Part shown: piece after piece, positions 1 to 64,000 of the stretch
Layout of the letters: each line of letters starts with the position of its first letter
Numbering within the stretch: position 1 is the stretch's first letter
Source of the DNA: Pseudomonadota bacterium
Lineage (GTDB): Bacteria > Pseudomonadota > Gammaproteobacteria > Burkholderiales > JABEVD01
Length of the DNA: 64,000 bases
Assembly: GCA_021835845.1 (NCBI GenBank)
Contig: JAKBJU010000003.1
Span: forward strand, 1-64,000
Direction: 5' to 3'
Translations under genes and position numbers: made by a program
The notes under the pieces: generated by a model
What the model was told of the DNA's origin: nothing
What the model saw: the letters and a program-made list of their open reading frames with translations, nothing else
Databases searched by the model: none

Positions 1-207
1 TTGACCATGGCCTGGTTCAGACGAAAACCAGCAGCCGGGCTGATACATCATTCGGATCGGGGAAGTCAGTATGCCAGCGAAGCATTCCAGGCCAAACTGA
101 AGGAATATGGAATGCTATGTTCAATGATCCGCAAAGGGAATTGCTGGGATAACGCGCCGACGGAAAGCTGGTTTGGCAACTTCAAGATCGAACGGGTCTA
201 TGGCGGA
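1..207 (+). pseudogene. IS3-family transposase (OrfB) fragment, truncated at both sides
   Basis: The frame is open from the window edge. It encodes the C-terminal part of an rve-type integrase core: an HSDRGSQY motif (second catalytic Asp) and NAPTESWFGNFKIE (catalytic Glu), as in IS3/IS2-type OrfB. IS3 similarity stops after about codon 68 (KIERVYG), where a complete transposase would continue for roughly 40 more residues. The reading frame then runs on by chance into the next gene. The 5' part lies outside the window, so whether the left half of the IS is intact cannot be judged. No terminal inverted repeat is visible at the break, so this is probably a deletion junction and not an IS end. 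Confidence 0.85.
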
Positions 208-234
208 AGTGGTGAAAAAGAGGGCGAACGCGTC

Positions 235-663
235 ATGAACCCCACGAAAAAACAGATTGCCGCGGCCCTTGCCTTCTACTCTGGCGATCCAATCCCCAAA
301 AAGCCCGAGCGCAAAAAAAATGCACGACCTGAAGCGGCTGTCCTGGCTGCTGTCCTGAAGGTAATGCGGCTTCATCCGAAAGTCGCATGGATCGAGCGCA
401 TGAACACCGGAGCAGTCAAGACAGACGACAGATTCATCCGGTACGGGTTTCGAGGATGCTCTGATCTGATCGGGCAACTGAAGGACGGGCGCTTCATTGC
501 CATCGAATGCAAAGCCCCTGGAGGCAAGCTGTCTGAGGATCAAGCGGCATTCCTGGAACGAGTGCGGCAACATGGAGGCATGGCAATCCTCGCTCGATCT
601 CCTGATGAAGCATTACGGGCGCTGGAAGGCGTTAACACGATTTCAACGAGGAAACTGACATGA
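235..663 (+). CDS. VRR-NUC domain nuclease-like protein
   Basis: A 142-aa protein with a C-terminal VRR-NUC (PD-(D/E)xK superfamily) fold. Visible motifs are GFRGCSDLIG (acidic catalytic residue after the first strand) and IAIECKAP (the ExK pair), followed by the helix KLSEDQAAFLERVRQHGG. Stand-alone VRR-NUC proteins are common in phages and integrative elements, where they are inferred to be structure-specific or Holliday-junction nucleases. The frame is open from base 1, but the upstream part is transposase remnant, so I place the start at the ATG at 235. The stop overlaps the next start (ATGA at 660-663), suggesting translational coupling. Function in this element is unknown. Confidence 0.8.
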   Translation: MNPTKKQIAAALAFYSGDPIPKKPERKKNARPEAAVLAAVLKVMRLHPKVAWIERMNTGAVKTDDRFIRYGFRGCSDLIGQLKDGRFIAIECKAPGGKLSEDQAAFLERVRQHGGMAILARSPDEALRALEGVNTISTRKLT

Positions 664-1283
664 CGACCAGAGGAAAGAAGAAAACCCCGGCGACCACAAA
701 GGCGCATGATCCAGAACCCTGGAGGGGGCTGACAAATGTTACGCTTGCCCCTTCGTTCAATGCGGCTGCTGTCATAGCCGAATATGGCAAACCATTCGGG
801 GAGCAGGATGTTTATTTGCTCGCGGAGAGCCTTCGAGAATCGAACCAAAAGATTGCAGACGGCGACATGAAGCGAGTGGAGGCCATGTTGATAGACCAGG
901 CCCATGCCCTGCAATCCATGTTCATGAACTTCTCACGGCGGGCGCTGAATCAGCAATACCAAAGCAATCTGGAATCGTTCTTCAAGATGGCATTGAAGGC
1001 GCAAAATCAATGCCGGATGACGCTCGAAACTCTGGCGACAATCAAGAACCCGCCGATTGTATACGCGAAGCAGGCGAACGTAACGACAGGCCCGCAACAG
1101 GTCAATAACGGCATACCAGGCCCGCACGCGGGACAAAATCAAAATCGAGCGAACGAACTTTTGGAGCTGAAAGATGGCGAACGGCTGGACACCGGAACGG
1201 CGAGCGCGGCAAGCGGAACTGATAAGGCGCTGGCAACCCTGGACGAGATCAACAGGCCCCAGGAGTATCGAAGGGAAGGCTAG
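660..1283 (+). CDS. conserved hypothetical protein of a mobile element
   Basis: A 207-aa soluble protein without membrane segments. The central part (about residues 60-150) looks helical and contains the distinctive segments NPPIVYAKQANVTTGPQQVNNG and NELLELKDGERLDTG. I recognise these as a recurring family in proteobacterial phage-like islands, but I know of no function. The Lys-rich N-terminus (TTRGKKKTPATTKAHDP) may contact nucleic acid. It overlaps the VRR-NUC gene by 4 bp, and its last 110 bp overlap the next gene in another frame. The overlapping arrangement argues for one transcript. Confidence 0.75.
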   Translation: MTTRGKKKTPATTKAHDPEPWRGLTNVTLAPSFNAAAVIAEYGKPFGEQDVYLLAESLRESNQKIADGDMKRVEAMLIDQAHALQSMFMNFSRRALNQQYQSNLESFFKMALKAQNQCRMTLETLATIKNPPIVYAKQANVTTGPQQVNNGIPGPHAGQNQNRANELLELKDGERLDTGTASAASGTDKALATLDEINRPQEYRREG

Positions 1284-1398
1284 GGCTGCGGCAAACTCAT
1301 TGCAGCATGGTTTCTATTCGGCTGTAGCGAAAGACGACCAGAAGCGCACCAATGCCCTGTTGCGGCAATGCAGGGATACCCTGAAACGGGTCAAATAA
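1174..1398 (+). CDS. small basic protein with STGPR-EGK and NSLQHGFYS motifs
   Basis: A 74-aa very basic protein. It begins MANGWTPERRARQAELIRRW and contains STGPRSIEGKARAAANSLQHGFYS, a motif pair (STGPxTxEGK plus NAxxHG) that recurs in many small bacterial proteins of unknown function. It starts inside the previous gene and ends 18 bp before the paired-repeat array. Its charge and the adjacency make a nucleic-acid-binding role attractive, but that is inference only. The overlapping start (ATG at 1174, preceded by GCTGAAAG) is the only Met upstream of the conserved region. Confidence 0.7.
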   Translation: MANGWTPERRARQAELIRRWQPWTRSTGPRSIEGKARAAANSLQHGFYSAVAKDDQKRTNALLRQCRDTLKRVK

Positions 1399-1416
1399 CG
1401 TAATGCTTGCCGAAAC

Positions 1417-1591
1417 GGTACGCAGTTAAGTACGCATGGTTAACAGTATGGTTAACACGGAAACGGCAGTCGGTTGACAGGCTGGTTGACAGCAAAATAG
1501 GTGATGGTTGCCAGTGAGGTTGCCACAAAAAACGGCATTGTAACAAGGTAGGTTGTAACAGCCGATACAGGCGGTATCCAGTGAGGTATCC
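1417..1591. repeat. array of six paired short direct repeats (doublets)
   Basis: Six doublets were read directly. (1) GGTACGC/AGTACGC at 1417-1423 and 1429-1435. (2) GGTTAAC at 1438 and 1450. (3) GGTTGAC at 1472 and 1484. (4) GGTTGCC at 1506 and 1518. (5) TTGTAAC at 1538 and 1553. (6) GGTATCC at 1573 and 1585. Within a doublet the copies are identical (one mismatch in the first). Between doublets the central bases change while a GGT...C-A frame is kept. The period is 12 bp (5-bp spacer) in five of six and 15 bp in the fifth. After the first copy the sequence is AG in five of six (AA in the fifth), and after the second copy AC or AG in five of six. Doublet starts are 21, 34, 34, 32 and 35 bp apart. 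This is not a CRISPR, iteron or simple tandem repeat. Confidence 0.9.
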
Positions 1592-1772
1592 ACGGAATAG
1601 GGGGGGATTTCGATTCCTATGGCGCAACAATCCCTAGACCGTGCGCTTGCAGATTTTTTTGTTTCCACAAAATTCAGGTATGGGGTATCGAGACTGATCC
1701 GGGAACTCATGACCGCGGAAATACCCCGATTTTCCCCTTTTGTGTAACCCTGGCGTAACCCAGGCGGAAATG
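1592..1772. other. non-coding stretch between the doublet array and the tRNA terminator
   Basis: About 180 bp with no convincing gene. It contains a run of seven G (about 1600-1606) and single-copy sequence. Two minus-strand frames stay open across it and across the array, but neither has a recognisable product or a good ribosome-binding site. It includes the outlying GTAACCC pair. Confidence 0.5.
1744..1761. repeat. possible seventh, outlying doublet
   Basis: GTAACCC occurs at 1744-1750 and again at 1755-1761, separated by four bases and followed by AGG. It resembles the six doublets of 1417-1591 (7-mer pair, AG after the second copy). However, the period is 11, not 12 or 15, and it lies about 150 bp away, so membership is uncertain. 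Confidence 0.45.
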
Positions 1773-1800
1773 AAAAAGGCCTGCATGTCTGCAAGCCTTT
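1773..1800 (-). terminator. rho-independent terminator of tRNA-Thr
   Basis: Read on the minus strand, a stem AAAGGC-T-TGCA / TGCA-G-GCCTTT with loop GACA is followed by TTTTT. It begins a few bases after the CCA end of the tRNA gene, the expected position for its terminator. Confidence 0.75.
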
Positions 1801-1807
1801 GATTTTT

Positions 1808-1883
1808 TGGTGCCGGCAATAGGAATCGAACCCACGACCTTCTGATTACAAATCAGCTGCTCTACCGTCTGAGCTATGCCGGC
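1808..1883 (-). tRNA. tRNA-Thr (anticodon TGT)
   Basis: On the minus strand a 76-nt cloverleaf is visible. The acceptor arms GCCGGCA and TGCCGGC pair, the D arm contains AGCTCAG...GAGCA, the anticodon loop is TTTGTAA (anticodon TGT) between GCTGA and TCAGA, and the T arm contains GGTTCGATTCC. A genomically encoded CCA follows discriminator A. The mobile-element debris at 1-1800 lies on its 3' side, where tRNA-targeting integrases usually leave att sites. No duplicated tRNA 3' end is visible inside the window. Confidence 0.97.
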
Positions 1884-1924
1884 GCGTTTGGATTATATAA
1901 GCTGGGGGCGGGGCGGGCAAATGT

Positions 1925-2311
1925 TCACTTGATGATGGTGAGCTTCGGTTTGGGCGGCGGCGCTGAAGGCGGCGGTTCGTCCTCGGGCAAGCCTTCGGTT
2001 TCTTCTGCCTGGAAGAAAAGCCCTTCGCCGCTCTCCTTGGAGAAAATGCCCGCGACCCTGGAGACGGGAACCCAGATATCCCTGGAAACCCCGCCGAAAC
2101 GCGCCGAGAACTGGATCACCTCGTTCCCCAGGACGAGTGCGCGGGTCGCGCCCGGCCCGATGTTGAGCACGATTTCCCCGTTCTTGACGAACTCCATGGG
2201 GACGCGCGTGCTGGCATCGACCTTCACCGAAAGATAGGGCGTCTGACCGGCGTCCGAGCACCATTCGTAAATCGCCCTGACGAGATAGGGCTTGGTCGAA
2301 GCTGCGCTCAC
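1925..2311 (-). CDS. sspB: ClpXP protease specificity-enhancing factor SspB
   Basis: A 128-aa adaptor that tethers ssrA-tagged and other substrates to the ClpXP protease. The N-terminal fold is typical: KPYLVRAIYEWCSDAGQTPYLSVKVD, then VLNIGPGATRALVLGNEVIQFSARFGG (substrate-groove region). An acidic, Pro-rich linker (EETEGLPEDEPPPSAPPP) leads to the C-terminal ClpX-binding tail PKPKLTIIK. I chose the GTG at 2311 because it overlaps the sspA stop codon and places the conserved STKPYL segment at the N-terminus. It is the second gene of a sspA-sspB operon. Confidence 0.93.
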   Translation of the reverse strand: MSAASTKPYLVRAIYEWCSDAGQTPYLSVKVDASTRVPMEFVKNGEIVLNIGPGATRALVLGNEVIQFSARFGGVSRDIWVPVSRVAGIFSKESGEGLFFQAEETEGLPEDEPPPSAPPPKPKLTIIK

Positions 2312-2907
2312 TTGCGCATGACCTTCTCCGAGGCCGTCAGCGCGCTGATGAAGGCCGGCCTGCTGAAGATCCTTTCGGCGTATTTCAGGATGGGAGCGGC
2401 CTGCTTGCCGAGCTGGATGCCGTAGTAGTCGAGCCGCCACAGGAGCGGCGCGAGCGCGACGTCCAGCATCGAGAATTCTTCGCCGAGAATATATTTCTGT
2501 CTGGCGAAAACCGGAGCGATCTGGGTCAGGCTGTCCCTGATGGCAATCCTGGCCTTCTCCGCGCCTTTCTGGCTGCCGCGCTCGATTTCCTCGACATGCA
2601 CGAAAAGCTCCTTCTCGAACCTGAACAGGAACAGCCTGGCCCTCGCGCGCATGATCGGGTCGGCAGGCATCAGCTGCGGATGGGGGAAGCGGTCGTCGAT
2701 GTATTCGTTGATGATGTTGGATTCGTACAGAACCAGGTCGCGCTCGACGAGGACCGGAACCTGGTTGTAGGGATTCATCACCGCCAGATCCTCGGGCTTG
2801 TTGTAGAGATCGACGTCGATGATCTGGAAATCCATGTCCTTTTCGAACAGCACGATGCGGCAGCGCTGGCTGAAAGGGCAGGACGTGCCCGAATACAGTG
2901 TCATCAT
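2308..2907 (-). CDS. sspA: stringent starvation protein A (GST-fold RNA polymerase-associated)
   Basis: A 199-aa glutathione S-transferase-fold protein that binds RNA polymerase and affects stress and virulence gene transcription. The thioredoxin-like N-terminal half shows MMTLYSGTSCPFSQRCRIVL and NPYNQVPVLVERDLVLYES, and the C-terminal half is helical. The frame extends to a TTG at 2928. I prefer the ATG at 2907 because it matches the usual MxLYSG start and because 2928 would fall at the predicted transcription start. It overlaps sspB by 4 bp. In many betaproteobacteria petABC (cytochrome bc1) lies directly upstream of sspA; here nif3 does. Confidence 0.93.
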   Translation of the reverse strand: MMTLYSGTSCPFSQRCRIVLFEKDMDFQIIDVDLYNKPEDLAVMNPYNQVPVLVERDLVLYESNIINEYIDDRFPHPQLMPADPIMRARARLFLFRFEKELFVHVEEIERGSQKGAEKARIAIRDSLTQIAPVFARQKYILGEEFSMLDVALAPLLWRLDYYGIQLGKQAAPILKYAERIFSRPAFISALTASEKVMRK

Positions 2908-2934
2908 GATGAAAGAAATTCCCGGCAAAACGCC

Positions 2935-2963
2935 ATTTTAACCAATTCCGGCGAAAACTTGAA
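2935..2963 (-). promoter_or_regulatory. candidate sigma-70 promoter of sspAB
   Basis: On the minus strand TTCAAG (-35, 2963-2958) and TAAAAT (-10, 2940-2935) are separated by exactly 17 bp. The expected start of transcription lies about 20 nt upstream of the preferred sspA ATG. The -35 match is moderate. Confidence 0.45.
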
Positions 2964-3002
2964 CATTCTTCTTGCAATCAATTGTATATGCAAGGGAAAT
3001 TG

Positions 3003-3749
3003 TCATATCGGGTTGTCCGCGTCGATGAATTCGTGCTCGAGATCGAAGCGCGAGGCGAGATGCTCGCCCAGGGCCATGATGCCGTAGCGCTCGGTCGCAT
3101 GATGTCCTGCGCAGATGTAGGCGATGCCGGATTCTTCGGCCTCGTGCACCGTCTGCTCCGAGATTTCCCCGGAAAGATAGGCGTCGGCCCCGAGCCTTGC
3201 CGCATCCAGCAGATAGCCCTGGGCGGCGCCGCTGCACCAGGCGATTCTCCTCACGGTTCCAGATTTCTTGCCGACGATCAGGGGGGCCCTGGAAAGCTTT
3301 TCGGATATCCGGCTGCCGAGCGCATCCGGGGAAAGCGGACGATCCAGCTCTCCCAGCATGGCGATGCCTTGGTCGCCGAAGCGCGATTCGAACGAGAATC
3401 CGAGCCTCTGCCCGAGCTTCGCGTTGTTGCCCAGTTCGGGATGGGCGTCCAGCGGCAGGTGATAGGCGAAAAGGCTCATCCCGCTTTTCATCAGGAGCTC
3501 GATGCGCCCGCGCTTGATGCCGGCGATCCTTGCATCCTCGCTTTTCCAGAAGTAACCGTGGTGGACCAGGACGGCATCCGCGCCGGCATCCCTCGCACTT
3601 TCCAGGAAGGACAGGGATGCGGTGACGCCGGTTGCGATTTTCCGGATGCTTCGGGTCCCTTCCACCTGCAATCCGTTAGGGCAGTAATCCCGGAACCGGT
3701 CGACCTCGAGCAAACGTCCGGTATAATCTTCCAATTCATGGTGAAGCAT
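3003..3749 (-). CDS. Nif3-like dinuclear metal center protein (NIF3/DUF34 family)
   Basis: A 248-aa member of the conserved NIF3 family, which forms hexameric toroids with two metal ions per subunit. It is often labelled GTP cyclohydrolase 1 type 2 homologue, but the physiological role is unsettled. Metal-ligand regions are visible: ADAVLVHHGYFW (about residue 65), SLFAYHLPLDAHP (about residue 100), and near the C-terminus YICAGHHATERYG. I start at ATG 3749 (MLHHELEDY), preceded by GAGGA, rather than the in-frame ATG at 3761. It is divergent from htrA with only 14 bp between starts. Confidence 0.92.
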   Translation of the reverse strand: MLHHELEDYTGRLLEVDRFRDYCPNGLQVEGTRSIRKIATGVTASLSFLESARDAGADAVLVHHGYFWKSEDARIAGIKRGRIELLMKSGMSLFAYHLPLDAHPELGNNAKLGQRLGFSFESRFGDQGIAMLGELDRPLSPDALGSRISEKLSRAPLIVGKKSGTVRRIAWCSGAAQGYLLDAARLGADAYLSGEISEQTVHEAEESGIAYICAGHHATERYGIMALGEHLASRFDLEHEFIDADNPI

Positions 3750-3763
3750 AGGGATCCTCATCG

Positions 3764-4906
3764 ATGCGCAGACTTTGGCTTATTTTTGCACAAACGGCGA
3801 CCATAAGTCTCGCCGTTCTGTTCGTCGTCTCGACCCTGAAATCCGATCTTCTCCCCTGGGGAAAGCGCGGCTCTATCGCAACCATACGCGAAGCGCCCGA
3901 GATCGGGGCGGGAAAGATGACGGGGTTTTCCGCCGCAGCCGGAAAGGCCATGCCTTCGGTGGTCAACATTTTCACCAGCCACGAAGTCAGGTTCCCCAGG
4001 AATCCGCTGATGGACGATCCCTTCTTCAGGCGCTTTTTCGGCGAGCCGGAGCAGGACCAGACGAGGAGAAGCATCAGCCTCGGGTCGGGCGTGATCGTGA
4101 GCCAGGAAGGCTATATCCTCACCAACCACCATGTGATCAAGGCGGCCGACGAGATCGAGGTCGCCTTGTCGGATGGCAGGAAGTCCATGGCGAAGGTGGT
4201 GGGCTCCGACCCGGAGACTGATCTGGCTGTGCTGAAGGTCGATTTCAGGAATCTCGTCCCGGTCACCTTCGGGCACTCCGAAAGCATCAAGGTCGGGGAT
4301 GTCGTGCTCGCGATAGGCAATCCCTTCGGGGTCGGGGAGACCGTCACCATGGGCATCGTCAGCGCATTGGGGCGCAGCCATCTCGGCATCAATACCTACG
4401 AGAACTTCATCCAGACCGATGCCGCCATCAACCCGGGCAATTCGGGCGGAGCGCTGGTCGACTCGAACGGAAACCTGGTCGGAATCAACACCGCGATTTA
4501 TTCCCAAAGCGGGGGCTCCCTCGGCATAGGCTTTGCCATACCGGTGAGCCTCGCCAAGAACGTGATGGAGCAGATCATGGAAAAGGGTGCGGTGACGCGC
4601 GGCTGGATCGGGGTCGAAGTGCAGGACATCAGCCAGGACCTCGCCGACTCCTTCGGGCTTTCCGACACCAGGGGAGCGCTGATCGCCGGCGTTTTCAGAG
4701 GCGGTCCCGCCTATTCCGCCGGGATCAGGCCGGGAGATATTCTGGTGGAACTCGCAGGCAAAAAAATCACGGATTCCTCCTCGATGCTGAACAGCATCGC
4801 CGAACTCGAACCCGGCACGCAGGCCTCCCTGAAGATACTGAGAGGGGGGAAGGAGATGAAAGTCAGGGTCAGCGTCGGCAAGCGTCCCGACGTCAAGAGG
4901 CGCTGA
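3764..4906 (+). CDS. HtrA/Deg family periplasmic serine protease (DegS/AlgW-like, one PDZ domain)
   Basis: A 380-aa S1C serine endoprotease for envelope quality control. An N-terminal signal anchor (LIFAQTATISLAVLFVVSTL) precedes the trypsin-like domain. The triad is readable: His about 123 (TNHHVI), Asp about 153 (PETDLAVL), Ser about 227 (NPGNSGGAL). A single PDZ domain follows (GWIGVEVQDI ... GGPAYSAGIRPGDILVELAG). One PDZ plus an uncleaved anchor suggests a DegS/AlgW-type protease that could start sigma-E release, rather than two-PDZ DegP. TatD begins 1 bp after the stop. A weak -10 (TATAAT at 3722-3727) lies inside the nif3 5' region. Confidence 0.93.
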   Translation: MRRLWLIFAQTATISLAVLFVVSTLKSDLLPWGKRGSIATIREAPEIGAGKMTGFSAAAGKAMPSVVNIFTSHEVRFPRNPLMDDPFFRRFFGEPEQDQTRRSISLGSGVIVSQEGYILTNHHVIKAADEIEVALSDGRKSMAKVVGSDPETDLAVLKVDFRNLVPVTFGHSESIKVGDVVLAIGNPFGVGETVTMGIVSALGRSHLGINTYENFIQTDAAINPGNSGGALVDSNGNLVGINTAIYSQSGGSLGIGFAIPVSLAKNVMEQIMEKGAVTRGWIGVEVQDISQDLADSFGLSDTRGALIAGVFRGGPAYSAGIRPGDILVELAGKKITDSSSMLNSIAELEPGTQASLKILRGGKEMKVRVSVGKRPDVKRR

Positions 4907-4907
4907 C

Positions 4908-5663
4908 ATGCTGATCGACACGCACTGCCATCTGGATGCGGCAGAGTTCGATTCCGACCGCGGCGAAGTGATCGCGCGCGCGCGATCCGCCGGCGTCGGC
5001 GCATTCGTGATTCCGGCTGTGGAGCGAAAGGCCTTCGAGAAGGTCCTTTCGATCTGCGGAGAGAACCTTCATTGCTACCCGGCCTTGGGGATACACCCGA
5101 TGTATGTCGGCGATGCCGTTCCGGAGGACATCGAAGCGCTGAGGTCGAGAGCGCTCGAAGTCGCTGCTGTTGGGGAAATCGGGCTCGATTTTTTCGTCGA
5201 GAATTACGACAGGGAAAGGCAGATTCATTTTTTCGAGGCGCAGTTGAAGATCGCCCGCGAATTCGATCTTCCCGTGCTTCTCCATGTTCGCCGCGCCCAG
5301 GATGCCGTCCTCGCATCGCTCAGGAAAATCAGGGTCAAGGGCGGGATTGCCCATGCCTTCAACGGCAGCTTCCAGCAGGCCGGGGAATTCATCCGGCTCG
5401 GCTTCAGGCTGGGATTCGGCGGGGCGATGACCTTTGAGCGTGCGACCAGGATACGCGCCCTGGCCGCCGATCTGCCGATGGAAAGCATCGTCCTCGAGAC
5501 CGACTCTCCCGACATGCCGCCTTCATTCATCGGGAAAGCCAGGAACAGCCCAGAATATCTGCCTGAAATAGCGGAAGTGCTTGCTAACTTTAGAAAGATG
5601 ACTGTAAATGAAGTGGCGATGGCGACAACTGCGAACGCCAGGGAAGTGCTGGAGCTGGAATGA
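4908..5663 (+). CDS. TatD family metal-dependent hydrolase
   Basis: A 251-aa TIM-barrel hydrolase of the TatD family (3'-5' deoxyribonuclease/exonuclease activity reported for E. coli members). Metal ligands are visible in LIDTHCHLDAAEF (HxH, N-terminus), VGEIGLDFF (Glu), LPVLLHVRRA (His) and VLETDSPDMPP (Asp). The segment GKARNSPEYLPEIAEVLA is family-typical. Length is normal. Its stop overlaps the start of tcdA by 4 bp, so the two are likely co-transcribed with htrA. Confidence 0.92.
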   Translation: MLIDTHCHLDAAEFDSDRGEVIARARSAGVGAFVIPAVERKAFEKVLSICGENLHCYPALGIHPMYVGDAVPEDIEALRSRALEVAAVGEIGLDFFVENYDRERQIHFFEAQLKIAREFDLPVLLHVRRAQDAVLASLRKIRVKGGIAHAFNGSFQQAGEFIRLGFRLGFGGAMTFERATRIRALAADLPMESIVLETDSPDMPPSFIGKARNSPEYLPEIAEVLANFRKMTVNEVAMATTANAREVLELE

Positions 5664-6373
5664 GCCGATTCGAGAGAACGCGCATCCTGATCGGGGACGA
5701 GGGCATAGCCAGACTGGCTTCGAAGCATGTCTTCCTGGCGGGCCTGGGGGGAGTGGGTTCCTATTGCGCGGAAGCCCTCGCGCGCGGCGGCATAGGCAGG
5801 CTGACGCTGCTCGATCACGACGTCGTCGCGGAGAGCAACATCAACAGACAGCTTCCCGCGCTCGATTCGACCGTCGGAAAATCCAAGGCGGAATTGATGC
5901 AGGCGAGGATAGCCGACATCAATCCCGATTGCACGGTCTCCATCAGACGCGAGTTCCTCACCCCGGAGAACGTGAACGAGATCGTCCCGGATGCCGATTA
6001 CGTGATCGATGCGATCGATTCGCTCAACTGCAAGGTTGCGCTGGTCGCCGAGAGCGTGAAGCGCGGCCTGAAAGTCGCCTCCAGCATGGGGGCCGGAAAC
6101 AAGCTCGATCCTTCCAGGATCAGGCTCGCCGACATTTCGCAGACCTCCATCTGCCCGCTCGCCAGCCAGATGAGGAAGCGCCTGAGAAAGCGCGGCATAG
6201 AGAAGGGGGTGCTTGCCGTATTCACGGACGAAGTCGGGCGTTCCCCGCTTCCTCCCGAGCCCGTTTCGGGCCACGGGCGCCCCAGGGCGGTGAATGGCAC
6301 GATCAGCTACATGCCCCCTCTTTTCGGCCTCCTGCTGGCCGGGGCAGTCATCAAAGCGCTCCTGGAAGAGTGA
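5660..6373 (+). CDS. tcdA: tRNA threonylcarbamoyladenosine dehydratase (ThiF/E1-like)
   Basis: A 237-aa E1-like enzyme that cyclises t6A37 to ct6A37 in tRNA with ATP. It begins with the family signature [20 protein letters not shown], followed by the nucleotide-binding loop [19 protein letters not shown] and the [16 protein letters not shown] motif. The dimer/active-site region includes [14 protein letters not shown]. It is convergent with rlmD and the two 3' ends overlap by 23 bp. Confidence 0.92.
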
Positions 6374-7640
6374 ACAGCGCAATCGACTCGACATGGGAAG
6401 TGTGCGGGAACATGTTGACCACTCCCGCGCATTCGAGCGTATAGCCCTTCGAATGGACCAGGATCCCCGCGTCCCTGGCGAGCGTCGCAGGGTCGCAGGA
6501 GACGTAGACGATGCGCGAAGGAAGTGCGGGCCCCAGACTTTCCACCAGTTCTTTTGCTCCGGCGCGGGGCGGATCGATCAGCATCTTGTCGAATCCCTGC
6601 AAATTCACCCCTTTCATGTCGAAAAGGTCGGCCGCGACGAAGCTCGCATTGGCTATGCCGTTCTTCCCGGCGTTTTCCATCGCCCGCTCGACGAGGGATG
6701 AACTGCCCTCCATGCCGACAACCGCCGCGCCCGATTTCGCGATGGGCAGGGTGAAGTTGCCCAGTCCGCAGAAAAGGTCGGCAATTCTTTCGCCTTCCGA
6801 AGGCGATAGCAGGGCGACTGCGCGCCTTACCAGCGCCCGGTTGATCGCGAAATTCACCTGGGTGAAGTCGGAGGGCAGGAAGGGCATGACGATCCCGAAT
6901 TCGGGAAGAGAATAATGGAGCCTCGCCGGTTTTTCGGGATGGAAGGGATGAATGGAATCGACCCCCCTCGGCTGCAGGTAGATGGCAATGTCGTGCCTGT
7001 CGGAGAACGCCCTGACGAGCGCCTCGTCCTCATTCGAGAGCGGATCGAGTATCCTGAATACCAGAAGGTCGGCTTCCTCCCCGACTGCGACTTCGACCTG
7101 GGGAAGCCGCTTCCTGATCGAGAGTGCCCCTATCAATTCCTTTAGATGCGGAATCAGCATCGAGATTTTTTCAGGCACGACCTCGCAATTGTCCATGTCG
7201 GTGACGTAACGGGTGCGCTTTTCGTTGAAGCCGACCAGGAGCTTTCCCTTTTTCTCGACAAAGCGCACCGAGAGCCTGGCGCGATGCCGGTATCCCCAGT
7301 AGGGGCCGTGGATGGCAGGCAGGATGCGCCCCGGGCTCACTTTTCCGATGTGCCGGAAGGCATCTTCCAGGACGCGCTGCTTGGCGGCGACTTGCGCCGA
7401 AGCTTCCAGGTGCTGCATGCTGCATCCCCCGCAGACGCCGAAATTGGCGCACCTGGGTTTCACCCGCGAGGGGCTTTCGCGGAGAATTTTCGAAATGTTG
7501 GCGAATTCGACCCGGGGTTTTTTCTTGTAGACGGAAGTTTCGACCTCCTCGCCCGGAAGGGCTCCCTCGACGAAGACCGCCTTGCCTTCGCAATGCGCCA
7601 CGCCTCGGCCTTCGTGGTCGATAGATTCTATTGTGATCAT
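6351..7640 (-). CDS. rlmD: 23S rRNA (uracil-1939-C5)-methyltransferase RlmD
   Basis: A 429-aa SAM-dependent RNA methyltransferase. An N-terminal TRAM domain ([29 protein letters not shown]) precedes an iron-sulfur cluster motif ([14 protein letters not shown], with a further Cys in the protein). The C-terminal SAM fold has [16 protein letters not shown], and the catalytic cysteine lies in [12 protein letters not shown]. Motifs are complete. It overlaps gluQ by 4 bp and is downstream of it. Confidence 0.95.
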
Positions 7641-8485
7641 GCGTTTTCCTGAATCATTTTCGTTTTCGGGACTTTTTCCATGTCCCAGTTGGCAATTGCC
7701 CAGTTCCAGAACGAGGGGATGTCCGCATCCAGAAGCTCATCGGGGGGATTCTGCCCCAGAAAGCCGAGCGCCCTGAAAAGCACGGGCACTGCCGGTTCGA
7801 CGGGGCTCGCCTGCGTCTGCTTGGAAAGCTTCTCCCCATGTTCATTCGCCGCAACGGGAAGGTGGGCATAGGCCGGCGTATCGAAGCCGAGGCATTTCTG
7901 CAGTCGGATCTGGCGCGGAGTCGAGTCTAGCAGGTCCGCGCCCCTGACGACATGCGTCACGCCCTGTTCCTCGTCGTCGACTACCACGGCGAGCTGGTAG
8001 GCGAAGTAGCCGTCTGCGCGCAGCAGCACGAAGTCGCCGACTTCCCTTTCCAGGTTCTGGGCGAATTCTCCCTGAATGCCGTCGAGAAAGGCTATCCGCT
8101 CGTTTTCCACCCTGATCCTGATCGCGCGGGCCTCGCCCCTTGCGCCATTCCTGCAGGTTCCCCGGTAGATGCCTTCGATTTCGCGTCTCGAACAGGAACA
8201 GGGATAGGTGAAATTTCCCAGGCTTTCCAGCGCGTCCCGGTAAAGTCGGGTCCGGGCGCTCTGGAAGACGACTTCCCCGTCCCAGGCCATGCCCAGTTTT
8301 TCCAGAACATGCAATATTTCGGACGCAGCCCCCGGCGCTGTCCTCGCCTCGTCAACGTCCTCGATCCTGACCAGCCATTTCCCTCCGGCGGCTCTTGCCG
8401 CGAGAAGACTTCCCGTCGCGGCGACGATGGAGCCGAAATGGAGCGGGCCTGTAGGGGAGGGGGCGAAGCGTCCGACATGGGTCAT
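7637..8485 (-). CDS. gluQ: glutamyl-Q tRNA(Asp) synthetase
   Basis: A 282-aa paralogue of the GluRS catalytic core that glutamylates queuosine in tRNA-Asp. The HIGH-equivalent is [15 protein letters not shown], the zinc-site cysteines are in [18 protein letters not shown], and the KMSKS-equivalent is EKLSKQTQA. The anticodon-binding domain of GluRS is absent, as expected. It is the upstream gene of gluQ-rlmD. Confidence 0.93.
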
Positions 8486-8506
8486 GAGGCGCTATTCTGC
8501 CACAGC

Positions 8507-8535
8507 TTGAACAAGGATGCTTCCTGTCCTATAAA
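8507..8535 (+). promoter_or_regulatory. sigma-70 promoter for the DsrC-like gene
   Basis: TTGAAC at 8507-8512 and TATAAA at 8530-8535, separated by 17 bp, lie about 32 bp upstream of the start codon at 8567. This is one of the best sigma-70 matches in the window. Confidence 0.7.
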
Positions 8536-8566
8536 GAGAATCCGGATACTCGCAACAGGAGGAGCC

Positions 8567-8914
8567 ATGCTGGACATAGAGAAAATGATGGGGGACGACC
8601 CCGAAGGACGACTTTCCTCTCTCCCCGAATGGAACGAGGAAGTCGCGAAGAAGCTCGCCGAGAAGGAGGGCATTGCGCTGACCGAGGAGCACTGGGAAGT
8701 GATCAGGCTGCTGAGGAACCATTACCGGCTGCGCGGCAACGATCTGAGCGGGACGAGATTGCTGAATGCGCTCGAAGAGCCTTTCGGCGCAAGGGGCGGC
8801 AAGAAGCATCTTTACGAGCTGTTCCCCGGCGGGCCGATCAACCAGGGAAGCCGCCTGGCCGGCGTGCCGCCTCCCCCCTACAGCCGGGACACCTCCTTTG
8901 GCAGCGTCGCCTGA
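8567..8914 (+). CDS. DsrC/TusE-family protein lacking both C-terminal cysteines (RspA-like)
   Basis: A 115-aa protein. The DsrC/TusE fold is clear from TEEHWEVIRLLRNHY and KKHLYELFPGGPINQGSRLAGVPPPPYSRD. In sulfur-carrier DsrC two cysteines sit in the C-terminal arm (GPxxxxCKIAGLPKPTGCV pattern), and TusE keeps the last one. Here the first position is Ser and the C-terminal arm has none, ending TSFGSVA. It therefore cannot carry sulfur by the known chemistry. Cysteine-free DsrC relatives have been proposed to be regulatory (RspA type). An AGGAGG site at about 8558-8563 fixes the ATG. It is monocistronic and convergent with tatC. Confidence 0.85.
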   Translation: MLDIEKMMGDDPEGRLSSLPEWNEEVAKKLAEKEGIALTEEHWEVIRLLRNHYRLRGNDLSGTRLLNALEEPFGARGGKKHLYELFPGGPINQGSRLAGVPPPPYSRDTSFGSVA

Positions 8915-8927
8915 TTCAGGGCTTTCC

Positions 8928-9653
8928 CTAGGCTTCTTTTCCGCTTGTCGGGACGAATTTTGCGAGGAATATGCCGAGTTCGTACAGCAGCCAGAGCGGC
9001 ACGGCGAGCATGGTTTGCGAGACGATGTCGGGCGGGGTGAATACTGCGCCCAATACGAACGCCCCGACGATCATGTAGGGGCGCCATTCCTTGAGCTTCT
9101 CGATCTGGATGAATCCCATCCTGACCAGAACGACGACGATGATCGGGACTTCGAACGTGACCCCGAAGGCGATGAACAGGGTGAGGACGAAATCGAGGTA
9201 TTTCCCGATGTCGGTCATCATCGAAACGCCTTCCGGCGTCACCTTGGAAATGAAGCCGAAAACGACGGGAAAGACCAGAAAATAGGCGAAAGCCATGCCG
9301 CTGAAGAAAAGGAAGGTGCTGCCCACGATGAGCGGTGCGATCAGCTTCTTCTCGTGGGAATAGAGCCCCGGGGCGACGAATGCCCAGAGCTGGTAAAGCG
9401 TGTGGGGCAGGCTGATCAGGAAGGCGGCCATGATCGCGATCTTCATCGGGACCAGGAAGGGCGTGGTCACCTCTGTCGCGATCATGCTCCCCCCCTTGGG
9501 CAGGTGGGAGAGCAGGGGGTGGGCGAGAATGGTGTAAAGCTCACGCGCCCAGGGGGCGAGGCAGAGGAACAGGACGACGACGACTGCGGCGATCCGCAAC
9601 AGGCGGGTTCTGAGTTCGATCAGGTGGGCGATGATGCTGTCTGCTGTGCTCAT
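8928..9653 (-). CDS. tatC: Sec-independent translocase subunit TatC
   Basis: A 241-aa polytopic membrane protein that recognises twin-arginine signal peptides. Six hydrophobic segments are visible. Family motifs include IAHLIELRTRLLRI at the N-terminus and FLFFSGMAFAYFLVFPVVFGF. The basic C-terminal end is short. It overlaps tatB by 4 bp, forming the last cistron of a tatABC set. Confidence 0.95.
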   Translation of the reverse strand: MSTADSIIAHLIELRTRLLRIAAVVVVLFLCLAPWARELYTILAHPLLSHLPKGGSMIATEVTTPFLVPMKIAIMAAFLISLPHTLYQLWAFVAPGLYSHEKKLIAPLIVGSTFLFFSGMAFAYFLVFPVVFGFISKVTPEGVSMMTDIGKYLDFVLTLFIAFGVTFEVPIIVVVLVRMGFIQIEKLKEWRPYMIVGAFVLGAVFTPPDIVSQTMLAVPLWLLYELGIFLAKFVPTSGKEA

Positions 9654-10042
9654 TTTTCGCCGAAATCGATATTGAGCTGCCGCGGATCCTCTTCAGCGAC
9701 AGGCTCCCCGTGCGCCTCCTCTTCGATCGGCTTCTTCACTTCCTCCAGTTCGATGCGCACCGCGCCTTCGGCTTCCCTGAACTTCTGCTCGTATTCGAAC
9801 GCCTTGATTTTCAGGGCGGCTTCGAGTTTCATCGCGGATTCCCTGGCGTCTTCCTGCATTTTCTTGATTTCGTCGAGATTGGCTTCGCGCTGCAGTTCGA
9901 CCTTGACGTCGTTGACGTAGCGCTGCGCCCGCCCGAGCAGCAGGCCGAAGGTGCGCGCCACCTTGGGCAGACGTTCCGGGCCGATGACGACGAGTGCGAC
10001 TATCCCGATGAGGAAGAGCTCTGAGAAGCTGATGTCGAACAT
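9650..10042 (-). CDS. tatB: Sec-independent translocase subunit TatB
   Basis: A 130-aa protein with the signature MFDISFSELFLIGIVALVVIGPERLPKVARTFG: one N-terminal TM helix with the conserved Glu, a hinge, and a long amphipathic helix. A charged helical tail (LQREANLDEIKKMQEDARES) follows. It partners TatC in the substrate receptor complex. Confidence 0.94.
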   Translation of the reverse strand: MFDISFSELFLIGIVALVVIGPERLPKVARTFGLLLGRAQRYVNDVKVELQREANLDEIKKMQEDARESAMKLEAALKIKAFEYEQKFREAEGAVRIELEEVKKPIEEEAHGEPVAEEDPRQLNIDFGEK

Positions 10043-10046
10043 TGGA

Positions 10047-10265
10047 TCAGGATTTCGATTTTTCCTTCACCTCACCCTCGAGGGTGTGTCCGGTTTCTTT
10101 CGAGTCGAGCTTGGCATGCTCGTCGTCGATGCCCGCCATGCCTTCCTTGAAGCCTTTCACAGCGCCGCCGAGATCGCTGCCGATATTCCTCAGTTTCTTC
10201 GTTCCGAAAATCAGCAGAACGACCACAAGAACGATGAGCCAGTGCCAGATGCTGAATGAACCCAT
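10047..10265 (-). CDS. tatA: Sec-independent translocase pore subunit TatA
   Basis: A 72-aa protein with the N-terminal helix [26 protein letters not shown], then the amphipathic helix [12 protein letters not shown] and a charged tail. The [10 protein letters not shown] hinge is diagnostic. It lies 4 bp upstream of tatB. Confidence 0.95.
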
Positions 10266-10280
10266 TTTAAACTCCTTGAA

Positions 10281-10631
10281 TTAAATCCTGACGAGCATGG
10301 GAGGAAGCCTTTCCTTCCCGCCGATGACATGCAGATGCAGATGCATCACCTCCTGACCGCCGATCCTTCCCGTATTGACGATGGTGCGGAATCCGTCGGC
10401 GAGCCCTTCTTCCCTGGCGAGCTTGGGGGCGAGCACCATGATCTTGCCCATGACATCCCTGTGCATTTCACCGACATGCGCCATGGATTCGATATGTTCC
10501 TTGGGAATCAGCATGAAATGGACAGGGGCCAAGGGATGGATGTCGTGTATGGCGATGACGTCTTCGTCCTCGTAAAGTCTCCTGCCGGGAATCTCCCCCC
10601 TGATGATGCGGCAAAAAATGCAGTTTTCCAT
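10281..10631 (-). CDS. HIT-family (HINT) purine nucleoside phosphoramidase
   Basis: A 116-aa protein with the C-terminal histidine triad MHLHLHVIGG and the N-terminal CIFCRIIRGEIPGRRLYED segment typical of HINT-type HIT proteins. Its start overlaps the hisE stop by 1 bp. HINT genes between hisE and tatA are common in betaproteobacteria. Confidence 0.93.
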   Translation of the reverse strand: MENCIFCRIIRGEIPGRRLYEDEDVIAIHDIHPLAPVHFMLIPKEHIESMAHVGEMHRDVMGKIMVLAPKLAREEGLADGFRTIVNTGRIGGQEVMHLHLHVIGGKERLPPMLVRI

Positions 10632-10942
10632 TATTTTCGCCCTGCCTTTTCCTCGTTGCCCGAAACGCCTTCCCTTCTTTCCAGTTCGGCATACACGTCT
10701 TCCGGGCGCAGCCCGTGCCAGGCGAGCATGACGAGGCTGTGGAACCAGAGGTCCGCAGTTTCCTTCACAACGTGCAGTTTATCACCGTCCTTGGATGCGA
10801 GCAGCGTCTCCCCGGCTTCTTCCGCTATCTTTTTCAGGATGGCGTCCTGCCCCTTGTCGAAAAGGGAGGCGACATAGGACGACTTCGGGTCCATCCCCTT
10901 GCGGGATTGAATCGTGTCCGCGAGGCGTTCCAGTATGCTCAT
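10631..10942 (-). CDS. hisE: phosphoribosyl-ATP pyrophosphatase
   Basis: A 103-aa enzyme that hydrolyses PRATP to PRAMP (histidine step 2). It is a MazG-like all-alpha fold with [22 protein letters not shown] and [19 protein letters not shown], providing the acidic Mg sites. ATG at 10942 ([12 protein letters not shown]) overlaps the hisI end by 4 bp. HisE and HisI are separate polypeptides here. Confidence 0.94.
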
Positions 10943-11334
10943 GCCTTGCTCCCGTAAATTTCCTCGGGGGACTTGATCACTTCGTCCGTCACCACCCAGT
11001 GGCCGTCTTCCAGCTTCTGGAAGAAGCAGCTCTCCCGCCCCGTGTGGCAGGCAATGCCGCCCTGCTGTTCGACCTGCAGAAGAATCACGTCTTCGTCGCA
11101 ATCGAGACGCATCTCGACGATTCTCTGGGTATGTCCCGATTCCTCTCCCTTCTTCCAGAGCTTTTTTCTGGAGCGCGACCAGTAGACGGCGACCCCGGTT
11201 CTGGCGCTCAGCTCCAGGGATTCGCGGTTCATCCAGGCGACCATCAGCACGCGCCCGGTGGTTGAATCCTGGGCGATCGCGGGAACAAGGCCTTCGTTGG
11301 ACCAGTTGATCTTGTTCAGCCAGTTGTCGTTCAA
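10939..11334 (-). CDS. hisI: phosphoribosyl-AMP cyclohydrolase
   Basis: A 131-aa zinc enzyme for histidine step 3. Visible motifs are [38 protein letters not shown], the metal-binding [10 protein letters not shown] and the Cys pair region [14 protein letters not shown]. The only suitable start is TTG at 11334, overlapping the hisF stop (TTGA). Monofunctional form. Confidence 0.93.
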
Positions 11335-12092
11335 AGTCTCACCTCGATATGGCGGTTCGCCATGTATTCCTTGGCCTGTCTCACGGTGTATTCGCCGTAA
11401 TGGAATATGCTCGCGGCAAGGACCGCATCGGCATGTCCTTCGAGCACGCCTTGCGCAAGATGCGCGAGGTTGCCCACGCCGCCGCTCGCGATCAGTGGAA
11501 TGTCGAGCGCGTCGGATACGGCCCTGGTGAGTTCGATGTCGAAGCCGTTCTTGGTGCCGTCCCTGTCCATGCTGGTGAGCAGGATTTCCCCCGCTCCCAG
11601 CTGCTGCATCCTTACCGCCCATTCTATAGCATCCAGCCCGGTTTGCCTTCTTCCGCCGTGAGTGAACACTTCCCACTGGCCTTCGCCGGTCCTTTTTGCA
11701 TCGATCGCGACGACGATGCATTGCGATCCGAAGCGGCTGGAAGCTTCGGCGACGAGATCGGGGTTGGATACCGCCGACGTGTTCATGCTGACCTTGTCAG
11801 CGCCCGCATTGAGCAGGCTCCTCACATCCGCAACCGCCCTGACCCCGCCTCCTACCGTGAGCGGGATGAAGACCTGGGAAGCCACATCCTCGATGATTCT
11901 GAGGATCAGCCCGCGTTCGTCCGAGCTTGCCGTGATGTCGAGGAAGGTGAGTTCGTCCGCGCCCTGCTCGTCATAGCGGCGGGCAATCTCCACGGGGTCC
12001 CCGGCGTCCCTGAGGCCGACGAAGTTGACTCCCTTGACGACCCTTCCACCGGTTACGTCGAGGCAGGGAATGATCCTTTTCGCGAGTCCCAT
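11331..12092 (-). CDS. hisF: imidazole glycerol phosphate synthase, cyclase subunit
   Basis: A 253-aa TIM barrel that converts PRFAR plus ammonia (from HisH) to IGP and AICAR. N-terminal catalytic Asp in [17 protein letters not shown], second Asp in [14 protein letters not shown]; phosphate loops VGGGVRAV and ASGGVGNL. Normal length. It lies 1 bp after hisA. Confidence 0.96.
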
Positions 12093-12093
12093 T

Positions 12094-12846
12094 TCACTCC
12101 AGGAATTTCGGGGCGAGCGAGTCGGCGAGCGCCTGCGCCGCCTTGAAGTCGAGCGTTCCCTCGTAGATGGCGCGCCCCGTGATCGCCCCCATGATGCCCT
12201 CCGATGCTATGCCGCACAGCGCCCTGATGTCTTCGAGGTTGGTGAGTCCGCCGCTCGCGATCACCGGAATGGTGAGTTCGCGCGCGAGATTGACGGTTGC
12301 CTCTATATTGACCCCGGTGAGCATGCCGTCCCGGCCGATGTCGGTGTAGATGACGGCCTCCACTCCGTAATCCTGGAATCGCTTGGCGAGATCGACGACG
12401 TCGTGCCCGGTCACCTTGGACCAGCCGTTGACTGCCACCTTGCCGTCCTTGGCGTCCAGCCCGACCATGATGTGGCCGGGAAAGGCGTTGCAGGCGTCGT
12501 GCAAGAATCCCGGGGTCTTGACCGCTGCGGTGCCGATGATGATGTAAGTGACCCCGTCGTCGAGATAGCGCTCTATGGTTTCGAGGTCGCGGATTCCTCC
12601 GCCGAGCTGGACCGGAATGTCATCCCCTACCGCTTCGATCACGGAGCGGATCGCTTCCTCGTTCCTGGGTTTTCCGGCAAACGCGCCGTTGAGGTCGACG
12701 AGATGGAGGCGTCTCGCGCCCTGGGCTATCCAGTGCCTCGCGGTGGTTGCCGGATCGTCGGAAAAGACGGTGGCGTCTTCCATCAGTCCCTGTTTGAGGC
12801 GAACGCATTCGCCGTCTTTCAAATCGATGGCAGGAATAATCAGCAT
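12094..12846 (-). CDS. hisA: ProFAR isomerase
   Basis: A 250-aa TIM barrel catalysing the Amadori rearrangement of ProFAR to [23 protein letters not shown] carries the catalytic Asp, with LGGGIRDL phosphate loop and [14 protein letters not shown]. It is paralogous to HisF next to it. Confidence 0.96.
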
Positions 12847-12864
12847 ATCCCGGTGTTCTCCAAT

Positions 12865-13509
12865 CTAAATTGCGCCATTCCAGGCGGAGAAATTGCGCAG
12901 CAGGGCAAGCCCTGCGCTCTGGCTCTTCTCCGGATGGAATTGTACGGCAAAAATATTGCCCTTCGCCACGGCCGAGGCGAAGCGGAAGGGATAGCGGCTG
13001 GTTGCCGCGACGATGCCTTCGTCGTCAGGTTCGGCGTAATAGCTGTGCACGAAATAGAACCGGCTTCCCTGTGCTATGCCTTCCCAGAGGGGATGGGACA
13101 GGCAGGTTTCGACCTGGTTCCATCCGATATGCGGCACTTTCAGCTTTTCCCCGGAAGAATCGAACATCTTGTCCTGCGGGAAACGCTTCACCTTGCCCCT
13201 CAGAATCCCCAGTCCGGCCACGTTCCCCTCTTCGCTGAAATCGAAGAGCATCTGCAGGCCGATGCAGATGCCGAGAAAGGGCTTTTCCCTGGCCGAGCGC
13301 ATGACCGCATCCCTCAGCCCCCTGGAATCGAGCTCACGCATGCAGTCCGGCATGGCGCCCTGTCCGGGAAAAACGACATGGCTCGCCTTGAGGATTTCGG
13401 CAGGGTCGCTCGTCACCGCCACCTTGGATTGCGGCGAGACATGCTCTATCGCATGGGCGACAGAGCGCAGGTTGCCCATGCCGTAATCGATGATGGCGAT
13501 TTCAGCCAT
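12865..13509 (-). CDS. hisH: imidazole glycerol phosphate synthase, glutaminase subunit
   Basis: A 214-aa class I amidotransferase. The triad is visible: Cys in FLGICIGLQMLF, His and Glu in AVQFHPEKSQ. The oxyanion region is VFPGQGAM. I start at ATG 13509 (MAEIAIIDYGMGNL), not at the longer frame start at 13614, which lies inside hisB. Confidence 0.95.
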   Translation of the reverse strand: MAEIAIIDYGMGNLRSVAHAIEHVSPQSKVAVTSDPAEILKASHVVFPGQGAMPDCMRELDSRGLRDAVMRSAREKPFLGICIGLQMLFDFSEEGNVAGLGILRGKVKRFPQDKMFDSSGEKLKVPHIGWNQVETCLSHPLWEGIAQGSRFYFVHSYYAEPDDEGIVAATSRYPFRFASAVAKGNIFAVQFHPEKSQSAGLALLRNFSAWNGAI

Positions 13510-13511
13510 GC

Positions 13512-14099
13512 TCAGAGGCTGCCCTTGGTCGATGGCGTTTCGCCATCGAGGCGCGCGTCGATGCAGCATGCCATTCTCAGCGCGCGCCCGAAAGCCTTGA
13601 AAATCGTCTCGCACTGGTGATGCGCATTCTTTCCCCTGAGATTGTCGATATGCAGGGTGACCAGGGCATGGTTGACGAAGCCCTGGAAGAATTCGCGAAC
13701 CAGTTCGACATCGAATTCCCCCACCATGCCGCGCGTGAATGGCGCGTCCATGACCAGCCCGGGCCTGCCGGAGAGGTCGACGACGACCCTGGAGAGAGCC
13801 TCGTCCAGCGGGACGTAGGCGTGGCCATAGCGGGATATGCCCTTCTTGTCCCCGATCGCGCGGGAAAACGCCTGCCCCAGGGTGATGCCGATGTCTTCCA
13901 CCGTGTGGTGGCCGTCGATGTGCAGATCTCCCTTCGCACTGACATCGAGGTCGATCAGGCCGTGCCTCGCGATCTGGTCGAGCATGTGGTCGAAGAAGCC
14001 TATTCCGGTGGAAATCGAGGATTTGCCGGTGCCATCCAGGGCGATCCTGACGGAAATCTCGGTTTCGAGCGTGCTTCTTTTGACTTCAGCTTCCCGCAT
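13512..14099 (-). CDS. hisB: imidazoleglycerol-phosphate dehydratase (monofunctional)
   Basis: A 195-aa enzyme for histidine step 6, with two pseudo-repeated halves. Mn ligands are in [29 protein letters not shown], and [10 protein letters not shown] plus [20 protein letters not shown] 14099 ([15 protein letters not shown]) is preferred over the in-frame upstream ATG at 14153, which lies inside hisD. No HisB phosphatase domain is attached. Confidence 0.95.
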
Positions 14100-14109
14100 G
14101 ATGTGTGTC

Positions 14110-15414
14110 CTATGAGTTTTCGAAACGAAAGGCAGCGGACCGGGCATGCGCATCCAGCCCTTCGCCGATGGCGAGCGTTTGCGCTACCCGCCCCAGGGTT
14201 GCCGCGCCCGCCTGCGACACCGATATCAGGCTGGTCCGCTTCTGGAAGTCGTAGACTCCCAGCGGGGAGGAGAAGCGCGCGGTTCTCGATGTGGGCAGGA
14301 CATGATTCGGCCCTGCGCAGTAATCTCCGAGCGACTCCGAAGTATAGCGGCCCATGAAGATCGCCCCGGCATGCCGGATCTTGTCGAGCAGCGCTTCCGG
14401 GTCTTCCACGGAAAGTTCGAGGTGTTCGGGGGCGATTTGGTTCGCGATCTCGCACGCTTGTGGAAGATCCTTCACCTTGATCAGCGCGCCGCGCCTGCCG
14501 AGCGATGCCGCTATCACTGCGCGCCTCGCCATTTGCGGGAGGAGCTTTTCCAAGCTCCTCTCGACGGCATCGAGGAAGTCCATATCCGGGCAGAGCAGGA
14601 TGGCCTGGGCGATTTCGTCGTGCTCGGCCTGGGAGAAAAGATCCATGGCGATCCAGTCCGGATTCGTCCTGCCGTCGCAGATCACCAGGATTTCGGACGG
14701 GCCTGCGATCATGTCTATGCCGACCGTTCCGAAAACCCTGCGCTTGGCCTCTGCCACATAGGCGTTGCCGGGCCCCACGATCTTGTCGACCTGGGGAACC
14801 GTTTGGGTGCCGTAGGCGAGCGCACCCACCGCCTGGGCGCCGCCCACGCAGAATACCCTGTCGACATGGCAGATCGCGGCAGCGGCGAGCACCAGTTCGT
14901 TCTGCTCTCCTCCCGGTGTCGGGACGACCATGATGAGTTCGGATACGCCTGCAACCTTGGCGGGAATCGCGTTCATCAGCACCGAAGAAGGATAGGCTGC
15001 CTTCCCGCCCGGAACATAAAGACCGACCCTGTCAAGCGGCGTGATCTTCTGCCCGAGCATGGTGCCGTCTTCCTCGACGTGGCGCCAGGAAGCCTGCAAC
15101 TGTTTTTCGTGGTAGATTCTGATCCTGTGCGCAGCCTGCTCGAGCGCTTCGCGCTGGGCCCGTGGCAAATTCTGCAAGGCCGCTTCGAGTCGCGATCTCG
15201 GCAGGTCGAGCGCGTTTATGGAAGCCGCATCCAGTCTGTCGAAGCGCCGCGTATAGTCGAGCAGTGCGGCATCCCCCCGTTTCTGGATGTCGTCGAGTAT
15301 GGAGGCGACGGTTTCCTCTAATTTCGGGTCGCGCGCGCTTTCGTAGGCGAGCAGGGCTCTCAGCCCGGAATCGAATCCGGAAGCCTGGGTGTCGAGACGG
15401 GAAATGATGGGCAT
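14110..15414 (-). CDS. hisD: histidinol dehydrogenase
   Basis: A 434-aa NAD- and zinc-dependent enzyme for the last two oxidations of histidine synthesis. The signature includes [21 protein letters not shown] and [12 protein letters not shown], the catalytic and zinc region [15 protein letters not shown] and [11 protein letters not shown], then [13 protein letters not shown]. Complete. In many betaproteobacteria hisC lies between hisD and hisB; here the two are 10 bp apart, so hisC must be elsewhere. Confidence 0.96.
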
Positions 15415-15434
15415 GATTCGATTCTACACGAAAT

Positions 15435-17562
<2,128 letters not shown>

Positions 17563-17573
17563 AGGTTTCTCTT

Positions 17574-18329
17574 TCAGTTGCGCAGTTTGTAACCGGATTT
17601 TAACAGGCCGAGGGTGAACAAGGATACAGCCGCAAGGCAAATAGAAACGACGAGCAGGCTGAAGTAGGGGGAAATGTCCGAAACCCCGAAAAAGCCGTAG
17701 CGGAACCCGTCTATCAGGTAAAAGAACGGATTCAGATGGGAGACTTTCTGCCAGAAAGGAGGGAGGGAGTGAATCGAATAGAACACCCCGGAAAGAAAGG
17801 TCAGGGGAACAATGATGAAATTCTGGAAGCTCGCCAGCTGGTCGAATTTCTCGGCCCATATCCCCGCCACGATGCCGGTCGCGCCGAGGATGAAGCTGCC
17901 CAGGAGGGCGAAAACCAGAGCCCAGAGCGGAAATCTCAGGGGAATGTCGACGGCCCAGAGCGTGATCAGGAAAATGCCGCACCCGACCAGAACCCCCCTG
18001 ATCGTCGATGCGAGCACATAGGCGAGAAAGATTTCGGGATAGGAAACCGGAGAGAGCAGCAGGAAGATGATGTTTCCGGTGATTTTCGACTGGATCAGGC
18101 TGGAAGAGCTGTTCGCGAAGGCGTTCTGCAGCAGCGCCATCATGGCAAGACCCGGAATCAGGAATGAAACATACGAAACGCCCGGGAAGGCTTCGACATG
18201 ATCTCCCAGAACATGGGAGAAAATGAGGAGATAGAGCATCGTGCTCAGGAGCGGGGACAGAACGGTCTGGAACCCCACCTTCCAGAAGCGCACCACTTCC
18301 TTGTAGAGCAGGCTGTAGAAACCTTTCAT
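17574..18329 (-). CDS. ABC-2 type exporter permease (YadH-like)
   Basis: A 251-aa membrane protein with about six TM segments. YSLLYKEVVRFWKVGFQTVLSPLLSTMLYLLIF opens it, and FQNFIIVPLTFLSGVFYSI is the signature before the last segments. It pairs with the ATPase gene upstream (4-bp overlap at 18326-18329). Substrate unknown. Start at ATG 18329. Confidence 0.88.
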   Translation of the reverse strand: MKGFYSLLYKEVVRFWKVGFQTVLSPLLSTMLYLLIFSHVLGDHVEAFPGVSYVSFLIPGLAMMALLQNAFANSSSSLIQSKITGNIIFLLLSPVSYPEIFLAYVLASTIRGVLVGCGIFLITLWAVDIPLRFPLWALVFALLGSFILGATGIVAGIWAEKFDQLASFQNFIIVPLTFLSGVFYSIHSLPPFWQKVSHLNPFFYLIDGFRYGFFGVSDISPYFSLLVVSICLAAVSLFTLGLLKSGYKLRN

Positions 18330-19225
18330 TGTGTCCTCATGATTTCCACGAAAACCGCTTCCAGATCGGGGTGGGGGAGGACCATGTCCGTGATCCTTGC
18401 GCCCGATTCCCTGAGGGTTTCCAGGATGGATTCGAGATCGGAGAATTCGTCGAGATTCAGCACATGATAGCCGGATTCCCTGCCGATCAGACCCGGCAGA
18501 AGCGCATCCGGCAGCCTGTCGGGGAAAATCTGCAGCTTCACATGGCGGAGCTTGCAGCTTTTCAGGAGGTTGCTGGTCGTATCCAGCGCCACGATCTTTC
18601 CCGCTTTCAGCATGGCGATCCGGTTGCAAAGCGCCTCGGCTTCCTCAAGGTAATGGGTCGTGAGCACGATGGTATGCCCAGAGGCGTTGAGCGAGCGGAT
18701 GAATTCCCACAGCGCCTGCCTCAGTTCGACGTCGACTCCCGCAGTCGGCTCGTCGAGGATGATGACCGGCGGCTTGTGGACGAGCGCCTGCGCGACCAGA
18801 ACGCGGCGCTTCATGCCGCCCGAGAGCGCCCTCATATTGGTGTCGGCCTTGGAAGAAAGGTCCAGGCGCGCCAGTATCTCGTCTATCCAGGCGGCATTGC
18901 CGGATATGCCGAAATAGCCCGACTGGACTTCGAGGACTTCCCTGACGGTGAAGAAGGGATCGAAAACCAGCTCCTGGGGAACGACGCCCACCGAACGCCT
19001 TGCCTTGCGGTATTCCCTGGAAACGTCGAATCCCATGATGGCAAGCCTGCCGCTGTCCGGCCGGGAAAGTCCGGATAGCAGGTTGATGAGAGTCGTCTTC
19101 CCGGCCCCGTTCGGTCCCAGAAGGGCGAAGAATTCGCCCTGGGCGATCTCGAGATCGACGCAGTCGACAGCCTTGAGGCTGCCGAACTGCTTGCTGGCCT
19201 GGTGGATCGCTATTGCCGGATTCAT
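18326..19225 (-). CDS. ABC transporter ATP-binding protein (YadG-like)
   Basis: A 299-aa ABC ATPase: Walker [13 protein letters not shown], signature LSGGMKRRVLVAQAL, Walker B VIILDEPTAGVD, switch His in VLTTHYLEE. A C-terminal extension of about 70 residues follows. Start at ATG 19225 (MNPAIAIHQASKQFG), overlapping mlaB by 4 bp; the frame remains open upstream but runs inside mlaB. Partner of the permease downstream. Confidence 0.9.
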   Translation of the reverse strand: MNPAIAIHQASKQFGSLKAVDCVDLEIAQGEFFALLGPNGAGKTTLINLLSGLSRPDSGRLAIMGFDVSREYRKARRSVGVVPQELVFDPFFTVREVLEVQSGYFGISGNAAWIDEILARLDLSSKADTNMRALSGGMKRRVLVAQALVHKPPVIILDEPTAGVDVELRQALWEFIRSLNASGHTIVLTTHYLEEAEALCNRIAMLKAGKIVALDTTSNLLKSCKLRHVKLQIFPDRLPDALLPGLIGRESGYHVLNLDEFSDLESILETLRESGARITDMVLPHPDLEAVFVEIMRTQ

Positions 19226-19521
19226 TTCGGGGAATCCGCCGCCCCTTGAGGAAACAGGCCGCTCAGCCCGTAAAGCTTGGCGAGGCTTGCCAGCTCCTTC
19301 TGCACGCCGAAAAAGGAGAGGCTCTGCTGGCGATTTTTCGCTGCCCGCATCCATGCCAGGATCATGCCGATTGCGGAGGAATCCACGACGCTCACCTCGC
19401 CGAGGTCGACCTCGAGCGCTCCCGACTCGATTTCGGCCAGTCCTTCAGCGAGCGGCTTCCTGACGTTGTCGACCGTGACCGGACCTTCCAGCGAAAAGCG
19501 GACCCCCTGGCGCCGGATCAT
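19222..19521 (-). CDS. mlaB: MlaB, STAS-domain subunit of the lipid transporter
   Basis: A 99-aa STAS-domain protein (LEVDLGEVSVVDSSAIGMILAW, with the conserved Ser-Ser pair). In the Mla system this small subunit binds MlaF and stabilises the inner-membrane ATPase complex. It follows mlaC with a 4-bp overlap. Confidence 0.85.
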   Translation of the reverse strand: MIRRQGVRFSLEGPVTVDNVRKPLAEGLAEIESGALEVDLGEVSVVDSSAIGMILAWMRAAKNRQQSLSFFGVQKELASLAKLYGLSGLFPQGAADSPK

Positions 19522-20114
19522 TTGCTCGTTTCAAGCTTCTTGTTCTTGTCGACAAGCATCTTGATGAGGCCGTCGATTCCCGAATTGCTGATTTCGGTCT
19601 GGAAAGTGCTGCGGTAATTCGTGACGAGGCTCACGCCTTCGACTGAGACGTCGAAGATCATCCATCCCTGGCCGGTCTTTTCCATCCGGTAGTCGATCGA
19701 GATCGGCGCCTTGCCGCTCTGGATGATGCGGCTGTGAACCATCACCTGGTTCGAATCCGGCGCGGCCGACAGGGGGAGCACTTCTATGGGTTCGTTCTTG
19801 TAGGATTCCAGCGCGCTGGAGTAGGTGTTCATCAGCAAGGTGTGGAATTCCTGGGTCAGGCTTTTTTGCTGCTCCGGGGTCGCATCGCGCCATCCCCTGC
19901 CGACTGCCAGCTTGGTCATGCGGGTGAAGTCGAAATGGGGCATGATCTTGGCGTCGACCGCATCGGCCAGTGCCTTCCTGTCCGAATGCCTGGATTTTTC
20001 CTGCTTGATGATGGCGGTCACTTCCTGGGCCAGGTCCTTGATCAGCGCATCAGGCGCAATTTCCGCGTGCGCGAGGACCGGGAAGAGGAGCAGCAATGTC
20101 AGAAGTCTTCTCAT
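19518..20114 (-). CDS. mlaC: MlaC, periplasmic phospholipid-binding protein
   Basis: A 198-aa exported protein: signal peptide MRRLLTLLLLFPVLAHAE, then the Tol-tolerance (Ttg2D)/MlaC fold with HFDFTRMTKLAVGRGWRDATPEQQ and SIDYRMEKTGQGWMIFDVSVEGVSLV. It shuttles phospholipids between the outer-membrane and inner-membrane complexes. In betaproteobacteria mlaA often sits between mlaD and mlaC; here it does not. Confidence 0.93.
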   Translation of the reverse strand: MRRLLTLLLLFPVLAHAEIAPDALIKDLAQEVTAIIKQEKSRHSDRKALADAVDAKIMPHFDFTRMTKLAVGRGWRDATPEQQKSLTQEFHTLLMNTYSSALESYKNEPIEVLPLSAAPDSNQVMVHSRIIQSGKAPISIDYRMEKTGQGWMIFDVSVEGVSLVTNYRSTFQTEISNSGIDGLIKMLVDKNKKLETSK

Positions 20115-20124
20115 GATTTCCTTT

Positions 20125-20589
20125 CTACTGGTGGTTGCCTGATCCGGCCTTGTTGAAGATGAATTGGCCGATCAGTTTCTCGAGAACTATGGCCGACTGG
20201 GTCAGCGTGATGGTGTCTCCGGCTTTGAGCATCTGGTCGTCGGCGCCGGTGTCGATGCCGATATACTGCTCCCCCAGAAGCCCGGAGGTCAGGATGGATG
20301 CGGTGCTGTCCTTGGAGAACTGGTACTGCTTGTCGATATTGAGCGTCACCCTGGCCTTGTACTGTTTCTGGTCGAAAGCGATTGCCGCCACCCTGCCCAC
20401 CACGACGCCTGCGCTCTTGATCGGAGCCCTGGGCTTCAATCCGCCGATATTGTCGAAATAGGCATAGACCGGGTAGGTGCTGGATCCGTTCAGGCTGAAG
20501 TTCCCCACCTTGAGTGCGAGTACCAGAATTGCAGCCATGCCGGCTGCAACGAAAATGCCGACCCATAAATCCAGTGTTGTGCGTTCCAT
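20125..20589 (-). CDS. mlaD: MlaD, MCE-domain phospholipid-binding subunit
   Basis: A 154-aa protein: one N-terminal TM (DLWVGIFVAAGMAAILVLALKVG) followed by a single MCE domain (YPVYAYFDNIGGLKPRAPIKSAGVVVGRV). It forms the periplasmic hexameric ring on MlaE. Confidence 0.93.
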   Translation of the reverse strand: MERTTLDLWVGIFVAAGMAAILVLALKVGNFSLNGSSTYPVYAYFDNIGGLKPRAPIKSAGVVVGRVAAIAFDQKQYKARVTLNIDKQYQFSKDSTASILTSGLLGEQYIGIDTGADDQMLKAGDTITLTQSAIVLEKLIGQFIFNKAGSGNHQ

Positions 20590-20593
20590 TGAA

Positions 20594-21376
20594 TCAAACT
20601 CCCCGAAACATGAATGAGGTCAATACGAAATCCAGAATCAGAATGATCAGGGACGAGGTGACGACCGTGCGTGTGGTTGCGCCGGAAACGCCTTCGGCCG
20701 TGGGTGGCGAATCGTAGCCCTCGAAAACCGCGATCAGGGTGACTGCGATGCCGAACACGAAGCTCTTGATCACCCCGTTCATGATGTCTTCCCTGAAATC
20801 GACGCCGGCCTGCATTTGCGACCAGAAGGAACCCTCGTCGACCCCGATCAGCACCACCCCGATCAGGTAGCCGCCGAAAATGCCCATCGCGTTGAATATC
20901 GCCGTGAGCAGCGGCAAGGAGATCACGCCCGACCAGAATCGCGGCGCGACCACCCTCGCGATCGGATCGACTGCCATCATTTCCATGGCGGAGAGCTGCT
21001 CGGTCGCCTTCATGAGGCCGATTTCCGCAGTTATCGCAGATCCCGCACGGCTCGCGAAAAGCAGCGCCGAGACGACAGGCCCCAGTTCCCTGACCAGCGC
21101 GAGGGCCACCAGCACCCCGAGCGCAGAGGAGGAGCCGTAGCGCTGCAGCGTTTCATAGCCCTGCAACGCCAGAACCATACCGACGAAAAGTCCAGACACG
21201 ACGATGATGATGAGCGAGCGCACGCCAGTGTAATAGATTTCCCGGATGATGAGGTGGAAGCGCCTGAAACTGCTCCCCGAACCGATCAGAGTCAGGAAAA
21301 AGAACCTTCCTGCATAGCCCAGGCGCCAGATGGCGTCGATGGCCGTGTGCCCCAGTTTTCTCAGCAGATCAAGCAT
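20594..21376 (-). CDS. mlaE: MlaE, permease of the phospholipid ABC transporter
   Basis: A 260-aa MlaE/YrbE-family membrane protein. REIYYTGVRSLIIIVVSGLFVGMVLALQGYETL, LVRELGPVVSALLFASRAGSAITAEIGLM and the EQLSAMEMMAVDPIARVVAPR segment are diagnostic. Overlaps mlaF by 8 bp. Confidence 0.95.
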   Translation of the reverse strand: MLDLLRKLGHTAIDAIWRLGYAGRFFFLTLIGSGSSFRRFHLIIREIYYTGVRSLIIIVVSGLFVGMVLALQGYETLQRYGSSSALGVLVALALVRELGPVVSALLFASRAGSAITAEIGLMKATEQLSAMEMMAVDPIARVVAPRFWSGVISLPLLTAIFNAMGIFGGYLIGVVLIGVDEGSFWSQMQAGVDFREDIMNGVIKSFVFGIAVTLIAVFEGYDSPPTAEGVSGATTRTVVTSSLIILILDFVLTSFMFRGV

Positions 21377-22181
21377 GAGGCGACTCCAGCTGCAAATCTT
21401 CGAAATAGGGCGGGGAAGGGTAATGGAACGGCACGGGGCCGTCGATTTCGCCGTGGATGAACTGGTGAACGAATGGCGTTTTGGACGACCTGATTTCGTC
21501 GGGGGTGCCGTGCGCGACGATGACGCCTTCCGAGACGAAATAGACGTAATCGACGATCTGCAGGGATTCCTGCACGTCGTGGGTGACCACGATGGAGCTT
21601 GCGCCGAGCGCGTCGTTGAGCTTTCTGATCAGGTTGCCGATGACCCCGAGCGATATCGGGTCGAGTCCCGTGAAAGGCTCGTCATACATGATGAGCATGG
21701 GGTCCAGCGCGATCGTCCTGGCAAGCGCTACGCGCCTTGCCATGCCTCCGGAAAGCTCGTTCGGCATCAGATCCCTTGCGCCGCGCAACCCCACCGCATC
21801 GAGCTTCATCAGCACCAGATCCCGGATGAGGGATTCTGGCAGGTCGGTATGCTCGCGCATCTGGAATGCGACATTGTCGTATACGGAAAGGTCGGTGAAG
21901 AGTGCGCCGAACTGGAAAAGCATGCCCATCTTGCGCCTGGTCTTGTAAAGATCGTTCCTGCCGAGCTCGTGGATGATTTTTCCGTCGAATATGACATGGC
22001 CTTGGGTGGGCCTGATCTGTCCGCCGATCAATTTCAGGAGCGTGGTTTTGCCGCAGCCGCTTCCCCCCATGATCGCGATGACCTGGCCTTTCTGGATGGA
22101 CATGTTGATGCCCCTGAGAATGGGGCGCTTGTCGTAGGCGAAGTTGAGATCCCGGATTTCCAGAAAGTTTTCAGGCGGCAC
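21369..22181 (-). CDS. mlaF: MlaF, ATPase of the phospholipid transporter
   Basis: A 270-aa ABC ATPase heading the mla operon. Walker A IMGGSGCGKTTLLKLIGG, signature NELSGGMARRVALARTIA, Walker B LIMYDEPFTGLDP, switch His in VVTHDVQE. Its start is about 106 bp from the divergent ABC ATPase gene at 22288. Confidence 0.95.
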   Translation of the reverse strand: MPPENFLEIRDLNFAYDKRPILRGINMSIQKGQVIAIMGGSGCGKTTLLKLIGGQIRPTQGHVIFDGKIIHELGRNDLYKTRRKMGMLFQFGALFTDLSVYDNVAFQMREHTDLPESLIRDLVLMKLDAVGLRGARDLMPNELSGGMARRVALARTIALDPMLIMYDEPFTGLDPISLGVIGNLIRKLNDALGASSIVVTHDVQESLQIVDYVYFVSEGVIVAHGTPDEIRSSKTPFVHQFIHGEIDGPVPFHYPSPPYFEDLQLESPHA

Positions 22182-22287
22182 GATCGGTGTTTTTCGGGTG
22201 AATGAGGTGCGTATTTTAAACCACCTTCCACGACAAAGACAGTGCTTCGGCGGCTGCTATATTGAAACAAATTGTAAGGAGGATGGC

Positions 22288-23004
22288 TTGGAACCAGCGC
22301 TGAAATTCGAAAATGCAGGCAAAAGCTATGGCAGGTCTTCCGTTTTCGGAGGCCTGGAATTCCAGGTCGAGTGCGGCAGTTTTCTCGGGCTCGCCGGAGT
22401 GAACGGCGCAGGAAAGACCACGCTCATCAAGTGCCTGCTCGATTTTTGCGTCCTCGATGCGGGGCGGATCACGATTTTCGGCATCCCCCATGTCGAAAGC
22501 CGCGCCCGAACCAGGCTCGCCTATCTGCCGGAGCGCTTCAGTCCGCCGGGGTTTCTCAAGGGCCTGGATTTCTTGAGTTTCTCCCTGAAACTGCATGGGG
22601 CGGATCCTGGTTTTGCCGCGATATTCGAAATGCTGGCAGAGCTCGGGCTGGATCGGGATGCCCTGGAGAAGCCGGTCAGGGATTTCTCGAAAGGCATGGC
22701 GCAGAAGCTCGGCCTTGCTGCCTGCTTTCTGAGCGGAAAGGATCTCCTTGTCTTGGACGAGCCGATGAGCGGGCTTGATCCCAAGGCGAGAGCGCAGGTG
22801 AAGGCGAGGCTGCTGAAACTGAAGGATGCCGGAAAAACACTGCTGTTCACATCTCACTCTCTCTCCGAAATGTGCGAGCTTTGCGACAGGATGGTGGTGC
22901 TGCACGAGGGGAAGTTGAATTTTCATGGGGCGCCCGATCGGCTTCTGGGCATTTCGCAGAAGCAAGGCATCGAGCAGGCATTCCTGGACTGCATCGGGGG
23001 TTGA
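22288..23004 (+). CDS. ABC transporter ATP-binding protein, first gene of the pilus cluster
   Basis: A 238-aa ABC ATPase of the ABC-2 exporter type. Walker A VNGAGKTTLIKCLL, signature DFSKGMAQKLGLAACFL (Lys replaces the usual first Gly of LSGGM), Walker B LLVLDEPMSGLDP, switch His in FTSHSLSE. The TTG at 22288 is chosen because AAGGAGG lies at 22277-22283. A -10-like TATATT is at 22258-22263. No permease lies nearby; the best candidate is at 32986, inside the same cluster. Confidence 0.88.
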   Translation: MEPALKFENAGKSYGRSSVFGGLEFQVECGSFLGLAGVNGAGKTTLIKCLLDFCVLDAGRITIFGIPHVESRARTRLAYLPERFSPPGFLKGLDFLSFSLKLHGADPGFAAIFEMLAELGLDRDALEKPVRDFSKGMAQKLGLAACFLSGKDLLVLDEPMSGLDPKARAQVKARLLKLKDAGKTLLFTSHSLSEMCELCDRMVVLHEGKLNFHGAPDRLLGISQKQGIEQAFLDCIGG

Positions 23005-23085
23005 GGCGGGAGGCATTTCTTGCATTGCAAATTTGCGGGGCGGTGCTACTGTGGTTCATGAGTGCTATCGTTAAAATCGGCATAA

Positions 23086-24843
23086 ATGTTAAAATCTATC
23101 GCCTACCTGGTCTGCCTGAGCCTGGCAGCCTGCGGAATACAACCCATCAAGCCTTCTTCCCAGCATCTGCTGGCAGAACCCGGGAGGCAAGGGACTATTC
23201 CGCAGCCGGTCAGGGCCAGCATTGCGCCGCCTGTTCCGAGGCCGGCTGCGAAAATCGCGGTCTACAGCGTGTCCGTCTACAACGTTCCGGTGCAGGAACT
23301 GCTTTACGCCCTGGCTCGCGATGCGGGGATCAACATCGACATTCATCCCGGCATCAACGGCGTGGTGACCATCAATGCAATCAACCAGAGTCTGCCGCAA
23401 ATCCTGAGCCGCATCTCGGAACAGGTCGACATGCGTTACGAAATGGAGGGGATGGATATTTCCGTCATGCCGGATACGCCCTATCTTCTCAACTACAAGG
23501 TCGATTATCTGAATATGTCGCGCGACACGAATGGCTCCGTTGCGATCATTACCCAGATTGCGACGCCGGGGGCGGGGGTCGTGGCGGGAGGGACCGGTAC
23601 GGCGACCGCGGGGATCAACAATTCGACCACTTCGGTGACGAATGTCGCCAAGAACCGGTTCTGGGAGACGCTGATCCAGAACATCAAGGATTTGCTGCAC
23701 GAAACCGACAAGATATTGCCGGAAGGATCTTCCGAGACTATCGTTCAGCAGGCCGGCATCCAGACCACGACGGGAACGGGCGCGCCTCCCCGCAAGTCAT
23801 CGGGGAAAGGGGATCAGGGTTCTATAGCGGCAAGCCCGAGGCCTGCAACGCTGCAAAATACCGGGACCACCGTGATCAAGCGCACTACATTCAGGGAGGC
23901 TTCTTCGGTGATAGCCAATCCCGAGGCAGGGATCATCAGCATTCGCGCGACTTCCCGCCAGCATAGAAAGATACAGGAATTTCTGGATCGGGTGATGCAA
24001 AGCGCGAAAAGGCAGGTCCTGATCGAAGCGACCGTGGTTGAAGTCCAGTTGAGCGATGCGTATCAGCAGGGAATCAACTGGGCTGGACTGGCCAATGGCG
24101 GGAAAGGCTGGAGCCTGGTCCAGTCTCCGACTGGCGGCATTCCCTCGGCGGTCAACCAGAGCCTGTTCGTGTTGAGCTATACGAATCCCTCTTCCAAGGT
24201 GGGCAACCTTTCCGCGACGGTGTCGCTGCTCGAATCATTCGGCAAGGTCAAGGTTCTCTCCAGCCCCCAGGTCAGCGTGCTCAACAACCAGACTGCGCTG
24301 CTCAAGGTGGTGGACAACAGGATCTATTTCACGATTCAGGCCAACACCAGCCAGAACCAGACCACCACGCTCACGACTTATACCACGACGGTCAATTCCG
24401 TTCCGGTCGGTTTCGTGATGGATGTGACTCCGGAAATCGGCAGCAACGATTCCATCATCATCGACCTGCGCCCGACCATCTCGCGAATTCTGGGCTATGT
24501 CTCCGACCCCAATCCATCGCTGCCTGCCACGGTCAAGAACCTTATTCCCGAGATCCAGACGAGAGAAATGGAATCGGTGATCAGGGTGAACAGCGGGCAA
24601 ATCGCGGTTCTTGGCGGCCTGATGCAGGACTCGGTGAACAATGTGGACGACACCGTTCCGGGATTGTTCCAGCTGCGCGGCATCGGCGGGATTTTTTCCC
24701 ATCGGAACGACGCCACCACGAAATCCGAACTGGTTATATTCCTGCGGCCCATCGTCATCAGGGATGCCAGCCTGGAGGGAGATTTCGCGAAATTCAGAAG
24801 CGTTCTTCCGGATCGGAACTTTTTCGATACCGACGGGAATTGA
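23086..24843 (+). CDS. secretin, MshL-like (MSHA-type pilus biogenesis)
   Basis: A 585-aa outer-membrane secretin. The N-terminus is a lipoprotein signal (YLVCLSLAAC, Cys about 16). An STN/N0 domain follows (VYNVPVQELLYALARDAGINIDIHPGINGVVT), then a Ser/Thr/Gly-rich linker. The C-terminal secretin domain includes FREASSVIANPEAGIISIRATSRQHRKIQEFLDRV and ends in GLFQLRGIGGIFSHRNDATTKSELVIFLRPIVI. It resembles MshL/PilQ-type secretins. No strong Shine-Dalgarno precedes ATG 23086. Confidence 0.88.
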   Translation: MLKSIAYLVCLSLAACGIQPIKPSSQHLLAEPGRQGTIPQPVRASIAPPVPRPAAKIAVYSVSVYNVPVQELLYALARDAGINIDIHPGINGVVTINAINQSLPQILSRISEQVDMRYEMEGMDISVMPDTPYLLNYKVDYLNMSRDTNGSVAIITQIATPGAGVVAGGTGTATAGINNSTTSVTNVAKNRFWETLIQNIKDLLHETDKILPEGSSETIVQQAGIQTTTGTGAPPRKSSGKGDQGSIAASPRPATLQNTGTTVIKRTTFREASSVIANPEAGIISIRATSRQHRKIQEFLDRVMQSAKRQVLIEATVVEVQLSDAYQQGINWAGLANGGKGWSLVQSPTGGIPSAVNQSLFVLSYTNPSSKVGNLSATVSLLESFGKVKVLSSPQVSVLNNQTALLKVVDNRIYFTIQANTSQNQTTTLTTYTTTVNSVPVGFVMDVTPEIGSNDSIIIDLRPTISRILGYVSDPNPSLPATVKNLIPEIQTREMESVIRVNSGQIAVLGGLMQDSVNNVDDTVPGLFQLRGIGGIFSHRNDATTKSELVIFLRPIVIRDASLEGDFAKFRSVLPDRNFFDTDGN

Positions 24844-24846
24844 GCA

Positions 24847-25809
24847 ATGAACATCCTGATGGACGCGATCAAGGGAGCCGGGGGCGAAGGGGACGCGCTG
24901 CAAATCGAGGACAAGCCCCCGGCGCCCGCTGCAGATATCAGGGCCGCGCAGCGTCCGCAAAAACCGGGACGGGACTGGCGCCTGTGGGGCCTGGCTTTTG
25001 CAGCCGCCCTTCTTTTGATCGCCAGCGCCTTCTACTACTTGCGTCAAGATTCGGAGCCTGCTCATCCTGAACAACATCCCGCCGCGCTCGCGCCCGCGCC
25101 TGCCTTGCCTCCGCCGCAGGAAGTGCCGAAAAAGGCGCCGGAAAAGACGGAAGCCAGGCCGCCCGAAAAGCCTGCGCAGCAGGAGCAGCCGGCCAATACC
25201 GTGAAGATCGAGAAGGACCAGGCAAAAGCTGTCGTCAATCCGCTTTCGGTCAAGGGATATGAGGCGATGATGGCGAGAGATCTGGCGGGGGCGCAAAAAG
25301 ACTACATGACCCTGTTGTCGAAGGATCCACAGAACAAGGAGGCGTTGCTCGGGCTTGCCGCAGTCGCGCTCAAGAGGGGGCGTATTGCCCTTGCGGAGCG
25401 CTATTACAACCGGGTGCTAGAAATAGACCCTGAGGATCCCGCCGCCACGGCGAGTCTTGCCGACATCAGGAATCCCGATGGTGCGGAGAGCAGATTGAAG
25501 AGCCTCCTCAGGGATTCGCCAAATTCCGGGGCGCTCCATTTCAGCCTGGGAAACCGGTATGCGAGCCAGTCGCTCTGGGCGGATGCGCAGCAGGCCTATT
25601 TCAGCGCCTTCGAGAGCGAACCTGGAAACCCCGATTACGCCTTCAATCTGGCCGTCAGCCTGGATCACTTGAATCGTGTCGAGCCGGCGCTTGAGTATTA
25701 CAGGATGGCCCTCAAGCTTTCGGGCAAGGGGTTTCCCGGATTCGACCCGGCCGCGGCAGTTGCCAGGATACGCGAACTGGAAATCGGCCATGCCGGGCGA
25801 GCGCAATAA
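24847..25809 (+). CDS. MshN-like TPR protein with one TM helix
   Basis: A 320-aa protein. A short cytoplasmic N-terminus precedes one TM (LWGLAFAAALLLIASAFYYL, about residues 46-65). A Pro/Ala/Lys-rich periplasmic linker follows, then about four TPR-like units (ALLGLAAVALKRGRIALAERYYNRVLEIDPE; ALHFSLGNRYASQSLWADAQQAYFSAF). Topology and position between secretin and ATPase match MshN. It overlaps the ATPase gene by 20 bp. Confidence 0.8.
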   Translation: MNILMDAIKGAGGEGDALQIEDKPPAPAADIRAAQRPQKPGRDWRLWGLAFAAALLLIASAFYYLRQDSEPAHPEQHPAALAPAPALPPPQEVPKKAPEKTEARPPEKPAQQEQPANTVKIEKDQAKAVVNPLSVKGYEAMMARDLAGAQKDYMTLLSKDPQNKEALLGLAAVALKRGRIALAERYYNRVLEIDPEDPAATASLADIRNPDGAESRLKSLLRDSPNSGALHFSLGNRYASQSLWADAQQAYFSAFESEPGNPDYAFNLAVSLDHLNRVEPALEYYRMALKLSGKGFPGFDPAAAVARIRELEIGHAGRAQ

Positions 25810-27478
25810 ACTGCTCGGGCAGCTTCTGATCGAAAAGGGCGTGGTCGGCGAGGATCAGCTCAGGATCGCGCTGCTCGAACAGGGCAAGAGCCGGGCTAGG
25901 CTCGGAGAACTGATGGTGGGGCTCGGGTTCCTGACGGAAGGGACGATCCGCGATGTGCTCTCCGAGAGCATGGGGCAGGAAACTGTGGATCTTTCCAGGG
26001 TGGTGGTCGATGCTGCGGCGGTCAGGCTGATTCCGCAGGAAATTGCGCGCCGTCATCAGGTTCTGCCCCTGTCCTTCGACAAGAGCCGCCGCATTCTGAC
26101 GCTTGCGATAGCCAATCCGGAAAACATCATCGCCCTCGATCAGGTCATGGCGCTGCTGGGAGACGACTGCAGTTTGCATCCGTTGCTCGCCGGAGAATCC
26201 GAGATCATGCATGCGATCGACCAGTATTACGGATTCGAGCTTTCCATAGAAGGCATACTCCAGGAAATAGAGCCTGGCGAGATAGAAAATCCCGGGCTGC
26301 AGATCGGTGTGACCGAATTCAGCCAGCCCGTGGTGCGGCTGATCGATGCGCTCCTGTCCGATGCGGTGCAGCGCGGCGCTTCGGACATCCATTTCGAGCC
26401 GGAGCGCAGCTTCCTTCGCATACGCTGCAGGATAGACGGCGTGCTGCGCCAGCTGAGAAGCTTGCACAAGTCGTACTGGTCTCCCATGGCGGTGAGGCTG
26501 AAGGTGATGAGCGGAATGAATATCGCGGAGAACCGGGCGCCCCAGGACGGGCGGTTTTCGCTGCGACTCTCCGGCAGGCAGATCGATTTCAGAGTCTCCG
26601 CCGAGCCCACTACCCATGGCGAGAATATCGTTTTGCGCATTCTGGACAGACAGAAGGGGATCGTTCTTCTCGAAGATGTCGGGCTGGAAAATGAGGAGAT
26701 CGAAATGCTCAAGCTGATGATTTCGAAGCCGGAGGGGCTCATTCTGGTCACCGGGCCCACTGGAAGCGGGAAAACCACGACGCTCTATTCCATTTTGAGC
26801 CGCATCAATACCGAGACGGTCAACATCATGACCCTGGAAGATCCCGTGGAATATCCGATGCCGATGATCAGGCAGGCATCCGTCAACGAAATGGCCAAGC
26901 TGGATTTCGCCAGCGGCATCCGCTCGATGCTGCGCCAGGACCCGGACATCATCCTGGTCGGCGAGATTCGCGACCAGCCCACGGCAGTCATGGCATTCAG
27001 GGCGGCGATGACGGGCCATCAGGTTTATTCGACGCTGCATACCAATTCCGCGATAGGTGCCATTCCCAGGCTGTACGACCTCGGCATTCATCCGGAGATC
27101 ATGGCCGGGAACATCATCGGCATGGTTGCCCAGAGGCTGGCAAGACGGCTTTGCCGATCCTGCAGGAAGGCATTTGAGGCAGGCCCCGAAGAGGAAGCGC
27201 TTCTCGGCGAAAAGGCTGTCGTTTACAGGCCGCAAGGGTGCGAATCCTGCGATTTTCAGGGCTATTCGGGGCGGTTCGCGATCATGGAGCTCGTCAGGCT
27301 GGACGAGGACTTCGATGATCTGATCGTGCGCCGCGGTACCTTGCGCGAGATGAGAAATCTCGCACGGGAGAAGGGGTTCCGGGCGCTTGCGCAGAATGCG
27401 ATCAGATCGGTGCTTTCGGGGACGACTTCTCTGGACGAGATCTCGAGAGTGATCGACATGACCGGAAGATCGGCATGA
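25790..27478 (+). CDS. GspE/PilB-family assembly ATPase (MshE-like)
   Basis: A 562-aa hexameric secretion ATPase. The N-terminal MshEN-type domain (NKLLGQLLIEKGVVGEDQLRIALLEQ ... GETLMVGLGFL-like repeat; c-di-GMP binding is known for MshE itself) is followed by the catalytic core: Walker A GPTGSGKTTTLYS, Asp box EDPVEYPM, Walker B DPDIILVGEIRD, His box STLHTNSAIGA. The metal-binding tetracysteine is CRSCRKAF...CESCDFQGYSGR. Start at ATG 25790, inside the end of the TPR gene. Confidence 0.93.
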   Translation: MPGERNKLLGQLLIEKGVVGEDQLRIALLEQGKSRARLGELMVGLGFLTEGTIRDVLSESMGQETVDLSRVVVDAAAVRLIPQEIARRHQVLPLSFDKSRRILTLAIANPENIIALDQVMALLGDDCSLHPLLAGESEIMHAIDQYYGFELSIEGILQEIEPGEIENPGLQIGVTEFSQPVVRLIDALLSDAVQRGASDIHFEPERSFLRIRCRIDGVLRQLRSLHKSYWSPMAVRLKVMSGMNIAENRAPQDGRFSLRLSGRQIDFRVSAEPTTHGENIVLRILDRQKGIVLLEDVGLENEEIEMLKLMISKPEGLILVTGPTGSGKTTTLYSILSRINTETVNIMTLEDPVEYPMPMIRQASVNEMAKLDFASGIRSMLRQDPDIILVGEIRDQPTAVMAFRAAMTGHQVYSTLHTNSAIGAIPRLYDLGIHPEIMAGNIIGMVAQRLARRLCRSCRKAFEAGPEEEALLGEKAVVYRPQGCESCDFQGYSGRFAIMELVRLDEDFDDLIVRRGTLREMRNLAREKGFRALAQNAIRSVLSGTTSLDEISRVIDMTGRSA

Positions 27479-28674
27479 CGCTTTTTTCATACAGGGCGAT
27501 AGACCGGTTCGGCACGGTGAGAAGCGGCGTGCTTGAGGCATCGAGCGAATCGGATCTTGACGAGCGCTTGATGCGCATCGGCCTCGATCTCGTTTCCGGA
27601 AGGCCGGCATCCATCAGGAAGCCTTTTTTCGGCAACAAGGTGAGCCGGCGCGAACTGATCACATTCTTCTTCAACCTGGAACTCCTGGCAAGGGCAGGCG
27701 TTCCCCTTCTGGAATCCCTTTCGGATCTGAGGGATACCATGGATGTACCGCATTTTCGCGAGATCATTGCGGAAATGATCGAGAACATAGAGGGGGGGAT
27801 GCGCTTCTCGCAGGCGATGGCGCTCAATCCCGGAGTGTTCGACAGCGTGACGGTCAGCCTGGTGAAGGCAGGAGAAGAAAGCGCGAGGCTTCCCGCGATT
27901 TTCAAGCATCTTACCGATTCGCTCAAGTGGCAGGACGAGATGCGCGCGCAAACCAGGCAGATACTGCTTTATCCGGCATTTGTCGGCACTGTGGTCATTG
28001 CCATCACTTTTTTCCTGATGATCTACCTCGTGCCGCAGTTGAGCGCTTTCTTCAGGAATCTCGGACAGAGCCTCCCTCCTCAAACCAGGGCGCTCATCGC
28101 CATATCGGATTTCTTCGTGCATTACCGCTATTGGCTGCTCTTGATCCCGGTGGGCATTTTCGTTGCGGTGAGGTCATTCACCCTGCTCAGCAGGGGGGCG
28201 AGACTAAGGGTGGACGAGCTCAAGATCAGGACCTGGATTGTCGGCCCGATTCTGCTCAAAATCATCCTGGCGCGGTTTTCCAACACCTTCGCGATCATGT
28301 ACGAATCAGGCGTCAGCATACTCGACTGCCTCTCCATTTCCACCGGAATAGCCGGGAACCTGGTGATTTCCGAGAAGCTCAAGAATGCCAAAAAGGAGAT
28401 CGAGGCGGGCAAGACGCTGCTCCAGAGCTTCCAGGAAGCCGGCATGTTTCCGGCGCTCGTGCTCAGGATGATCAAGGTCGGCGAAGCGACGGGGCAGCTC
28501 GACGAGGCATTCTTCAACGTGAGCTATTTCTACGAGCGCGATACGCGTGAAGCCATCCGCAGGGTTCAGGTGATGATCGAGCCGTTCCTGACGGTGGTTC
28601 TGGGCTCCCTGCTCGGGTGGATCATGCTCTCGGCGATCACCCCGATCTACGACATGCTCGGCAGGATCAGGTGA
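27475..28674 (+). CDS. GspF/PilC-family inner-membrane platform protein (MshG-like)
   Basis: A 399-aa protein with two repeated GspF domains (RELITFFFNLELLARAGVPLLESL; LARFSNTFAIMYESGVSILDCLSI) and three TM segments, including LLYPAFVGTVVIAITFFLMIYLVPQL. It anchors the assembly ATPase and rotates or levers pilin out of the membrane. It overlaps both neighbours by 4 bp. Confidence 0.93.
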   Translation: MTLFSYRAIDRFGTVRSGVLEASSESDLDERLMRIGLDLVSGRPASIRKPFFGNKVSRRELITFFFNLELLARAGVPLLESLSDLRDTMDVPHFREIIAEMIENIEGGMRFSQAMALNPGVFDSVTVSLVKAGEESARLPAIFKHLTDSLKWQDEMRAQTRQILLYPAFVGTVVIAITFFLMIYLVPQLSAFFRNLGQSLPPQTRALIAISDFFVHYRYWLLLIPVGIFVAVRSFTLLSRGARLRVDELKIRTWIVGPILLKIILARFSNTFAIMYESGVSILDCLSISTGIAGNLVISEKLKNAKKEIEAGKTLLQSFQEAGMFPALVLRMIKVGEATGQLDEAFFNVSYFYERDTREAIRRVQVMIEPFLTVVLGSLLGWIMLSAITPIYDMLGRIR

Positions 28675-30176
28675 AAGGGCTGCTTTTCATCGGAGACAGG
28701 CTTTGCCTCGCGGCGAAAATGGAAAGGGGTACCCTGGATTTTCAGCGCATTCTTCCCAACAGCGAGGAGGGGCGGCAGGAATTCGAACGTCTTCTCGAGG
28801 CCATGAAAAATGCCACATTCGGCATTCTGGCCGATTTCGTCGAGGAAGATTACCGCATCGAGCGTGTCCCCCATCTCGGCTGGCGCGACAGGAAGGCTTT
28901 TTACGAGAAAAAGCTGAATCAGTATTATCGGCATACGCCTTTTCGCAATGCGCTCGTTCAGGGCAGGGAAGGGAAGAACGACCGGATACTGTTTTCGGCG
29001 CTGACGAGTCCGGATCTGATCCTTCCCTGGATAGAATCGATGGCGAAGCGGCAGGTCGCCCTCTCGGGCATTGCCTCGGTCGCGATGCTGAGCGAGAAGC
29101 TGGTCGGGAATATCCATGCATCCCATGTCCTGCTGCTCAGTTTCCAGAACGGGACGGGATTGAGGCAGAGCTTCTTTCTGAATGGAAGCCTCAATTTCTC
29201 GCGCCTGACCCTCGTTCGTCCCGAAGACGATCCTGCCGCCATCCTGCAAATCGAGTCCGAACGGCTGTACAAGTACCTGCATACGCTCAACCTCCTGCCC
29301 GAAAAGGGAGCGCTTCAGGTCTTGATTCTTTGCGGCACCGGGCAAAGAAAGGCATTCGGTGCGATGCTCGAAGACACTTCTTCCGTTCGCCACGTCTTCT
29401 TCGATCTGAAAGAAGCAGCAAAGCGCATCGGATTCACGGGGATGCTTTCGGGGTCGGATGCCTTGCCGCTTTTTCTGCATCTGCTCAGGCGTGGAGCCAA
29501 CCAGTACGGCAGCGACGAGCATACCCATATCCACGATTTGAGGCAGTGGCAGTATGCCGCATACGCACTGTCGACAGCCCTTGTCGTCGGAGGATTGTCT
29601 CTCGCCGGGATCGATGTGTCGAGGGCGGTCAATCTTCACGGCCATGCGGTCATGCTGAATGCGCGCGCGGAATCTGCCATGGCTCGCTACCGGGAGCTGG
29701 TCCCGCCGGATTCTGGGCCGGATTCGCCGCAGAAAATGAAAGCGGCCGTTTTGCTCGCGGAAAAAGTCGAAGCGGCCTTCCCTGCGCCACGAAAATTGCT
29801 CGCTGAAGTGAGCCGGATGCTGGATGCGTTTCCTGGCATCCGAATCAACCGGTTTTCATGGCAGGTTGCAAAGAATCCCGAATCGGTGAAGACGGTTTCG
29901 GGGGAAATCGGATTCGACCGGGCATTGCTCGAGCGCGGGAGCAGTTATTGGGTCATTTTCATGGAAGGGGAAATTTCCCCATTCGAAGGCAACTACAGGC
30001 AGGCCAATGAAACGGTCGACCGATTCTGCAGGGCGCTGGAGAAAGGCGGGATGAATGTCGCGAAGATCAGTCTGCCTCTGGACTTGAATCCCAATGCCGG
30101 CCTTGTCATGAGGCCGGGACAGTCCGGGGGGAGGGCGGCTTTTTCCATCAGGGCGGTATGGAAGGTGGGATCGTGA
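28671..30176 (+). CDS. GspL/MshI-like assembly protein (PilM-PilN fusion topology)
   Basis: A 501-aa protein, not recognised by strong motif. Topology: about 290 cytoplasmic residues, one TM (WQYAAYALSTALVVGGLSLAGI, about residues 291-312), and about 190 periplasmic residues. This is the layout of GspL or of PilM joined to PilN, and the next gene resembles GspM/PilO/MshJ. The start is GTG 28671, overlapping the previous stop. The family assignment is inferred from position and topology. Confidence 0.65.
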   Translation: MKGLLFIGDRLCLAAKMERGTLDFQRILPNSEEGRQEFERLLEAMKNATFGILADFVEEDYRIERVPHLGWRDRKAFYEKKLNQYYRHTPFRNALVQGREGKNDRILFSALTSPDLILPWIESMAKRQVALSGIASVAMLSEKLVGNIHASHVLLLSFQNGTGLRQSFFLNGSLNFSRLTLVRPEDDPAAILQIESERLYKYLHTLNLLPEKGALQVLILCGTGQRKAFGAMLEDTSSVRHVFFDLKEAAKRIGFTGMLSGSDALPLFLHLLRRGANQYGSDEHTHIHDLRQWQYAAYALSTALVVGGLSLAGIDVSRAVNLHGHAVMLNARAESAMARYRELVPPDSGPDSPQKMKAAVLLAEKVEAAFPAPRKLLAEVSRMLDAFPGIRINRFSWQVAKNPESVKTVSGEIGFDRALLERGSSYWVIFMEGEISPFEGNYRQANETVDRFCRALEKGGMNVAKISLPLDLNPNAGLVMRPGQSGGRAAFSIRAVWKVGS

Positions 30177-30751
30177 AATTCACCAGGGAGGATTTGCCCC
30201 GGCTGGCAAGGCCGATGTCCGCTTTCTTCGGTGCGCTTGCTCTGGCGACGGCAGCGCTCGTCATCGGCCAGGGCCTGCTGAAGAAAATGGACAGGGAAGA
30301 GGCTGCAGCCGAGAAGGCATTGTCCCGGGCAAACGACAGAATCAGGCAGGCAAAGCGGGAGCAGGAAAACCTTGGCTCGTATCGGGAATCCTATGAAAGG
30401 CTTGTCAAGGTGGGATTTATCGGCAGTTTCAGGAGGATTGATCTCATCGAGAAACTGGAAGAGACGGAATCTTCCCGGTTCGACATGCAATATTCGATTT
30501 CTCCCGTGCAGCAATTCCCGATGTCCGCTTTTTTCGCATTGAGCGTGGATCGCGTCGTTTTCCAGTTGAGCCTGCTTCACGAGGGAAGGCTGCTGGATTT
30601 CATCGATTCGCTGGAGGCAGGATCGAACGGCATTCCCCTGGTTGCAGGATGCAACGTCGAAAGGATCAGGGAGGCAGCGGGAATGAGTTACGAGCCCCAC
30701 CTGAAGGCTGGATGCACCGTGATCTGGGCAACCTTGGAGGGATTGAAGTGA
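30158..30751 (+). CDS. MshJ/GspM/PilO-like protein
   Basis: A 197-aa single-pass protein. TM about residues 20-42 (MSAFFGALALATAALVIGQGLL), then a coiled coil (KKMDREEAAAEKALSRANDRIRQAKREQENL), then a small globular periplasmic domain. This is the PilO/GspM/MshJ layout. It overlaps the previous gene by 19 bp. Confidence 0.65.
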   Translation: MEGGIVKFTREDLPRLARPMSAFFGALALATAALVIGQGLLKKMDREEAAAEKALSRANDRIRQAKREQENLGSYRESYERLVKVGFIGSFRRIDLIEKLEETESSRFDMQYSISPVQQFPMSAFFALSVDRVVFQLSLLHEGRLLDFIDSLEAGSNGIPLVAGCNVERIREAAGMSYEPHLKAGCTVIWATLEGLK

Positions 30752-30996
30752 AGGCGCTGGTCCTGGCCTGCATGCTGCTGCCAGCCATTTCCAGAGCCGA
30801 GTCCCTGGGCCGGTTCTTTTTCACCCCCCAGGAGCGCGCCATGCTGGACCGACAGCATCGGCAGACGGGGTCGATCGCTTTGAAGGGCGTGATTCCGCAG
30901 GAAAACGCGACCGGATCGGTGCAGCTGGAGGGCGGCGGAAAAACGGTCTGGATAAACGGCGTTCCGCGCCATATTGCGCCGGCAAGGAAGAAATGA
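30748..30996 (+). CDS. small exported protein, MshK-like position
   Basis: An 82-aa protein starting at GTG 30748 (overlaps the previous stop). Signal peptide MKALVLACMLLPAISRAES is followed by about 60 residues with LDRQHRQTGSIALKGVIPQ and TVWINGVPRHIAP. MshK occupies the same position (after MshJ) and contains similar short SxxLxGVV/VxINGxxV segments, but the match is weak. Confidence 0.6.
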   Translation: MKALVLACMLLPAISRAESLGRFFFTPQERAMLDRQHRQTGSIALKGVIPQENATGSVQLEGGGKTVWINGVPRHIAPARKK

Positions 30997-32219
30997 GACA
31001 GGGTGGCGCCGTGGCCCTGCTGCTCATGTTGATCATCGTGATGATGGGCGCGGCTTATTTTCTGGCAGCTTCGGCGAGCATTGCCAGGCAAAAAATTGAA
31101 AATGACAAAAGCACCGCTCAGGCGCTCGCACAGGCAAAGGATGCGCTGATCGGGTTTGCCTTAACTTATGGCGATACGCATCCAGGAAATGTGGGAGGTT
31201 ATCTTCCCTGTCCCGACCTGTCGGGTACGGCCATTGGCGGCGAAGGGGGCGCGGAGGGAAATTGCGGGGCCGAGAATGTCAGCATGCTCGGAAGGCTGCC
31301 CTGGAAGACGCTGGGTTTGCCTCCATTGAAGGATGGCAATGGGGAGTGTCTGTGGTATGCCGTGTCTGGAACCTATAAATACAACCCCAAAACCGATCTC
31401 ATGAACTGGGACAATAACGGATTATTTCAGGTTGTGGCATCCGACGGGGCCAGCTTGCTTGCGGGATCGGCTTCGGACAATCAGGCAGTGGCTGTCATTT
31501 TTGCGCCAGGGGCGGCCATGGGAAGCCAGAGCCATGCTTTTGCATCGGGCACGTTATCTTGCGGGGGAAATTACGTTGCATCCAATTATCTGGATAACGA
31601 TCCGGGACACGGCATCAACAACGCGGCTGTTTCTCCGATTGCGAATGCGGTGAGCCGGTTTGTTGCCGGTCCAGTCGAGAATATCTCGGGCCACGAGATC
31701 GTGAACGATCGCGTGATTTTCATCACCAGAGGCGACCTGTTCAATGCCGTGAAGAAGCGCAACGACTTCGAAGCGTTCGTAAACGGGCTGCTCACAGCGG
31801 CCATATCGAATCTGTCCAGCCTTCCTGCGCCAGGAGTCATCAATTTTTCCACTACGCCAGTGACTGAAACATCCGGCGGCACCCTCGTTGGGAGCCTCGC
31901 TATCGGGAGAGTTCCCTGGGCAGTTGCTGCCGGCAATTATGCCTTGGAAAATTGGCAGGACAATTTGCTTTATGCGAGATGCACTTCCGGTTTTGCTTGC
32001 CTGGCTGTCAATGCTGCGCCATGCAGGGGGGTGGTGATTTTTGCGGGAGATAGGGCGGATTCCCAAAGCAGAGGCACCAATGCGCAGAGAAATGACTGGA
32101 GCAACTACTTGGAGGGTGCCGTATATCGGGCGTTCATTACGGGAGACGTGTTGTTCTCGGGCGCGCAATCGTACTCGGCGACCTCGACTTCAACCGACTT
32201 GTTGGCCTGCATCCCATGA
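30993..32219 (+). CDS. large PilX/MshO-type pilin-like protein
   Basis: A 408-aa protein. The N-terminus (MRQGGAVALLLMLIIVMMGAAYFLA) has the membrane-helix form of PilX-type minor pilins, but lacks a GFTLIE prepilin motif and the Glu5. A long extracellular part follows, with QALAQAKDALIGFALTYG and repeated Cys pairs (CPDLSG...NCGAEN; ARCTSGFACLAVNAAPC). It is the largest pilin-like protein of the cluster and could be a tip protein. Function not known. Confidence 0.65.
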   Translation: MRQGGAVALLLMLIIVMMGAAYFLAASASIARQKIENDKSTAQALAQAKDALIGFALTYGDTHPGNVGGYLPCPDLSGTAIGGEGGAEGNCGAENVSMLGRLPWKTLGLPPLKDGNGECLWYAVSGTYKYNPKTDLMNWDNNGLFQVVASDGASLLAGSASDNQAVAVIFAPGAAMGSQSHAFASGTLSCGGNYVASNYLDNDPGHGINNAAVSPIANAVSRFVAGPVENISGHEIVNDRVIFITRGDLFNAVKKRNDFEAFVNGLLTAAISNLSSLPAPGVINFSTTPVTETSGGTLVGSLAIGRVPWAVAAGNYALENWQDNLLYARCTSGFACLAVNAAPCRGVVIFAGDRADSQSRGTNAQRNDWSNYLEGAVYRAFITGDVLFSGAQSYSATSTSTDLLACIP

Positions 32220-32986
32220 CTTGCACAGGGGATTTGAACCGGCAGGCTGGATTCACGCTCATCGAAATCGCGGTGGTGCTAGCGGTCGCAGCCTTGCTGC
32301 TTGGGGGCTTGCTGGTGCCCCTGGCTGCCCAGATTGACCTGCAAAAGACCAGCGAAACCCAAAATTCCCTTGATGAGATCAGCGAGGCGCTCATTGGCTA
32401 CGCCATCATCAATGGGAGATTGCCTTGCCCGGCAGATGGCACAATCCCGACAGGCAAGACCAACGCTGCCGGTGTGGCCGCCGGTCAGGAGTATCGGAAT
32501 CCTGTGGCCGCCTCTCCCTATGATTGCGCCAACGTGGTCGGCAATGTTGCGGTAGGCGTGCTGCCCTGGGTTACCCTGGGAGTCAAGGAAACTGATGCCT
32601 GGGCGCGACGCTATACCTATGAGGTCACCGCGACCTGGGCGGACAGCAAGGATGGCACAGGCTCATCAAGCTGCAGTGTGGCGAACGGCGTTTCCTTCCA
32701 GTTGTGCTCAAATTCGAACCTGAACATCCTGTATACGGTCGGCGGAACCAGCATCGCTTCCAATGTCCCTGCAGTCGTCGTTTCACACGGCAAGAATGGC
32801 TTTGGCGCGTACACGCCAGGCGGTGCGCGCTTGAGCACGAGCAGGGATGCCGATGAAGCAGAAAACAGCAATGGCGACGTTAATTTCGTTTCCAAACCGA
32901 TGACACCGGCTTTCGACGATATCGAGATATGGGTGTCGCCCAGCATCCTCATGAACCTGATGGTTCAGGCGGGAAGGCTGCCTTGA
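32216..32986 (+). CDS. prepilin-type protein (pseudopilin)
   Basis: A 256-aa class III-type prepilin. The leader of 12 residues ends in Gly, with cleavage before FTLIE (Glu5 conserved) and a hydrophobic stretch IAVVLAVAALLLGGLLVPLA. The helix continues as NSLDEISEALIGYAIINGRLPCPADG. The PCPADG motif occurs in other large pseudopilins. It overlaps both neighbours by 1-4 bp. Confidence 0.8.
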   Translation: MTCTGDLNRQAGFTLIEIAVVLAVAALLLGGLLVPLAAQIDLQKTSETQNSLDEISEALIGYAIINGRLPCPADGTIPTGKTNAAGVAAGQEYRNPVAASPYDCANVVGNVAVGVLPWVTLGVKETDAWARRYTYEVTATWADSKDGTGSSSCSVANGVSFQLCSNSNLNILYTVGGTSIASNVPAVVVSHGKNGFGAYTPGGARLSTSRDADEAENSNGDVNFVSKPMTPAFDDIEIWVSPSILMNLMVQAGRLP

Positions 32987-33738
32987 TGACGATCGCCCGC
33001 TATACCCTGATCGAGGCCCTGCGTAGCAAGGTCTTGTGGCTTGCGCTCCTGCTCGCCGTTCTGGGATTCGGCTTTTCGCTGTTTCTGCAGCAGGTCTCGG
33101 TCACCGAAGGCAGGCAAATCCAGTCCGGGACGCTGGCCATGACTTACAGGCTGGGCGCGGTTTTCATCCTGTGCTCGTTCGTCATATCGGGCATGCTGCG
33201 CGATTACCACGACAAGGCCCTGGAATTTTTTCTCGCCATGCCGATGAGCAGAGCCAGCTATTGCTTCGGCAGGCTTTCGGGTTATGCAGCCTGCTCCCTG
33301 ATTCTGGCCGCGCTGCTGTGCATTCCCCTGCTGTGGAGCAATGCGGCCGGTACCGTGCTGCTCTGGGGCGTTTCGCTTTTCCTGGAACTCGTCCTGATGG
33401 GTTCGGTCAGCTTCTTTTTCGCGATCACGCTCACCCAGGCGCCTTTCGCGCTTGCCGCGGTCTGCGGCTTCTACCTGCTCGCGCGCGCCATGGGCACGCT
33501 CATCCTGATCGTGAACGGGCCTCTCGCCGGGCATGATCTGCCCCAGAGAATAGGGAGCATGGCTCTTTCGGCCATCGGTTTTCTGCTGCCCAGACTGGAC
33601 GAATTCACCCGCACTGCATGGCTGGTCTATCCCGGTTCAGGCTGGCATGAGCTCCTTTCCGTCGCAGTTCAAACGGCCATTTATTCGGTCTTGGTATCGA
33701 GCGCCGCGCTTTTCGATTTTTACAGGAGGGAGTTGTGA
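32986..33738 (+). CDS. ABC-2 type permease, likely partner of the ATPase at 22288
   Basis: A 250-aa membrane protein with six predicted TM segments. YTLIEALRSKVLWLALLLAVLGFGFSLFL opens it, and ALEFFLAMPMSRASYCFGRL is the amphipathic loop typical of NosY/ABC-2 permeases. ATG 32986 overlaps the previous stop by 1 bp. It is the only permease in the cluster for the orphan ATPase at 22288. Substrate unknown. Confidence 0.8.
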   Translation: MTIARYTLIEALRSKVLWLALLLAVLGFGFSLFLQQVSVTEGRQIQSGTLAMTYRLGAVFILCSFVISGMLRDYHDKALEFFLAMPMSRASYCFGRLSGYAACSLILAALLCIPLLWSNAAGTVLLWGVSLFLELVLMGSVSFFFAITLTQAPFALAAVCGFYLLARAMGTLILIVNGPLAGHDLPQRIGSMALSAIGFLLPRLDEFTRTAWLVYPGSGWHELLSVAVQTAIYSVLVSSAALFDFYRREL

Positions 33739-34409
33739 AGCGGATTGGCGCCATCCTGGTTTTTGCGCTCATGCTCCAGTTGCTTTGGCACGCCGCCATG
33801 CCCTGGGAAGACTCCAGGGCAGAGGCGTTGCAGAGTCCGCCCGCGCTGACCGCGTTGCGTCTGGCAAGCCTGGATGAGTCGGTCATGGCTTCGAGATTCA
33901 TGGTGCTCTATCTCCAGGCCTTCGACATTCAGCCGGGCGTCATCATTTCCTATCGGGACCTCGATTACGGCATCGTTCAGCAATGGCTGGAAGCGAGCCT
34001 GAATCTTGACGCAAGGGACAAGTATCCCCTGTTCGCTGCGACCTATCTCTATGCGGGCGTGAAGGACAAAATGAAAACCCGGAACATGCTCGATTTCATT
34101 TTCCGGGAATTTTCCAGGGACCCCGAAGAGAGATGGCCATGGCTGGCAAGCGGAGCACTGATCGCCAAATACGAATTGAACGATTTGCCGCTTGCGCTCG
34201 AGTATTCCGAGGCATTGCGAAAAGACGCGAAAGGGGCGCCCAACTGGGTGCGGGAAATGTCGATTTTCACGCTGGAAGACATGAACCGGTTGGATGCCGC
34301 CAAAATATTGCTAGGCGGACTGCTTGTCGACGGCAGGATAAAAGACCCCAGCGAGCTGGCTTTCCTGAAGAGCCGGCTCGACCTCATCGGCAGGTTTTCT
34401 GGCCGGTGA
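33735..34409 (+). CDS. hypothetical protein, TPR-like, with N-terminal TM/signal
   Basis: A 224-aa protein: N-terminal hydrophobic segment (IGAILVFALMLQLLWHAAMPW), then helical repeats (LASLDESVMASRFMVLYLQAF; YPLFAATYLYAGVKDKMKTRNMLDFIF; PLALEYSEALRKDAKGAPNWV). It overlaps the permease stop by 4 bp, so it is likely part of the same ABC module. I do not recognise the family. Confidence 0.7.
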   Translation: MKRIGAILVFALMLQLLWHAAMPWEDSRAEALQSPPALTALRLASLDESVMASRFMVLYLQAFDIQPGVIISYRDLDYGIVQQWLEASLNLDARDKYPLFAATYLYAGVKDKMKTRNMLDFIFREFSRDPEERWPWLASGALIAKYELNDLPLALEYSEALRKDAKGAPNWVREMSIFTLEDMNRLDAAKILLGGLLVDGRIKDPSELAFLKSRLDLIGRFSGR

Positions 34410-34470
34410 GCAGAAGATTTTGCATATGCTATGGTGAAAATGAATGCAATTTCGACGAAGAGGGGGGAGC

Positions 34471-35172
34471 ATGAAAACGTCAGGGCAAGAAGGATTCACT
34501 CTGGTGGAGATCGCGATCGTGCTGGTGATCGTGGGGCTGCTGCTGGCTGCCGTAATGAAGGGGCAGGAAATGGTCACTCAGGGCAAGATCAAGGGCACGA
34601 TATCCGACTTCAACAGTGTGCTGACTGCCTACAACGGCTATCAGGATCGCTACAAGGCGATTCCCGGGGACGATTCGGGCGCGGCAGCGCGCTGGCCAAC
34701 CGGTGCATTCGGCACGGATTCGGTTGCTGCAGTGAATGGGAACGGGGACGGCGTGATCGCCGGATTGTATTCGACCAACCTGGGGACGGATGCTGCGCCG
34801 ACAGCGGCCCAGGAAAGCAATCTTTTCTGGCAGCATTTGCGCGCTGCAGGGTTTTTTGCCGGGATACAGACCGGAAACGGGAGTGGAACCCTTCCCATCA
34901 ATTCCGTCGGCGGCACCATCGGCGTGGAGAATGACACGACCAGTACGGCCGGCATCAGAATGGGAGGCGTATTGATCTGCCTCACCAGCATTCCGGAGAA
35001 AATCGCCACAGCCGTCGACAGGCAGATCGACGATGGCGATGCGACCATGGGATCGGTGCGCAGCCTCGCCATTGCTGCTGCAACGCCTGTGGTGCTTCCC
35101 GTGCTGACGTCTGCTTCGCCCGCTGCCTACGTCTCCGGCAGCAGCTATGTGATGTGCCGTTCGGTCCTCTGA
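34471..35172 (+). CDS. prepilin-type protein (pseudopilin) 2
   Basis: A 233-aa prepilin with an 8-residue leader (cleavage between Gly8 and FTLVE, Glu5 present) and TM IAIVLVIVGLLLAAVMKGQEM. The globular part has DRYKAIPGDDSGAAARW. I chose ATG 34471 because AGGGGGGAGC precedes it. It is clearly paralogous to the next gene. Confidence 0.8.
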   Translation: MKTSGQEGFTLVEIAIVLVIVGLLLAAVMKGQEMVTQGKIKGTISDFNSVLTAYNGYQDRYKAIPGDDSGAAARWPTGAFGTDSVAAVNGNGDGVIAGLYSTNLGTDAAPTAAQESNLFWQHLRAAGFFAGIQTGNGSGTLPINSVGGTIGVENDTTSTAGIRMGGVLICLTSIPEKIATAVDRQIDDGDATMGSVRSLAIAAATPVVLPVLTSASPAAYVSGSSYVMCRSVL

Positions 35173-35175
35173 AGC

Positions 35176-35859
35176 ATGCAAGTCAGGCATTCAGGTTTCA
35201 CGCTGGTCGAGATCGCGATTGTTCTCGTGATCATCGGCCTGCTGCTCGGGGGTGTTCTGAAGGGCCAGGAAATGATCACGCAGGGCAGGATCAAGAATGC
35301 GATCATCGATTTCTCCGGCATCACTGCAGCCTATTATGCCTATCTGGACAGGTACCGGGCGCTGCCCGGCGACGACAGCCAGGCAGCCACCCGGTGGGGA
35401 ACATCGATTCTGCCCGGCGGAGAAAAGGGCGACGGCAACGGCGTGATCACCGGCCTCTACAATGCAACCGGCACCCCGCTCGCAGAATCCCAGATTTTCT
35501 GGATGCATCTCCGGGCGGCGGGACTCGTGACGGGCTCCGCTGCTTCCCCCAAACAGCCCATCAATTCGGCAGGAGGCGTGATCGGAGTGCAAACCGGAGA
35601 TGGCTCGGCTTCCCCGACCGAAGTCCTGACCACCGACAGCCTGGCCGGGACAGGCATTTCGAGACTCATGATCTGCTCGTCGGGGCTTGCGGACAGGGTG
35701 GCTGCTGCAGTGGATGCGCAGCTCGACGATGGCATTCCCAAGACCGGGAGCCTCCGGGGGCAGAAAACCAAGTCCCTGGACACGATAGAAAGCGCAGCTT
35801 ATGCGCAGCCCTATTCGGATACGGGATCGACCCCTTTCACGATCTGCAAGGCGCTCTAA
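35176..35859 (+). CDS. prepilin-type protein (pseudopilin) 3
   Basis: A 227-aa prepilin with a 7-residue leader (MQVRHSG, then FTLVE). It shares with its neighbour the segment GQEMITQGRIKNAIIDF and the DRYRALPGDDSQAATRW motif. Tandem duplication with divergence of the C-terminal half is the simplest explanation. It is the last gene before the palindrome at 35862. Confidence 0.8.
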   Translation: MQVRHSGFTLVEIAIVLVIIGLLLGGVLKGQEMITQGRIKNAIIDFSGITAAYYAYLDRYRALPGDDSQAATRWGTSILPGGEKGDGNGVITGLYNATGTPLAESQIFWMHLRAAGLVTGSAASPKQPINSAGGVIGVQTGDGSASPTEVLTTDSLAGTGISRLMICSSGLADRVAAAVDAQLDDGIPKTGSLRGQKTKSLDTIESAAYAQPYSDTGSTPFTICKAL

Positions 35860-35861
35860 AG

Positions 35862-35905
35862 GGAACCACTGATTTATTCCCGCGCGGGAATAAATCAGTG
35901 GTTCC
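35862..35905. repeat. perfect 44-bp palindrome between convergent genes
   Basis: The 22-bp arms (35862-35883 and 35884-35905) are exactly inverse-complementary with no loop; arm sequence starts GGAACCACTGATTTATTCCC. It begins 3 bp after the pseudopilin stop and its last base is the first base of the antiporter stop codon. It could act as a bidirectional terminator by a strong stem, though no U-run follows. Its sequence also resembles IS terminal repeats, so a fused pair of IS ends or a MITE remnant is possible. Confidence 0.85.
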
Positions 35906-37875
35906 TAACCCTGGAGCAGCCTGATCTCGGATGCGGCAAGTCCGGCAGGCGTTCCCCTCAGGACAACGACATCCCCCGCTTCGAGGATGGTTTCCGGAGA
36001 AGGAGCGAGCCCCCGGATGTTGCGTCTCCTGACGGCAGTGATGTCGACCGAGAAGCGACCGAGGTCGATTTCGGCTAGCGATTTTCCGACGCATGCCGCG
36101 CCTTCGGGGATCATGATGCTACGCAGGCGAAGCTGCAATGCTTCGCTTTGCTCGGAGGCCTGGTCGGTGGTGCCCCTGAAGTAGCCGCGGAATCCGCTGT
36201 AACGTTCTTCCCGGGTATCCCGGATGCGCTTCAGCACCCTGTTGAGCGGCACGCCCAGCAGGAGAAGGGCATGGGATGCGAGCATCATGCTGCCTTCCAT
36301 GATTTCGGCGACGACTTCGGCTGCGCCTGCCCGTTTCAACTGATCCATTTCGGAGTCATCCAGTGTCCTCACGATGACGGGAAGATCCGGGCGCAGTTCG
36401 CGTGCGTGGTTCAGGATGACGAGCGCCGAGTGCGCATCGGAATAGGCGACGACCAGCGCCTTCACTCGCAGCAGCCCGGCGGCGAGCAGCACTTCCCTGC
36501 GGCTTGCATCCCCATAGACTACGTTCTCCCCTGCAGCGGCAGCTTCCCTGACGCGCTGAGGATCATGATCGAGGGCGATGAAGGGGATCGATTCCTGCTC
36601 CAGGAATCGCGCCAGCGTCTGGCCGCTGCGCCCGTAGCCGCAGATGATGATCTGGGTGTCGAGCGCCATGGTCTGGACTGCGATGGTGTGCAGTTGCAGT
36701 GCGCGGTGCATCCATTCGCCGGCGGAATAGCGCCTGACGACCTGATCGGATCGATCGATCAGGAAGGGGGCGGCGAGCATGGAAATCAGCATGGCGGCGA
36801 GGACGATCTGCAGGGTGGATTCGTTCACGAGGTGGAGATTGCCCGCCTGGGCAAGAAGCACGAAGCCGAACTCCCCCGCCTGGGCGAGATGAAGCCCGGT
36901 GCGCAATGCCACGCTCCAGTCGCGGTCGAAAAAATAGCTGAGCCCCGACACCAGAGCGAGCTTGAGGATGAAAAGCGCGGCAAGCATCAGCAGGACCCAG
37001 GGCAGTTCGCTCCATACCACCTTCAGATTGAGGAGCATGCCGATAGTGATGAAGAAAAGTCCGAGCAGGACGTCCCGGAACGGCTTGATGTCGTTCTCGA
37101 CCTGATAGCGGTATTCCGTTTCGGAAATGAGCATGCCGGCAAGAAAGGCGCCAAGGGCAAGCGACAGTCCTGCGGCATTGGTGACATAGGCAAGCCCAAG
37201 CGTGATGAAGAGCACGTTGAGCATGAAAAGCTCGGACGATTTCTGCCTTGCGACCAGATGAAACCAGGGGCGCATCATTCTCTGCCCTAAGAAAAGCAGG
37301 GCGGCGAGAACCAGCGCGCCTTTCAGCAGGGCCATGCCGAGTTCCAGGGGAAGGTTCTGCGCCGGATGCGAAAGTGCCGGAATGATGAGCAGGAGCGGAA
37401 CGACTGCGAGATCCTGGAAGAGCAGGATGCCGAAGATTTTCCTGCCGTGGGCCGAATGAAGCTCCTGTCTTTCGGCCATCAGTTTGCTGACGATCGCGGT
37501 CGAGGACATCGATAGCGCGCCGCCCAGGGCCAGTCCGACGCGCCAGTCGATGCCGAGGGTAAGGGCTACGAGCAGGGTGGCGACAATGGCCAGCACGACC
37601 TGACCGAATCCGAGCCCGAAAACGATGCGTCTCATGGTGGAGAGCTTGGGCAGGCTGAATTCGAGTCCGATGCTGAACATCAGGAAGACGATACCGAACT
37701 CCGCAAGGTAGCGGGTTTCGGCTGTGTCTGGAATCAGGCCCAGGGCATGGGGGCCCGCCAGAATGCCGACCAGCAGGTAGGCGAGCATCTGCGGCAGATG
37801 CGCTATGCGGAAAAGCGCCACGACCAGAACGCTGGATGCCAGTAAAACGATAATGAGCGGCAGGGTGTCATGCAT
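35905..37875 (-). CDS. CPA2-family monovalent cation:proton antiporter (KefB-like)
   Basis: A 656-aa protein with about 12 TM segments in the N-terminal Na/H-exchanger domain (GIVFLMFSIGLEFSLPKL; GALSMSSTAIVSKLMAERQE; FQDLAVVPLLL). A TrkA-N domain follows with the NAD loop IIICGYGRSGQTLARFLEQE, and the C-terminus is a TrkA-C domain (FSVDITAVRRRNIRGLAPSP). This is the Kef/YbaL arrangement. Start at ATG 37875 (MHDTLPLIIVLLASS) rather than the in-frame ATG at 37917. Confidence 0.92.
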   Translation of the reverse strand: MHDTLPLIIVLLASSVLVVALFRIAHLPQMLAYLLVGILAGPHALGLIPDTAETRYLAEFGIVFLMFSIGLEFSLPKLSTMRRIVFGLGFGQVVLAIVATLLVALTLGIDWRVGLALGGALSMSSTAIVSKLMAERQELHSAHGRKIFGILLFQDLAVVPLLLIIPALSHPAQNLPLELGMALLKGALVLAALLFLGQRMMRPWFHLVARQKSSELFMLNVLFITLGLAYVTNAAGLSLALGAFLAGMLISETEYRYQVENDIKPFRDVLLGLFFITIGMLLNLKVVWSELPWVLLMLAALFILKLALVSGLSYFFDRDWSVALRTGLHLAQAGEFGFVLLAQAGNLHLVNESTLQIVLAAMLISMLAAPFLIDRSDQVVRRYSAGEWMHRALQLHTIAVQTMALDTQIIICGYGRSGQTLARFLEQESIPFIALDHDPQRVREAAAAGENVVYGDASRREVLLAAGLLRVKALVVAYSDAHSALVILNHARELRPDLPVIVRTLDDSEMDQLKRAGAAEVVAEIMEGSMMLASHALLLLGVPLNRVLKRIRDTREERYSGFRGYFRGTTDQASEQSEALQLRLRSIMIPEGAACVGKSLAEIDLGRFSVDITAVRRRNIRGLAPSPETILEAGDVVVLRGTPAGLAASEIRLLQG

Positions 37876-37957
37876 GGCGAGAACAGCCTCCTTTGCCGAG
37901 GGATGGCGGACAATCAATCTGGATTTTGCTCAAACCTTTTCCCCATGCGACTTCTGG

Positions 37958-37963
37958 TATAAT
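37958..37963 (+). promoter_or_regulatory. -10 element upstream of kdsD
   Basis: A perfect TATAAT is 7 bp upstream of the kdsD ATG at 37971. No good -35 is visible at 16-18 bp spacing. The very short distance would give a nearly leaderless message or indicates that the start codon lies further in. Treated as tentative. Confidence 0.35.
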
Positions 37964-37970
37964 TCCCTAC

Positions 37971-38957
37971 ATGATACCTCAATCCAACAGAGACTTTTCG
38001 GTGCTCGAGATCGCGGCAGAAGTGCTGGAAATAGAATCGAAGGCAGTGATGGGCCTGGCAGAGCGGCTGGATCACGGTTTCGTCCAGGCGGTGGACATGA
38101 TCCTCGCTTGCCGTGGTCGGGTCGTGGTGAGCGGGATGGGGAAATCGGGGCATGTCGGGCGGAAGATCGCCTCCACCCTTGCCAGCACGGGAACGCCGGC
38201 TTTTTTCGTGCATCCTGCGGAAGCAAGCCATGGCGATCTCGGCATGATCACGAAGCAGGATGTTTTCGTCGCGCTGTCCAACTCGGGTGAAAGCGCAGAA
38301 CTGCTTTCCATCATTCCCCTCATCAAGCGCCAGGGCGCAAAATTGATATCCATGACGGGAAACCCGGCTTCTTCTCTGGCGGTCGAGGCGGACATTCATC
38401 TCGATGCCGGGGTCGACAAGGAAGCCTGCCCTTTGGGGCTTGCCCCGACGGCGAGTACCACCGCGGCGCTGGCCCTGGGAGATGCGCTGGCCGTGACGCT
38501 GCTGGTGGCGCGGGGATTCAGCGCAGAGGATTTCGCCCTGTCGCATCCGGGCGGCTCGCTCGGCATCAGGCTGCTGACGCATGTCAGGGATGTCATGCGC
38601 AAGGACGGTGCCGTTCCGGTCGTGTCAAGCGGCGCCTTTTTGTCTGAGGCGCTTCTGGAGATGTCGAAAAAGGGAATGGGGATGACTGCGATCGTCGATG
38701 ACCAGAATCGCGTGGCTGGAATTTATACGGACGGCGATCTGAGGCGTACCCTTGAAAACGAAGTGGATTTCAGGAAGACCCCGGTCGCATCGATCATGAC
38801 GAGAAACCCCAAGACGATTTCTGCCGACCGCCTTGCGGCGGAAGCGGTGCAGTTCATGGAGCAATTCAAGATTACCCAGCTTCTTGTCGTCGATTCGGAT
38901 GCGAAGCTGGTCGGTGCACTCAACATGCACGATCTGCTGCGTGCCAAGGTGATCTGA
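37971..38957 (+). CDS. kdsD: arabinose 5-phosphate isomerase
   Basis: A 328-aa enzyme that makes A5P for Kdo synthesis. SIS domain (GRVVVSGMGKSGHVGRKIASTLASTG; SNSGESAELLSIIP; ALGDALAVTLLVARGF) then two CBS domains (AIVDDQNRVAGIYTDGDLRR; LLVVDSDAKLVGALNMHDLL). Length fits the family. It starts a plus-strand LPS operon and abuts kdsC. Confidence 0.95.
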   Translation: MIPQSNRDFSVLEIAAEVLEIESKAVMGLAERLDHGFVQAVDMILACRGRVVVSGMGKSGHVGRKIASTLASTGTPAFFVHPAEASHGDLGMITKQDVFVALSNSGESAELLSIIPLIKRQGAKLISMTGNPASSLAVEADIHLDAGVDKEACPLGLAPTASTTAALALGDALAVTLLVARGFSAEDFALSHPGGSLGIRLLTHVRDVMRKDGAVPVVSSGAFLSEALLEMSKKGMGMTAIVDDQNRVAGIYTDGDLRRTLENEVDFRKTPVASIMTRNPKTISADRLAAEAVQFMEQFKITQLLVVDSDAKLVGALNMHDLLRAKVI

Positions 38958-39479
38958 TTGGACGATATCCTGGCAAGGGCGAAGCGGGTTCGCCTGGCGA
39001 TATTCGACGTGGACGGCGTGCTGACCGATGGCCGGCTGTACCTTTCCGACTCGGGGGAAGAAATGAAGGCGTTCGACACCCAGGACGGGCATGGCATGAA
39101 AATGCTGCAGGCTTGCGGGGTGAGTATCGCCATCATCACGGGAAGAAATTCGCGCTGCGTCGAGCTGCGCGCAAAGAATCTGGGGATTCCCCTGCTTTTT
39201 CAGGGCGTATCCGACAAGCTCTCCGTCTACCGGGATTTGCTGGCGTCCCTGGGGCTCGATCCTGCGGAAACCGCATACATGGGGGACGATCTTGTCGACT
39301 TGCCGGTGTTGAGGCGATGCGGGTTCGCGCTTGCAGTGCCGGATGCGCCGGACATCGTCAGGCAGCATGCGCATTATGTGACAAGAAAACGGGGGGGGCG
39401 CGGCGCCGTGCGCGAGGCCTGCGAATTCCTGATGCGGGTGCAGGACAAGTTCGATGAGCAGCTTGCAGGGTATTTGTGA
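38958..39479 (+). CDS. kdsC: Kdo 8-phosphate phosphatase
   Basis: A 173-aa HAD phosphatase without cap domain. Nucleophile motif IFDVDGVLTDGRLYL, motif II ITGRNS, and YMGDDLVDLPVL. It starts at TTG 38958 directly after the kdsD stop. It converts Kdo8P to Kdo. Confidence 0.94.
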   Translation: MDDILARAKRVRLAIFDVDGVLTDGRLYLSDSGEEMKAFDTQDGHGMKMLQACGVSIAIITGRNSRCVELRAKNLGIPLLFQGVSDKLSVYRDLLASLGLDPAETAYMGDDLVDLPVLRRCGFALAVPDAPDIVRQHAHYVTRKRGGRGAVREACEFLMRVQDKFDEQLAGYL

Positions 39480-40042
39480 TGTCCGACCAGATCAGGAAAT
39501 GGTTCCCGGTCCTGTTTCTCCTGCTGCTGGCGGCGCTTTCCTACTGGCTGGAGAACAAGGTCAAATTTGCCGCATTGTCCGAAGCTTCCAAAAGGCATGT
39601 GCCTGACGCCATTGTGGAAAATTTCACGGCGACGAAATTCGGTCTCGATGGCAAGCCGCGCCAAACCCTGTTGGCGCAGGCGTTGTTTCATTTTCTGGAC
39701 GATAGCAGTTCCAAATTGATCGAACCCCGTCTTCTGCTGGTTTCCCCGGGACGGGCGAATGTTCATGTAAGCTCAAAATGGGCATGGCTCTCCGAAAACG
39801 GGGAAGACGTCTATTTGCACGACAAGGTGGAGGTGATTCGAGATGCCTATGGCGTGCACAGCAAAATGGACATGAAAACGGAATATCTGCACCTGAATGC
39901 CGACAAGCATGAGGGAGAAACGAGCCTGCCGGTCAGGATACAGGATCCGAAAACGGACGTTCATGCCGTTGGCATGACTTTCAACGACGAGACGAGAGTG
40001 GTCAACCTGCTTTCCCATGTGCATGTGGATTATGAGAAATAG
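39479..40042 (+). CDS. lptC: LptC, inner-membrane LPS transport protein
   Basis: A 187-aa bitopic protein: N-terminal TM (WFPVLFLLLLAALSYWL), then a beta-jellyroll LptC domain (DAIVENFTATKFGLDGKPRQTL; LHDKVEVIRDAYGVHSKMDMKTEYLHL). It receives LPS from LptB2FG. ATG at 39479 (a GTG at 39476 is adjacent). Overlaps lptA by 11 bp. Confidence 0.92.
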   Translation: MSDQIRKWFPVLFLLLLAALSYWLENKVKFAALSEASKRHVPDAIVENFTATKFGLDGKPRQTLLAQALFHFLDDSSSKLIEPRLLLVSPGRANVHVSSKWAWLSENGEDVYLHDKVEVIRDAYGVHSKMDMKTEYLHLNADKHEGETSLPVRIQDPKTDVHAVGMTFNDETRVVNLLSHVHVDYEK

Positions 40043-40619
40043 GCATCTGTTCGTGGCGTTCGCGCTTCTTTTGCAGGCGATGCCTGCCATTGCCGAGAAG
40101 GCTGACAGGGACAAGCCGATCCACATTGATGCCGACAGGGTCGAGATCGATGATGCGAAAAAGATCAATACGTTCTACGGCAATGTCATCCTGACGCAGG
40201 GGACCCTGATCATCAAGGCAGACAAGGCCGTCGTGACCCAGGATGCTGCAGGAAACCGGCATGCCACCGCCTATTCCGGGGAGCACCCCGTTTATTTCAG
40301 GCAGAAGCGCGAAGGCTACGATGAATATATCGAAGGGGAAGGCGACAGGGGCGAGTACGACAGCAAAACCGATACCGTGGAGCTGTTCGGCAATGCCCAC
40401 GTCAAACGGGGGAAGGATACCGTGAAGGGGAACTATATTTCATACAATTCGAATACCGACTTTTTCCGGAGCGAAGGGGGGGCGAAGACGCCGACGGGAA
40501 GAGTGCATGCCGTGATTCAGCCCAAGAAAAAGGAAGGGAAAAAAACATCAGCGCCGGCCCCGGCGTCCCCTGCCGTGATCAGGCCTTCCGAAACGCTCGC
40601 AAGCCCTCCACAGCAATGA
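40032..40619 (+). CDS. lptA: LptA, periplasmic LPS-bridge protein
   Basis: A 195-aa exported protein: signal peptide [22 protein letters not shown], then the OstA/LptA fold ([39 protein letters not shown]). A Lys/Pro/Ala-rich C-terminal tail ([17 protein letters not shown]) is longer than in E. coli. ATG 40032 overlaps lptC and gives a proper signal peptide. Confidence 0.93.
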
Positions 40620-41338
40620 GTTGTCTCAAGGCGGAAAATCTGAGAAAGCGCTACAAGTCGCGGACTGTCCTGCAGGATGTGTCGCTCGAGGTGAGCAGCG
40701 GGGAAGTCGTCGGACTGCTCGGGCCGAACGGGGCGGGAAAAACGACCTGCTTTTACATGATGGTCGGGCTCGTGCCGCTGGATGGCGGAGACATCTACCT
40801 CGACGGAGAGAAGCTGTCCCGCATGCCCATCCATTTGCGTGCACGCCTGGGACTTTCCTATTTGCCGCAGGAAGCTTCCGTATTCAGAAAACTCAATGTT
40901 GCGCAGAATATCCAGGCTGTTCTGGAATTGCAGCGCCATCCGGACGGGGAGATGCCCAAGCTTCTCGAAAATTTGCTCGAGGACCTGAACATAGCCCATC
41001 TGAGGAACAGTCCGGCGGCCAGTCTTTCCGGGGGTGAGCGGCGGAGGGTCGAGATCGCACGCGCGCTGGCCACCAATCCCCGCTTCATCCTGCTCGACGA
41101 ACCCTTCGCCGGCGTCGACCCGATTGCCGTTCTCGATATTCAGAAAATCATCCATTTCCTGAAGGACCGCGGCATAGGGGTATTGATCACGGATCACAAT
41201 GTGAGAGAGATGCTTGGCATATGCGACCGGGCGTACATCATCAACGAGGGGGTCGTCCTGGCCTACGGAAAGCCCGATGAAATCATTTATAATGAAAATG
41301 TCAGGAAAGTTTATCTGGGCGAGCATTTCCGCATGTAA
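40616..41338 (+). CDS. lptB: LptB, ATPase of the LPS export ABC transporter
   Basis: A 240-aa ABC ATPase. Walker [17 protein letters not shown], signature [16 protein letters not shown], Walker [17 protein letters not shown], switch His in [10 protein letters not shown]. The C-terminus [13 protein letters not shown] is family-typical. Overlaps lptA by 4 bp. Confidence 0.96.
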
Positions 41339-41358
41339 CGGAAAATTGAATTGAGTCG

Positions 41359-42765
41359 ATGAAACCTACGCTACAGATCAAGTTATCTCAGCAACTGACG
41401 CTGACCCCCCAACTGCAGCAGGCGATCCGGTTGCTGCAGCTCTCCACCCTGGAAATGAATCAGGAGGTGGAGCGCTTCCTGCTGGAAAATCCCCTGCTCG
41501 AACGCGAAGAGCCATCGGATGAGGAGCCTGCGGCCGTTTTTCAGGCTGGAGAGGCTGTTGTCGAGAAACCGGAATCTCCCGAAGTCCAGCAGGAGATCGA
41601 CTGGCTCGACAACGATGGTCCCTCCTATGCAGCTTCAGAGCCTTCCGGCGATGACGATGTCCACGACTACCAGCAGGCGCAGAGCCCCAGCCTGAGGGAT
41701 CACCTGAACTGGCAGCTTGGCATGACCCAGCTTACCGACAGGGACAAGAAAATCGTTTCCCTGCTGATCGACGCGCTCGACGACAACGGCTACCTGTCGC
41801 AGGATCTGGAAGAGCTTGCCGCCATGTTGCCGGTCGAGCTGGAAATCGAGGCCGAGGATTTGGGCATTGCGCTGCAGCATTTGCAGCATATGGATCCGGT
41901 AGGGGTCGGGGCGAGAAATCTTTCCGAATGCCTGGCGCTTCAACTGAAGGCGATGCCGCCAGATACTCCATTTCGCGAAGAAGCCCTGGAAATCGTGAAT
42001 CACCATCTGGCGAGTCTTGCGGCTCACGACTTTGCCAGGCTGAAAAAAAGCCTGAGCTGCAATGATGCCGCATTGCGCGCCGCGCAACAGCTAATCACGC
42101 ACCTCAATCCGCGGCCTGGAAGCGAATATTCCAATCAGGTGGCGCGCTACATCATTCCCGACGTCATCGTTCGAAGAATCAAGGGTGAATGGATCGTCTC
42201 CCTGAATCCGGATGCCATCCCGCGCCTGAAGGTGAACAAGCTGTATGCCGATATCCTGAGCCGCGGACAGGACTCCGGCCAGCAACAGATCGGCCAGCAA
42301 TTGCAGGAGGCCAAATGGCTGATCAAGAATGTGCAGCAGCGCTTCGAAACCATACACAGGGTGTCGAAGGCGATCGTGGAACGGCAGCACAATTTTCTGG
42401 AGCATGGGGAAGTCGCGATGCGTCCCCTGGTATTGCGCGAGATCGCCGAAGAGATAGGGCTGCACGAGTCCACCGTGTCCCGCGTCACCACCCAGAAGTT
42501 CATGCTCACCCCTCGCGGCATTTTCGAACTGAAATATTTTTTCGGCAGCCATGTTTCGACAGAGGCGGGGGGCGCCTGCTCTTCGACTGCCATCAGGGCG
42601 CTGATACGTCAGCTCGTCAACGCGGAAGATGCCAAGAGTCCGCTCAGCGACAGCCAGATTTCCGAAATGCTGGGGAAGCAGGGTATTGTAGTCGCCCGCC
42701 GAACCATTGCAAAATACCGGGAATCCCTGAAAATACCCCCGGTCAATCTTCGTAAGTCACTATAA
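41359..42765 (+). CDS. rpoN: RNA polymerase sigma-54 factor
   Basis: A 468-aa sigma-54. The Gln/Leu-rich region I (LQIKLSQQLTLTPQLQQAIRLLQLSTLEM) precedes an acidic region II. The core-binding domain and the HTH (EIGLHESTVSRVTTQKFMLTPRG) follow. The C-terminal RpoN box is ARRTIAKYRESLKIPP. It is presumably responsible for the sigma-54 promoter at 55380 upstream of pilA. It lies 20 bp after lptB, the standard proteobacterial order. Confidence 0.97.
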   Translation: MKPTLQIKLSQQLTLTPQLQQAIRLLQLSTLEMNQEVERFLLENPLLEREEPSDEEPAAVFQAGEAVVEKPESPEVQQEIDWLDNDGPSYAASEPSGDDDVHDYQQAQSPSLRDHLNWQLGMTQLTDRDKKIVSLLIDALDDNGYLSQDLEELAAMLPVELEIEAEDLGIALQHLQHMDPVGVGARNLSECLALQLKAMPPDTPFREEALEIVNHHLASLAAHDFARLKKSLSCNDAALRAAQQLITHLNPRPGSEYSNQVARYIIPDVIVRRIKGEWIVSLNPDAIPRLKVNKLYADILSRGQDSGQQQIGQQLQEAKWLIKNVQQRFETIHRVSKAIVERQHNFLEHGEVAMRPLVLREIAEEIGLHESTVSRVTTQKFMLTPRGIFELKYFFGSHVSTEAGGACSSTAIRALIRQLVNAEDAKSPLSDSQISEMLGKQGIVVARRTIAKYRESLKIPPVNLRKSL

Positions 42766-42783
42766 CCAAAAAGGAGTTCTTCG

Positions 42784-43110
42784 ATGAATATCAAGCTCAG
42801 CGGGCACCATGTGGAAATCACTCCGGCAATCCGCGATTACGTGCAGGCGAAGCTGGGGCGCGTGGCCAACCATTTCGATCATGTTATCGACATCAGCGCC
42901 ATTTTGTCGGTCGAGAAGCTCAAGCAGAAGGTGGAGGCGACCGTTCACCTGCCCGGACGCGATTTCTTCGCCGAATGCAGCGATGCGAACATGTATGCGG
43001 CAATCGACAATCTTGCCGACAAGCTGGACAGGCAAATCATGAAGCACAAGGAAAAAACGATCGAGCGTCGCCTCGACGGCGAAGGGCTGAAGGCTCAGGC
43101 AGCCGAATAA
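42784..43110 (+). CDS. hpf: ribosome hibernation promoting factor (short form)
   Basis: A 108-aa HPF/YfiA-family protein (MNIKLSGHHVEITPAIRDYVQAKLGRVANHF ... DMYAAIDNLADKLDRQIMKHKEK-like segment). It binds the 30S decoding site in stationary phase. A good ribosome-binding site (AAGGAG) precedes the ATG. Confidence 0.95.
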   Translation: MNIKLSGHHVEITPAIRDYVQAKLGRVANHFDHVIDISAILSVEKLKQKVEATVHLPGRDFFAECSDANMYAAIDNLADKLDRQIMKHKEKTIERRLDGEGLKAQAAE

Positions 43111-43113
43111 GCC

Positions 43114-43581
43114 GTGAACCTGATTGCCAAACTGCTCTCTCCCGGGCATGTTCTGATTGATCTCGATGCGGGGAGCAAGAAGCGGGTCTTCGAGCAGGTC
43201 GGGATTCTGTTCGAGAACAGCCTGGGGATTGCCAGAAGCGAAGTCTTCGACAGTCTCTTCGGACGCGAGAGGCTCGGCTCTACCGGCCTCGGGCAGGGCG
43301 TGGCGATTCCGCACGGCAGGATAAAGGGGCTGCGCGAGGCCGCCGGTGCCTTCGTCAAGCTGTCCTCGCCGATTCCTTTTGATGCGCCGGATGCAAAGCC
43401 GGTCGGCCTGATATTCGTGCTTCTGGTGCCGGAGCGGGCAACGGACCTCCATTTGCAAATCCTGGGCGAACTGGCGCAGATGTTCAGCGACAAGGATTTC
43501 AGGGAGAGCCTGCTGAATGCTTCCGATGCGGATACGGTCATCCGCCTGGTCACCGAGTGGAAGGCGCATGCAGCAGATTAG
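43114..43581 (+). CDS. ptsN: PTS IIA-Ntr component
   Basis: A 155-aa PTS EIIA (fructose/nitrogen type). The phosphorylatable His is in GVAIPHGRIKGL (about residue 67). LIFVLLVPERATDLHLQILGELAQMF is family-typical. Start is GTG 43114, 4 bp after hpf. Confidence 0.94.
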   Translation: MNLIAKLLSPGHVLIDLDAGSKKRVFEQVGILFENSLGIARSEVFDSLFGRERLGSTGLGQGVAIPHGRIKGLREAAGAFVKLSSPIPFDAPDAKPVGLIFVLLVPERATDLHLQILGELAQMFSDKDFRESLLNASDADTVIRLVTEWKAHAAD

Positions 43582-44512
43582 CATCGCAGCGCTTTTTGAT
43601 GAGCAGAGGGAGAAGCTCGCGCTCGAATGGATTTCGGGAAGAGGCGGGAGCGAAAGAATTCTGGACAGCGACAAGATAGGAGAGTCGTCCCAGGGATTGA
43701 TAGGGCATCTCAACTTCATCCACCCCAATTGGGTTCAGGTCGTGAGCCGCGTCGAGAACAGCTACCTCGATGCGTTCGATCTCGACGCGCAAAGAAGCAT
43801 GCTCGAACCGATTTTTCGGGGGGATATCGCCTGCATGATCGTCGCAGAAGGTGAACCGGTATCTGCCGTGCTCGCTGAAATGGCCGACTCCTTCGGCGTT
43901 CCACTGCTGCGCTCGCCACAACAGAGCGTGCATTTGATGTGGCTGCTGCGCCATTATCTGACAAGAAACCTCGCGAAATCGACTTCCCTGCACGGCGTGT
44001 TTCTCGATGTGCTGGGGTTGGGCGTGCTGATTACCGGCGAGAGCGGAGTGGGGAAAAGCGAGCTGGCCCTGGAACTCATCAGCCGGGGGAGCGGGCTCAT
44101 TGCCGACGACTCGGTGGAGTTCTACAGAATCGCGCCCGAGACGCTCGAGGGGCGCTGCCCCGCCATGCTCAGGGATTTTCTGGAAGTGCGCGGCATCGGT
44201 CTGCTCAACATCAGGACGATCTTCGGCGAGAATGCGATGCGGCCGAAAAAGAATCTGAAGCTGATCGTCAACCTGAAGCGCTCGAACGAATCGGAACTGG
44301 TGGAAATCGAGAGGCTGCCGCTGGATCGCGGAAAGCGCGAGATCATGGGGGTCGAGGTATCCGAGGTGACGCTTCCCGTTGCGGTTGGGCGCAACCTTGC
44401 CGTTCTCGTCGAAGTTGCCGTGAGGAATCACATTCTCCTGATGCGAGGGATCGACAGCACACGGGACTTTGTCGAGCGGCAGAGGGCGCATATGCAGAGC
44501 GGCGATTTCTGA
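43568..44512 (+). CDS. hprK: HPr kinase/phosphorylase
   Basis: A 314-aa bifunctional enzyme that phosphorylates HPr on Ser. Walker [21 protein letters not shown], and the signature [18 protein letters not shown]. The N-terminal domain is complete. ATG 43568 overlaps the end of ptsN by 14 bp. HPr (ptsH) and EI (ptsI), its expected partners, are not next to it. Confidence 0.95.
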
Positions 44513-44513
44513 C

Positions 44514-45353
44514 ATGCAGGTTATCCTGATCAGCGGCCTTTCCGGCTCCGGCAAGAGTATCGCGCTCAATGTGCTCGAGGATTGCGGCTACTACTGCGTC
44601 GACAATCTTCCCGTCAGACTGCTTTCCGATCTGACGCGGATTCTGCTCGAGTCGGGGAGCGAACGCATCGCAGTGAGCGTCGACGTCAGAAACGTCAGTT
44701 CGCTTTCCCAGTTGCCCCAGCATATCCAGGCATTGCGGCAGGGCGGAATGGATGTTCGCCTGCTGTTTCTCGAGGCCAAGACCGAAACCCTGGTCAAGCG
44801 CTTTTCGGAGACGAGGCGCAAGCATCCCCTTTCCGACGACAAGCTTACGCTTCCCGAATGCATCGAATACGAGCGCGAAATGCTTTCCGATATCCGGGAG
44901 ATCGCTCACAAGATCGATACCTCGGACCTGAGTCCCAACGTCCTGAGAAGCTGGGTTCAGGATTTCATCCAGATCGATCGCTCCAGGCTGACCCTGCTTT
45001 TCCAGTCTTTCGGCTTCAAGCACGGTCTGCCGCTCGATTCGGACATGGTTTTCGACGTGCGTTGCCTGCCCAATCCCTTCTATGACCCGAAGCTTCGTCC
45101 GCTGACCGGCAGGGAGCCCGAGGTCGTTCGTTTTCTCGAAAGCGATGAAAATGTCGCACGCATGCTTGACGACATCAGGCGCTTCGTGGAAACGTGGCTG
45201 CCGAGCTTCATCCGCGACAACCGCAACTATCTTTCCATATCGATAGGCTGTACCGGCGGCCAGCACCGATCGGTCTACATGGTCGAAAAGCTCGCGGGGC
45301 ATTTTTCATCCCTGAACAGCCAGGTGCTGGTGAGACACAGGGAACTGAAGTGA
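44514..45353 (+). CDS. rapZ: RapZ, RNase adapter / nucleotide-binding protein
   Basis: A 279-aa P-loop protein. Walker [19 protein letters not shown], followed by YYCVDNLPV. The C-terminal domain carries [20 protein letters not shown], which in E. coli binds glucosamine-6-P and the sRNA GlmZ. The first ATG after hprK is used. Confidence 0.94.
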
Positions 45354-45718
45354 TGCACCTCTTCAGGATTGGAGACTGGCTGGTGATCCTGCTCGGCCTG
45401 GTTCTCGTGGGCTTTCTTTTTGCAAGCATGGGGCATGCCGGTCGGGCGCAGAAGGTGCTGATCAGGAAGGGCGGGGAGATATTCACGGAAGTCAGTCTGC
45501 TCAAGGACAGAGAGGTCGAGGTGCCGGGGCCGCTCGGCGTGAGCCTCATCGTGATTTCCGGAGGCGCTGCGCGGGTGGCGAAAGATCCCGGTCCGCGCCA
45601 GTACTGCGTCAGGCAGGGCTGGCTGAGGAATGCGGGGGATGCCGCAATCTGTCTGCCGAACCAGGTGAGCGTCGAACTTTTGGGCGGAAAAAAGCGCTAT
45701 GATTCGCTCAACTATTGA
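45353..45718 (+). CDS. NusG domain II-containing membrane-anchored protein
   Basis: A 121-aa protein: one TM (WLVILLGLVLVGFLFASM), then a NusG-II-like beta domain (KVLIRKGGEIFTEVSLLKDREVEVPGPLG ... CLPNQVSVELLGG) including two Cys (QYCVRQG, AAICLPNQ). NusG-II genes usually precede Gx-transporter genes, as here, in redox or cofactor clusters. Role unknown. Confidence 0.82.
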   Translation: MHLFRIGDWLVILLGLVLVGFLFASMGHAGRAQKVLIRKGGEIFTEVSLLKDREVEVPGPLGVSLIVISGGAARVAKDPGPRQYCVRQGWLRNAGDAAICLPNQVSVELLGGKKRYDSLNY

Positions 45719-46244
45719 AATTCCTGCGACCAGGGAAGATCATCATGTCTCCCGCATGGCGGCCCTTGCAATAGGGCTTTCCTTCGTGGATGCCGCAATT
45801 CCGCTTCCAGTTCCGGGAGTCAAGCCTGGCTTTGCGAATATCGTGGTATTGATCGTGCTCGCGCGCTACGGCGTCAAGACTGCGGCATGGGTTTCAATGC
45901 TGCGCGTATTCGCGGGGAGCCTGCTGTTCGGATCCTTCCTCTCTCCCGGGTTCTTTCTCAGCCTTTGCGGCGCGCTTTGCAGCCTTGCCGCCCTGTTCCT
46001 GGCAAGCGCGCTTCCGGAAAAATATTTCGGTGCAGTGAGCCGCAGCGTGATCGCGGCTTTCGCGCATATTTCCGGGCAACTGATGCTGGCCTATTTCTGG
46101 CTGATTCCCCATGTCGGGCTGTTTTCGCTTGCGCCCTTCTTCGCGGCGGCCGCGCTTCTTTTCGGCACGGTCAACGGTCTGGTCGCTGCGCATTTCCTGG
46201 AATGCGAAAAAGTTGAGGCGGCTCCTCAAGTTCCCATACAATGA
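45699..46244 (+). CDS. Gx transporter family protein (Hpre_diP_synt_I-like)
   Basis: A 181-aa membrane protein with about five TM segments. IPLPVPGVKPGFANIVVLIVLARYG is the family signature, shared with proteins once annotated as heptaprenyl diphosphate synthase component I. It overlaps the NusG-II gene by 20 bp. The substrate is not established. Confidence 0.85.
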   Translation: MIRSTIEIPATREDHHVSRMAALAIGLSFVDAAIPLPVPGVKPGFANIVVLIVLARYGVKTAAWVSMLRVFAGSLLFGSFLSPGFFLSLCGALCSLAALFLASALPEKYFGAVSRSVIAAFAHISGQLMLAYFWLIPHVGLFSLAPFFAAAALLFGTVNGLVAAHFLECEKVEAAPQVPIQ

Positions 46245-46248
46245 CCGG

Positions 46249-46872
46249 ATGAACAAGGAAAAAACCATCGCACTGGCGCTGACGGGGGCATCGGGCATGC
46301 CCTACGCCATCAGGCTGATCGAGAAAATCCTGGAAAGCGGGGCTCGCCTCTATCTCGTTTATTCCCCGGTGGCGCAGATCGTCATCAAGCAGGAAATGGG
46401 GTTTGCCCTGCCATCCAGGGCGAGCGAGGCGGAAGGCTATTTCATCGAACGCTTCAGGCCGGAACCGGGAAGGCTCCGTGTGTTCGGGCGCGAGGAATGG
46501 TTCGCCCCGGTAACCTCCGGTTCCAATCCGCCTGACGCGATGGTGGTTTGCCCCTGCACGATGGGAAGCCTTGCGGCATTTGCCGCCGGCATGAGCCAGA
46601 ATGTCATCGAGCGCGCAGTGGACGTGATGCTGAAGGAGCGCAAGAAGCTCATCATCGTGCCGAGAGAGACCCCGTTCTCGACGATCCACCTCGAGAACAT
46701 GCTGAGGCTTGCCCGGGCAGGGGCGGTCATACTGCCGGCGAACCCCGGTTTCTACCAGCATCCGCAATCCGTGGACGACCTGGTGGATTACATCGTCGCG
46801 AGGATACTGGATCACCTCGACATACCGCAGAACATTTCCGCCAGATGGGGCGAAATCGAAGGAGATTCATGA
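46249..46872 (+). CDS. ubiX: UbiX, flavin prenyltransferase
   Basis: A 207-aa flavoprotein making prenylated FMN for the UbiD decarboxylase (ubiquinone synthesis). [64 protein letters not shown] are typical. Start at ATG 46249. Its stop overlaps the start of sucC. Confidence 0.93.
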
Positions 46873-48035
46873 AAATACACGAATACCAGGCGAAGGAAAT
46901 CTTGCGGGAATACGGCGTTCCGACTCCCCGGGGTTTTCCTGCATTCAGCGTGATGGATGCGGTAGAAAATGCGCAAAGGCTGGGCGGCGATACCTGGGTG
47001 GTGAAGGCGCAGATCCATGCGGGAGGGCGCGGCAAGGCAGGTGGGGTGAAGGTCGCAAGATCCGGCGGCGAACTCGAAAGGTTCGCCGGCGAGATGCTCG
47101 GCATGCATCTCGTGACGCCCCAGACAGGGGAAGAAGGCCGAATCGTCAGACGCCTCCTGATCGAGGAGGGCGCACAGATAGCTGCCGAATATTATGCCGG
47201 AATCGTCGTGGACAGGGGCTCGCAGCGTGTGGTGCTGATAGCCAGCCGGGAAGGCGGAACGGAAATCGAGGAAGTCGCGCGGGATGCGCCCGAGAAAATA
47301 CACAAGGTTGCCATCGACCCGGGCAAGGGGCTGCTCCGGCAGGATGCCGCAGATGTCGCGCGCAAGATAGGCATTCCGGAAAGCGCAGTGGATGCCGCGG
47401 GCGAATTCTTCATGGCGCTTTACCGGGCTTTCGTCGAAAAGGACGCCATGCTGCTTGAAGTCAATCCCATGATCCTGGACAGGAGCGGCAGGCTGCTCGC
47501 CTTGGATGCCAAGATCAATTTCGATGACAATGCGCTTTATCGGCATCCTGAAATACTGGCGCTGCGCGATCTGGACGAGGAAGATCCTGCGGAGATCGAG
47601 GCGTCCAGATTCGGACTTTCCTATATTTCGCTGGACGGGAACATCGGCTGTCTCGTCAACGGGGCCGGGCTCGCGATGGCAACCATGGATATCGTGAAGC
47701 TCTACGGCGCTTCCCCCGCCAACTTTCTGGATGTGGGAGGGGGGGCCACGGTCGAGAAGGTCACGGAAGCCTTCAAGCTGATGCTGGCGAATCCCAAGGT
47801 CGAGGTGATCCTCGTCAACATATTCGGCGGAATCATGAAGTGCGATGTGATCGCACAGGGAATCGTTGAGGCGGCGAGGCAGGTCGCGCTCAATGTGCCG
47901 CTGGTGGTGAGGCTGGAAGGCACCCATGTGGAGCTCGGCAAGAAAATCCTGGCGGAATCCGGGCTGCCGATCATTTCGGCGAATACCATGATGGATGCTG
48001 CGAAAATGGCGGTCGATGCCGCGAAAGGCCACTGA
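46869..48035 (+). CDS. sucC: succinyl-CoA synthetase beta subunit (ADP-forming)
   Basis: A 388-aa ATP-grasp subunit. [21 protein letters not shown], the [16 protein letters not shown] loop, [10 protein letters not shown] and [16 protein letters not shown] are family motifs. It forms succinyl-CoA/ATP in the TCA cycle with SucD. Overlaps sucD by 1 bp. Confidence 0.96.
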
Positions 48036-48910
48036 TGTCCATACTTGTCGACAGGAACACCAGAGTGATGACGCAGGGCATGACCGGGAAAACCGGCATG
48101 TTCCACACCGTGCAGTGCAAAAATTATGCGAACGGGGCCAACTGCTTCGTCGCCGGAGTGACTCCCGGAAAGGGCGGTCAGCACTTCGAGGGCATTCCCG
48201 TTTTCGACACGGTGAAGGAAGCGAAGCATTCGACGGGCGCTACCGTTTCGGTGATCTACGTCCCGCCTCCCTTCGCCGCTGCGGCGATCCTGGAGGCGGT
48301 CGAGGCGGAGCTCGATCTCGTGATCTGCATCACCGAAGGGATACCGGTCCATGACATGATCAATGTCAGATATCAGATGGAGGGAAGAAGAACGCTACTC
48401 ATCGGGCCGAACTGCCCCGGGATCATCACTCCGGACGAAATCAAGATCGGGATCATGCCCGGACATATCCACAAGAAGGGCAGGATAGGCGTGGTTTCGA
48501 GATCGGGAACGCTGACTTATGAAGCTGTCGGGCAATTGATGGAAGTCGGCCTCGGGCAGTCTTCCTGCGTCGGCATAGGCGGAGATCCGGTCAGCGGGCT
48601 CAAGCATGTCGATGTGATGAAGCGCTTCAACGAAGATCCCGAAACCGATGCGGTCATCATGGTCGGGGAAATAGGCGGAAACGACGAGGAAATCTGCGCG
48701 AAGTGGATCAGGGACAACATGCAAAAACCGGTGGTCGGATTCGTTGCGGGGCTCACCGCCCCTAAGAACAAGCGCATGGGCCATGCCGGCGCGATCATTT
48801 CGGGTGGGGAAGGCGGGGCTGAGGAAAAGCTCGCTGTCATGGAAGAATGCGGCATCCGGGTGACGCGCAATCCCTCCGAAATCGGCAGGCTCCTGAAGTC
48901 GGTTTTATGA
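48035..48910 (+). CDS. sucD: succinyl-CoA synthetase alpha subunit
   Basis: A 291-aa Rossmann-type CoA-binding subunit. [14 protein letters not shown] at the N-terminus and the phosphohistidine loop [16 protein letters not shown] (His of GHAGAI). Length is normal. Last gene before a 66-bp gap. Confidence 0.96.
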
Positions 48911-48976
48911 ATTGCGCACCTCCATTATCCTGCCTGATGGTGCATAATTGCCAGGGATGAGTTCATTCAACGTGAC

Positions 48977-49786
48977 ATGGATTTAAGCCGCGCTCTCGAA
49001 ATCGTCTGCTGCTCCGACACGGGACGGGTGCGGTCCCACAACGAGGACAGCATCGCTTGCGATGCGGCAGACGGCCTTGTCGTTCTGGCGGACGGCATGG
49101 GCGGATACAATGCCGGGGAAGTGGCGAGCGGGATTGCGGTGACATTGATGGCTTCCGGTGTGAAGGAAGCGCTGGCACAGGCCGAAGAGCGGGATGTCAA
49201 AAGCGGCGAGAGTCTGCTGCGCGATCAGGTGATTGCGGCAAACAGCGCGATTTTCGAGGCTGCGCATGGCAGGGCGGACTATGCGGGAATGGGCACGACG
49301 GTGGTTGCCGCACTCTTTTATGATGACAGGGTGAGCGTCGCGCACCTCGGGGATTCCCGGCTGTACAGGCTGCGTGGCGAGAAACTGGATCTCCTGACTC
49401 GCGACCATTCGCTGCTCCAGGAGCAGCTGGACAGGGGCATGCTTACCCTGGAAGAGGCCAGGGTGTCCCGGCATAGGAATATCGTGACGCGGGCGCTTGG
49501 CGTCGAGCGGGAAGCGGATGTGGAAGTCGGGAGCTTCGCTGTCCTGCCGGACGATATTTACCTGCTATGTTCGGACGGTTTGAACGACATGCTCGAAGAC
49601 GAGGAAATCCGGCTTGCCATGCAGACACTGAAGCCGAACATCAAACTGGCGGCGGATCATCTGGTCGAGCTTGCCAATCAACATGGCGGGCGCGACAATA
49701 TTTCGGTGATCCTGGTCAAGGTGAAGCAGGGTTTCGCTGTCCGCAAGGGACTGATTGCAAAATTCAGGTCGTCTTTCAGAAAATGA
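48977..49786 (+). CDS. PP2C-family serine/threonine phosphatase
   Basis: A 269-aa PPM phosphatase. Metal ligands are visible: DTGRVRSHNEDS, VLADGMGGYNAGEVAS, AHLGDSRLYRL, YLLCSDGLNDML and GGRDNISVILVKV. This is the Stp1/PppA type that opposes Hanks-type kinases. No kinase gene is adjacent; the FHA gene begins 13 bp downstream. Confidence 0.93.
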   Translation: MDLSRALEIVCCSDTGRVRSHNEDSIACDAADGLVVLADGMGGYNAGEVASGIAVTLMASGVKEALAQAEERDVKSGESLLRDQVIAANSAIFEAAHGRADYAGMGTTVVAALFYDDRVSVAHLGDSRLYRLRGEKLDLLTRDHSLLQEQLDRGMLTLEEARVSRHRNIVTRALGVEREADVEVGSFAVLPDDIYLLCSDGLNDMLEDEEIRLAMQTLKPNIKLAADHLVELANQHGGRDNISVILVKVKQGFAVRKGLIAKFRSSFRK

Positions 49787-49799
49787 GGGGGCAGCTTTT

Positions 49800-50468
49800 A
49801 TGTCGAAATTGATCCTCAGCCTTGAAGACGGAACACGCAAGGAATACCTGCTTGACAGGGAACGCATCCGGATCGGGCGGAAATCCGGCAACGACATCCA
49901 GATAACCGATACCGCAGTGAGCGGGGAGCACGCCCTCGTCATCACGATTCTCAACGATTCCTTCCTGGAGGACCTGGCAAGCACGAACGGCACGAAGGTG
50001 AATGGAAAGCCTGTCAAGAAGTGCTTCCTTCAGCATGAGGACATCATCGAGATCGGAAAATTCAGGCTGACCTATGTTCGCGGAGATGCGCCTGTGCGGG
50101 ATTTCGAAAAAACCGTCATGCTGCGTCCAAAGGCCCCGCCCGCCATGCTGCCCGCTGCCGTTGCAACTCCGAGCGACACGCCTCAGACGCGGTCGCCAGC
50201 CGGTCGGGCCATTGCGGCGATGCGGCTTCTCACTGGGCCGGGTACGGGAAGGGAGCTCGATCTTGTCAAGAATCTGACCACGCTCGGCAAGCCCGGGGTG
50301 CAGGTCGCGATGATCACGAGACGCCCGCAGGGGTTTTTCGTCGCCCATGTGGATGGGGACAGATCGCCGCTTCTGAACGGGCGGGCAATCGGCTTTCAGT
50401 CGCATCCGTTGCAAAATCACGATATCCTGGAGCTGGCCGGAATCAGGATGGAATTTTTTCTCAGGTAG
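49800..50468 (+). CDS. FHA domain protein
   Basis: A 222-aa protein. The N-terminal FHA domain (about residues 5-95) has IRIGRKSGNDIQITDTAVSGEHALV and EDLASTNGTKVNGKPV, the phosphothreonine-binding loops. A flexible Pro/Thr-rich linker follows. The C-terminal part has a degenerate FHA-like fold (PLLNGRAIGFQSHPLQNHDILELAGIRMEFF). The start is the ATG at 49800; the frame upstream lies within the phosphatase gene. Confidence 0.9.
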   Translation: MSKLILSLEDGTRKEYLLDRERIRIGRKSGNDIQITDTAVSGEHALVITILNDSFLEDLASTNGTKVNGKPVKKCFLQHEDIIEIGKFRLTYVRGDAPVRDFEKTVMLRPKAPPAMLPAAVATPSDTPQTRSPAGRAIAAMRLLTGPGTGRELDLVKNLTTLGKPGVQVAMITRRPQGFFVAHVDGDRSPLLNGRAIGFQSHPLQNHDILELAGIRMEFFLR

Positions 50469-50481
50469 GCGGACTCAAACA

Positions 50482-51246
50482 GTGAAGCTCAGAATTCTTG
50501 GGTGCAGCGGAGGAATCGGCGGCGCATTGCGGACCACCTCCTTTCTGCTGGACCACGATGTGCTGATCGATGCCGGCACCGGCGTGGGCAATCTCTCCCT
50601 CGAGGAGATGAGCCTGGTCGACCATGTGTTCCTGACGCATGCCCACCTCGATCACATCGCCTCCATTCCCCTTCTTTTGGACAGCGTGGGCTATCTGAGG
50701 GGGAAACCGGTCACCATCCATGCGATTCCCGAGACGATAGCTGCCTTGCAGCAGCATATCTTCAACGACGTGATATGGCCGGATTTCGCCAGGATTCCCA
50801 CGCCGGATTCCCCCTATTTGCGTTACGAGGTCGTCGTCCCGGGAAAAGCCACGTATCTTGCGGGGCGCAGCATCACCCCGCTGCCTGCGAACCATACGGT
50901 TCCCGCGGTGGGCTATCATCTGGATAGCGGGGAAGGAAGCTTGGTGTTCAGCGGCGACACGACGACCTGCGACGCACTCTGGGATGCGGTCAACTGCATT
51001 TCGAATCTGAAATATCTGATCGTTGAGACGGCCTTTTCGGACAAGGAGCGCGATCTCGCCAGGCTCTCCAGGCATCTCTGCCCCAGCCTGCTGCGGACCG
51101 AACTGAGGAAATTCAAGGGGAGTGTGCCGATCTATATCACCCATCTCAAGCCTGGCGAGATGGGCCTCATCATGCAGGAAATCGAACAGAATGCGGAGGG
51201 CGTGAAGCCCCGGATGCTGGTGAACGATCAGGTTCTCGAGTTTTGA
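50482..51246 (+). CDS. MBL-fold 3',5'-cyclic-nucleotide phosphodiesterase-like protein (class II)
   Basis: A 254-aa metallo-beta-lactamase-fold protein. Metal site HAHLDHIASIPLLLDSV, with further ligands in PANHTVPAVGYHL and SGDTTTCDALWD. It resembles the class II cAMP phosphodiesterases (PDE1/CpdP type). This suggests cleavage of cAMP, although MBL-fold proteins vary in substrate. It is 1 bp upstream of the GAF-PulE gene. Confidence 0.8.
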   Translation: MKLRILGCSGGIGGALRTTSFLLDHDVLIDAGTGVGNLSLEEMSLVDHVFLTHAHLDHIASIPLLLDSVGYLRGKPVTIHAIPETIAALQQHIFNDVIWPDFARIPTPDSPYLRYEVVVPGKATYLAGRSITPLPANHTVPAVGYHLDSGEGSLVFSGDTTTCDALWDAVNCISNLKYLIVETAFSDKERDLARLSRHLCPSLLRTELRKFKGSVPIYITHLKPGEMGLIMQEIEQNAEGVKPRMLVNDQVLEF

Positions 51247-51247
51247 T

Positions 51248-53632
51248 ATGACCAGGGCGACGGAGAGAGACAGCGATACCATGCCTGCAGTTCAGGATAG
51301 CCTTGCCGATGTCAGCACCAAGCTGAATTTTTCCAGGTCGCTTCAGGCGCTGACCAACCGGATCCATGCCACAAGCAATATCGACGAGATCATATTCGAT
51401 CTCGGTAACGACATCTGCACGCTTTTCAATGCCGACAGGGTCACGATTTACGTGATCGGCGAAGACAAGGCTTCGATCATCTCGAAGGTCAAGACCGGCC
51501 TGTCCTCCTTCAAGGATTTGAGGCTGCCGATTTCCGAGCAGAGCATTGCAGGTTATGCCGCATTCCACAAGAAGGTGTTGAACCTGAAGGATGTGTACGA
51601 CGAGAAGGAGCTTCAGTCTTTCAGCCCCCACCTTCATTTCATGCGCGAGGTCGACAAGAGAACGGGCTACAGGACCAAACAGATGCTCGTCGCGCCCATC
51701 ATCGATGCCGCCGACAAGGAACTGGTCGGGGTGCTGCAGATCATCAACAACAAGCTGGGCCTGCCTTTCCAGCCCATGGCGGAAGAGGGAATGGTCGAAC
51801 TTGCCAAGACCCTGGCCATCGCCCTCAAGCAGAGGCAGCGTTCCCACCAGCTCGTCAGGACCCGCTTCGATCTTTTGATCGCTGACGGCGTGATTTCGGC
51901 AGTCGAGTTCGATCTTGCTTCGCGCTCGGCAAGAAGGCGAGGGGTGTCGATCGAGGACGTGCTCATCGAAGAATTTCAGGTCAAGCTGTCCGATCTGGGC
52001 AAATCGCTCGCCCATTTCTTCAGGGTGGAATACGAGCCGTTCAGGCCCGACAGGATCAGGCCGCCAGATCTCCTGAAAAACATAAAGCGCGATTATGTGG
52101 AGACAAACCAGTGGGTTCCCGTGGATGAAACGAAGGATGGGCTGATCGTCATCAGCCCGGACCCGGAGAGGGTGCAGGCTTCGCGCATCGTCAACAATGT
52201 CTTTCCCAAGCACAAGCTGATTTACAGGGTCTGCACGCTGCGGGAATTTGCGCAGACCGTCGAGCAGTTCTACGGCAGCGGGGAAGGCAGCTCTACCATA
52301 GGGGAATTGCTTTCTTCCATGGATGGGGAGAGCGAAAGCGAGGATATTTCAGATGAGATGTCCGCTGCCGCAGACAACGAGCTCGTCAAGCTCGTCAACA
52401 AGATCATCATCGATGCCCACAAGATGGGCGCATCCGACATCCATATAGAACCTTATCCCGGCAAGGGGAAAATTCAGGTCCGTTTTCGCAAGGATGGAAC
52501 GCTGCTGCCCTACGTCGAGATTCCTTCGACCTATCGGAATGCCATCGTGGCTCGCATCAAGATCATGTGCGATCTGGACATTTCGGAAAAGAGGCGTCCG
52601 CAGGACGGCAAGATCCAGTTCAGGAAATTCGGGCCGCTCAACATCGAACTGAGGGTTGCCACCATTCCTTCGTCCGGGGGAATGGAGGATATCGTGATGC
52701 GCATACTGGCTTCCGGGGAGCCCATCCCGATCGAGAAGATCGGTCTTTCGAAGCCTGCCCTGGAAACGCTCAAGGGCATTGTCACCAAGCCTTACGGACT
52801 GTTCTTCGTTTGCGGACCGACGGGTTCCGGAAAAACGACGACGCTGCATTCGGTGCTGGGATTCATCAATACCCCGCAGACCAAAATTTGGACTGCAGAG
52901 GATCCCGTTGAAATCACGCAGAAAGGGTTGCGCCAGGTGCAGATGAATCCCAAGGCAGGGTTCACTTTTGCGGTTGCAATGCGCGCTTTCCTGCGCGCCG
53001 ACCCCGATGTGATCATGGTGGGCGAAATGCGGGACCATGAGACCACTTCGGTCGGCATAGAGGCGTCCCTGACGGGACACCTTGTCATGTCCACGCTGCA
53101 CACCAACAGCGCGCCCGAGAGCATTGTCAGGCTCCTGGACATGGGAATGGATCCTTTCAATTTCGCCGATGCGATTCTTGGCATACTGGCCCAGCGCTTG
53201 ATCAAGCGCCTGTGCAAGCATTGCAAGCGGCCGGAAGTCGCCAGCGAAGAGGAAATAGGGCGGCTGCTTTCGGAATATTGCGAGGAATTGAGGCATACCG
53301 AAGCCTGGAAGCGGGATTCCAAGGCTGTGATGGGGAAGATATACGACGAATGGGTCAAAGCCCATGCGAACGAAAAGGGGGAGTTCACGCTCTATCGTCA
53401 GGCGGGATGCCCAGAATGCAGCGGGACGGGCTACAGCGGCCGTCTCGGCATATTCGAACTGCTCGAAGGGACGGATGCCGTGAAGAAGAATATCCAGGAG
53501 CGCGCGCGCGTTTCCGAACTGCTCGCAACCGCGCTTTCGGAGGGGATGAGAACGCTGAAGCAGGACGGCATCGAGAAAGTGCTGCGGGGTATCACCGACA
53601 TGCAGCAGGTGAGATCGGCATGCATAAAATAA
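51248..53632 (+). CDS. GspE/PulE-type ATPase with N-terminal GAF domain
   Basis: A 794-aa protein. GAF domain about residues 20-200 (FSRSLQALTNRIHATSNIDEIIFDLGNDICTLFNADRVTIYVIG ... MLVAPIIDAADKELVGVLQIINN). A GspE N-terminal-like domain follows (FDLLIADGVISAVEFDLA; ISPDPERVQASRIVNNVF), then the full ATPase: Walker A GPTGSGKTTTLHS, EDPVEITQ, Walker B DPDVIMVGEMRD, STLHTNSAPESI, and a C-terminal tetracysteine (CKHCKRPE, CPECSGTGYSGR). No GspF gene is adjacent. It is probably a pilus or secretion motor tuned by a small ligand or redox signal. The start could be ATG 51248 or ATG 51281. Confidence 0.9.
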   Translation: MTRATERDSDTMPAVQDSLADVSTKLNFSRSLQALTNRIHATSNIDEIIFDLGNDICTLFNADRVTIYVIGEDKASIISKVKTGLSSFKDLRLPISEQSIAGYAAFHKKVLNLKDVYDEKELQSFSPHLHFMREVDKRTGYRTKQMLVAPIIDAADKELVGVLQIINNKLGLPFQPMAEEGMVELAKTLAIALKQRQRSHQLVRTRFDLLIADGVISAVEFDLASRSARRRGVSIEDVLIEEFQVKLSDLGKSLAHFFRVEYEPFRPDRIRPPDLLKNIKRDYVETNQWVPVDETKDGLIVISPDPERVQASRIVNNVFPKHKLIYRVCTLREFAQTVEQFYGSGEGSSTIGELLSSMDGESESEDISDEMSAAADNELVKLVNKIIIDAHKMGASDIHIEPYPGKGKIQVRFRKDGTLLPYVEIPSTYRNAIVARIKIMCDLDISEKRRPQDGKIQFRKFGPLNIELRVATIPSSGGMEDIVMRILASGEPIPIEKIGLSKPALETLKGIVTKPYGLFFVCGPTGSGKTTTLHSVLGFINTPQTKIWTAEDPVEITQKGLRQVQMNPKAGFTFAVAMRAFLRADPDVIMVGEMRDHETTSVGIEASLTGHLVMSTLHTNSAPESIVRLLDMGMDPFNFADAILGILAQRLIKRLCKHCKRPEVASEEEIGRLLSEYCEELRHTEAWKRDSKAVMGKIYDEWVKAHANEKGEFTLYRQAGCPECSGTGYSGRLGIFELLEGTDAVKKNIQERARVSELLATALSEGMRTLKQDGIEKVLRGITDMQQVRSACIK

Positions 53633-53657
53633 CGAGGATGAAATGAAGGGAGATACC

Positions 53658-55283
53658 ATGCAGGAGAATCATGTTTCAGGGAAAAGCGTCCCGGTTGCGG
53701 ATATTTTCAGGTGGATCGAGGAGCTCAACCATATCGGCGCTGCGCTGTCTACCCAGCGGGATATCGGCATGCTGCTCGAGACGATACTGCTTGCGGCGAT
53801 GAAGATCGCGAATGCCGACGGCGGCACGCTCTATCGCGTGGTCGACGGCAGGTGGATCCGGTTCGAGACGCTCCGGACCGATTCCCTCGGAATCGCCATG
53901 GGCGGCACGACAGGGAAGGAAATTACTTTCCCGCCCATTCCCCTCTACAAGGATAATGGGGAGCCGAACGATTCCCTGGTGGTGGCTCATGCCGTGCTGG
54001 GCGGCAGCACGATCAATATCCGGGACGTTTACCAGGAAAAGGACTTCGATTTTTCCGGAACGCGAAAGTTCGACGAGATGACGGGCTACCGGTCCCGATC
54101 CTTCCTTACCGTTCCGATGAAGAATCACGAGCAGGAAATCATCGGAGTGCTGCAGCTCATCAACGCCATGGACAGGGAAACAGGCGAGATCGTGGGTTTT
54201 TCGGAAGTGGACCAGAGCTTTGCCGAGTCGCTTGCCTCCCAGGCCGCGATTGCTTTGACGAACCGCCAGCTCATTCTTCAGCTGGAAGAACTGTTTGAAT
54301 CCTTCATCAAGGTGATCAACTATGCCATTGAAAGGAAATCGGAATATACCGGGAAGCATCTGGAGCGCGTTCCCGAGTTGACCATGATGCTGGCCGAAGC
54401 CGCCCATGCGGCGGACGAGGGGCCGCTCAGGGATTTCCAGATGACGGACAGGGACAGGAAGGAACTGCGACTTGCCGGCCTGCTTCATGATTGCGGGAAA
54501 ATCGTGACGCCCGTTCATGTCGTGGACAAATCGACCAAGCTGGAGACGATTTTCGACAGGATTCATACGGTCGAGGCTAAGTTCGGTGTCTTGAGGCGTG
54601 ATGCCGAAATAGGCTATCTGAAAGGCAGGATCGCCACTCCCGAAAAGGAACCGGAACTGGAGCGCGACTATCGCGCGGCCCTTGCGCAACTCGATGAAGA
54701 TCTCGGCTTTCTGAAGAAATGCAACATGGGTGGCGAATTCATGAGCGATGCAGACGTCGCTCGCGTCAAAGACCTAGCGGTACGCCACAAGGTTGACGGT
54801 GAGAATCTGCTTTCCGAGAACGAGGTCGACAATCTGACGATTAGGCGCGGCACGCTGAATGCCGCAGAGCGGCAGATTATCAACGACCACATCAGGGATA
54901 CGATAGATATGCTTGAAGCGCTGCCGTGGCCCAACCGCCTGAAGAACGTGCCCGAGTATGCTGGCGGACACCACGAGAAGATGGACGGGACGGGTTATCC
55001 GAAGGGCCTGAAGCGCGACGAGATGTCGGTGCAGGCGAGGATAATGGGAATTGCGGACATTTTCGAGGCGCTCACGGCCAAGGACCGCCCCTACAAGAAG
55101 GGCAAGACTCTGAGCGAGTCGCTGGCCATTCTCGGCAAGTTCTGTCTTGACAATCATGTCGACCCGGATCTTTTCGACATTTTCGTGAGCCGCAGGGTAT
55201 ATCTCGATTATGCGAACCAGTTCATGAGCCCGGAGCAGATCGACGAAGTCGATCATTCGAAAATTCCCGGCCACAGGATGTGA
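53658..55283 (+). CDS. GAF domain / HD-GYP domain protein
   Basis: A 541-aa predicted c-di-GMP phosphodiesterase. GAF domain about residues 20-200, resembling the GAF of the preceding gene. HD: LAGLLHDCGKIVTPVHVVDKSTKLE. GYP: GGHHEKMDGTGYPKGLKRDEMS; then MGIADIFEALTAKDRPYK. About 130 residues between HD and GYP include an unusual insertion (ATPEKEPELERDYRAALAQ). ATG 53658 is preferred over 53643 because GGGAGA lies just upstream. Catalytic residues appear intact. Confidence 0.9.
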   Translation: MQENHVSGKSVPVADIFRWIEELNHIGAALSTQRDIGMLLETILLAAMKIANADGGTLYRVVDGRWIRFETLRTDSLGIAMGGTTGKEITFPPIPLYKDNGEPNDSLVVAHAVLGGSTINIRDVYQEKDFDFSGTRKFDEMTGYRSRSFLTVPMKNHEQEIIGVLQLINAMDRETGEIVGFSEVDQSFAESLASQAAIALTNRQLILQLEELFESFIKVINYAIERKSEYTGKHLERVPELTMMLAEAAHAADEGPLRDFQMTDRDRKELRLAGLLHDCGKIVTPVHVVDKSTKLETIFDRIHTVEAKFGVLRRDAEIGYLKGRIATPEKEPELERDYRAALAQLDEDLGFLKKCNMGGEFMSDADVARVKDLAVRHKVDGENLLSENEVDNLTIRRGTLNAAERQIINDHIRDTIDMLEALPWPNRLKNVPEYAGGHHEKMDGTGYPKGLKRDEMSVQARIMGIADIFEALTAKDRPYKKGKTLSESLAILGKFCLDNHVDPDLFDIFVSRRVYLDYANQFMSPEQIDEVDHSKIPGHRM

Positions 55284-55379
55284 CGAAAAACGTCACTTTG
55301 TGACGGGGAGCGACGGTGGGATTGCGAATGTTGCGGGATGTGATCAGTGATTTCGGGGATTCCGGCGCCCTTTCTGTCC

Positions 55380-55395
55380 TGGCACGCCGCTTGCT
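55380..55395 (+). promoter_or_regulatory. sigma-54 promoter of pilA
   Basis: TGGCACGCCGCTTGCT matches the -24/-12 consensus TGGCAC-N5-TTGCW perfectly. The ATG of pilA is 60 bp downstream, leaving a leader of about 47 nt. PilR-type enhancer binding is expected upstream (55284-55380) but no site is identified. Confidence 0.88.
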
Positions 55396-55401
55396 TTTAT
55401 G

Positions 55402-55426
55402 CTTCCAGGAGTTTCGCTCCCGGAAG
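55402..55426 (+). other. hairpin in the pilA 5' leader
   Basis: CTTCC-A-GGAG / CTCC-C-GGAAG with loop TTTCG, lying right after the predicted transcription start. It could stabilise the abundant pilin mRNA. No T-run follows, so it is not a terminator. Confidence 0.5.
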
Positions 55427-55454
55427 TTTTTCAACCTTACATAGAGGGCTCATC

Positions 55455-55925
55455 ATGAAGCAAATGCAAAAAGGTTTTACCCTGATCGAATTGATGATCG
55501 TGGTTGCCATCATCGGCATCCTGGCCGCTGTCGCCATTCCGCAGTATCAGGATTATGTCACCCGGACCAAGCTGTCCAATGCTGCTACCTTCGCGAATCC
55601 GATCAAGACCGCGATTGCTGAATATGCTCAAGAGAATGGGGCGCTCCCCACCTTTACTGCAGCCAATGGTGCGGCTGCAGGCTGGACCAGTTTGGGGCTT
55701 TCTGGTGCTCCGACGACAACTACAGAGGTGAGTTCAGTTAGCATGGCGTCGGGAGGTATTTTGACATTGACTTTGTCTGTCCCTGTTTCAGTAAATGGAA
55801 CTGTGACTTCGGCTCCGACGGTAATAATGACACCAACTGTTGGGCCAACGAGCGTTACATGGGGCAATGCTTGTACGCCTACTGGAAGTGCAAACATGAT
55901 CAAGGAATTCCCTGGTTGCTCCTGA
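55455..55925 (+). CDS. pilA: type IV major pilin PilA
   Basis: A 156-aa pilin: 7-residue leader ending in Gly, cleavage before [20 protein letters not shown] (Glu5 and N-methylation site present). The helix continues [32 protein letters not shown]. The C-terminal D-region is bounded by two Cys (GNACTPTG ... FPGCS); the protein ends in Ser directly after the last Cys. Codon use in the middle (Ser/Thr/Gly-rich, AT-richer) differs from neighbours, as often in pilins under diversifying selection. Confidence 0.95.
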
Positions 55926-55942
55926 TCTGAAGTGTGACCCGG

Positions 55943-55973
55943 AAAAACCCGCCACCCAGGTGGCGGGTTTTTT
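55943..55973 (+). terminator. rho-independent terminator of pilA
   Basis: Stem AAACCCGCCAC / GTGGCGGGTTT, 4-nt loop CCAG, then a T-rich run. It follows pilA by about 20 bp. Confidence 0.9.
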
Positions 55974-56073
55974 ATTGACGAGGAAATCCGCATGTTTCAT
56001 TTTTCGGGGTAAATCTTGACAGGATCGGATTGGCCAGACTAGACTAAGTTCGTTTCTCCTGGAGGGTGTCGCC

Positions 56074-56322
56074 ATGCATTCCGTCAATATGTTGCAAGCC
56101 AAGTCCAGCCTGTCTCGCCTGGTGGAAGCCATCGAACAGGGAGAAGAGCGCGAAATAATCATTGCGCGAAACGGGCGCCCGGCTGCCAAGCTGGTTCCCA
56201 TGGAGGCTTCAATGCCCGGACAGCGCATCGGCATAGCAAAAGGCGCGTTCGAGGTGCCGGGCAATATCGACACGAGCAATGCCGAGGTGGCCGATCTGTT
56301 TCTGGGGAGATTGGCCCCTTGA
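56074..56322 (+). CDS. type II toxin-antitoxin antitoxin, Phd/YefM family
   Basis: An 82-aa antitoxin: VNMLQAKSSLSRLVEAIEQGEEREIIIARNGRPAAKLVPM is the Phd/YefM DNA-binding fold, and the C-terminal part (PGNIDTSNAEVADLFLG) is the toxin-binding tail. It overlaps the toxin gene by 4 bp and likely autoregulates the operon. Confidence 0.9.
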   Translation: MHSVNMLQAKSSLSRLVEAIEQGEEREIIIARNGRPAAKLVPMEASMPGQRIGIAKGAFEVPGNIDTSNAEVADLFLGRLAP

Positions 56323-56705
56323 ATCTTCTTTTGGATACGCATGTGGTGTTGTGGGCCATCGCGGACGATCCTCGCCTTTCGGCCAGGGCGCGGGAGCTGA
56401 TTCTGGCGCCGCACAGCGCGGTCTGGGTCAGCGCGGTCAGTATATGGGAGATTGCCATCAAGCATGGTCTGGGGCGCGGTGATATGCCGATCTCGGGACA
56501 GGACGCGCTGCGCTACTTCCGGCAGGCGGGGTATCGTTTTCTCGCCATCGAGCCTGAGCATGCGGCAGAAGTCGAAAAGTTGCCCGATTACCACCAGGAC
56601 CCGTTTGACCGGCTGCTTGTCGCCCAGGCGCTTGTCGAGCCCATGCGGCTCGTCACTCACGACATGACGGTGGCGCGATACAGTGATACCATCATCCCTG
56701 TTTGA
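56319..56705 (+). CDS. PIN-domain toxin (VapC-like)
   Basis: A 128-aa PIN-domain ribonuclease. Acidic residues are visible in NLLLDTHVVLWAI (Asp), VSAVSIWEIAIKHGLG (Glu) and QDPFDRLLVAQAL (Asp). It starts at TTG 56319. This VapC subfamily (LLDTHVVLW) is normally paired with Phd/YefM antitoxins, as here. It appears intact and sits between pilA and the GT-C gene. Confidence 0.9.
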   Translation: MNLLLDTHVVLWAIADDPRLSARARELILAPHSAVWVSAVSIWEIAIKHGLGRGDMPISGQDALRYFRQAGYRFLAIEPEHAAEVEKLPDYHQDPFDRLLVAQALVEPMRLVTHDMTVARYSDTIIPV

Positions 56706-56763
56706 CCGAAGGCTTGCCCCACCTGCGCTTTCCGTCCGGGAACACATTGAAACTGGAATTCCG

Positions 56764-58416
56764 ATGCCGTTGTCCGACAAACCCCTGTTCAGCCTGGATT
56801 TCCCCCTGCAGGGGAAGGCTCCCTTTTTGATTCTCGCTTTCTTCCTGTTTGTCGCCATCGATGCCCTTTACGGGAAGTTCCTGTGGAACCCGCTGGTTTT
56901 CGACGATCATAATTTCTTCAGGAAGGAACTCGTCGAGGGTTATGCCCATGCTTCATTCCATTTCGATTTGAGGTGGTTCGCCTATGCTTCCCTAGGCTGG
57001 ACCTACAGGCTTTTCGGCGCGGACCTGATCTGGTTCAGGGTGGGCAACATGCTGCTGCATTTCGCGGCCTCGCTGTGCCTGTTCTTTTTCCTGCGACGCC
57101 TTTTCAACATCGTGCTGAAGGAGCCATCCGGGCTTTCCAACGACTGGCTGGCCTTTTTCGCCGCGCTGATTTTTGCGCTCGATCCGGTATCGGTCTATGC
57201 GGCAGGCTATCTCATCGAGCGCTCGATCGTGATGGCGACGCTCTTCGGTTTCCTGATGCTGCTCGCCTATGTGGAAGGCGTGGTGCGGGATCAGAAGATC
57301 TGGTTTTTCGTCTCCGCTGCTTTCTATTTCCTGGCCGTGTTTTCCAAGGAGCATGCGGTGATGCTTCCCGCCGTTGCCCTGGCGCTGACCCCCCTCCTGA
57401 AAAAGCCATCGAGGCAGTGGCTGAAGGAATTCTGGCTGCCTTTCCTGCTTTTTGCCTGCATCGGCATCCTGGTGGTGCTCAAGGCGAAGGGCGTGCTGGG
57501 CTCGGCTTACGAGATTTACGGCGCGGCCATGATCGAATCGGAAAAGATCGAGGCGTCGCATGCCTATGCCCTGAGCATGCTGACCCAGTCCGGGCTTTTC
57601 TTCAAGTACCTGCTCCTCTGGCTGTTTCCGGATCCGGCCATGATGTCGGTGGACATGAGGGAGCCCTTTGCCTCCAGCTATTTTTCGCCACTTCGGATTC
57701 TGGGGCTGATTGCGTTCCTGGCGTATCCGGTGGCTGCCCTGAAGCTCCTTCTGCAGGGCGGGAGGCGGGGGCTGGCAGGATTCGGCCTGCTTTTCCCCTG
57801 GCTGCTTTTCATGACGGAGCTTTCGACCGTCAGGATACAGGAGTCCTTCGTGCTTTACCGCAGCTACCTGTGGATGGGCGGCTTCTTTTCAGTCCTGCCG
57901 TTCGTTTTTTCGAAATTACCTGCGAAAGCCGCATTCATCCTGCTGCTCGCGGCATCCGCAGCGCTTTTCCCGCTGGCGAGGGAAGAGCTGGTTTCCTTTT
58001 CCAGCCCTTTGCTGTTGTGGGGCGATGCGGCGAGGCTGGTCGAAGGCCGGTCCGGTTTGGTGGGAGTTGACAGGATCTACTACAACCTCGGGAAGGCGGA
58101 GCTGGACGAGGGGCGTTATCCCGATGCGATCCGGGATTTCACCAGGGTGGTCGGGATCAGTCCGAAAGTCTACCAAGCCTGGTATAACCGGGGGTATGCC
58201 TACTATTACGAGCAGAAATTTGAGCTTGCGATTCATGACTTCGACAGGGCGCTCGAATTAGGTCCGGACTATGCGCAAGGCTATTTCATGCGCGCGCTCG
58301 CCTATCGGCAGATGAAGCAGGAAGCCCCCGCGCTTGCCGATTTCGGGAAAAGCTGCGATCTCGGATTTCAAAGAGGCTGCGTCAAATGGAAGGAGATGAA
58401 GAAACATCTGTTCTGA
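56764..58416 (+). CDS. multi-TM GT-C-like protein with C-terminal TPR repeats; possible pilin glycosyltransferase
   Basis: A 550-aa protein: about 10-11 TM segments in residues 1-430 and at least two TPR units at the C-terminus (DRIYYNLGKAELDEGRYPDAIRDFTRVVGISP; QAWYNRGYAYYYEQKFELAIHDFDRALELGP). The first large loop holds an acidic FDDHNFF motif, like the metal/substrate-binding DD of GT-C transferases (PMT/TMTC type). Position downstream of pilA suggests O-glycosylation of pilin, but this is inference. ATG 56764 is chosen because it precedes the first TM without excess N-terminus. Confidence 0.7.
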   Translation: MPLSDKPLFSLDFPLQGKAPFLILAFFLFVAIDALYGKFLWNPLVFDDHNFFRKELVEGYAHASFHFDLRWFAYASLGWTYRLFGADLIWFRVGNMLLHFAASLCLFFFLRRLFNIVLKEPSGLSNDWLAFFAALIFALDPVSVYAAGYLIERSIVMATLFGFLMLLAYVEGVVRDQKIWFFVSAAFYFLAVFSKEHAVMLPAVALALTPLLKKPSRQWLKEFWLPFLLFACIGILVVLKAKGVLGSAYEIYGAAMIESEKIEASHAYALSMLTQSGLFFKYLLLWLFPDPAMMSVDMREPFASSYFSPLRILGLIAFLAYPVAALKLLLQGGRRGLAGFGLLFPWLLFMTELSTVRIQESFVLYRSYLWMGGFFSVLPFVFSKLPAKAAFILLLAASAALFPLAREELVSFSSPLLLWGDAARLVEGRSGLVGVDRIYYNLGKAELDEGRYPDAIRDFTRVVGISPKVYQAWYNRGYAYYYEQKFELAIHDFDRALELGPDYAQGYFMRALAYRQMKQEAPALADFGKSCDLGFQRGCVKWKEMKKHLF

Positions 58417-58500
58417 GCGGGAGCGCGGGCTTGATCCCAGCCTGATGGGAGATATGGCAATTTCGACTATAGTGAGTCATGGACTGATTATCGAAATGCG

Positions 58501-60693
58501 ATGTCACTCAAATCCCAAAACTCGATTCAAGGCATACTGCCTGCAGCTCCCTACCGCATCCTCCTGGTCGATGACGATCCTGTCGTCCTGAAGGCGCTGC
58601 TGCATACTTTCCGCCGAGACAATTACCAGATCGTGTCCGCCGTCAATGGCGAGGATGCGCTGGGGCAACTGAAGCGTTCGCGGTTTAATGTGCTGATTGC
58701 GGATTACCGGATGCCGGTGATGGACGGCCTGGAGCTGCTCTCGAGGGCAAGAACGATTCAGCCCGACATGGTCAGGATTCTCCTGACCGTTCAGGGCGAC
58801 ATCGCTCCCGTGATGGGTGCGATCGGCGATGGGCTCGCCTTCAAGTTCGCGCTCAAGCCGTGGAAGGAAGATGAGTTGCGCACCTTGACGAATCTCGCCA
58901 TCGAGCAATATGAAAAGGCCAGGGCGGAGCTTCCCGGGCAGAAATCGGTCGAGATCGTGGCGCTTTCCAAGCTGATGGTGACGAACAGGAGCCAGCTCGC
59001 CGTGATGCTCAACAAGCATGGCGTGCTTTCCATGGAGCAGGTGCAGGAACTCAACCGGCTCCAGGTCGCAAGACGTGAGCCGCTCATCAAGGTTCTTCTG
59101 GAGCAGAACTGGGTGACGGAAAAGGAAATCAGGGGCCTGTTGCGCAGGGAACTCCAGATGGAGGAAGTGACGCTTTCCGATTACCAGGTCGATTCGGCGG
59201 TGGCCTCCCTTGTGCCGATGAGCTTTTGCGAGCGGCAGCTCGTCGTTCCGCTCAAGCTGGAAGGCAAGCGCTTCACGCTTGCGGTTGCAGATCCGCTCGA
59301 TCTCGGTCTGATCGACGATCTGCGCTTCGTGTCCGGACTCAACATCCATACCGTCGTGGCCGACATTGCCGCCATCCAGGCCAAGATGATCGAGATTTAT
59401 CAGCCGGACAAGGTGATGGATTTCAGGGACCTGGAAACGCTGCTTTCCAGGGTCGATCCTTACGAGGGGATAGAGATCGTCATCGACGATGCCGATGAGC
59501 AGTCTCTCGAAGAACTCCTGATTGGAGAGGAGCCTCCTGCCATCAGGATCGTCAATGCCATCATACTGGAGGCGATCCGGCTGGGGGCGAGCGATGTGCA
59601 TGTCCAGCCCAGGGCGAAAAGCGTCGTCGTGCGCTACCGCATAGACGGCGTTCTGATGGACAAGATCAATATCCCGCTGCAGCTGCTGCAATCGATCGTG
59701 TCCCGCATCAAGATCATGTCCGAACTCGACATCAGCGAAAGGCGCAGGCCCCAGGACGGCAGGATCACCGCCAGAACCCCGATGCGCGTCGTTGATCTCA
59801 GGATTTCGACCCTTCCCACTGTCAACGGCGAGAAGGTGGTGATGCGCATCCTGGACCGGAATTCGAGGATACACAGCCTGGAAGGATTGCGGTTTTCCCA
59901 GCCGGATCTTGCCAAGGTGCTCAATTTCATCGACAAGCCGCAGGGCATAATCCTTGCGACCGGCCCCACGGGGAGCGGCAAGACGACGACCCTGTACGCC
60001 CTCTTGCAGCACAATGCTTCCCCGGCCAAGAATTATGTCACGATCGAGGACCCTGTCGAATACTACATGGACATGGCAGGGCAGGTGTTGATCCGGGAAA
60101 AGATAGGACTGACCTTCCCGGTCGTGCTGCGCTCGATATTGAGGCAGGATCCCGATGTCGTCTTGCTCGGCGAGATAAGGGACTTCGAGACGGCGGAAGT
60201 CGCCTTCCATGCCGCACTCACCGGGCATGTGGTCTTTTCCACGCTCCACACCAATTCTGCCGTGGCGACCCTCTCCAGGCTTTTCGATCTGGGATTGAAG
60301 CCATTCGTCGTGGCTGCTGCGCTGGAAGGCATCATCGCGCAGCGGCTGGTGAGGATGATCTGTCCCGAGTGCAGGGAAGAGAACCGCATGGCTTCGGTTC
60401 TTCTGCCGAGGCTGGGTCCGGTCTTTCTCGGAAATGAGGTCAGCGCCAGCAAGGGAAAGGGATGCTCGCATTGCAACGGCACGGGTTACAAGGGGAGGCT
60501 CGGCATCTACGAGGTGCTCGCCCCCGATGAGGAAATGCGCCACCTCATCGCATCGGGTGCGAGCATCCTCGATATCTCTCGGGTTGCGCAGAAGATAGGC
60601 ACTTCGTCCTTGCTGGAAGATGCGCTCGTCAAGGTCAATCAGGGGCTGACCAGCATCGAGGAGGTGCTTCGCGTTCTGGGGCCGCAAGTTTAG
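58501..60693 (+). CDS. GspE/PulE-type ATPase with N-terminal receiver domain
   Basis: A 730-aa protein. REC domain about residues 18-130, with ILLVDDDP, phospho-acceptor Asp about 68 in LIADYRMP, and KPW near its end. An MshEN-like domain follows (GVLSMEQVQELNRLQVARREPLIKVLLEQNWVT). The ATPase has Walker A ATGPTGSGKTTTLYALL, EDPVEYYMD, Walker B DPDVVLLGEIRD, STLHTNSAVATL and Cys pairs CPECREE / CSHCNGTGYKGR. No GspF gene and no histidine kinase are next to it. Its stop overlaps the convergent PEBP gene by 4 bp. Confidence 0.9.
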   Translation: MSLKSQNSIQGILPAAPYRILLVDDDPVVLKALLHTFRRDNYQIVSAVNGEDALGQLKRSRFNVLIADYRMPVMDGLELLSRARTIQPDMVRILLTVQGDIAPVMGAIGDGLAFKFALKPWKEDELRTLTNLAIEQYEKARAELPGQKSVEIVALSKLMVTNRSQLAVMLNKHGVLSMEQVQELNRLQVARREPLIKVLLEQNWVTEKEIRGLLRRELQMEEVTLSDYQVDSAVASLVPMSFCERQLVVPLKLEGKRFTLAVADPLDLGLIDDLRFVSGLNIHTVVADIAAIQAKMIEIYQPDKVMDFRDLETLLSRVDPYEGIEIVIDDADEQSLEELLIGEEPPAIRIVNAIILEAIRLGASDVHVQPRAKSVVVRYRIDGVLMDKINIPLQLLQSIVSRIKIMSELDISERRRPQDGRITARTPMRVVDLRISTLPTVNGEKVVMRILDRNSRIHSLEGLRFSQPDLAKVLNFIDKPQGIILATGPTGSGKTTTLYALLQHNASPAKNYVTIEDPVEYYMDMAGQVLIREKIGLTFPVVLRSILRQDPDVVLLGEIRDFETAEVAFHAALTGHVVFSTLHTNSAVATLSRLFDLGLKPFVVAAALEGIIAQRLVRMICPECREENRMASVLLPRLGPVFLGNEVSASKGKGCSHCNGTGYKGRLGIYEVLAPDEEMRHLIASGASILDISRVAQKIGTSSLLEDALVKVNQGLTSIEEVLRVLGPQV

Positions 60694-61211
60694 CGTCTTC
60701 GGTATTTGCCGACGAGTTCGACTTCGTCGAGAATATGACCTTTCATGGCATTTTCGATATCGTTTTTCGACGCCATGCCGAGATCCGGCAGGAGGATATC
60801 GAGCGCATAGAGCCTGTGGAAATAGCGGTGGTTGCCTACCGGAGGGCATGGCCCGCCATATGTCGTGCGCTTGAAGTCCGTCCAGCCCGAGAGCGTCCCT
60901 GGCGGAAGATTTCGGATTCCTTCGGCAAGCGAAGCAGTTTCCGGAGGAAGGTTGTAGAGCAGCCAATGGGTCCAGTCCATCCTGGGATGTTCGGGATCCG
61001 GAGCATCCGGGTCGTCAATGAAAAGAACCAGGCTTTTCGCCCCCTTGGGGATGCCGCTGAAGGCGAGCGGCGGCGAAATGTTCAGGCCGTCGCAGGTGTA
61101 TTTTGCAGGGATCTGTCCGCCATCCAGGAAGGCAGAAGAAGTCAGAATCATGTTTCCTCCCGCCATGGCTGCAGGCACCAAAAAAAGAAAAAGAATTGCG
61201 ACAAGTCTCAT
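60690..61211 (-). CDS. YbhB/YbcL-family (PEBP-like) protein, exported
   Basis: A 173-aa protein: signal peptide MRLVAILFLFLVPAAMAGG, then the PEBP fold (ISPPLAFSGIPKGAKSLVLFIDDPDAPD; MDWTHWLLYNLPPE; GGPCPPVGNHRYFHRLYALD). Bacterial PEBP proteins bind small ligands; the function is unknown. Convergent to the PulE gene and divergent from dnaE. Confidence 0.92.
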   Translation of the reverse strand: MRLVAILFLFLVPAAMAGGNMILTSSAFLDGGQIPAKYTCDGLNISPPLAFSGIPKGAKSLVLFIDDPDAPDPEHPRMDWTHWLLYNLPPETASLAEGIRNLPPGTLSGWTDFKRTTYGGPCPPVGNHRYFHRLYALDILLPDLGMASKNDIENAMKGHILDEVELVGKYRRR

Positions 61212-61258
61212 TTTTGCAGAATAGACGAAATTTCCGGGGGTGGTGTTAAAATGTCCCC

Positions 61259-64000
61259 ATGTCGGATCCCCGTTTTGTCCACCTCAGGCTGCACAGCGAA
61301 TACTCCGTGTCGGACAGCATCGTCAGGCTGGACGATGCGCTTGAAGCCGCCCGGCAGGATGCCATGCCGGCGCTCGCGCTCACGGATCTATCCAATGTAT
61401 TTGGCCTAGTGAAATTCTATCTTGCAGCACGGCAAAAAGGCGTGAAGCCGATTGCGGGCTGCGATGTCTGGCTGGAAAATGGCTATCGCATGCTCCTGCT
61501 TTGCCAGTCCAGGGCGGGTTACCTGAAACTATGCGAGATACTCTCTCGCGCATACAGGAAGAACCAGAACCGGGGAAGGGCGGAAGTCAGGGCGCAATGG
61601 TTCGAGGAAGTCGGCAGCGAAGGCCTGATCGCCATGTCCGGCGCGCACCTCGGAGAAATTGGCCAGCTTCTGCTGCAGGGCGGCGATGCCGTCGATGCCG
61701 CAAGAAAATGGAGTTCGCTTTTCCCGGGGCGCTTCTACATCGAACTGCAGAGGGTGGATCAGCAGAGCGAACTCTGCGTCCAGCATTCGATCAGGCTGGC
61801 TTCCTTGCTGGGGCTTCCCGTGGTTGCGACCCATCCCGTTCAATTCATGCGCCGCGAGGATTACAAGGCGCATGAAGCCAGGGTTTGCATCGCGGAAGGA
61901 TCGATACTGGGAGACCCTCGCAGAACCAGGCATTTCAGCGAGGAGCAGTATTTCAAGACCCAGGAGGAAATGGCCGGGCTGTATGCCGATATTCCGGAGG
62001 CGCTCGAGAACGGCGTCGAAATCGCGAAGCGCTGCAATCTGACCCTTGAAATAGGCAACAACAAGCTGCCTGCGTTTCCCACGCCGGAGCAGCAGGGGCT
62101 CGACGAATATCTGCGCGGGCAGGCCGTCTCCGGCCTGTCGAAGCGCATGGCGACGCTCTATCCCGATCCGGAAGAGCGCGAGAGGCAGTATCCGAAGTAC
62201 ATGGAGCGGCTGGAATTCGAGGTCGCCATGATTCACAGGATGGGATTCCCCGGCTATTTTCTGATCGTCGCCGATTTCATCAACTGGGCGAAAGGAAACG
62301 GCGTGCCGGTGGGGCCGGGAAGGGGGTCGGGAGCTGGCTCTCTGGTCGCCTATTGCCTCGGCATCACCGATCTCGATCCGCTCAGGTACGATCTGCTTTT
62401 CGAGCGCTTCCTGAATCCCGAACGCGTTTCCATGCCCGACTTCGATATCGATTTCTGCCAGGACGGGCGGGAGCGCGTGATCGAATACGTCAGGCAAAAA
62501 TACGGCGAGGAAAGCGTTTCGCAGATCGCGACTTTCGGCACCATGGCGGCGAAAGCCGTGGTGAGGGACGTGGGGCGCGTGCTCGATCTTCCCTACGGAT
62601 TCGTCGATTCGCTGGCGAAACTGATTCCTTTCGAGATCGGCATGACGCTCAGAAAGGCTCGCGAGCAGGAGCCCGAAATCAACCTGAGGGCCGAGCAGGA
62701 AGAGGAGGTTTCCGAGCTTCTGGAGCTTGCAACAGCGCTGGAAGGACTGACCCGCAATGTCGGGATGCATGCGGGAGGGGTGCTGATCGCACCTGGCAGG
62801 CTGACGGATTTTTGCCCCGTCTATTGCACGGAAGGGAGCGAAGCGGTGGTCAGCCAGTTCGACAAGGACGATGTCGAGAAGGTGGGGCTCGTCAAGTTCG
62901 ACTTTCTGGGCCTGAGAACCCTGACCATCCTGGACTGGGCGGTGAGATATCTCAGGATGCTCGACGGGAATGAAGAGGCTTTTTCCATCGAGTCCATTCC
63001 GCTCGACGACCCCGCCACTTACAAGCTATTGAAAGCCTGCGATACGACGGCGGTTTTTCAGCTCGAATCGAGGGGAATGAAGGATCTCGTGAGGCGGTTG
63101 CAGCCGGACTGCTTCGAGGACATCATCGCGCTGGTGGCGCTGTTCAGGCCGGGGCCGCTGCAATCCGGCATGGTCGACGACTTCATCAACCGCAAACACG
63201 GCAGGGCCAGGGTCGATTATTTCCATCCGGATCTCGAAGGGGTGCTGAAGCCGACTTATGGCGTGATCGTTTATCAGGAACAGGTGATGCAGATCGCCCA
63301 GATCCTGGGCGGCTATTCCCTGGGCGCCGCAGATCTTCTTCGGCGCGCGATGGGCAAGAAGAAACCCGAAGAAATGGCGAAGCATCGCAGCATCTTCGTC
63401 GGGGGAGCGCTCGAGCGCGGTGTGGCCGAATGGCAGGCGCAGCAGCTCTTCGATCTCATGGAAAAGTTCGCAGAATACGGCTTCAACAAGTCGCATTCGG
63501 CGGCCTATGCGCTGGTCGCCTATCAGACCGCCTATCTCAAGGCGCATTATCCCGCTGCATTCATGGCGGCCACGCTTTCAGCCGACATGGACGACACCGA
63601 CAAGGTGCACAATTTTCACGACGACTGCCTGGCGAACGGCCTCGAAATGCTTCCCCCTGACATCAACAGGAGCGATTACCGCTTCTTTCCGGTGGACTTG
63701 AAGCGGATACGCTATGGCCTCGGGGCGGTGAAGGGGACGGGAGAGGCCGCTATTCTCGCCATTCTGGAAGCGCGGAAGGACGGGGACTTCAGGGACATTT
63801 TTGATTTTTGCAGACGGGTGGACAGAAGGACGGTGAACCGTCGCGTGATCGAGTCGCTGGTCCGGGCGGGCGCATTCGATGGCCTCAATCCGAACCGGAA
63901 GAGCCTGCTCGCGTCGGTCGGTTTGGCAATGGAAGGCGCCGAGCAGTCGAGCCGGGCCGCCAACCAGCATTCCCTCTTCGACGATGCAGAAGAAGAGCTC
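61259..64000 (+). CDS. dnaE: DNA polymerase III alpha subunit, 5' part
   Basis: The first 914 codons of the replicative polymerase (about 1150 expected); it runs off the window. N-terminal PHP domain (FVHLRLHSEYSVSDSIVRLDDAL), palm domain with catalytic acidic pair in MPDFDIDFCQDGRERVIEYV, and the PolC/DnaE fingers (YGVIVYQEQVMQIAQILGGYSLGAADLLRRAMGKKK). The start ATG 61259 lies within 50 bp of the PEBP start, so the divergent promoters must overlap. Confidence 0.95.
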   Translation, partial: MSDPRFVHLRLHSEYSVSDSIVRLDDALEAARQDAMPALALTDLSNVFGLVKFYLAARQKGVKPIAGCDVWLENGYRMLLLCQSRAGYLKLCEILSRAYRKNQNRGRAEVRAQWFEEVGSEGLIAMSGAHLGEIGQLLLQGGDAVDAARKWSSLFPGRFYIELQRVDQQSELCVQHSIRLASLLGLPVVATHPVQFMRREDYKAHEARVCIAEGSILGDPRRTRHFSEEQYFKTQEEMAGLYADIPEALENGVEIAKRCNLTLEIGNNKLPAFPTPEQQGLDEYLRGQAVSGLSKRMATLYPDPEERERQYPKYMERLEFEVAMIHRMGFPGYFLIVADFINWAKGNGVPVGPGRGSGAGSLVAYCLGITDLDPLRYDLLFERFLNPERVSMPDFDIDFCQDGRERVIEYVRQKYGEESVSQIATFGTMAAKAVVRDVGRVLDLPYGFVDSLAKLIPFEIGMTLRKAREQEPEINLRAEQEEEVSELLELATALEGLTRNVGMHAGGVLIAPGRLTDFCPVYCTEGSEAVVSQFDKDDVEKVGLVKFDFLGLRTLTILDWAVRYLRMLDGNEEAFSIESIPLDDPATYKLLKACDTTAVFQLESRGMKDLVRRLQPDCFEDIIALVALFRPGPLQSGMVDDFINRKHGRARVDYFHPDLEGVLKPTYGVIVYQEQVMQIAQILGGYSLGAADLLRRAMGKKKPEEMAKHRSIFVGGALERGVAEWQAQQLFDLMEKFAEYGFNKSHSAAYALVAYQTAYLKAHYPAAFMAATLSADMDDTDKVHNFHDDCLANGLEMLPPDINRSDYRFFPVDLKRIRYGLGAVKGTGEAAILAILEARKDGDFRDIFDFCRRVDRRTVNRRVIESLVRAGAFDGLNPNRKSLLASVGLAMEGAEQSSRAANQHSLFDDAEEEL

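Follow-up and report, generated by a model that had tools for sequence, protein, structure and literature searches.

A row of short repeated words lies close to one end of the 64,000-nucleotide stretch of DNA analysed here (the window, itself an end of contig C32), and the question it raises is why the copies agree within each pair and differ from one pair to the next. A script search for exact repeats found six matched doublets in a row at 1417-1598, each made of one word written twice, with a spacing of 12 bp in five units and of 15 bp in the fifth (TTGTAACA). We propose, with a probability of about 0.83, that the array would consist of packaging-initiation (pac-type) sites, or mimics of them, placed at the att-proximal end of a small integrative satellite and addressed to many unrelated helper phages.

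The array and the island end that carries it

The doublets described in the earlier note are real. Dinucleotide-preserving shuffles of 200 bp gave a mean of 0.18 seven-mer doublets and a maximum of 2 (500 trials), no stretch in the rest of the 64 kb held more than 2, and four of the six words are absent elsewhere in the 64 kb. Across nine genomes of the genus, the pattern GGTNNNCA-N4-GGTNNNCA was matched about 89 times, and the matched words among them fell in the window array (4), in the array of a relative (G002:C5; 2) and in one other place.

Two familiar explanations were rejected at this point. The array is not a coding tandem repeat, because the phases of the words differ and stops occur in all three forward frames; in the window, Pfam and PHROG searches and a check of the frames revealed no coding repeat. 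Nor is it a CRISPR, which needs one repeat with unique spacers, whereas here the repeated words differ between units.

Table 1. Features of the truncated element and of its array in the window
Feature	Position	Strand	Details
IS3-like transposase, C-terminal fragment	1-144	+	rve domain; Pfam rve E 1.4e-8, residues 3-48 of the frame
VRR-NUC domain gene	235-663	+	Pfam VRR_NUC E 1.2e-8; PHROG 93 endonuclease E 9.7e-18; start at 235 probable, read from the sequence
207 aa ORF, function not assigned	660-1283	+	conserved neighbour of the HGG gene across related islands
Small HGG-motif protein gene, 74 aa	1174-1398	+	overlaps the 207 aa ORF; 80 relatives kept from genome contigs
Unit 1, word ACG	1417-1436	+	GGTACGCA / AGTACGCA, spacing 12; exact only as GTACGCA (1418/1430), because the two copies start with different bases, G and A; predicted TerS triple E/D-G-R
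Unit 2, word TAA	1437-1462	+	GGTTAACA x2 and CACGGAA tail; exact repeat TGGTTAACA at 1437/1449; TerS triples H-V-H/N/K/D
Unit 3, word TGA	1472-1492	+	GGTTGACA x2; exact repeat GGTTGACAG at 1472/1484; single TerS reader found (L469, H-T-T)
Unit 4, word TGC	1506-1526	+	GGTTGCCA x2, starts 1506/1518; TerS triple H-T-Q
Unit 5, odd word TGTAACA x2	1538-1565	+	spacing 15; exact repeat TTGTAACA at 1538/1553; equals the repeat in TerS L377; word also in the L586 and AH14b arrays
Unit 6, word ATC	1573-1598	+	GGTATCCA x2 (1573/1585) and CACGGAA tail; TerS triple H-G-N
Doublet GTAACCC-TGGC-GTAACCC	1743-1766	+	beside the tRNA; tandem repeat
tRNA-Thr (TGT)	1808-1883	-	ARAGORN

The features around the array follow the order VRR-NUC gene, 207 aa ORF, HGG protein, array and tRNA-Thr (Table 1), and this element is probably the right end of a satellite-like island. 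Its left part is missing, because the window begins inside the IS3-like transposase at the contig end. The 207 aa ORF has relatives of 36-45% identity in the array-bearing genomes G426-G429 and gave no Pfam or PHROG match. For the HGG protein, no match was obtained in annotated phages, and plasmids yielded only five relatives, each under 50% identity. A second HGG gene remnant of the same genome (L002, 361-1220, in G000:C14) lies near a transposase fragment and a tRNA, with the doublet GGGTTACAAGGGGGTTACATGG.

The tRNA-Thr is the probable attachment site of the element, and the related islands L026 and L417 also end at a tRNA-Thr. The separate doublet beside it is likely an arm-type site of the element's integrase, analogous to the two copies of GGTGATAGCCC that precede the tRNA-Thr in L026. 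Among the features that define a satellite, the window shows the tRNA end only, and its element is truncated; an integrase with an att site is present in the relatives L416, L417 and L637, and the first two of these also have primase-type genes, with no terminase or capsid gene recognised in either. The window's own genome, an incomplete assembly, yielded no PHROG 1206 prophage.

Words within phage terS genes and the residues that predict them

Scanning of viral contigs for GGTNNNCA-N4-GGTNNNCACGGAA returned at least 120 stretches, at least 89 of them with matched nnn, and in most of the matched stretches the repeats lie in frame within one gene (e.g., ...LVTTRTVTTSVTTE...). This gene encodes the terminase small subunit (TerS) of PHROG 1206 (E 5e-69), and in annotated phages its neighbour is terL. 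A single word is found per phage, mostly in two or three copies, three copies being set at 15+12 bp: ACG is found in phages HK639, SEN34 and Edno5; ATC in USP_18, 8P and AP1; TTC in Cruim01; and TGC in PSTCR7lys. All six window words recur as in-gene repeats of PHROG 1206 terS. Readers for ACG, TGC, ATC, TAA and TGA were found among the TerS proteins, the last in one TerS, and the reader of TGTAACA is likewise one TerS (L377), with an inserted helix region and 13 bp (TGTAACAGCCGAT) in common with the window. Two marks of a pac-type sequence were thus found for these words, which in PHROG 1206 phages lie in or beside the terS of the phage that uses them, and which co-vary with the DNA-binding specificity of TerS, as described below.

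The co-variation was analysed on 134 distinct TerS, a set fetched partly by word patterns and partly by protein similarity alone, in which the word was called without reference to its form. A 12-spaced repeat is present in 124 of the 134, and in 123 of these 124 it has the form GGTnnnC. Over 72 TerS clusters, and apart from the codons of the word itself, the columns that carried information were residues of the recognition helix, within the motif G-[VI]-[ST]-X1-X2-A-I-X3-K, where X2 pairs with n1, X3 with n2 and X1 with n3. Glycine at X2 goes with A at n1, and T, V, Q or P with T (72/72). At X3, N goes with T at n2 (20/21), R with C (17/17), Q with G or A, and S or A mostly with A. At X1, E or D goes with G at n3 (17/17), and H with C or A.

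From this helix triple, the word was called correctly in a leave-one-out test in 58 of 66 cases; taking the word from the TerS most similar over the remainder of the protein was right in 27 of 72. Every one of the 107 TerS pairs that are more than 70% identical and have different words also differs in the triple, as in a pair of 92% identity with E-G-R and ACG in one member versus H-T-N and TTC in the other. For divergent phages outside the table, 5 of 5 words were right where the triple was tabulated, three of the five being close relatives, and ENT1 and PS-1 showed the new words AAC and GAC, their X2 residues likewise being new, and had the C at n3 expected for X1=H. No motif was found in the TerS of Y7 and Y11. 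As far as sequence comparison goes, the GGTnnnC word is predicted by three recognition-helix residues of TerS.

In AF2 models, X1, X2 and X3 occupy positions 1, 2 and 5 of the third helix of the helix-turn-helix (HTH), in a block with a mean pLDDT of 81-85, good prediction being confined to the N-terminal HTH. A search by sequence for TerS relatives in the PDB gave chance matches only, and Foldseek with the low-confidence AF2 model of TerS returned nothing below E 1.

The three possibilities raised in the earlier note can be judged from these data. A coding repeat with four-residue periodicity describes the words inside phage terS genes and does not describe the window array. The idea of a DNA-level code with a dimeric reader comes close: there is a code of residues to bases, and the reader is probably an oligomeric phage TerS. 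An enzyme that duplicates sites or writes words is not supported. The agreement of copies within a doublet would come from their being read by a single TerS specificity, and the words would differ between units because each unit addresses a different phage.

Separately, the Klebsiella phages L793, L794 and L795 have a TerS with the E-G-R helix and a different C-terminal part, and show four or more copies of GGTACGC at a spacing of 13, not in one frame; with this spacing, the repeat must be regarded as an element of the DNA, not as one that codes for repeated residues.

Arrays in other islands and in the satellite phiAH14b

The expectation that related elements would carry different words under the same doublet rule was confirmed, both in loci linked to the HGG gene and in other arrays. 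Homologues of the HGG gene are sometimes accompanied by arrays with other word sets: ACG x2 and ATC x3 in L006, from the same genus; ACG x3 in L026; ACG x3 and TAA x2-3 in L074; TCG and TAA in L014; and ATC in L066. These five HGG loci with arrays compare with a mean of 0.2 in shuffles of the same loci. The common form of the units is GGTnnnCA repeated two or three times, with a last spacing of 12 and a previous one of 13-15, often ended by CACGGAA, a tail that is often retained outside coding frames.

A survey of 398 Pseudomonadaceae genomes with a strict pattern gave 42 exact matches, 26 of them with matched words, against fewer than one expected under random word pairing. Thirty loci from this survey were fetched; one proved to be a terS gene, and most of the other loci with matched words were arrays, of up to five words. 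Coding 12-bp repeats in L429, L431, L447 and L491, obtained in lax scans, were left out. In 20 of the 21 loci with two or more units, all units lie on one strand, for which the coin-toss probability is about 1e-5, some of the 21 loci being related.

The islands L416 and L417, of roughly 8 kb, comprise an integrase, an AlpA-like gene, a Toprim primase, ORF200, the HGG gene, the array and the att/tRNA end; the integrase of L416 has an Arm-DNA-bind_3 domain, and a DUF3987 helicase is also present there. Primases of the Toprim and DUF927 type were found in L637, L668 and L672. In L669, L671, L674 and L675, the arrays adjoin type I restriction-modification genes, with an integrase in the first two. 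The genomes G426 and G427 bear arrays together with prophages that encode distant PHROG 1206-like TerS devoid of an in-gene repeat, and therefore no resident helper was identified in them. The word GCG is used in the arrays L152, L652, L660 and G555:C1:909811; a TerS reader carrying this word was sought, and none was found.

Several minor observations concern the surroundings of these arrays. That of L673 likewise lies beside type I restriction-modification genes, and the integrase-bearing island of L669 adjoins ssrA (tmRNA). L093 and L152, on one contig, are two similar multi-word arrays, as if duplicated. In L201, L113 and L637, arrays occur near phage tail genes (tape measure, baseplate hub), sometimes with the HGG gene; these may be satellites equipped with tail parts of their own, or cases of two elements joined in one contig.

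The Pseudomonas satellite phiAH14b and its helper phiAH14a are circularly permuted and, as their authors inferred, are packaged by a headful mechanism into the same capsids, those of AH14a; no certain terS was found and no pac site was described by them (PMC4936722). Among the elements compared here, AH14b is the one for which transfer in helper particles has been demonstrated experimentally, in that work. The gene order of AH14b is the same as in L637, and it has an integrase, AlpA, a Toprim primase, a DUF927-type helicase and a multi-word array, and neither a terminase nor a complete capsid set. The window element differs from it in being truncated and in coming from another host group. The words of the AH14b array are ATC, TGTAACA, TCG x3 and TTC, and a second class of doublets, nnnGACA...nnnGACGGA, is found at 14959-15810 (L677), with TTT, TGA, CTG, CTT and CTA, all on one strand.

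The form nnnGACA...nnnGACGGA is also present in AH14a-like phages, where it occupies the gap that precedes a PHROG 546 gene adjacent to terL, and this gene, p60 of AH14a, is the probable terS. TTCTTGACAGGCTCTAGACGGAT occurs once in the 55 kb of AH14a, directly upstream of p60, and AH14b carries two close mimics of it, TTCTGGACAGGCTCTGGACGGAT and TTCTTGACAGGTCTTGACGGAT, a match obtained once each copy was permitted a variable base and the interval between copies an optional one; no long exact doublet common to AH14a and AH14b was found. A packaged satellite thus holds mimics of its helper's site among mimics of many others. Because the TerS of AH14a is of a different family, the pair backs the principle of the array and not, directly, the GGTnnnC code.

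Proposed packaging labels, rival readings and known systems

TerS oligomers display several HTH domains and start packaging at pac or cos, and headful packaging of short satellites yields concatemers. Against this background, each unit would have been copied from, or would have converged with, the TerS-recognition site of a different phage, and would consist of GGTnnnCA written twice (ancestrally three times) at intervals of about 12-15 bp, often closed by CACGGAA. The TerS of the phage, an oligomer displaying several HTH domains, would read every copy, positions 2, 5 and 1 of its recognition helix reading n1, n2 and n3, respectively. During growth of any phage whose TerS fits one of the words, the terminase of that phage would begin headful packaging on the satellite DNA present in the cell, and many words would mean a wider helper range. 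The window array seems, from its words, to hold the address labels of at least six different phages, and the element seems to travel in the particles of other viruses. TerS binding, packaging from the array sites, the benefit of many helpers and the former mobility of the window element are what we infer from these comparisons.

The same recognition could serve another end, with the array titrating the TerS of incoming phages and so shielding either the host or a rival element, with no part in the packaging of its own DNA. This would suit words that match many phages and the several arrays that adjoin type I restriction-modification genes; yet a few sites make a weak sponge against a ring oligomer, the shared orientation of the units in 20 of the 21 loci is not needed for it, and AH14b has such an array and is packaged (PMC4936722). 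We consider this alternative unlikely as a replacement for packaging, and the two roles could coexist.

It is very improbable that the units are functionless fragments of decayed terS genes left by recombination. The units do each resemble some 45 bp of terS, and L148 has the appearance of a fragment of this kind, but only the repeat unit and the CACGGAA tail are retained, flanking terS homology was sought and none was detected, and the words of many phages stand together in one orientation. Still less credit can be given to arm-type sites of several tyrosine integrases using one tRNA: the array is near a tRNA att site, arms are often direct repeats and the doublet at 1743-1766 is probably of that kind, but the words co-vary with the TerS helix residues and occur inside terS genes, and within the stretches read of L668, L672, L674 and L675 neither an integrase nor a tRNA adjoins the arrays. 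Replication iterons of P4-type alpha/primase proteins were rejected as scarcely credible: the frame GGTnnnCAG resembles the P4 iteron, GGTGAACAG, and other HGG loci have iteron-like clusters such as TGCGGAAG, but these clusters are separate from the arrays, the words co-vary with TerS, and the element has six different words where one iteron sequence would be expected.

Packaging labels for several helpers, as proposed here, have partial counterparts in known systems. P4-like satellites and PICIs likewise use the packaging signal (cos or pac) of the helper, and are usually described with one such signal; in contrast, six words follow one another in the window array, each suited to a different TerS specificity, and the relatives read showed no genes for capsid remodelling. 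PICMI, the minimal satellites of Vibrio, share several traits, being small, without capsid remodelling and packaged as concatemers in full-size heads by a headful-like mechanism, but they differ in host and gene set, and no pac site was identified there (PMC10803314). The pac sites of P22 and SPP1 lie within or beside terS, and a review describes pac recognition by TerS as weak and as unresolved four decades after its discovery (PMC9611059); here, unlike in those phages, the sites are spaced direct repeats with a word that co-varies with the recognition helix. An analogy of strategy is offered by mobilizable plasmids, for which several oriT sites or mimics are mentioned in work cited in PMC11389934: one hitchhiker has several recognition sites for several helpers, with phage packaging and TerS sites here instead of conjugation and relaxase sites.

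No earlier report of multi-specificity arrays or of a three-residue/three-base TerS code was found in open-access PMC text; the use of a helper's packaging site by satellites is already known. The residue-base code can be read from sequence and is directly testable, and it would allow satellites and defence islands to be paired with the phages able to package them, a prediction that has been called hard because cos/pac motifs are often unknown (PMC11389934). Read as packaging labels, the arrays would represent a multi-helper strategy parallel to that of plasmids with several oriTs, and would offer a concrete route of transfer for restriction-modification islands.

With moderate confidence, we extend this reading to widespread proteobacterial islands, many with restriction-modification cargo, that would keep an "address book" listing the packaging signals of numerous unrelated phages. 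The three-residue/three-base TerS code would be interchangeable, so that the DNA sequence by itself would reveal the helper range. The same arrays would also hold words proper to other TerS families (class B, found upstream of PHROG 546 genes, and class C, with a period of 10).

Finally, a third class of doublets was observed in phiAH14b (L677) at 13704-13890 and at 14846, with a period of 10: TGTCAACA, TGTAAGGT, TGACAGGT, GTTAAGT and GTCAGGT. These may be the sites of another TerS family.
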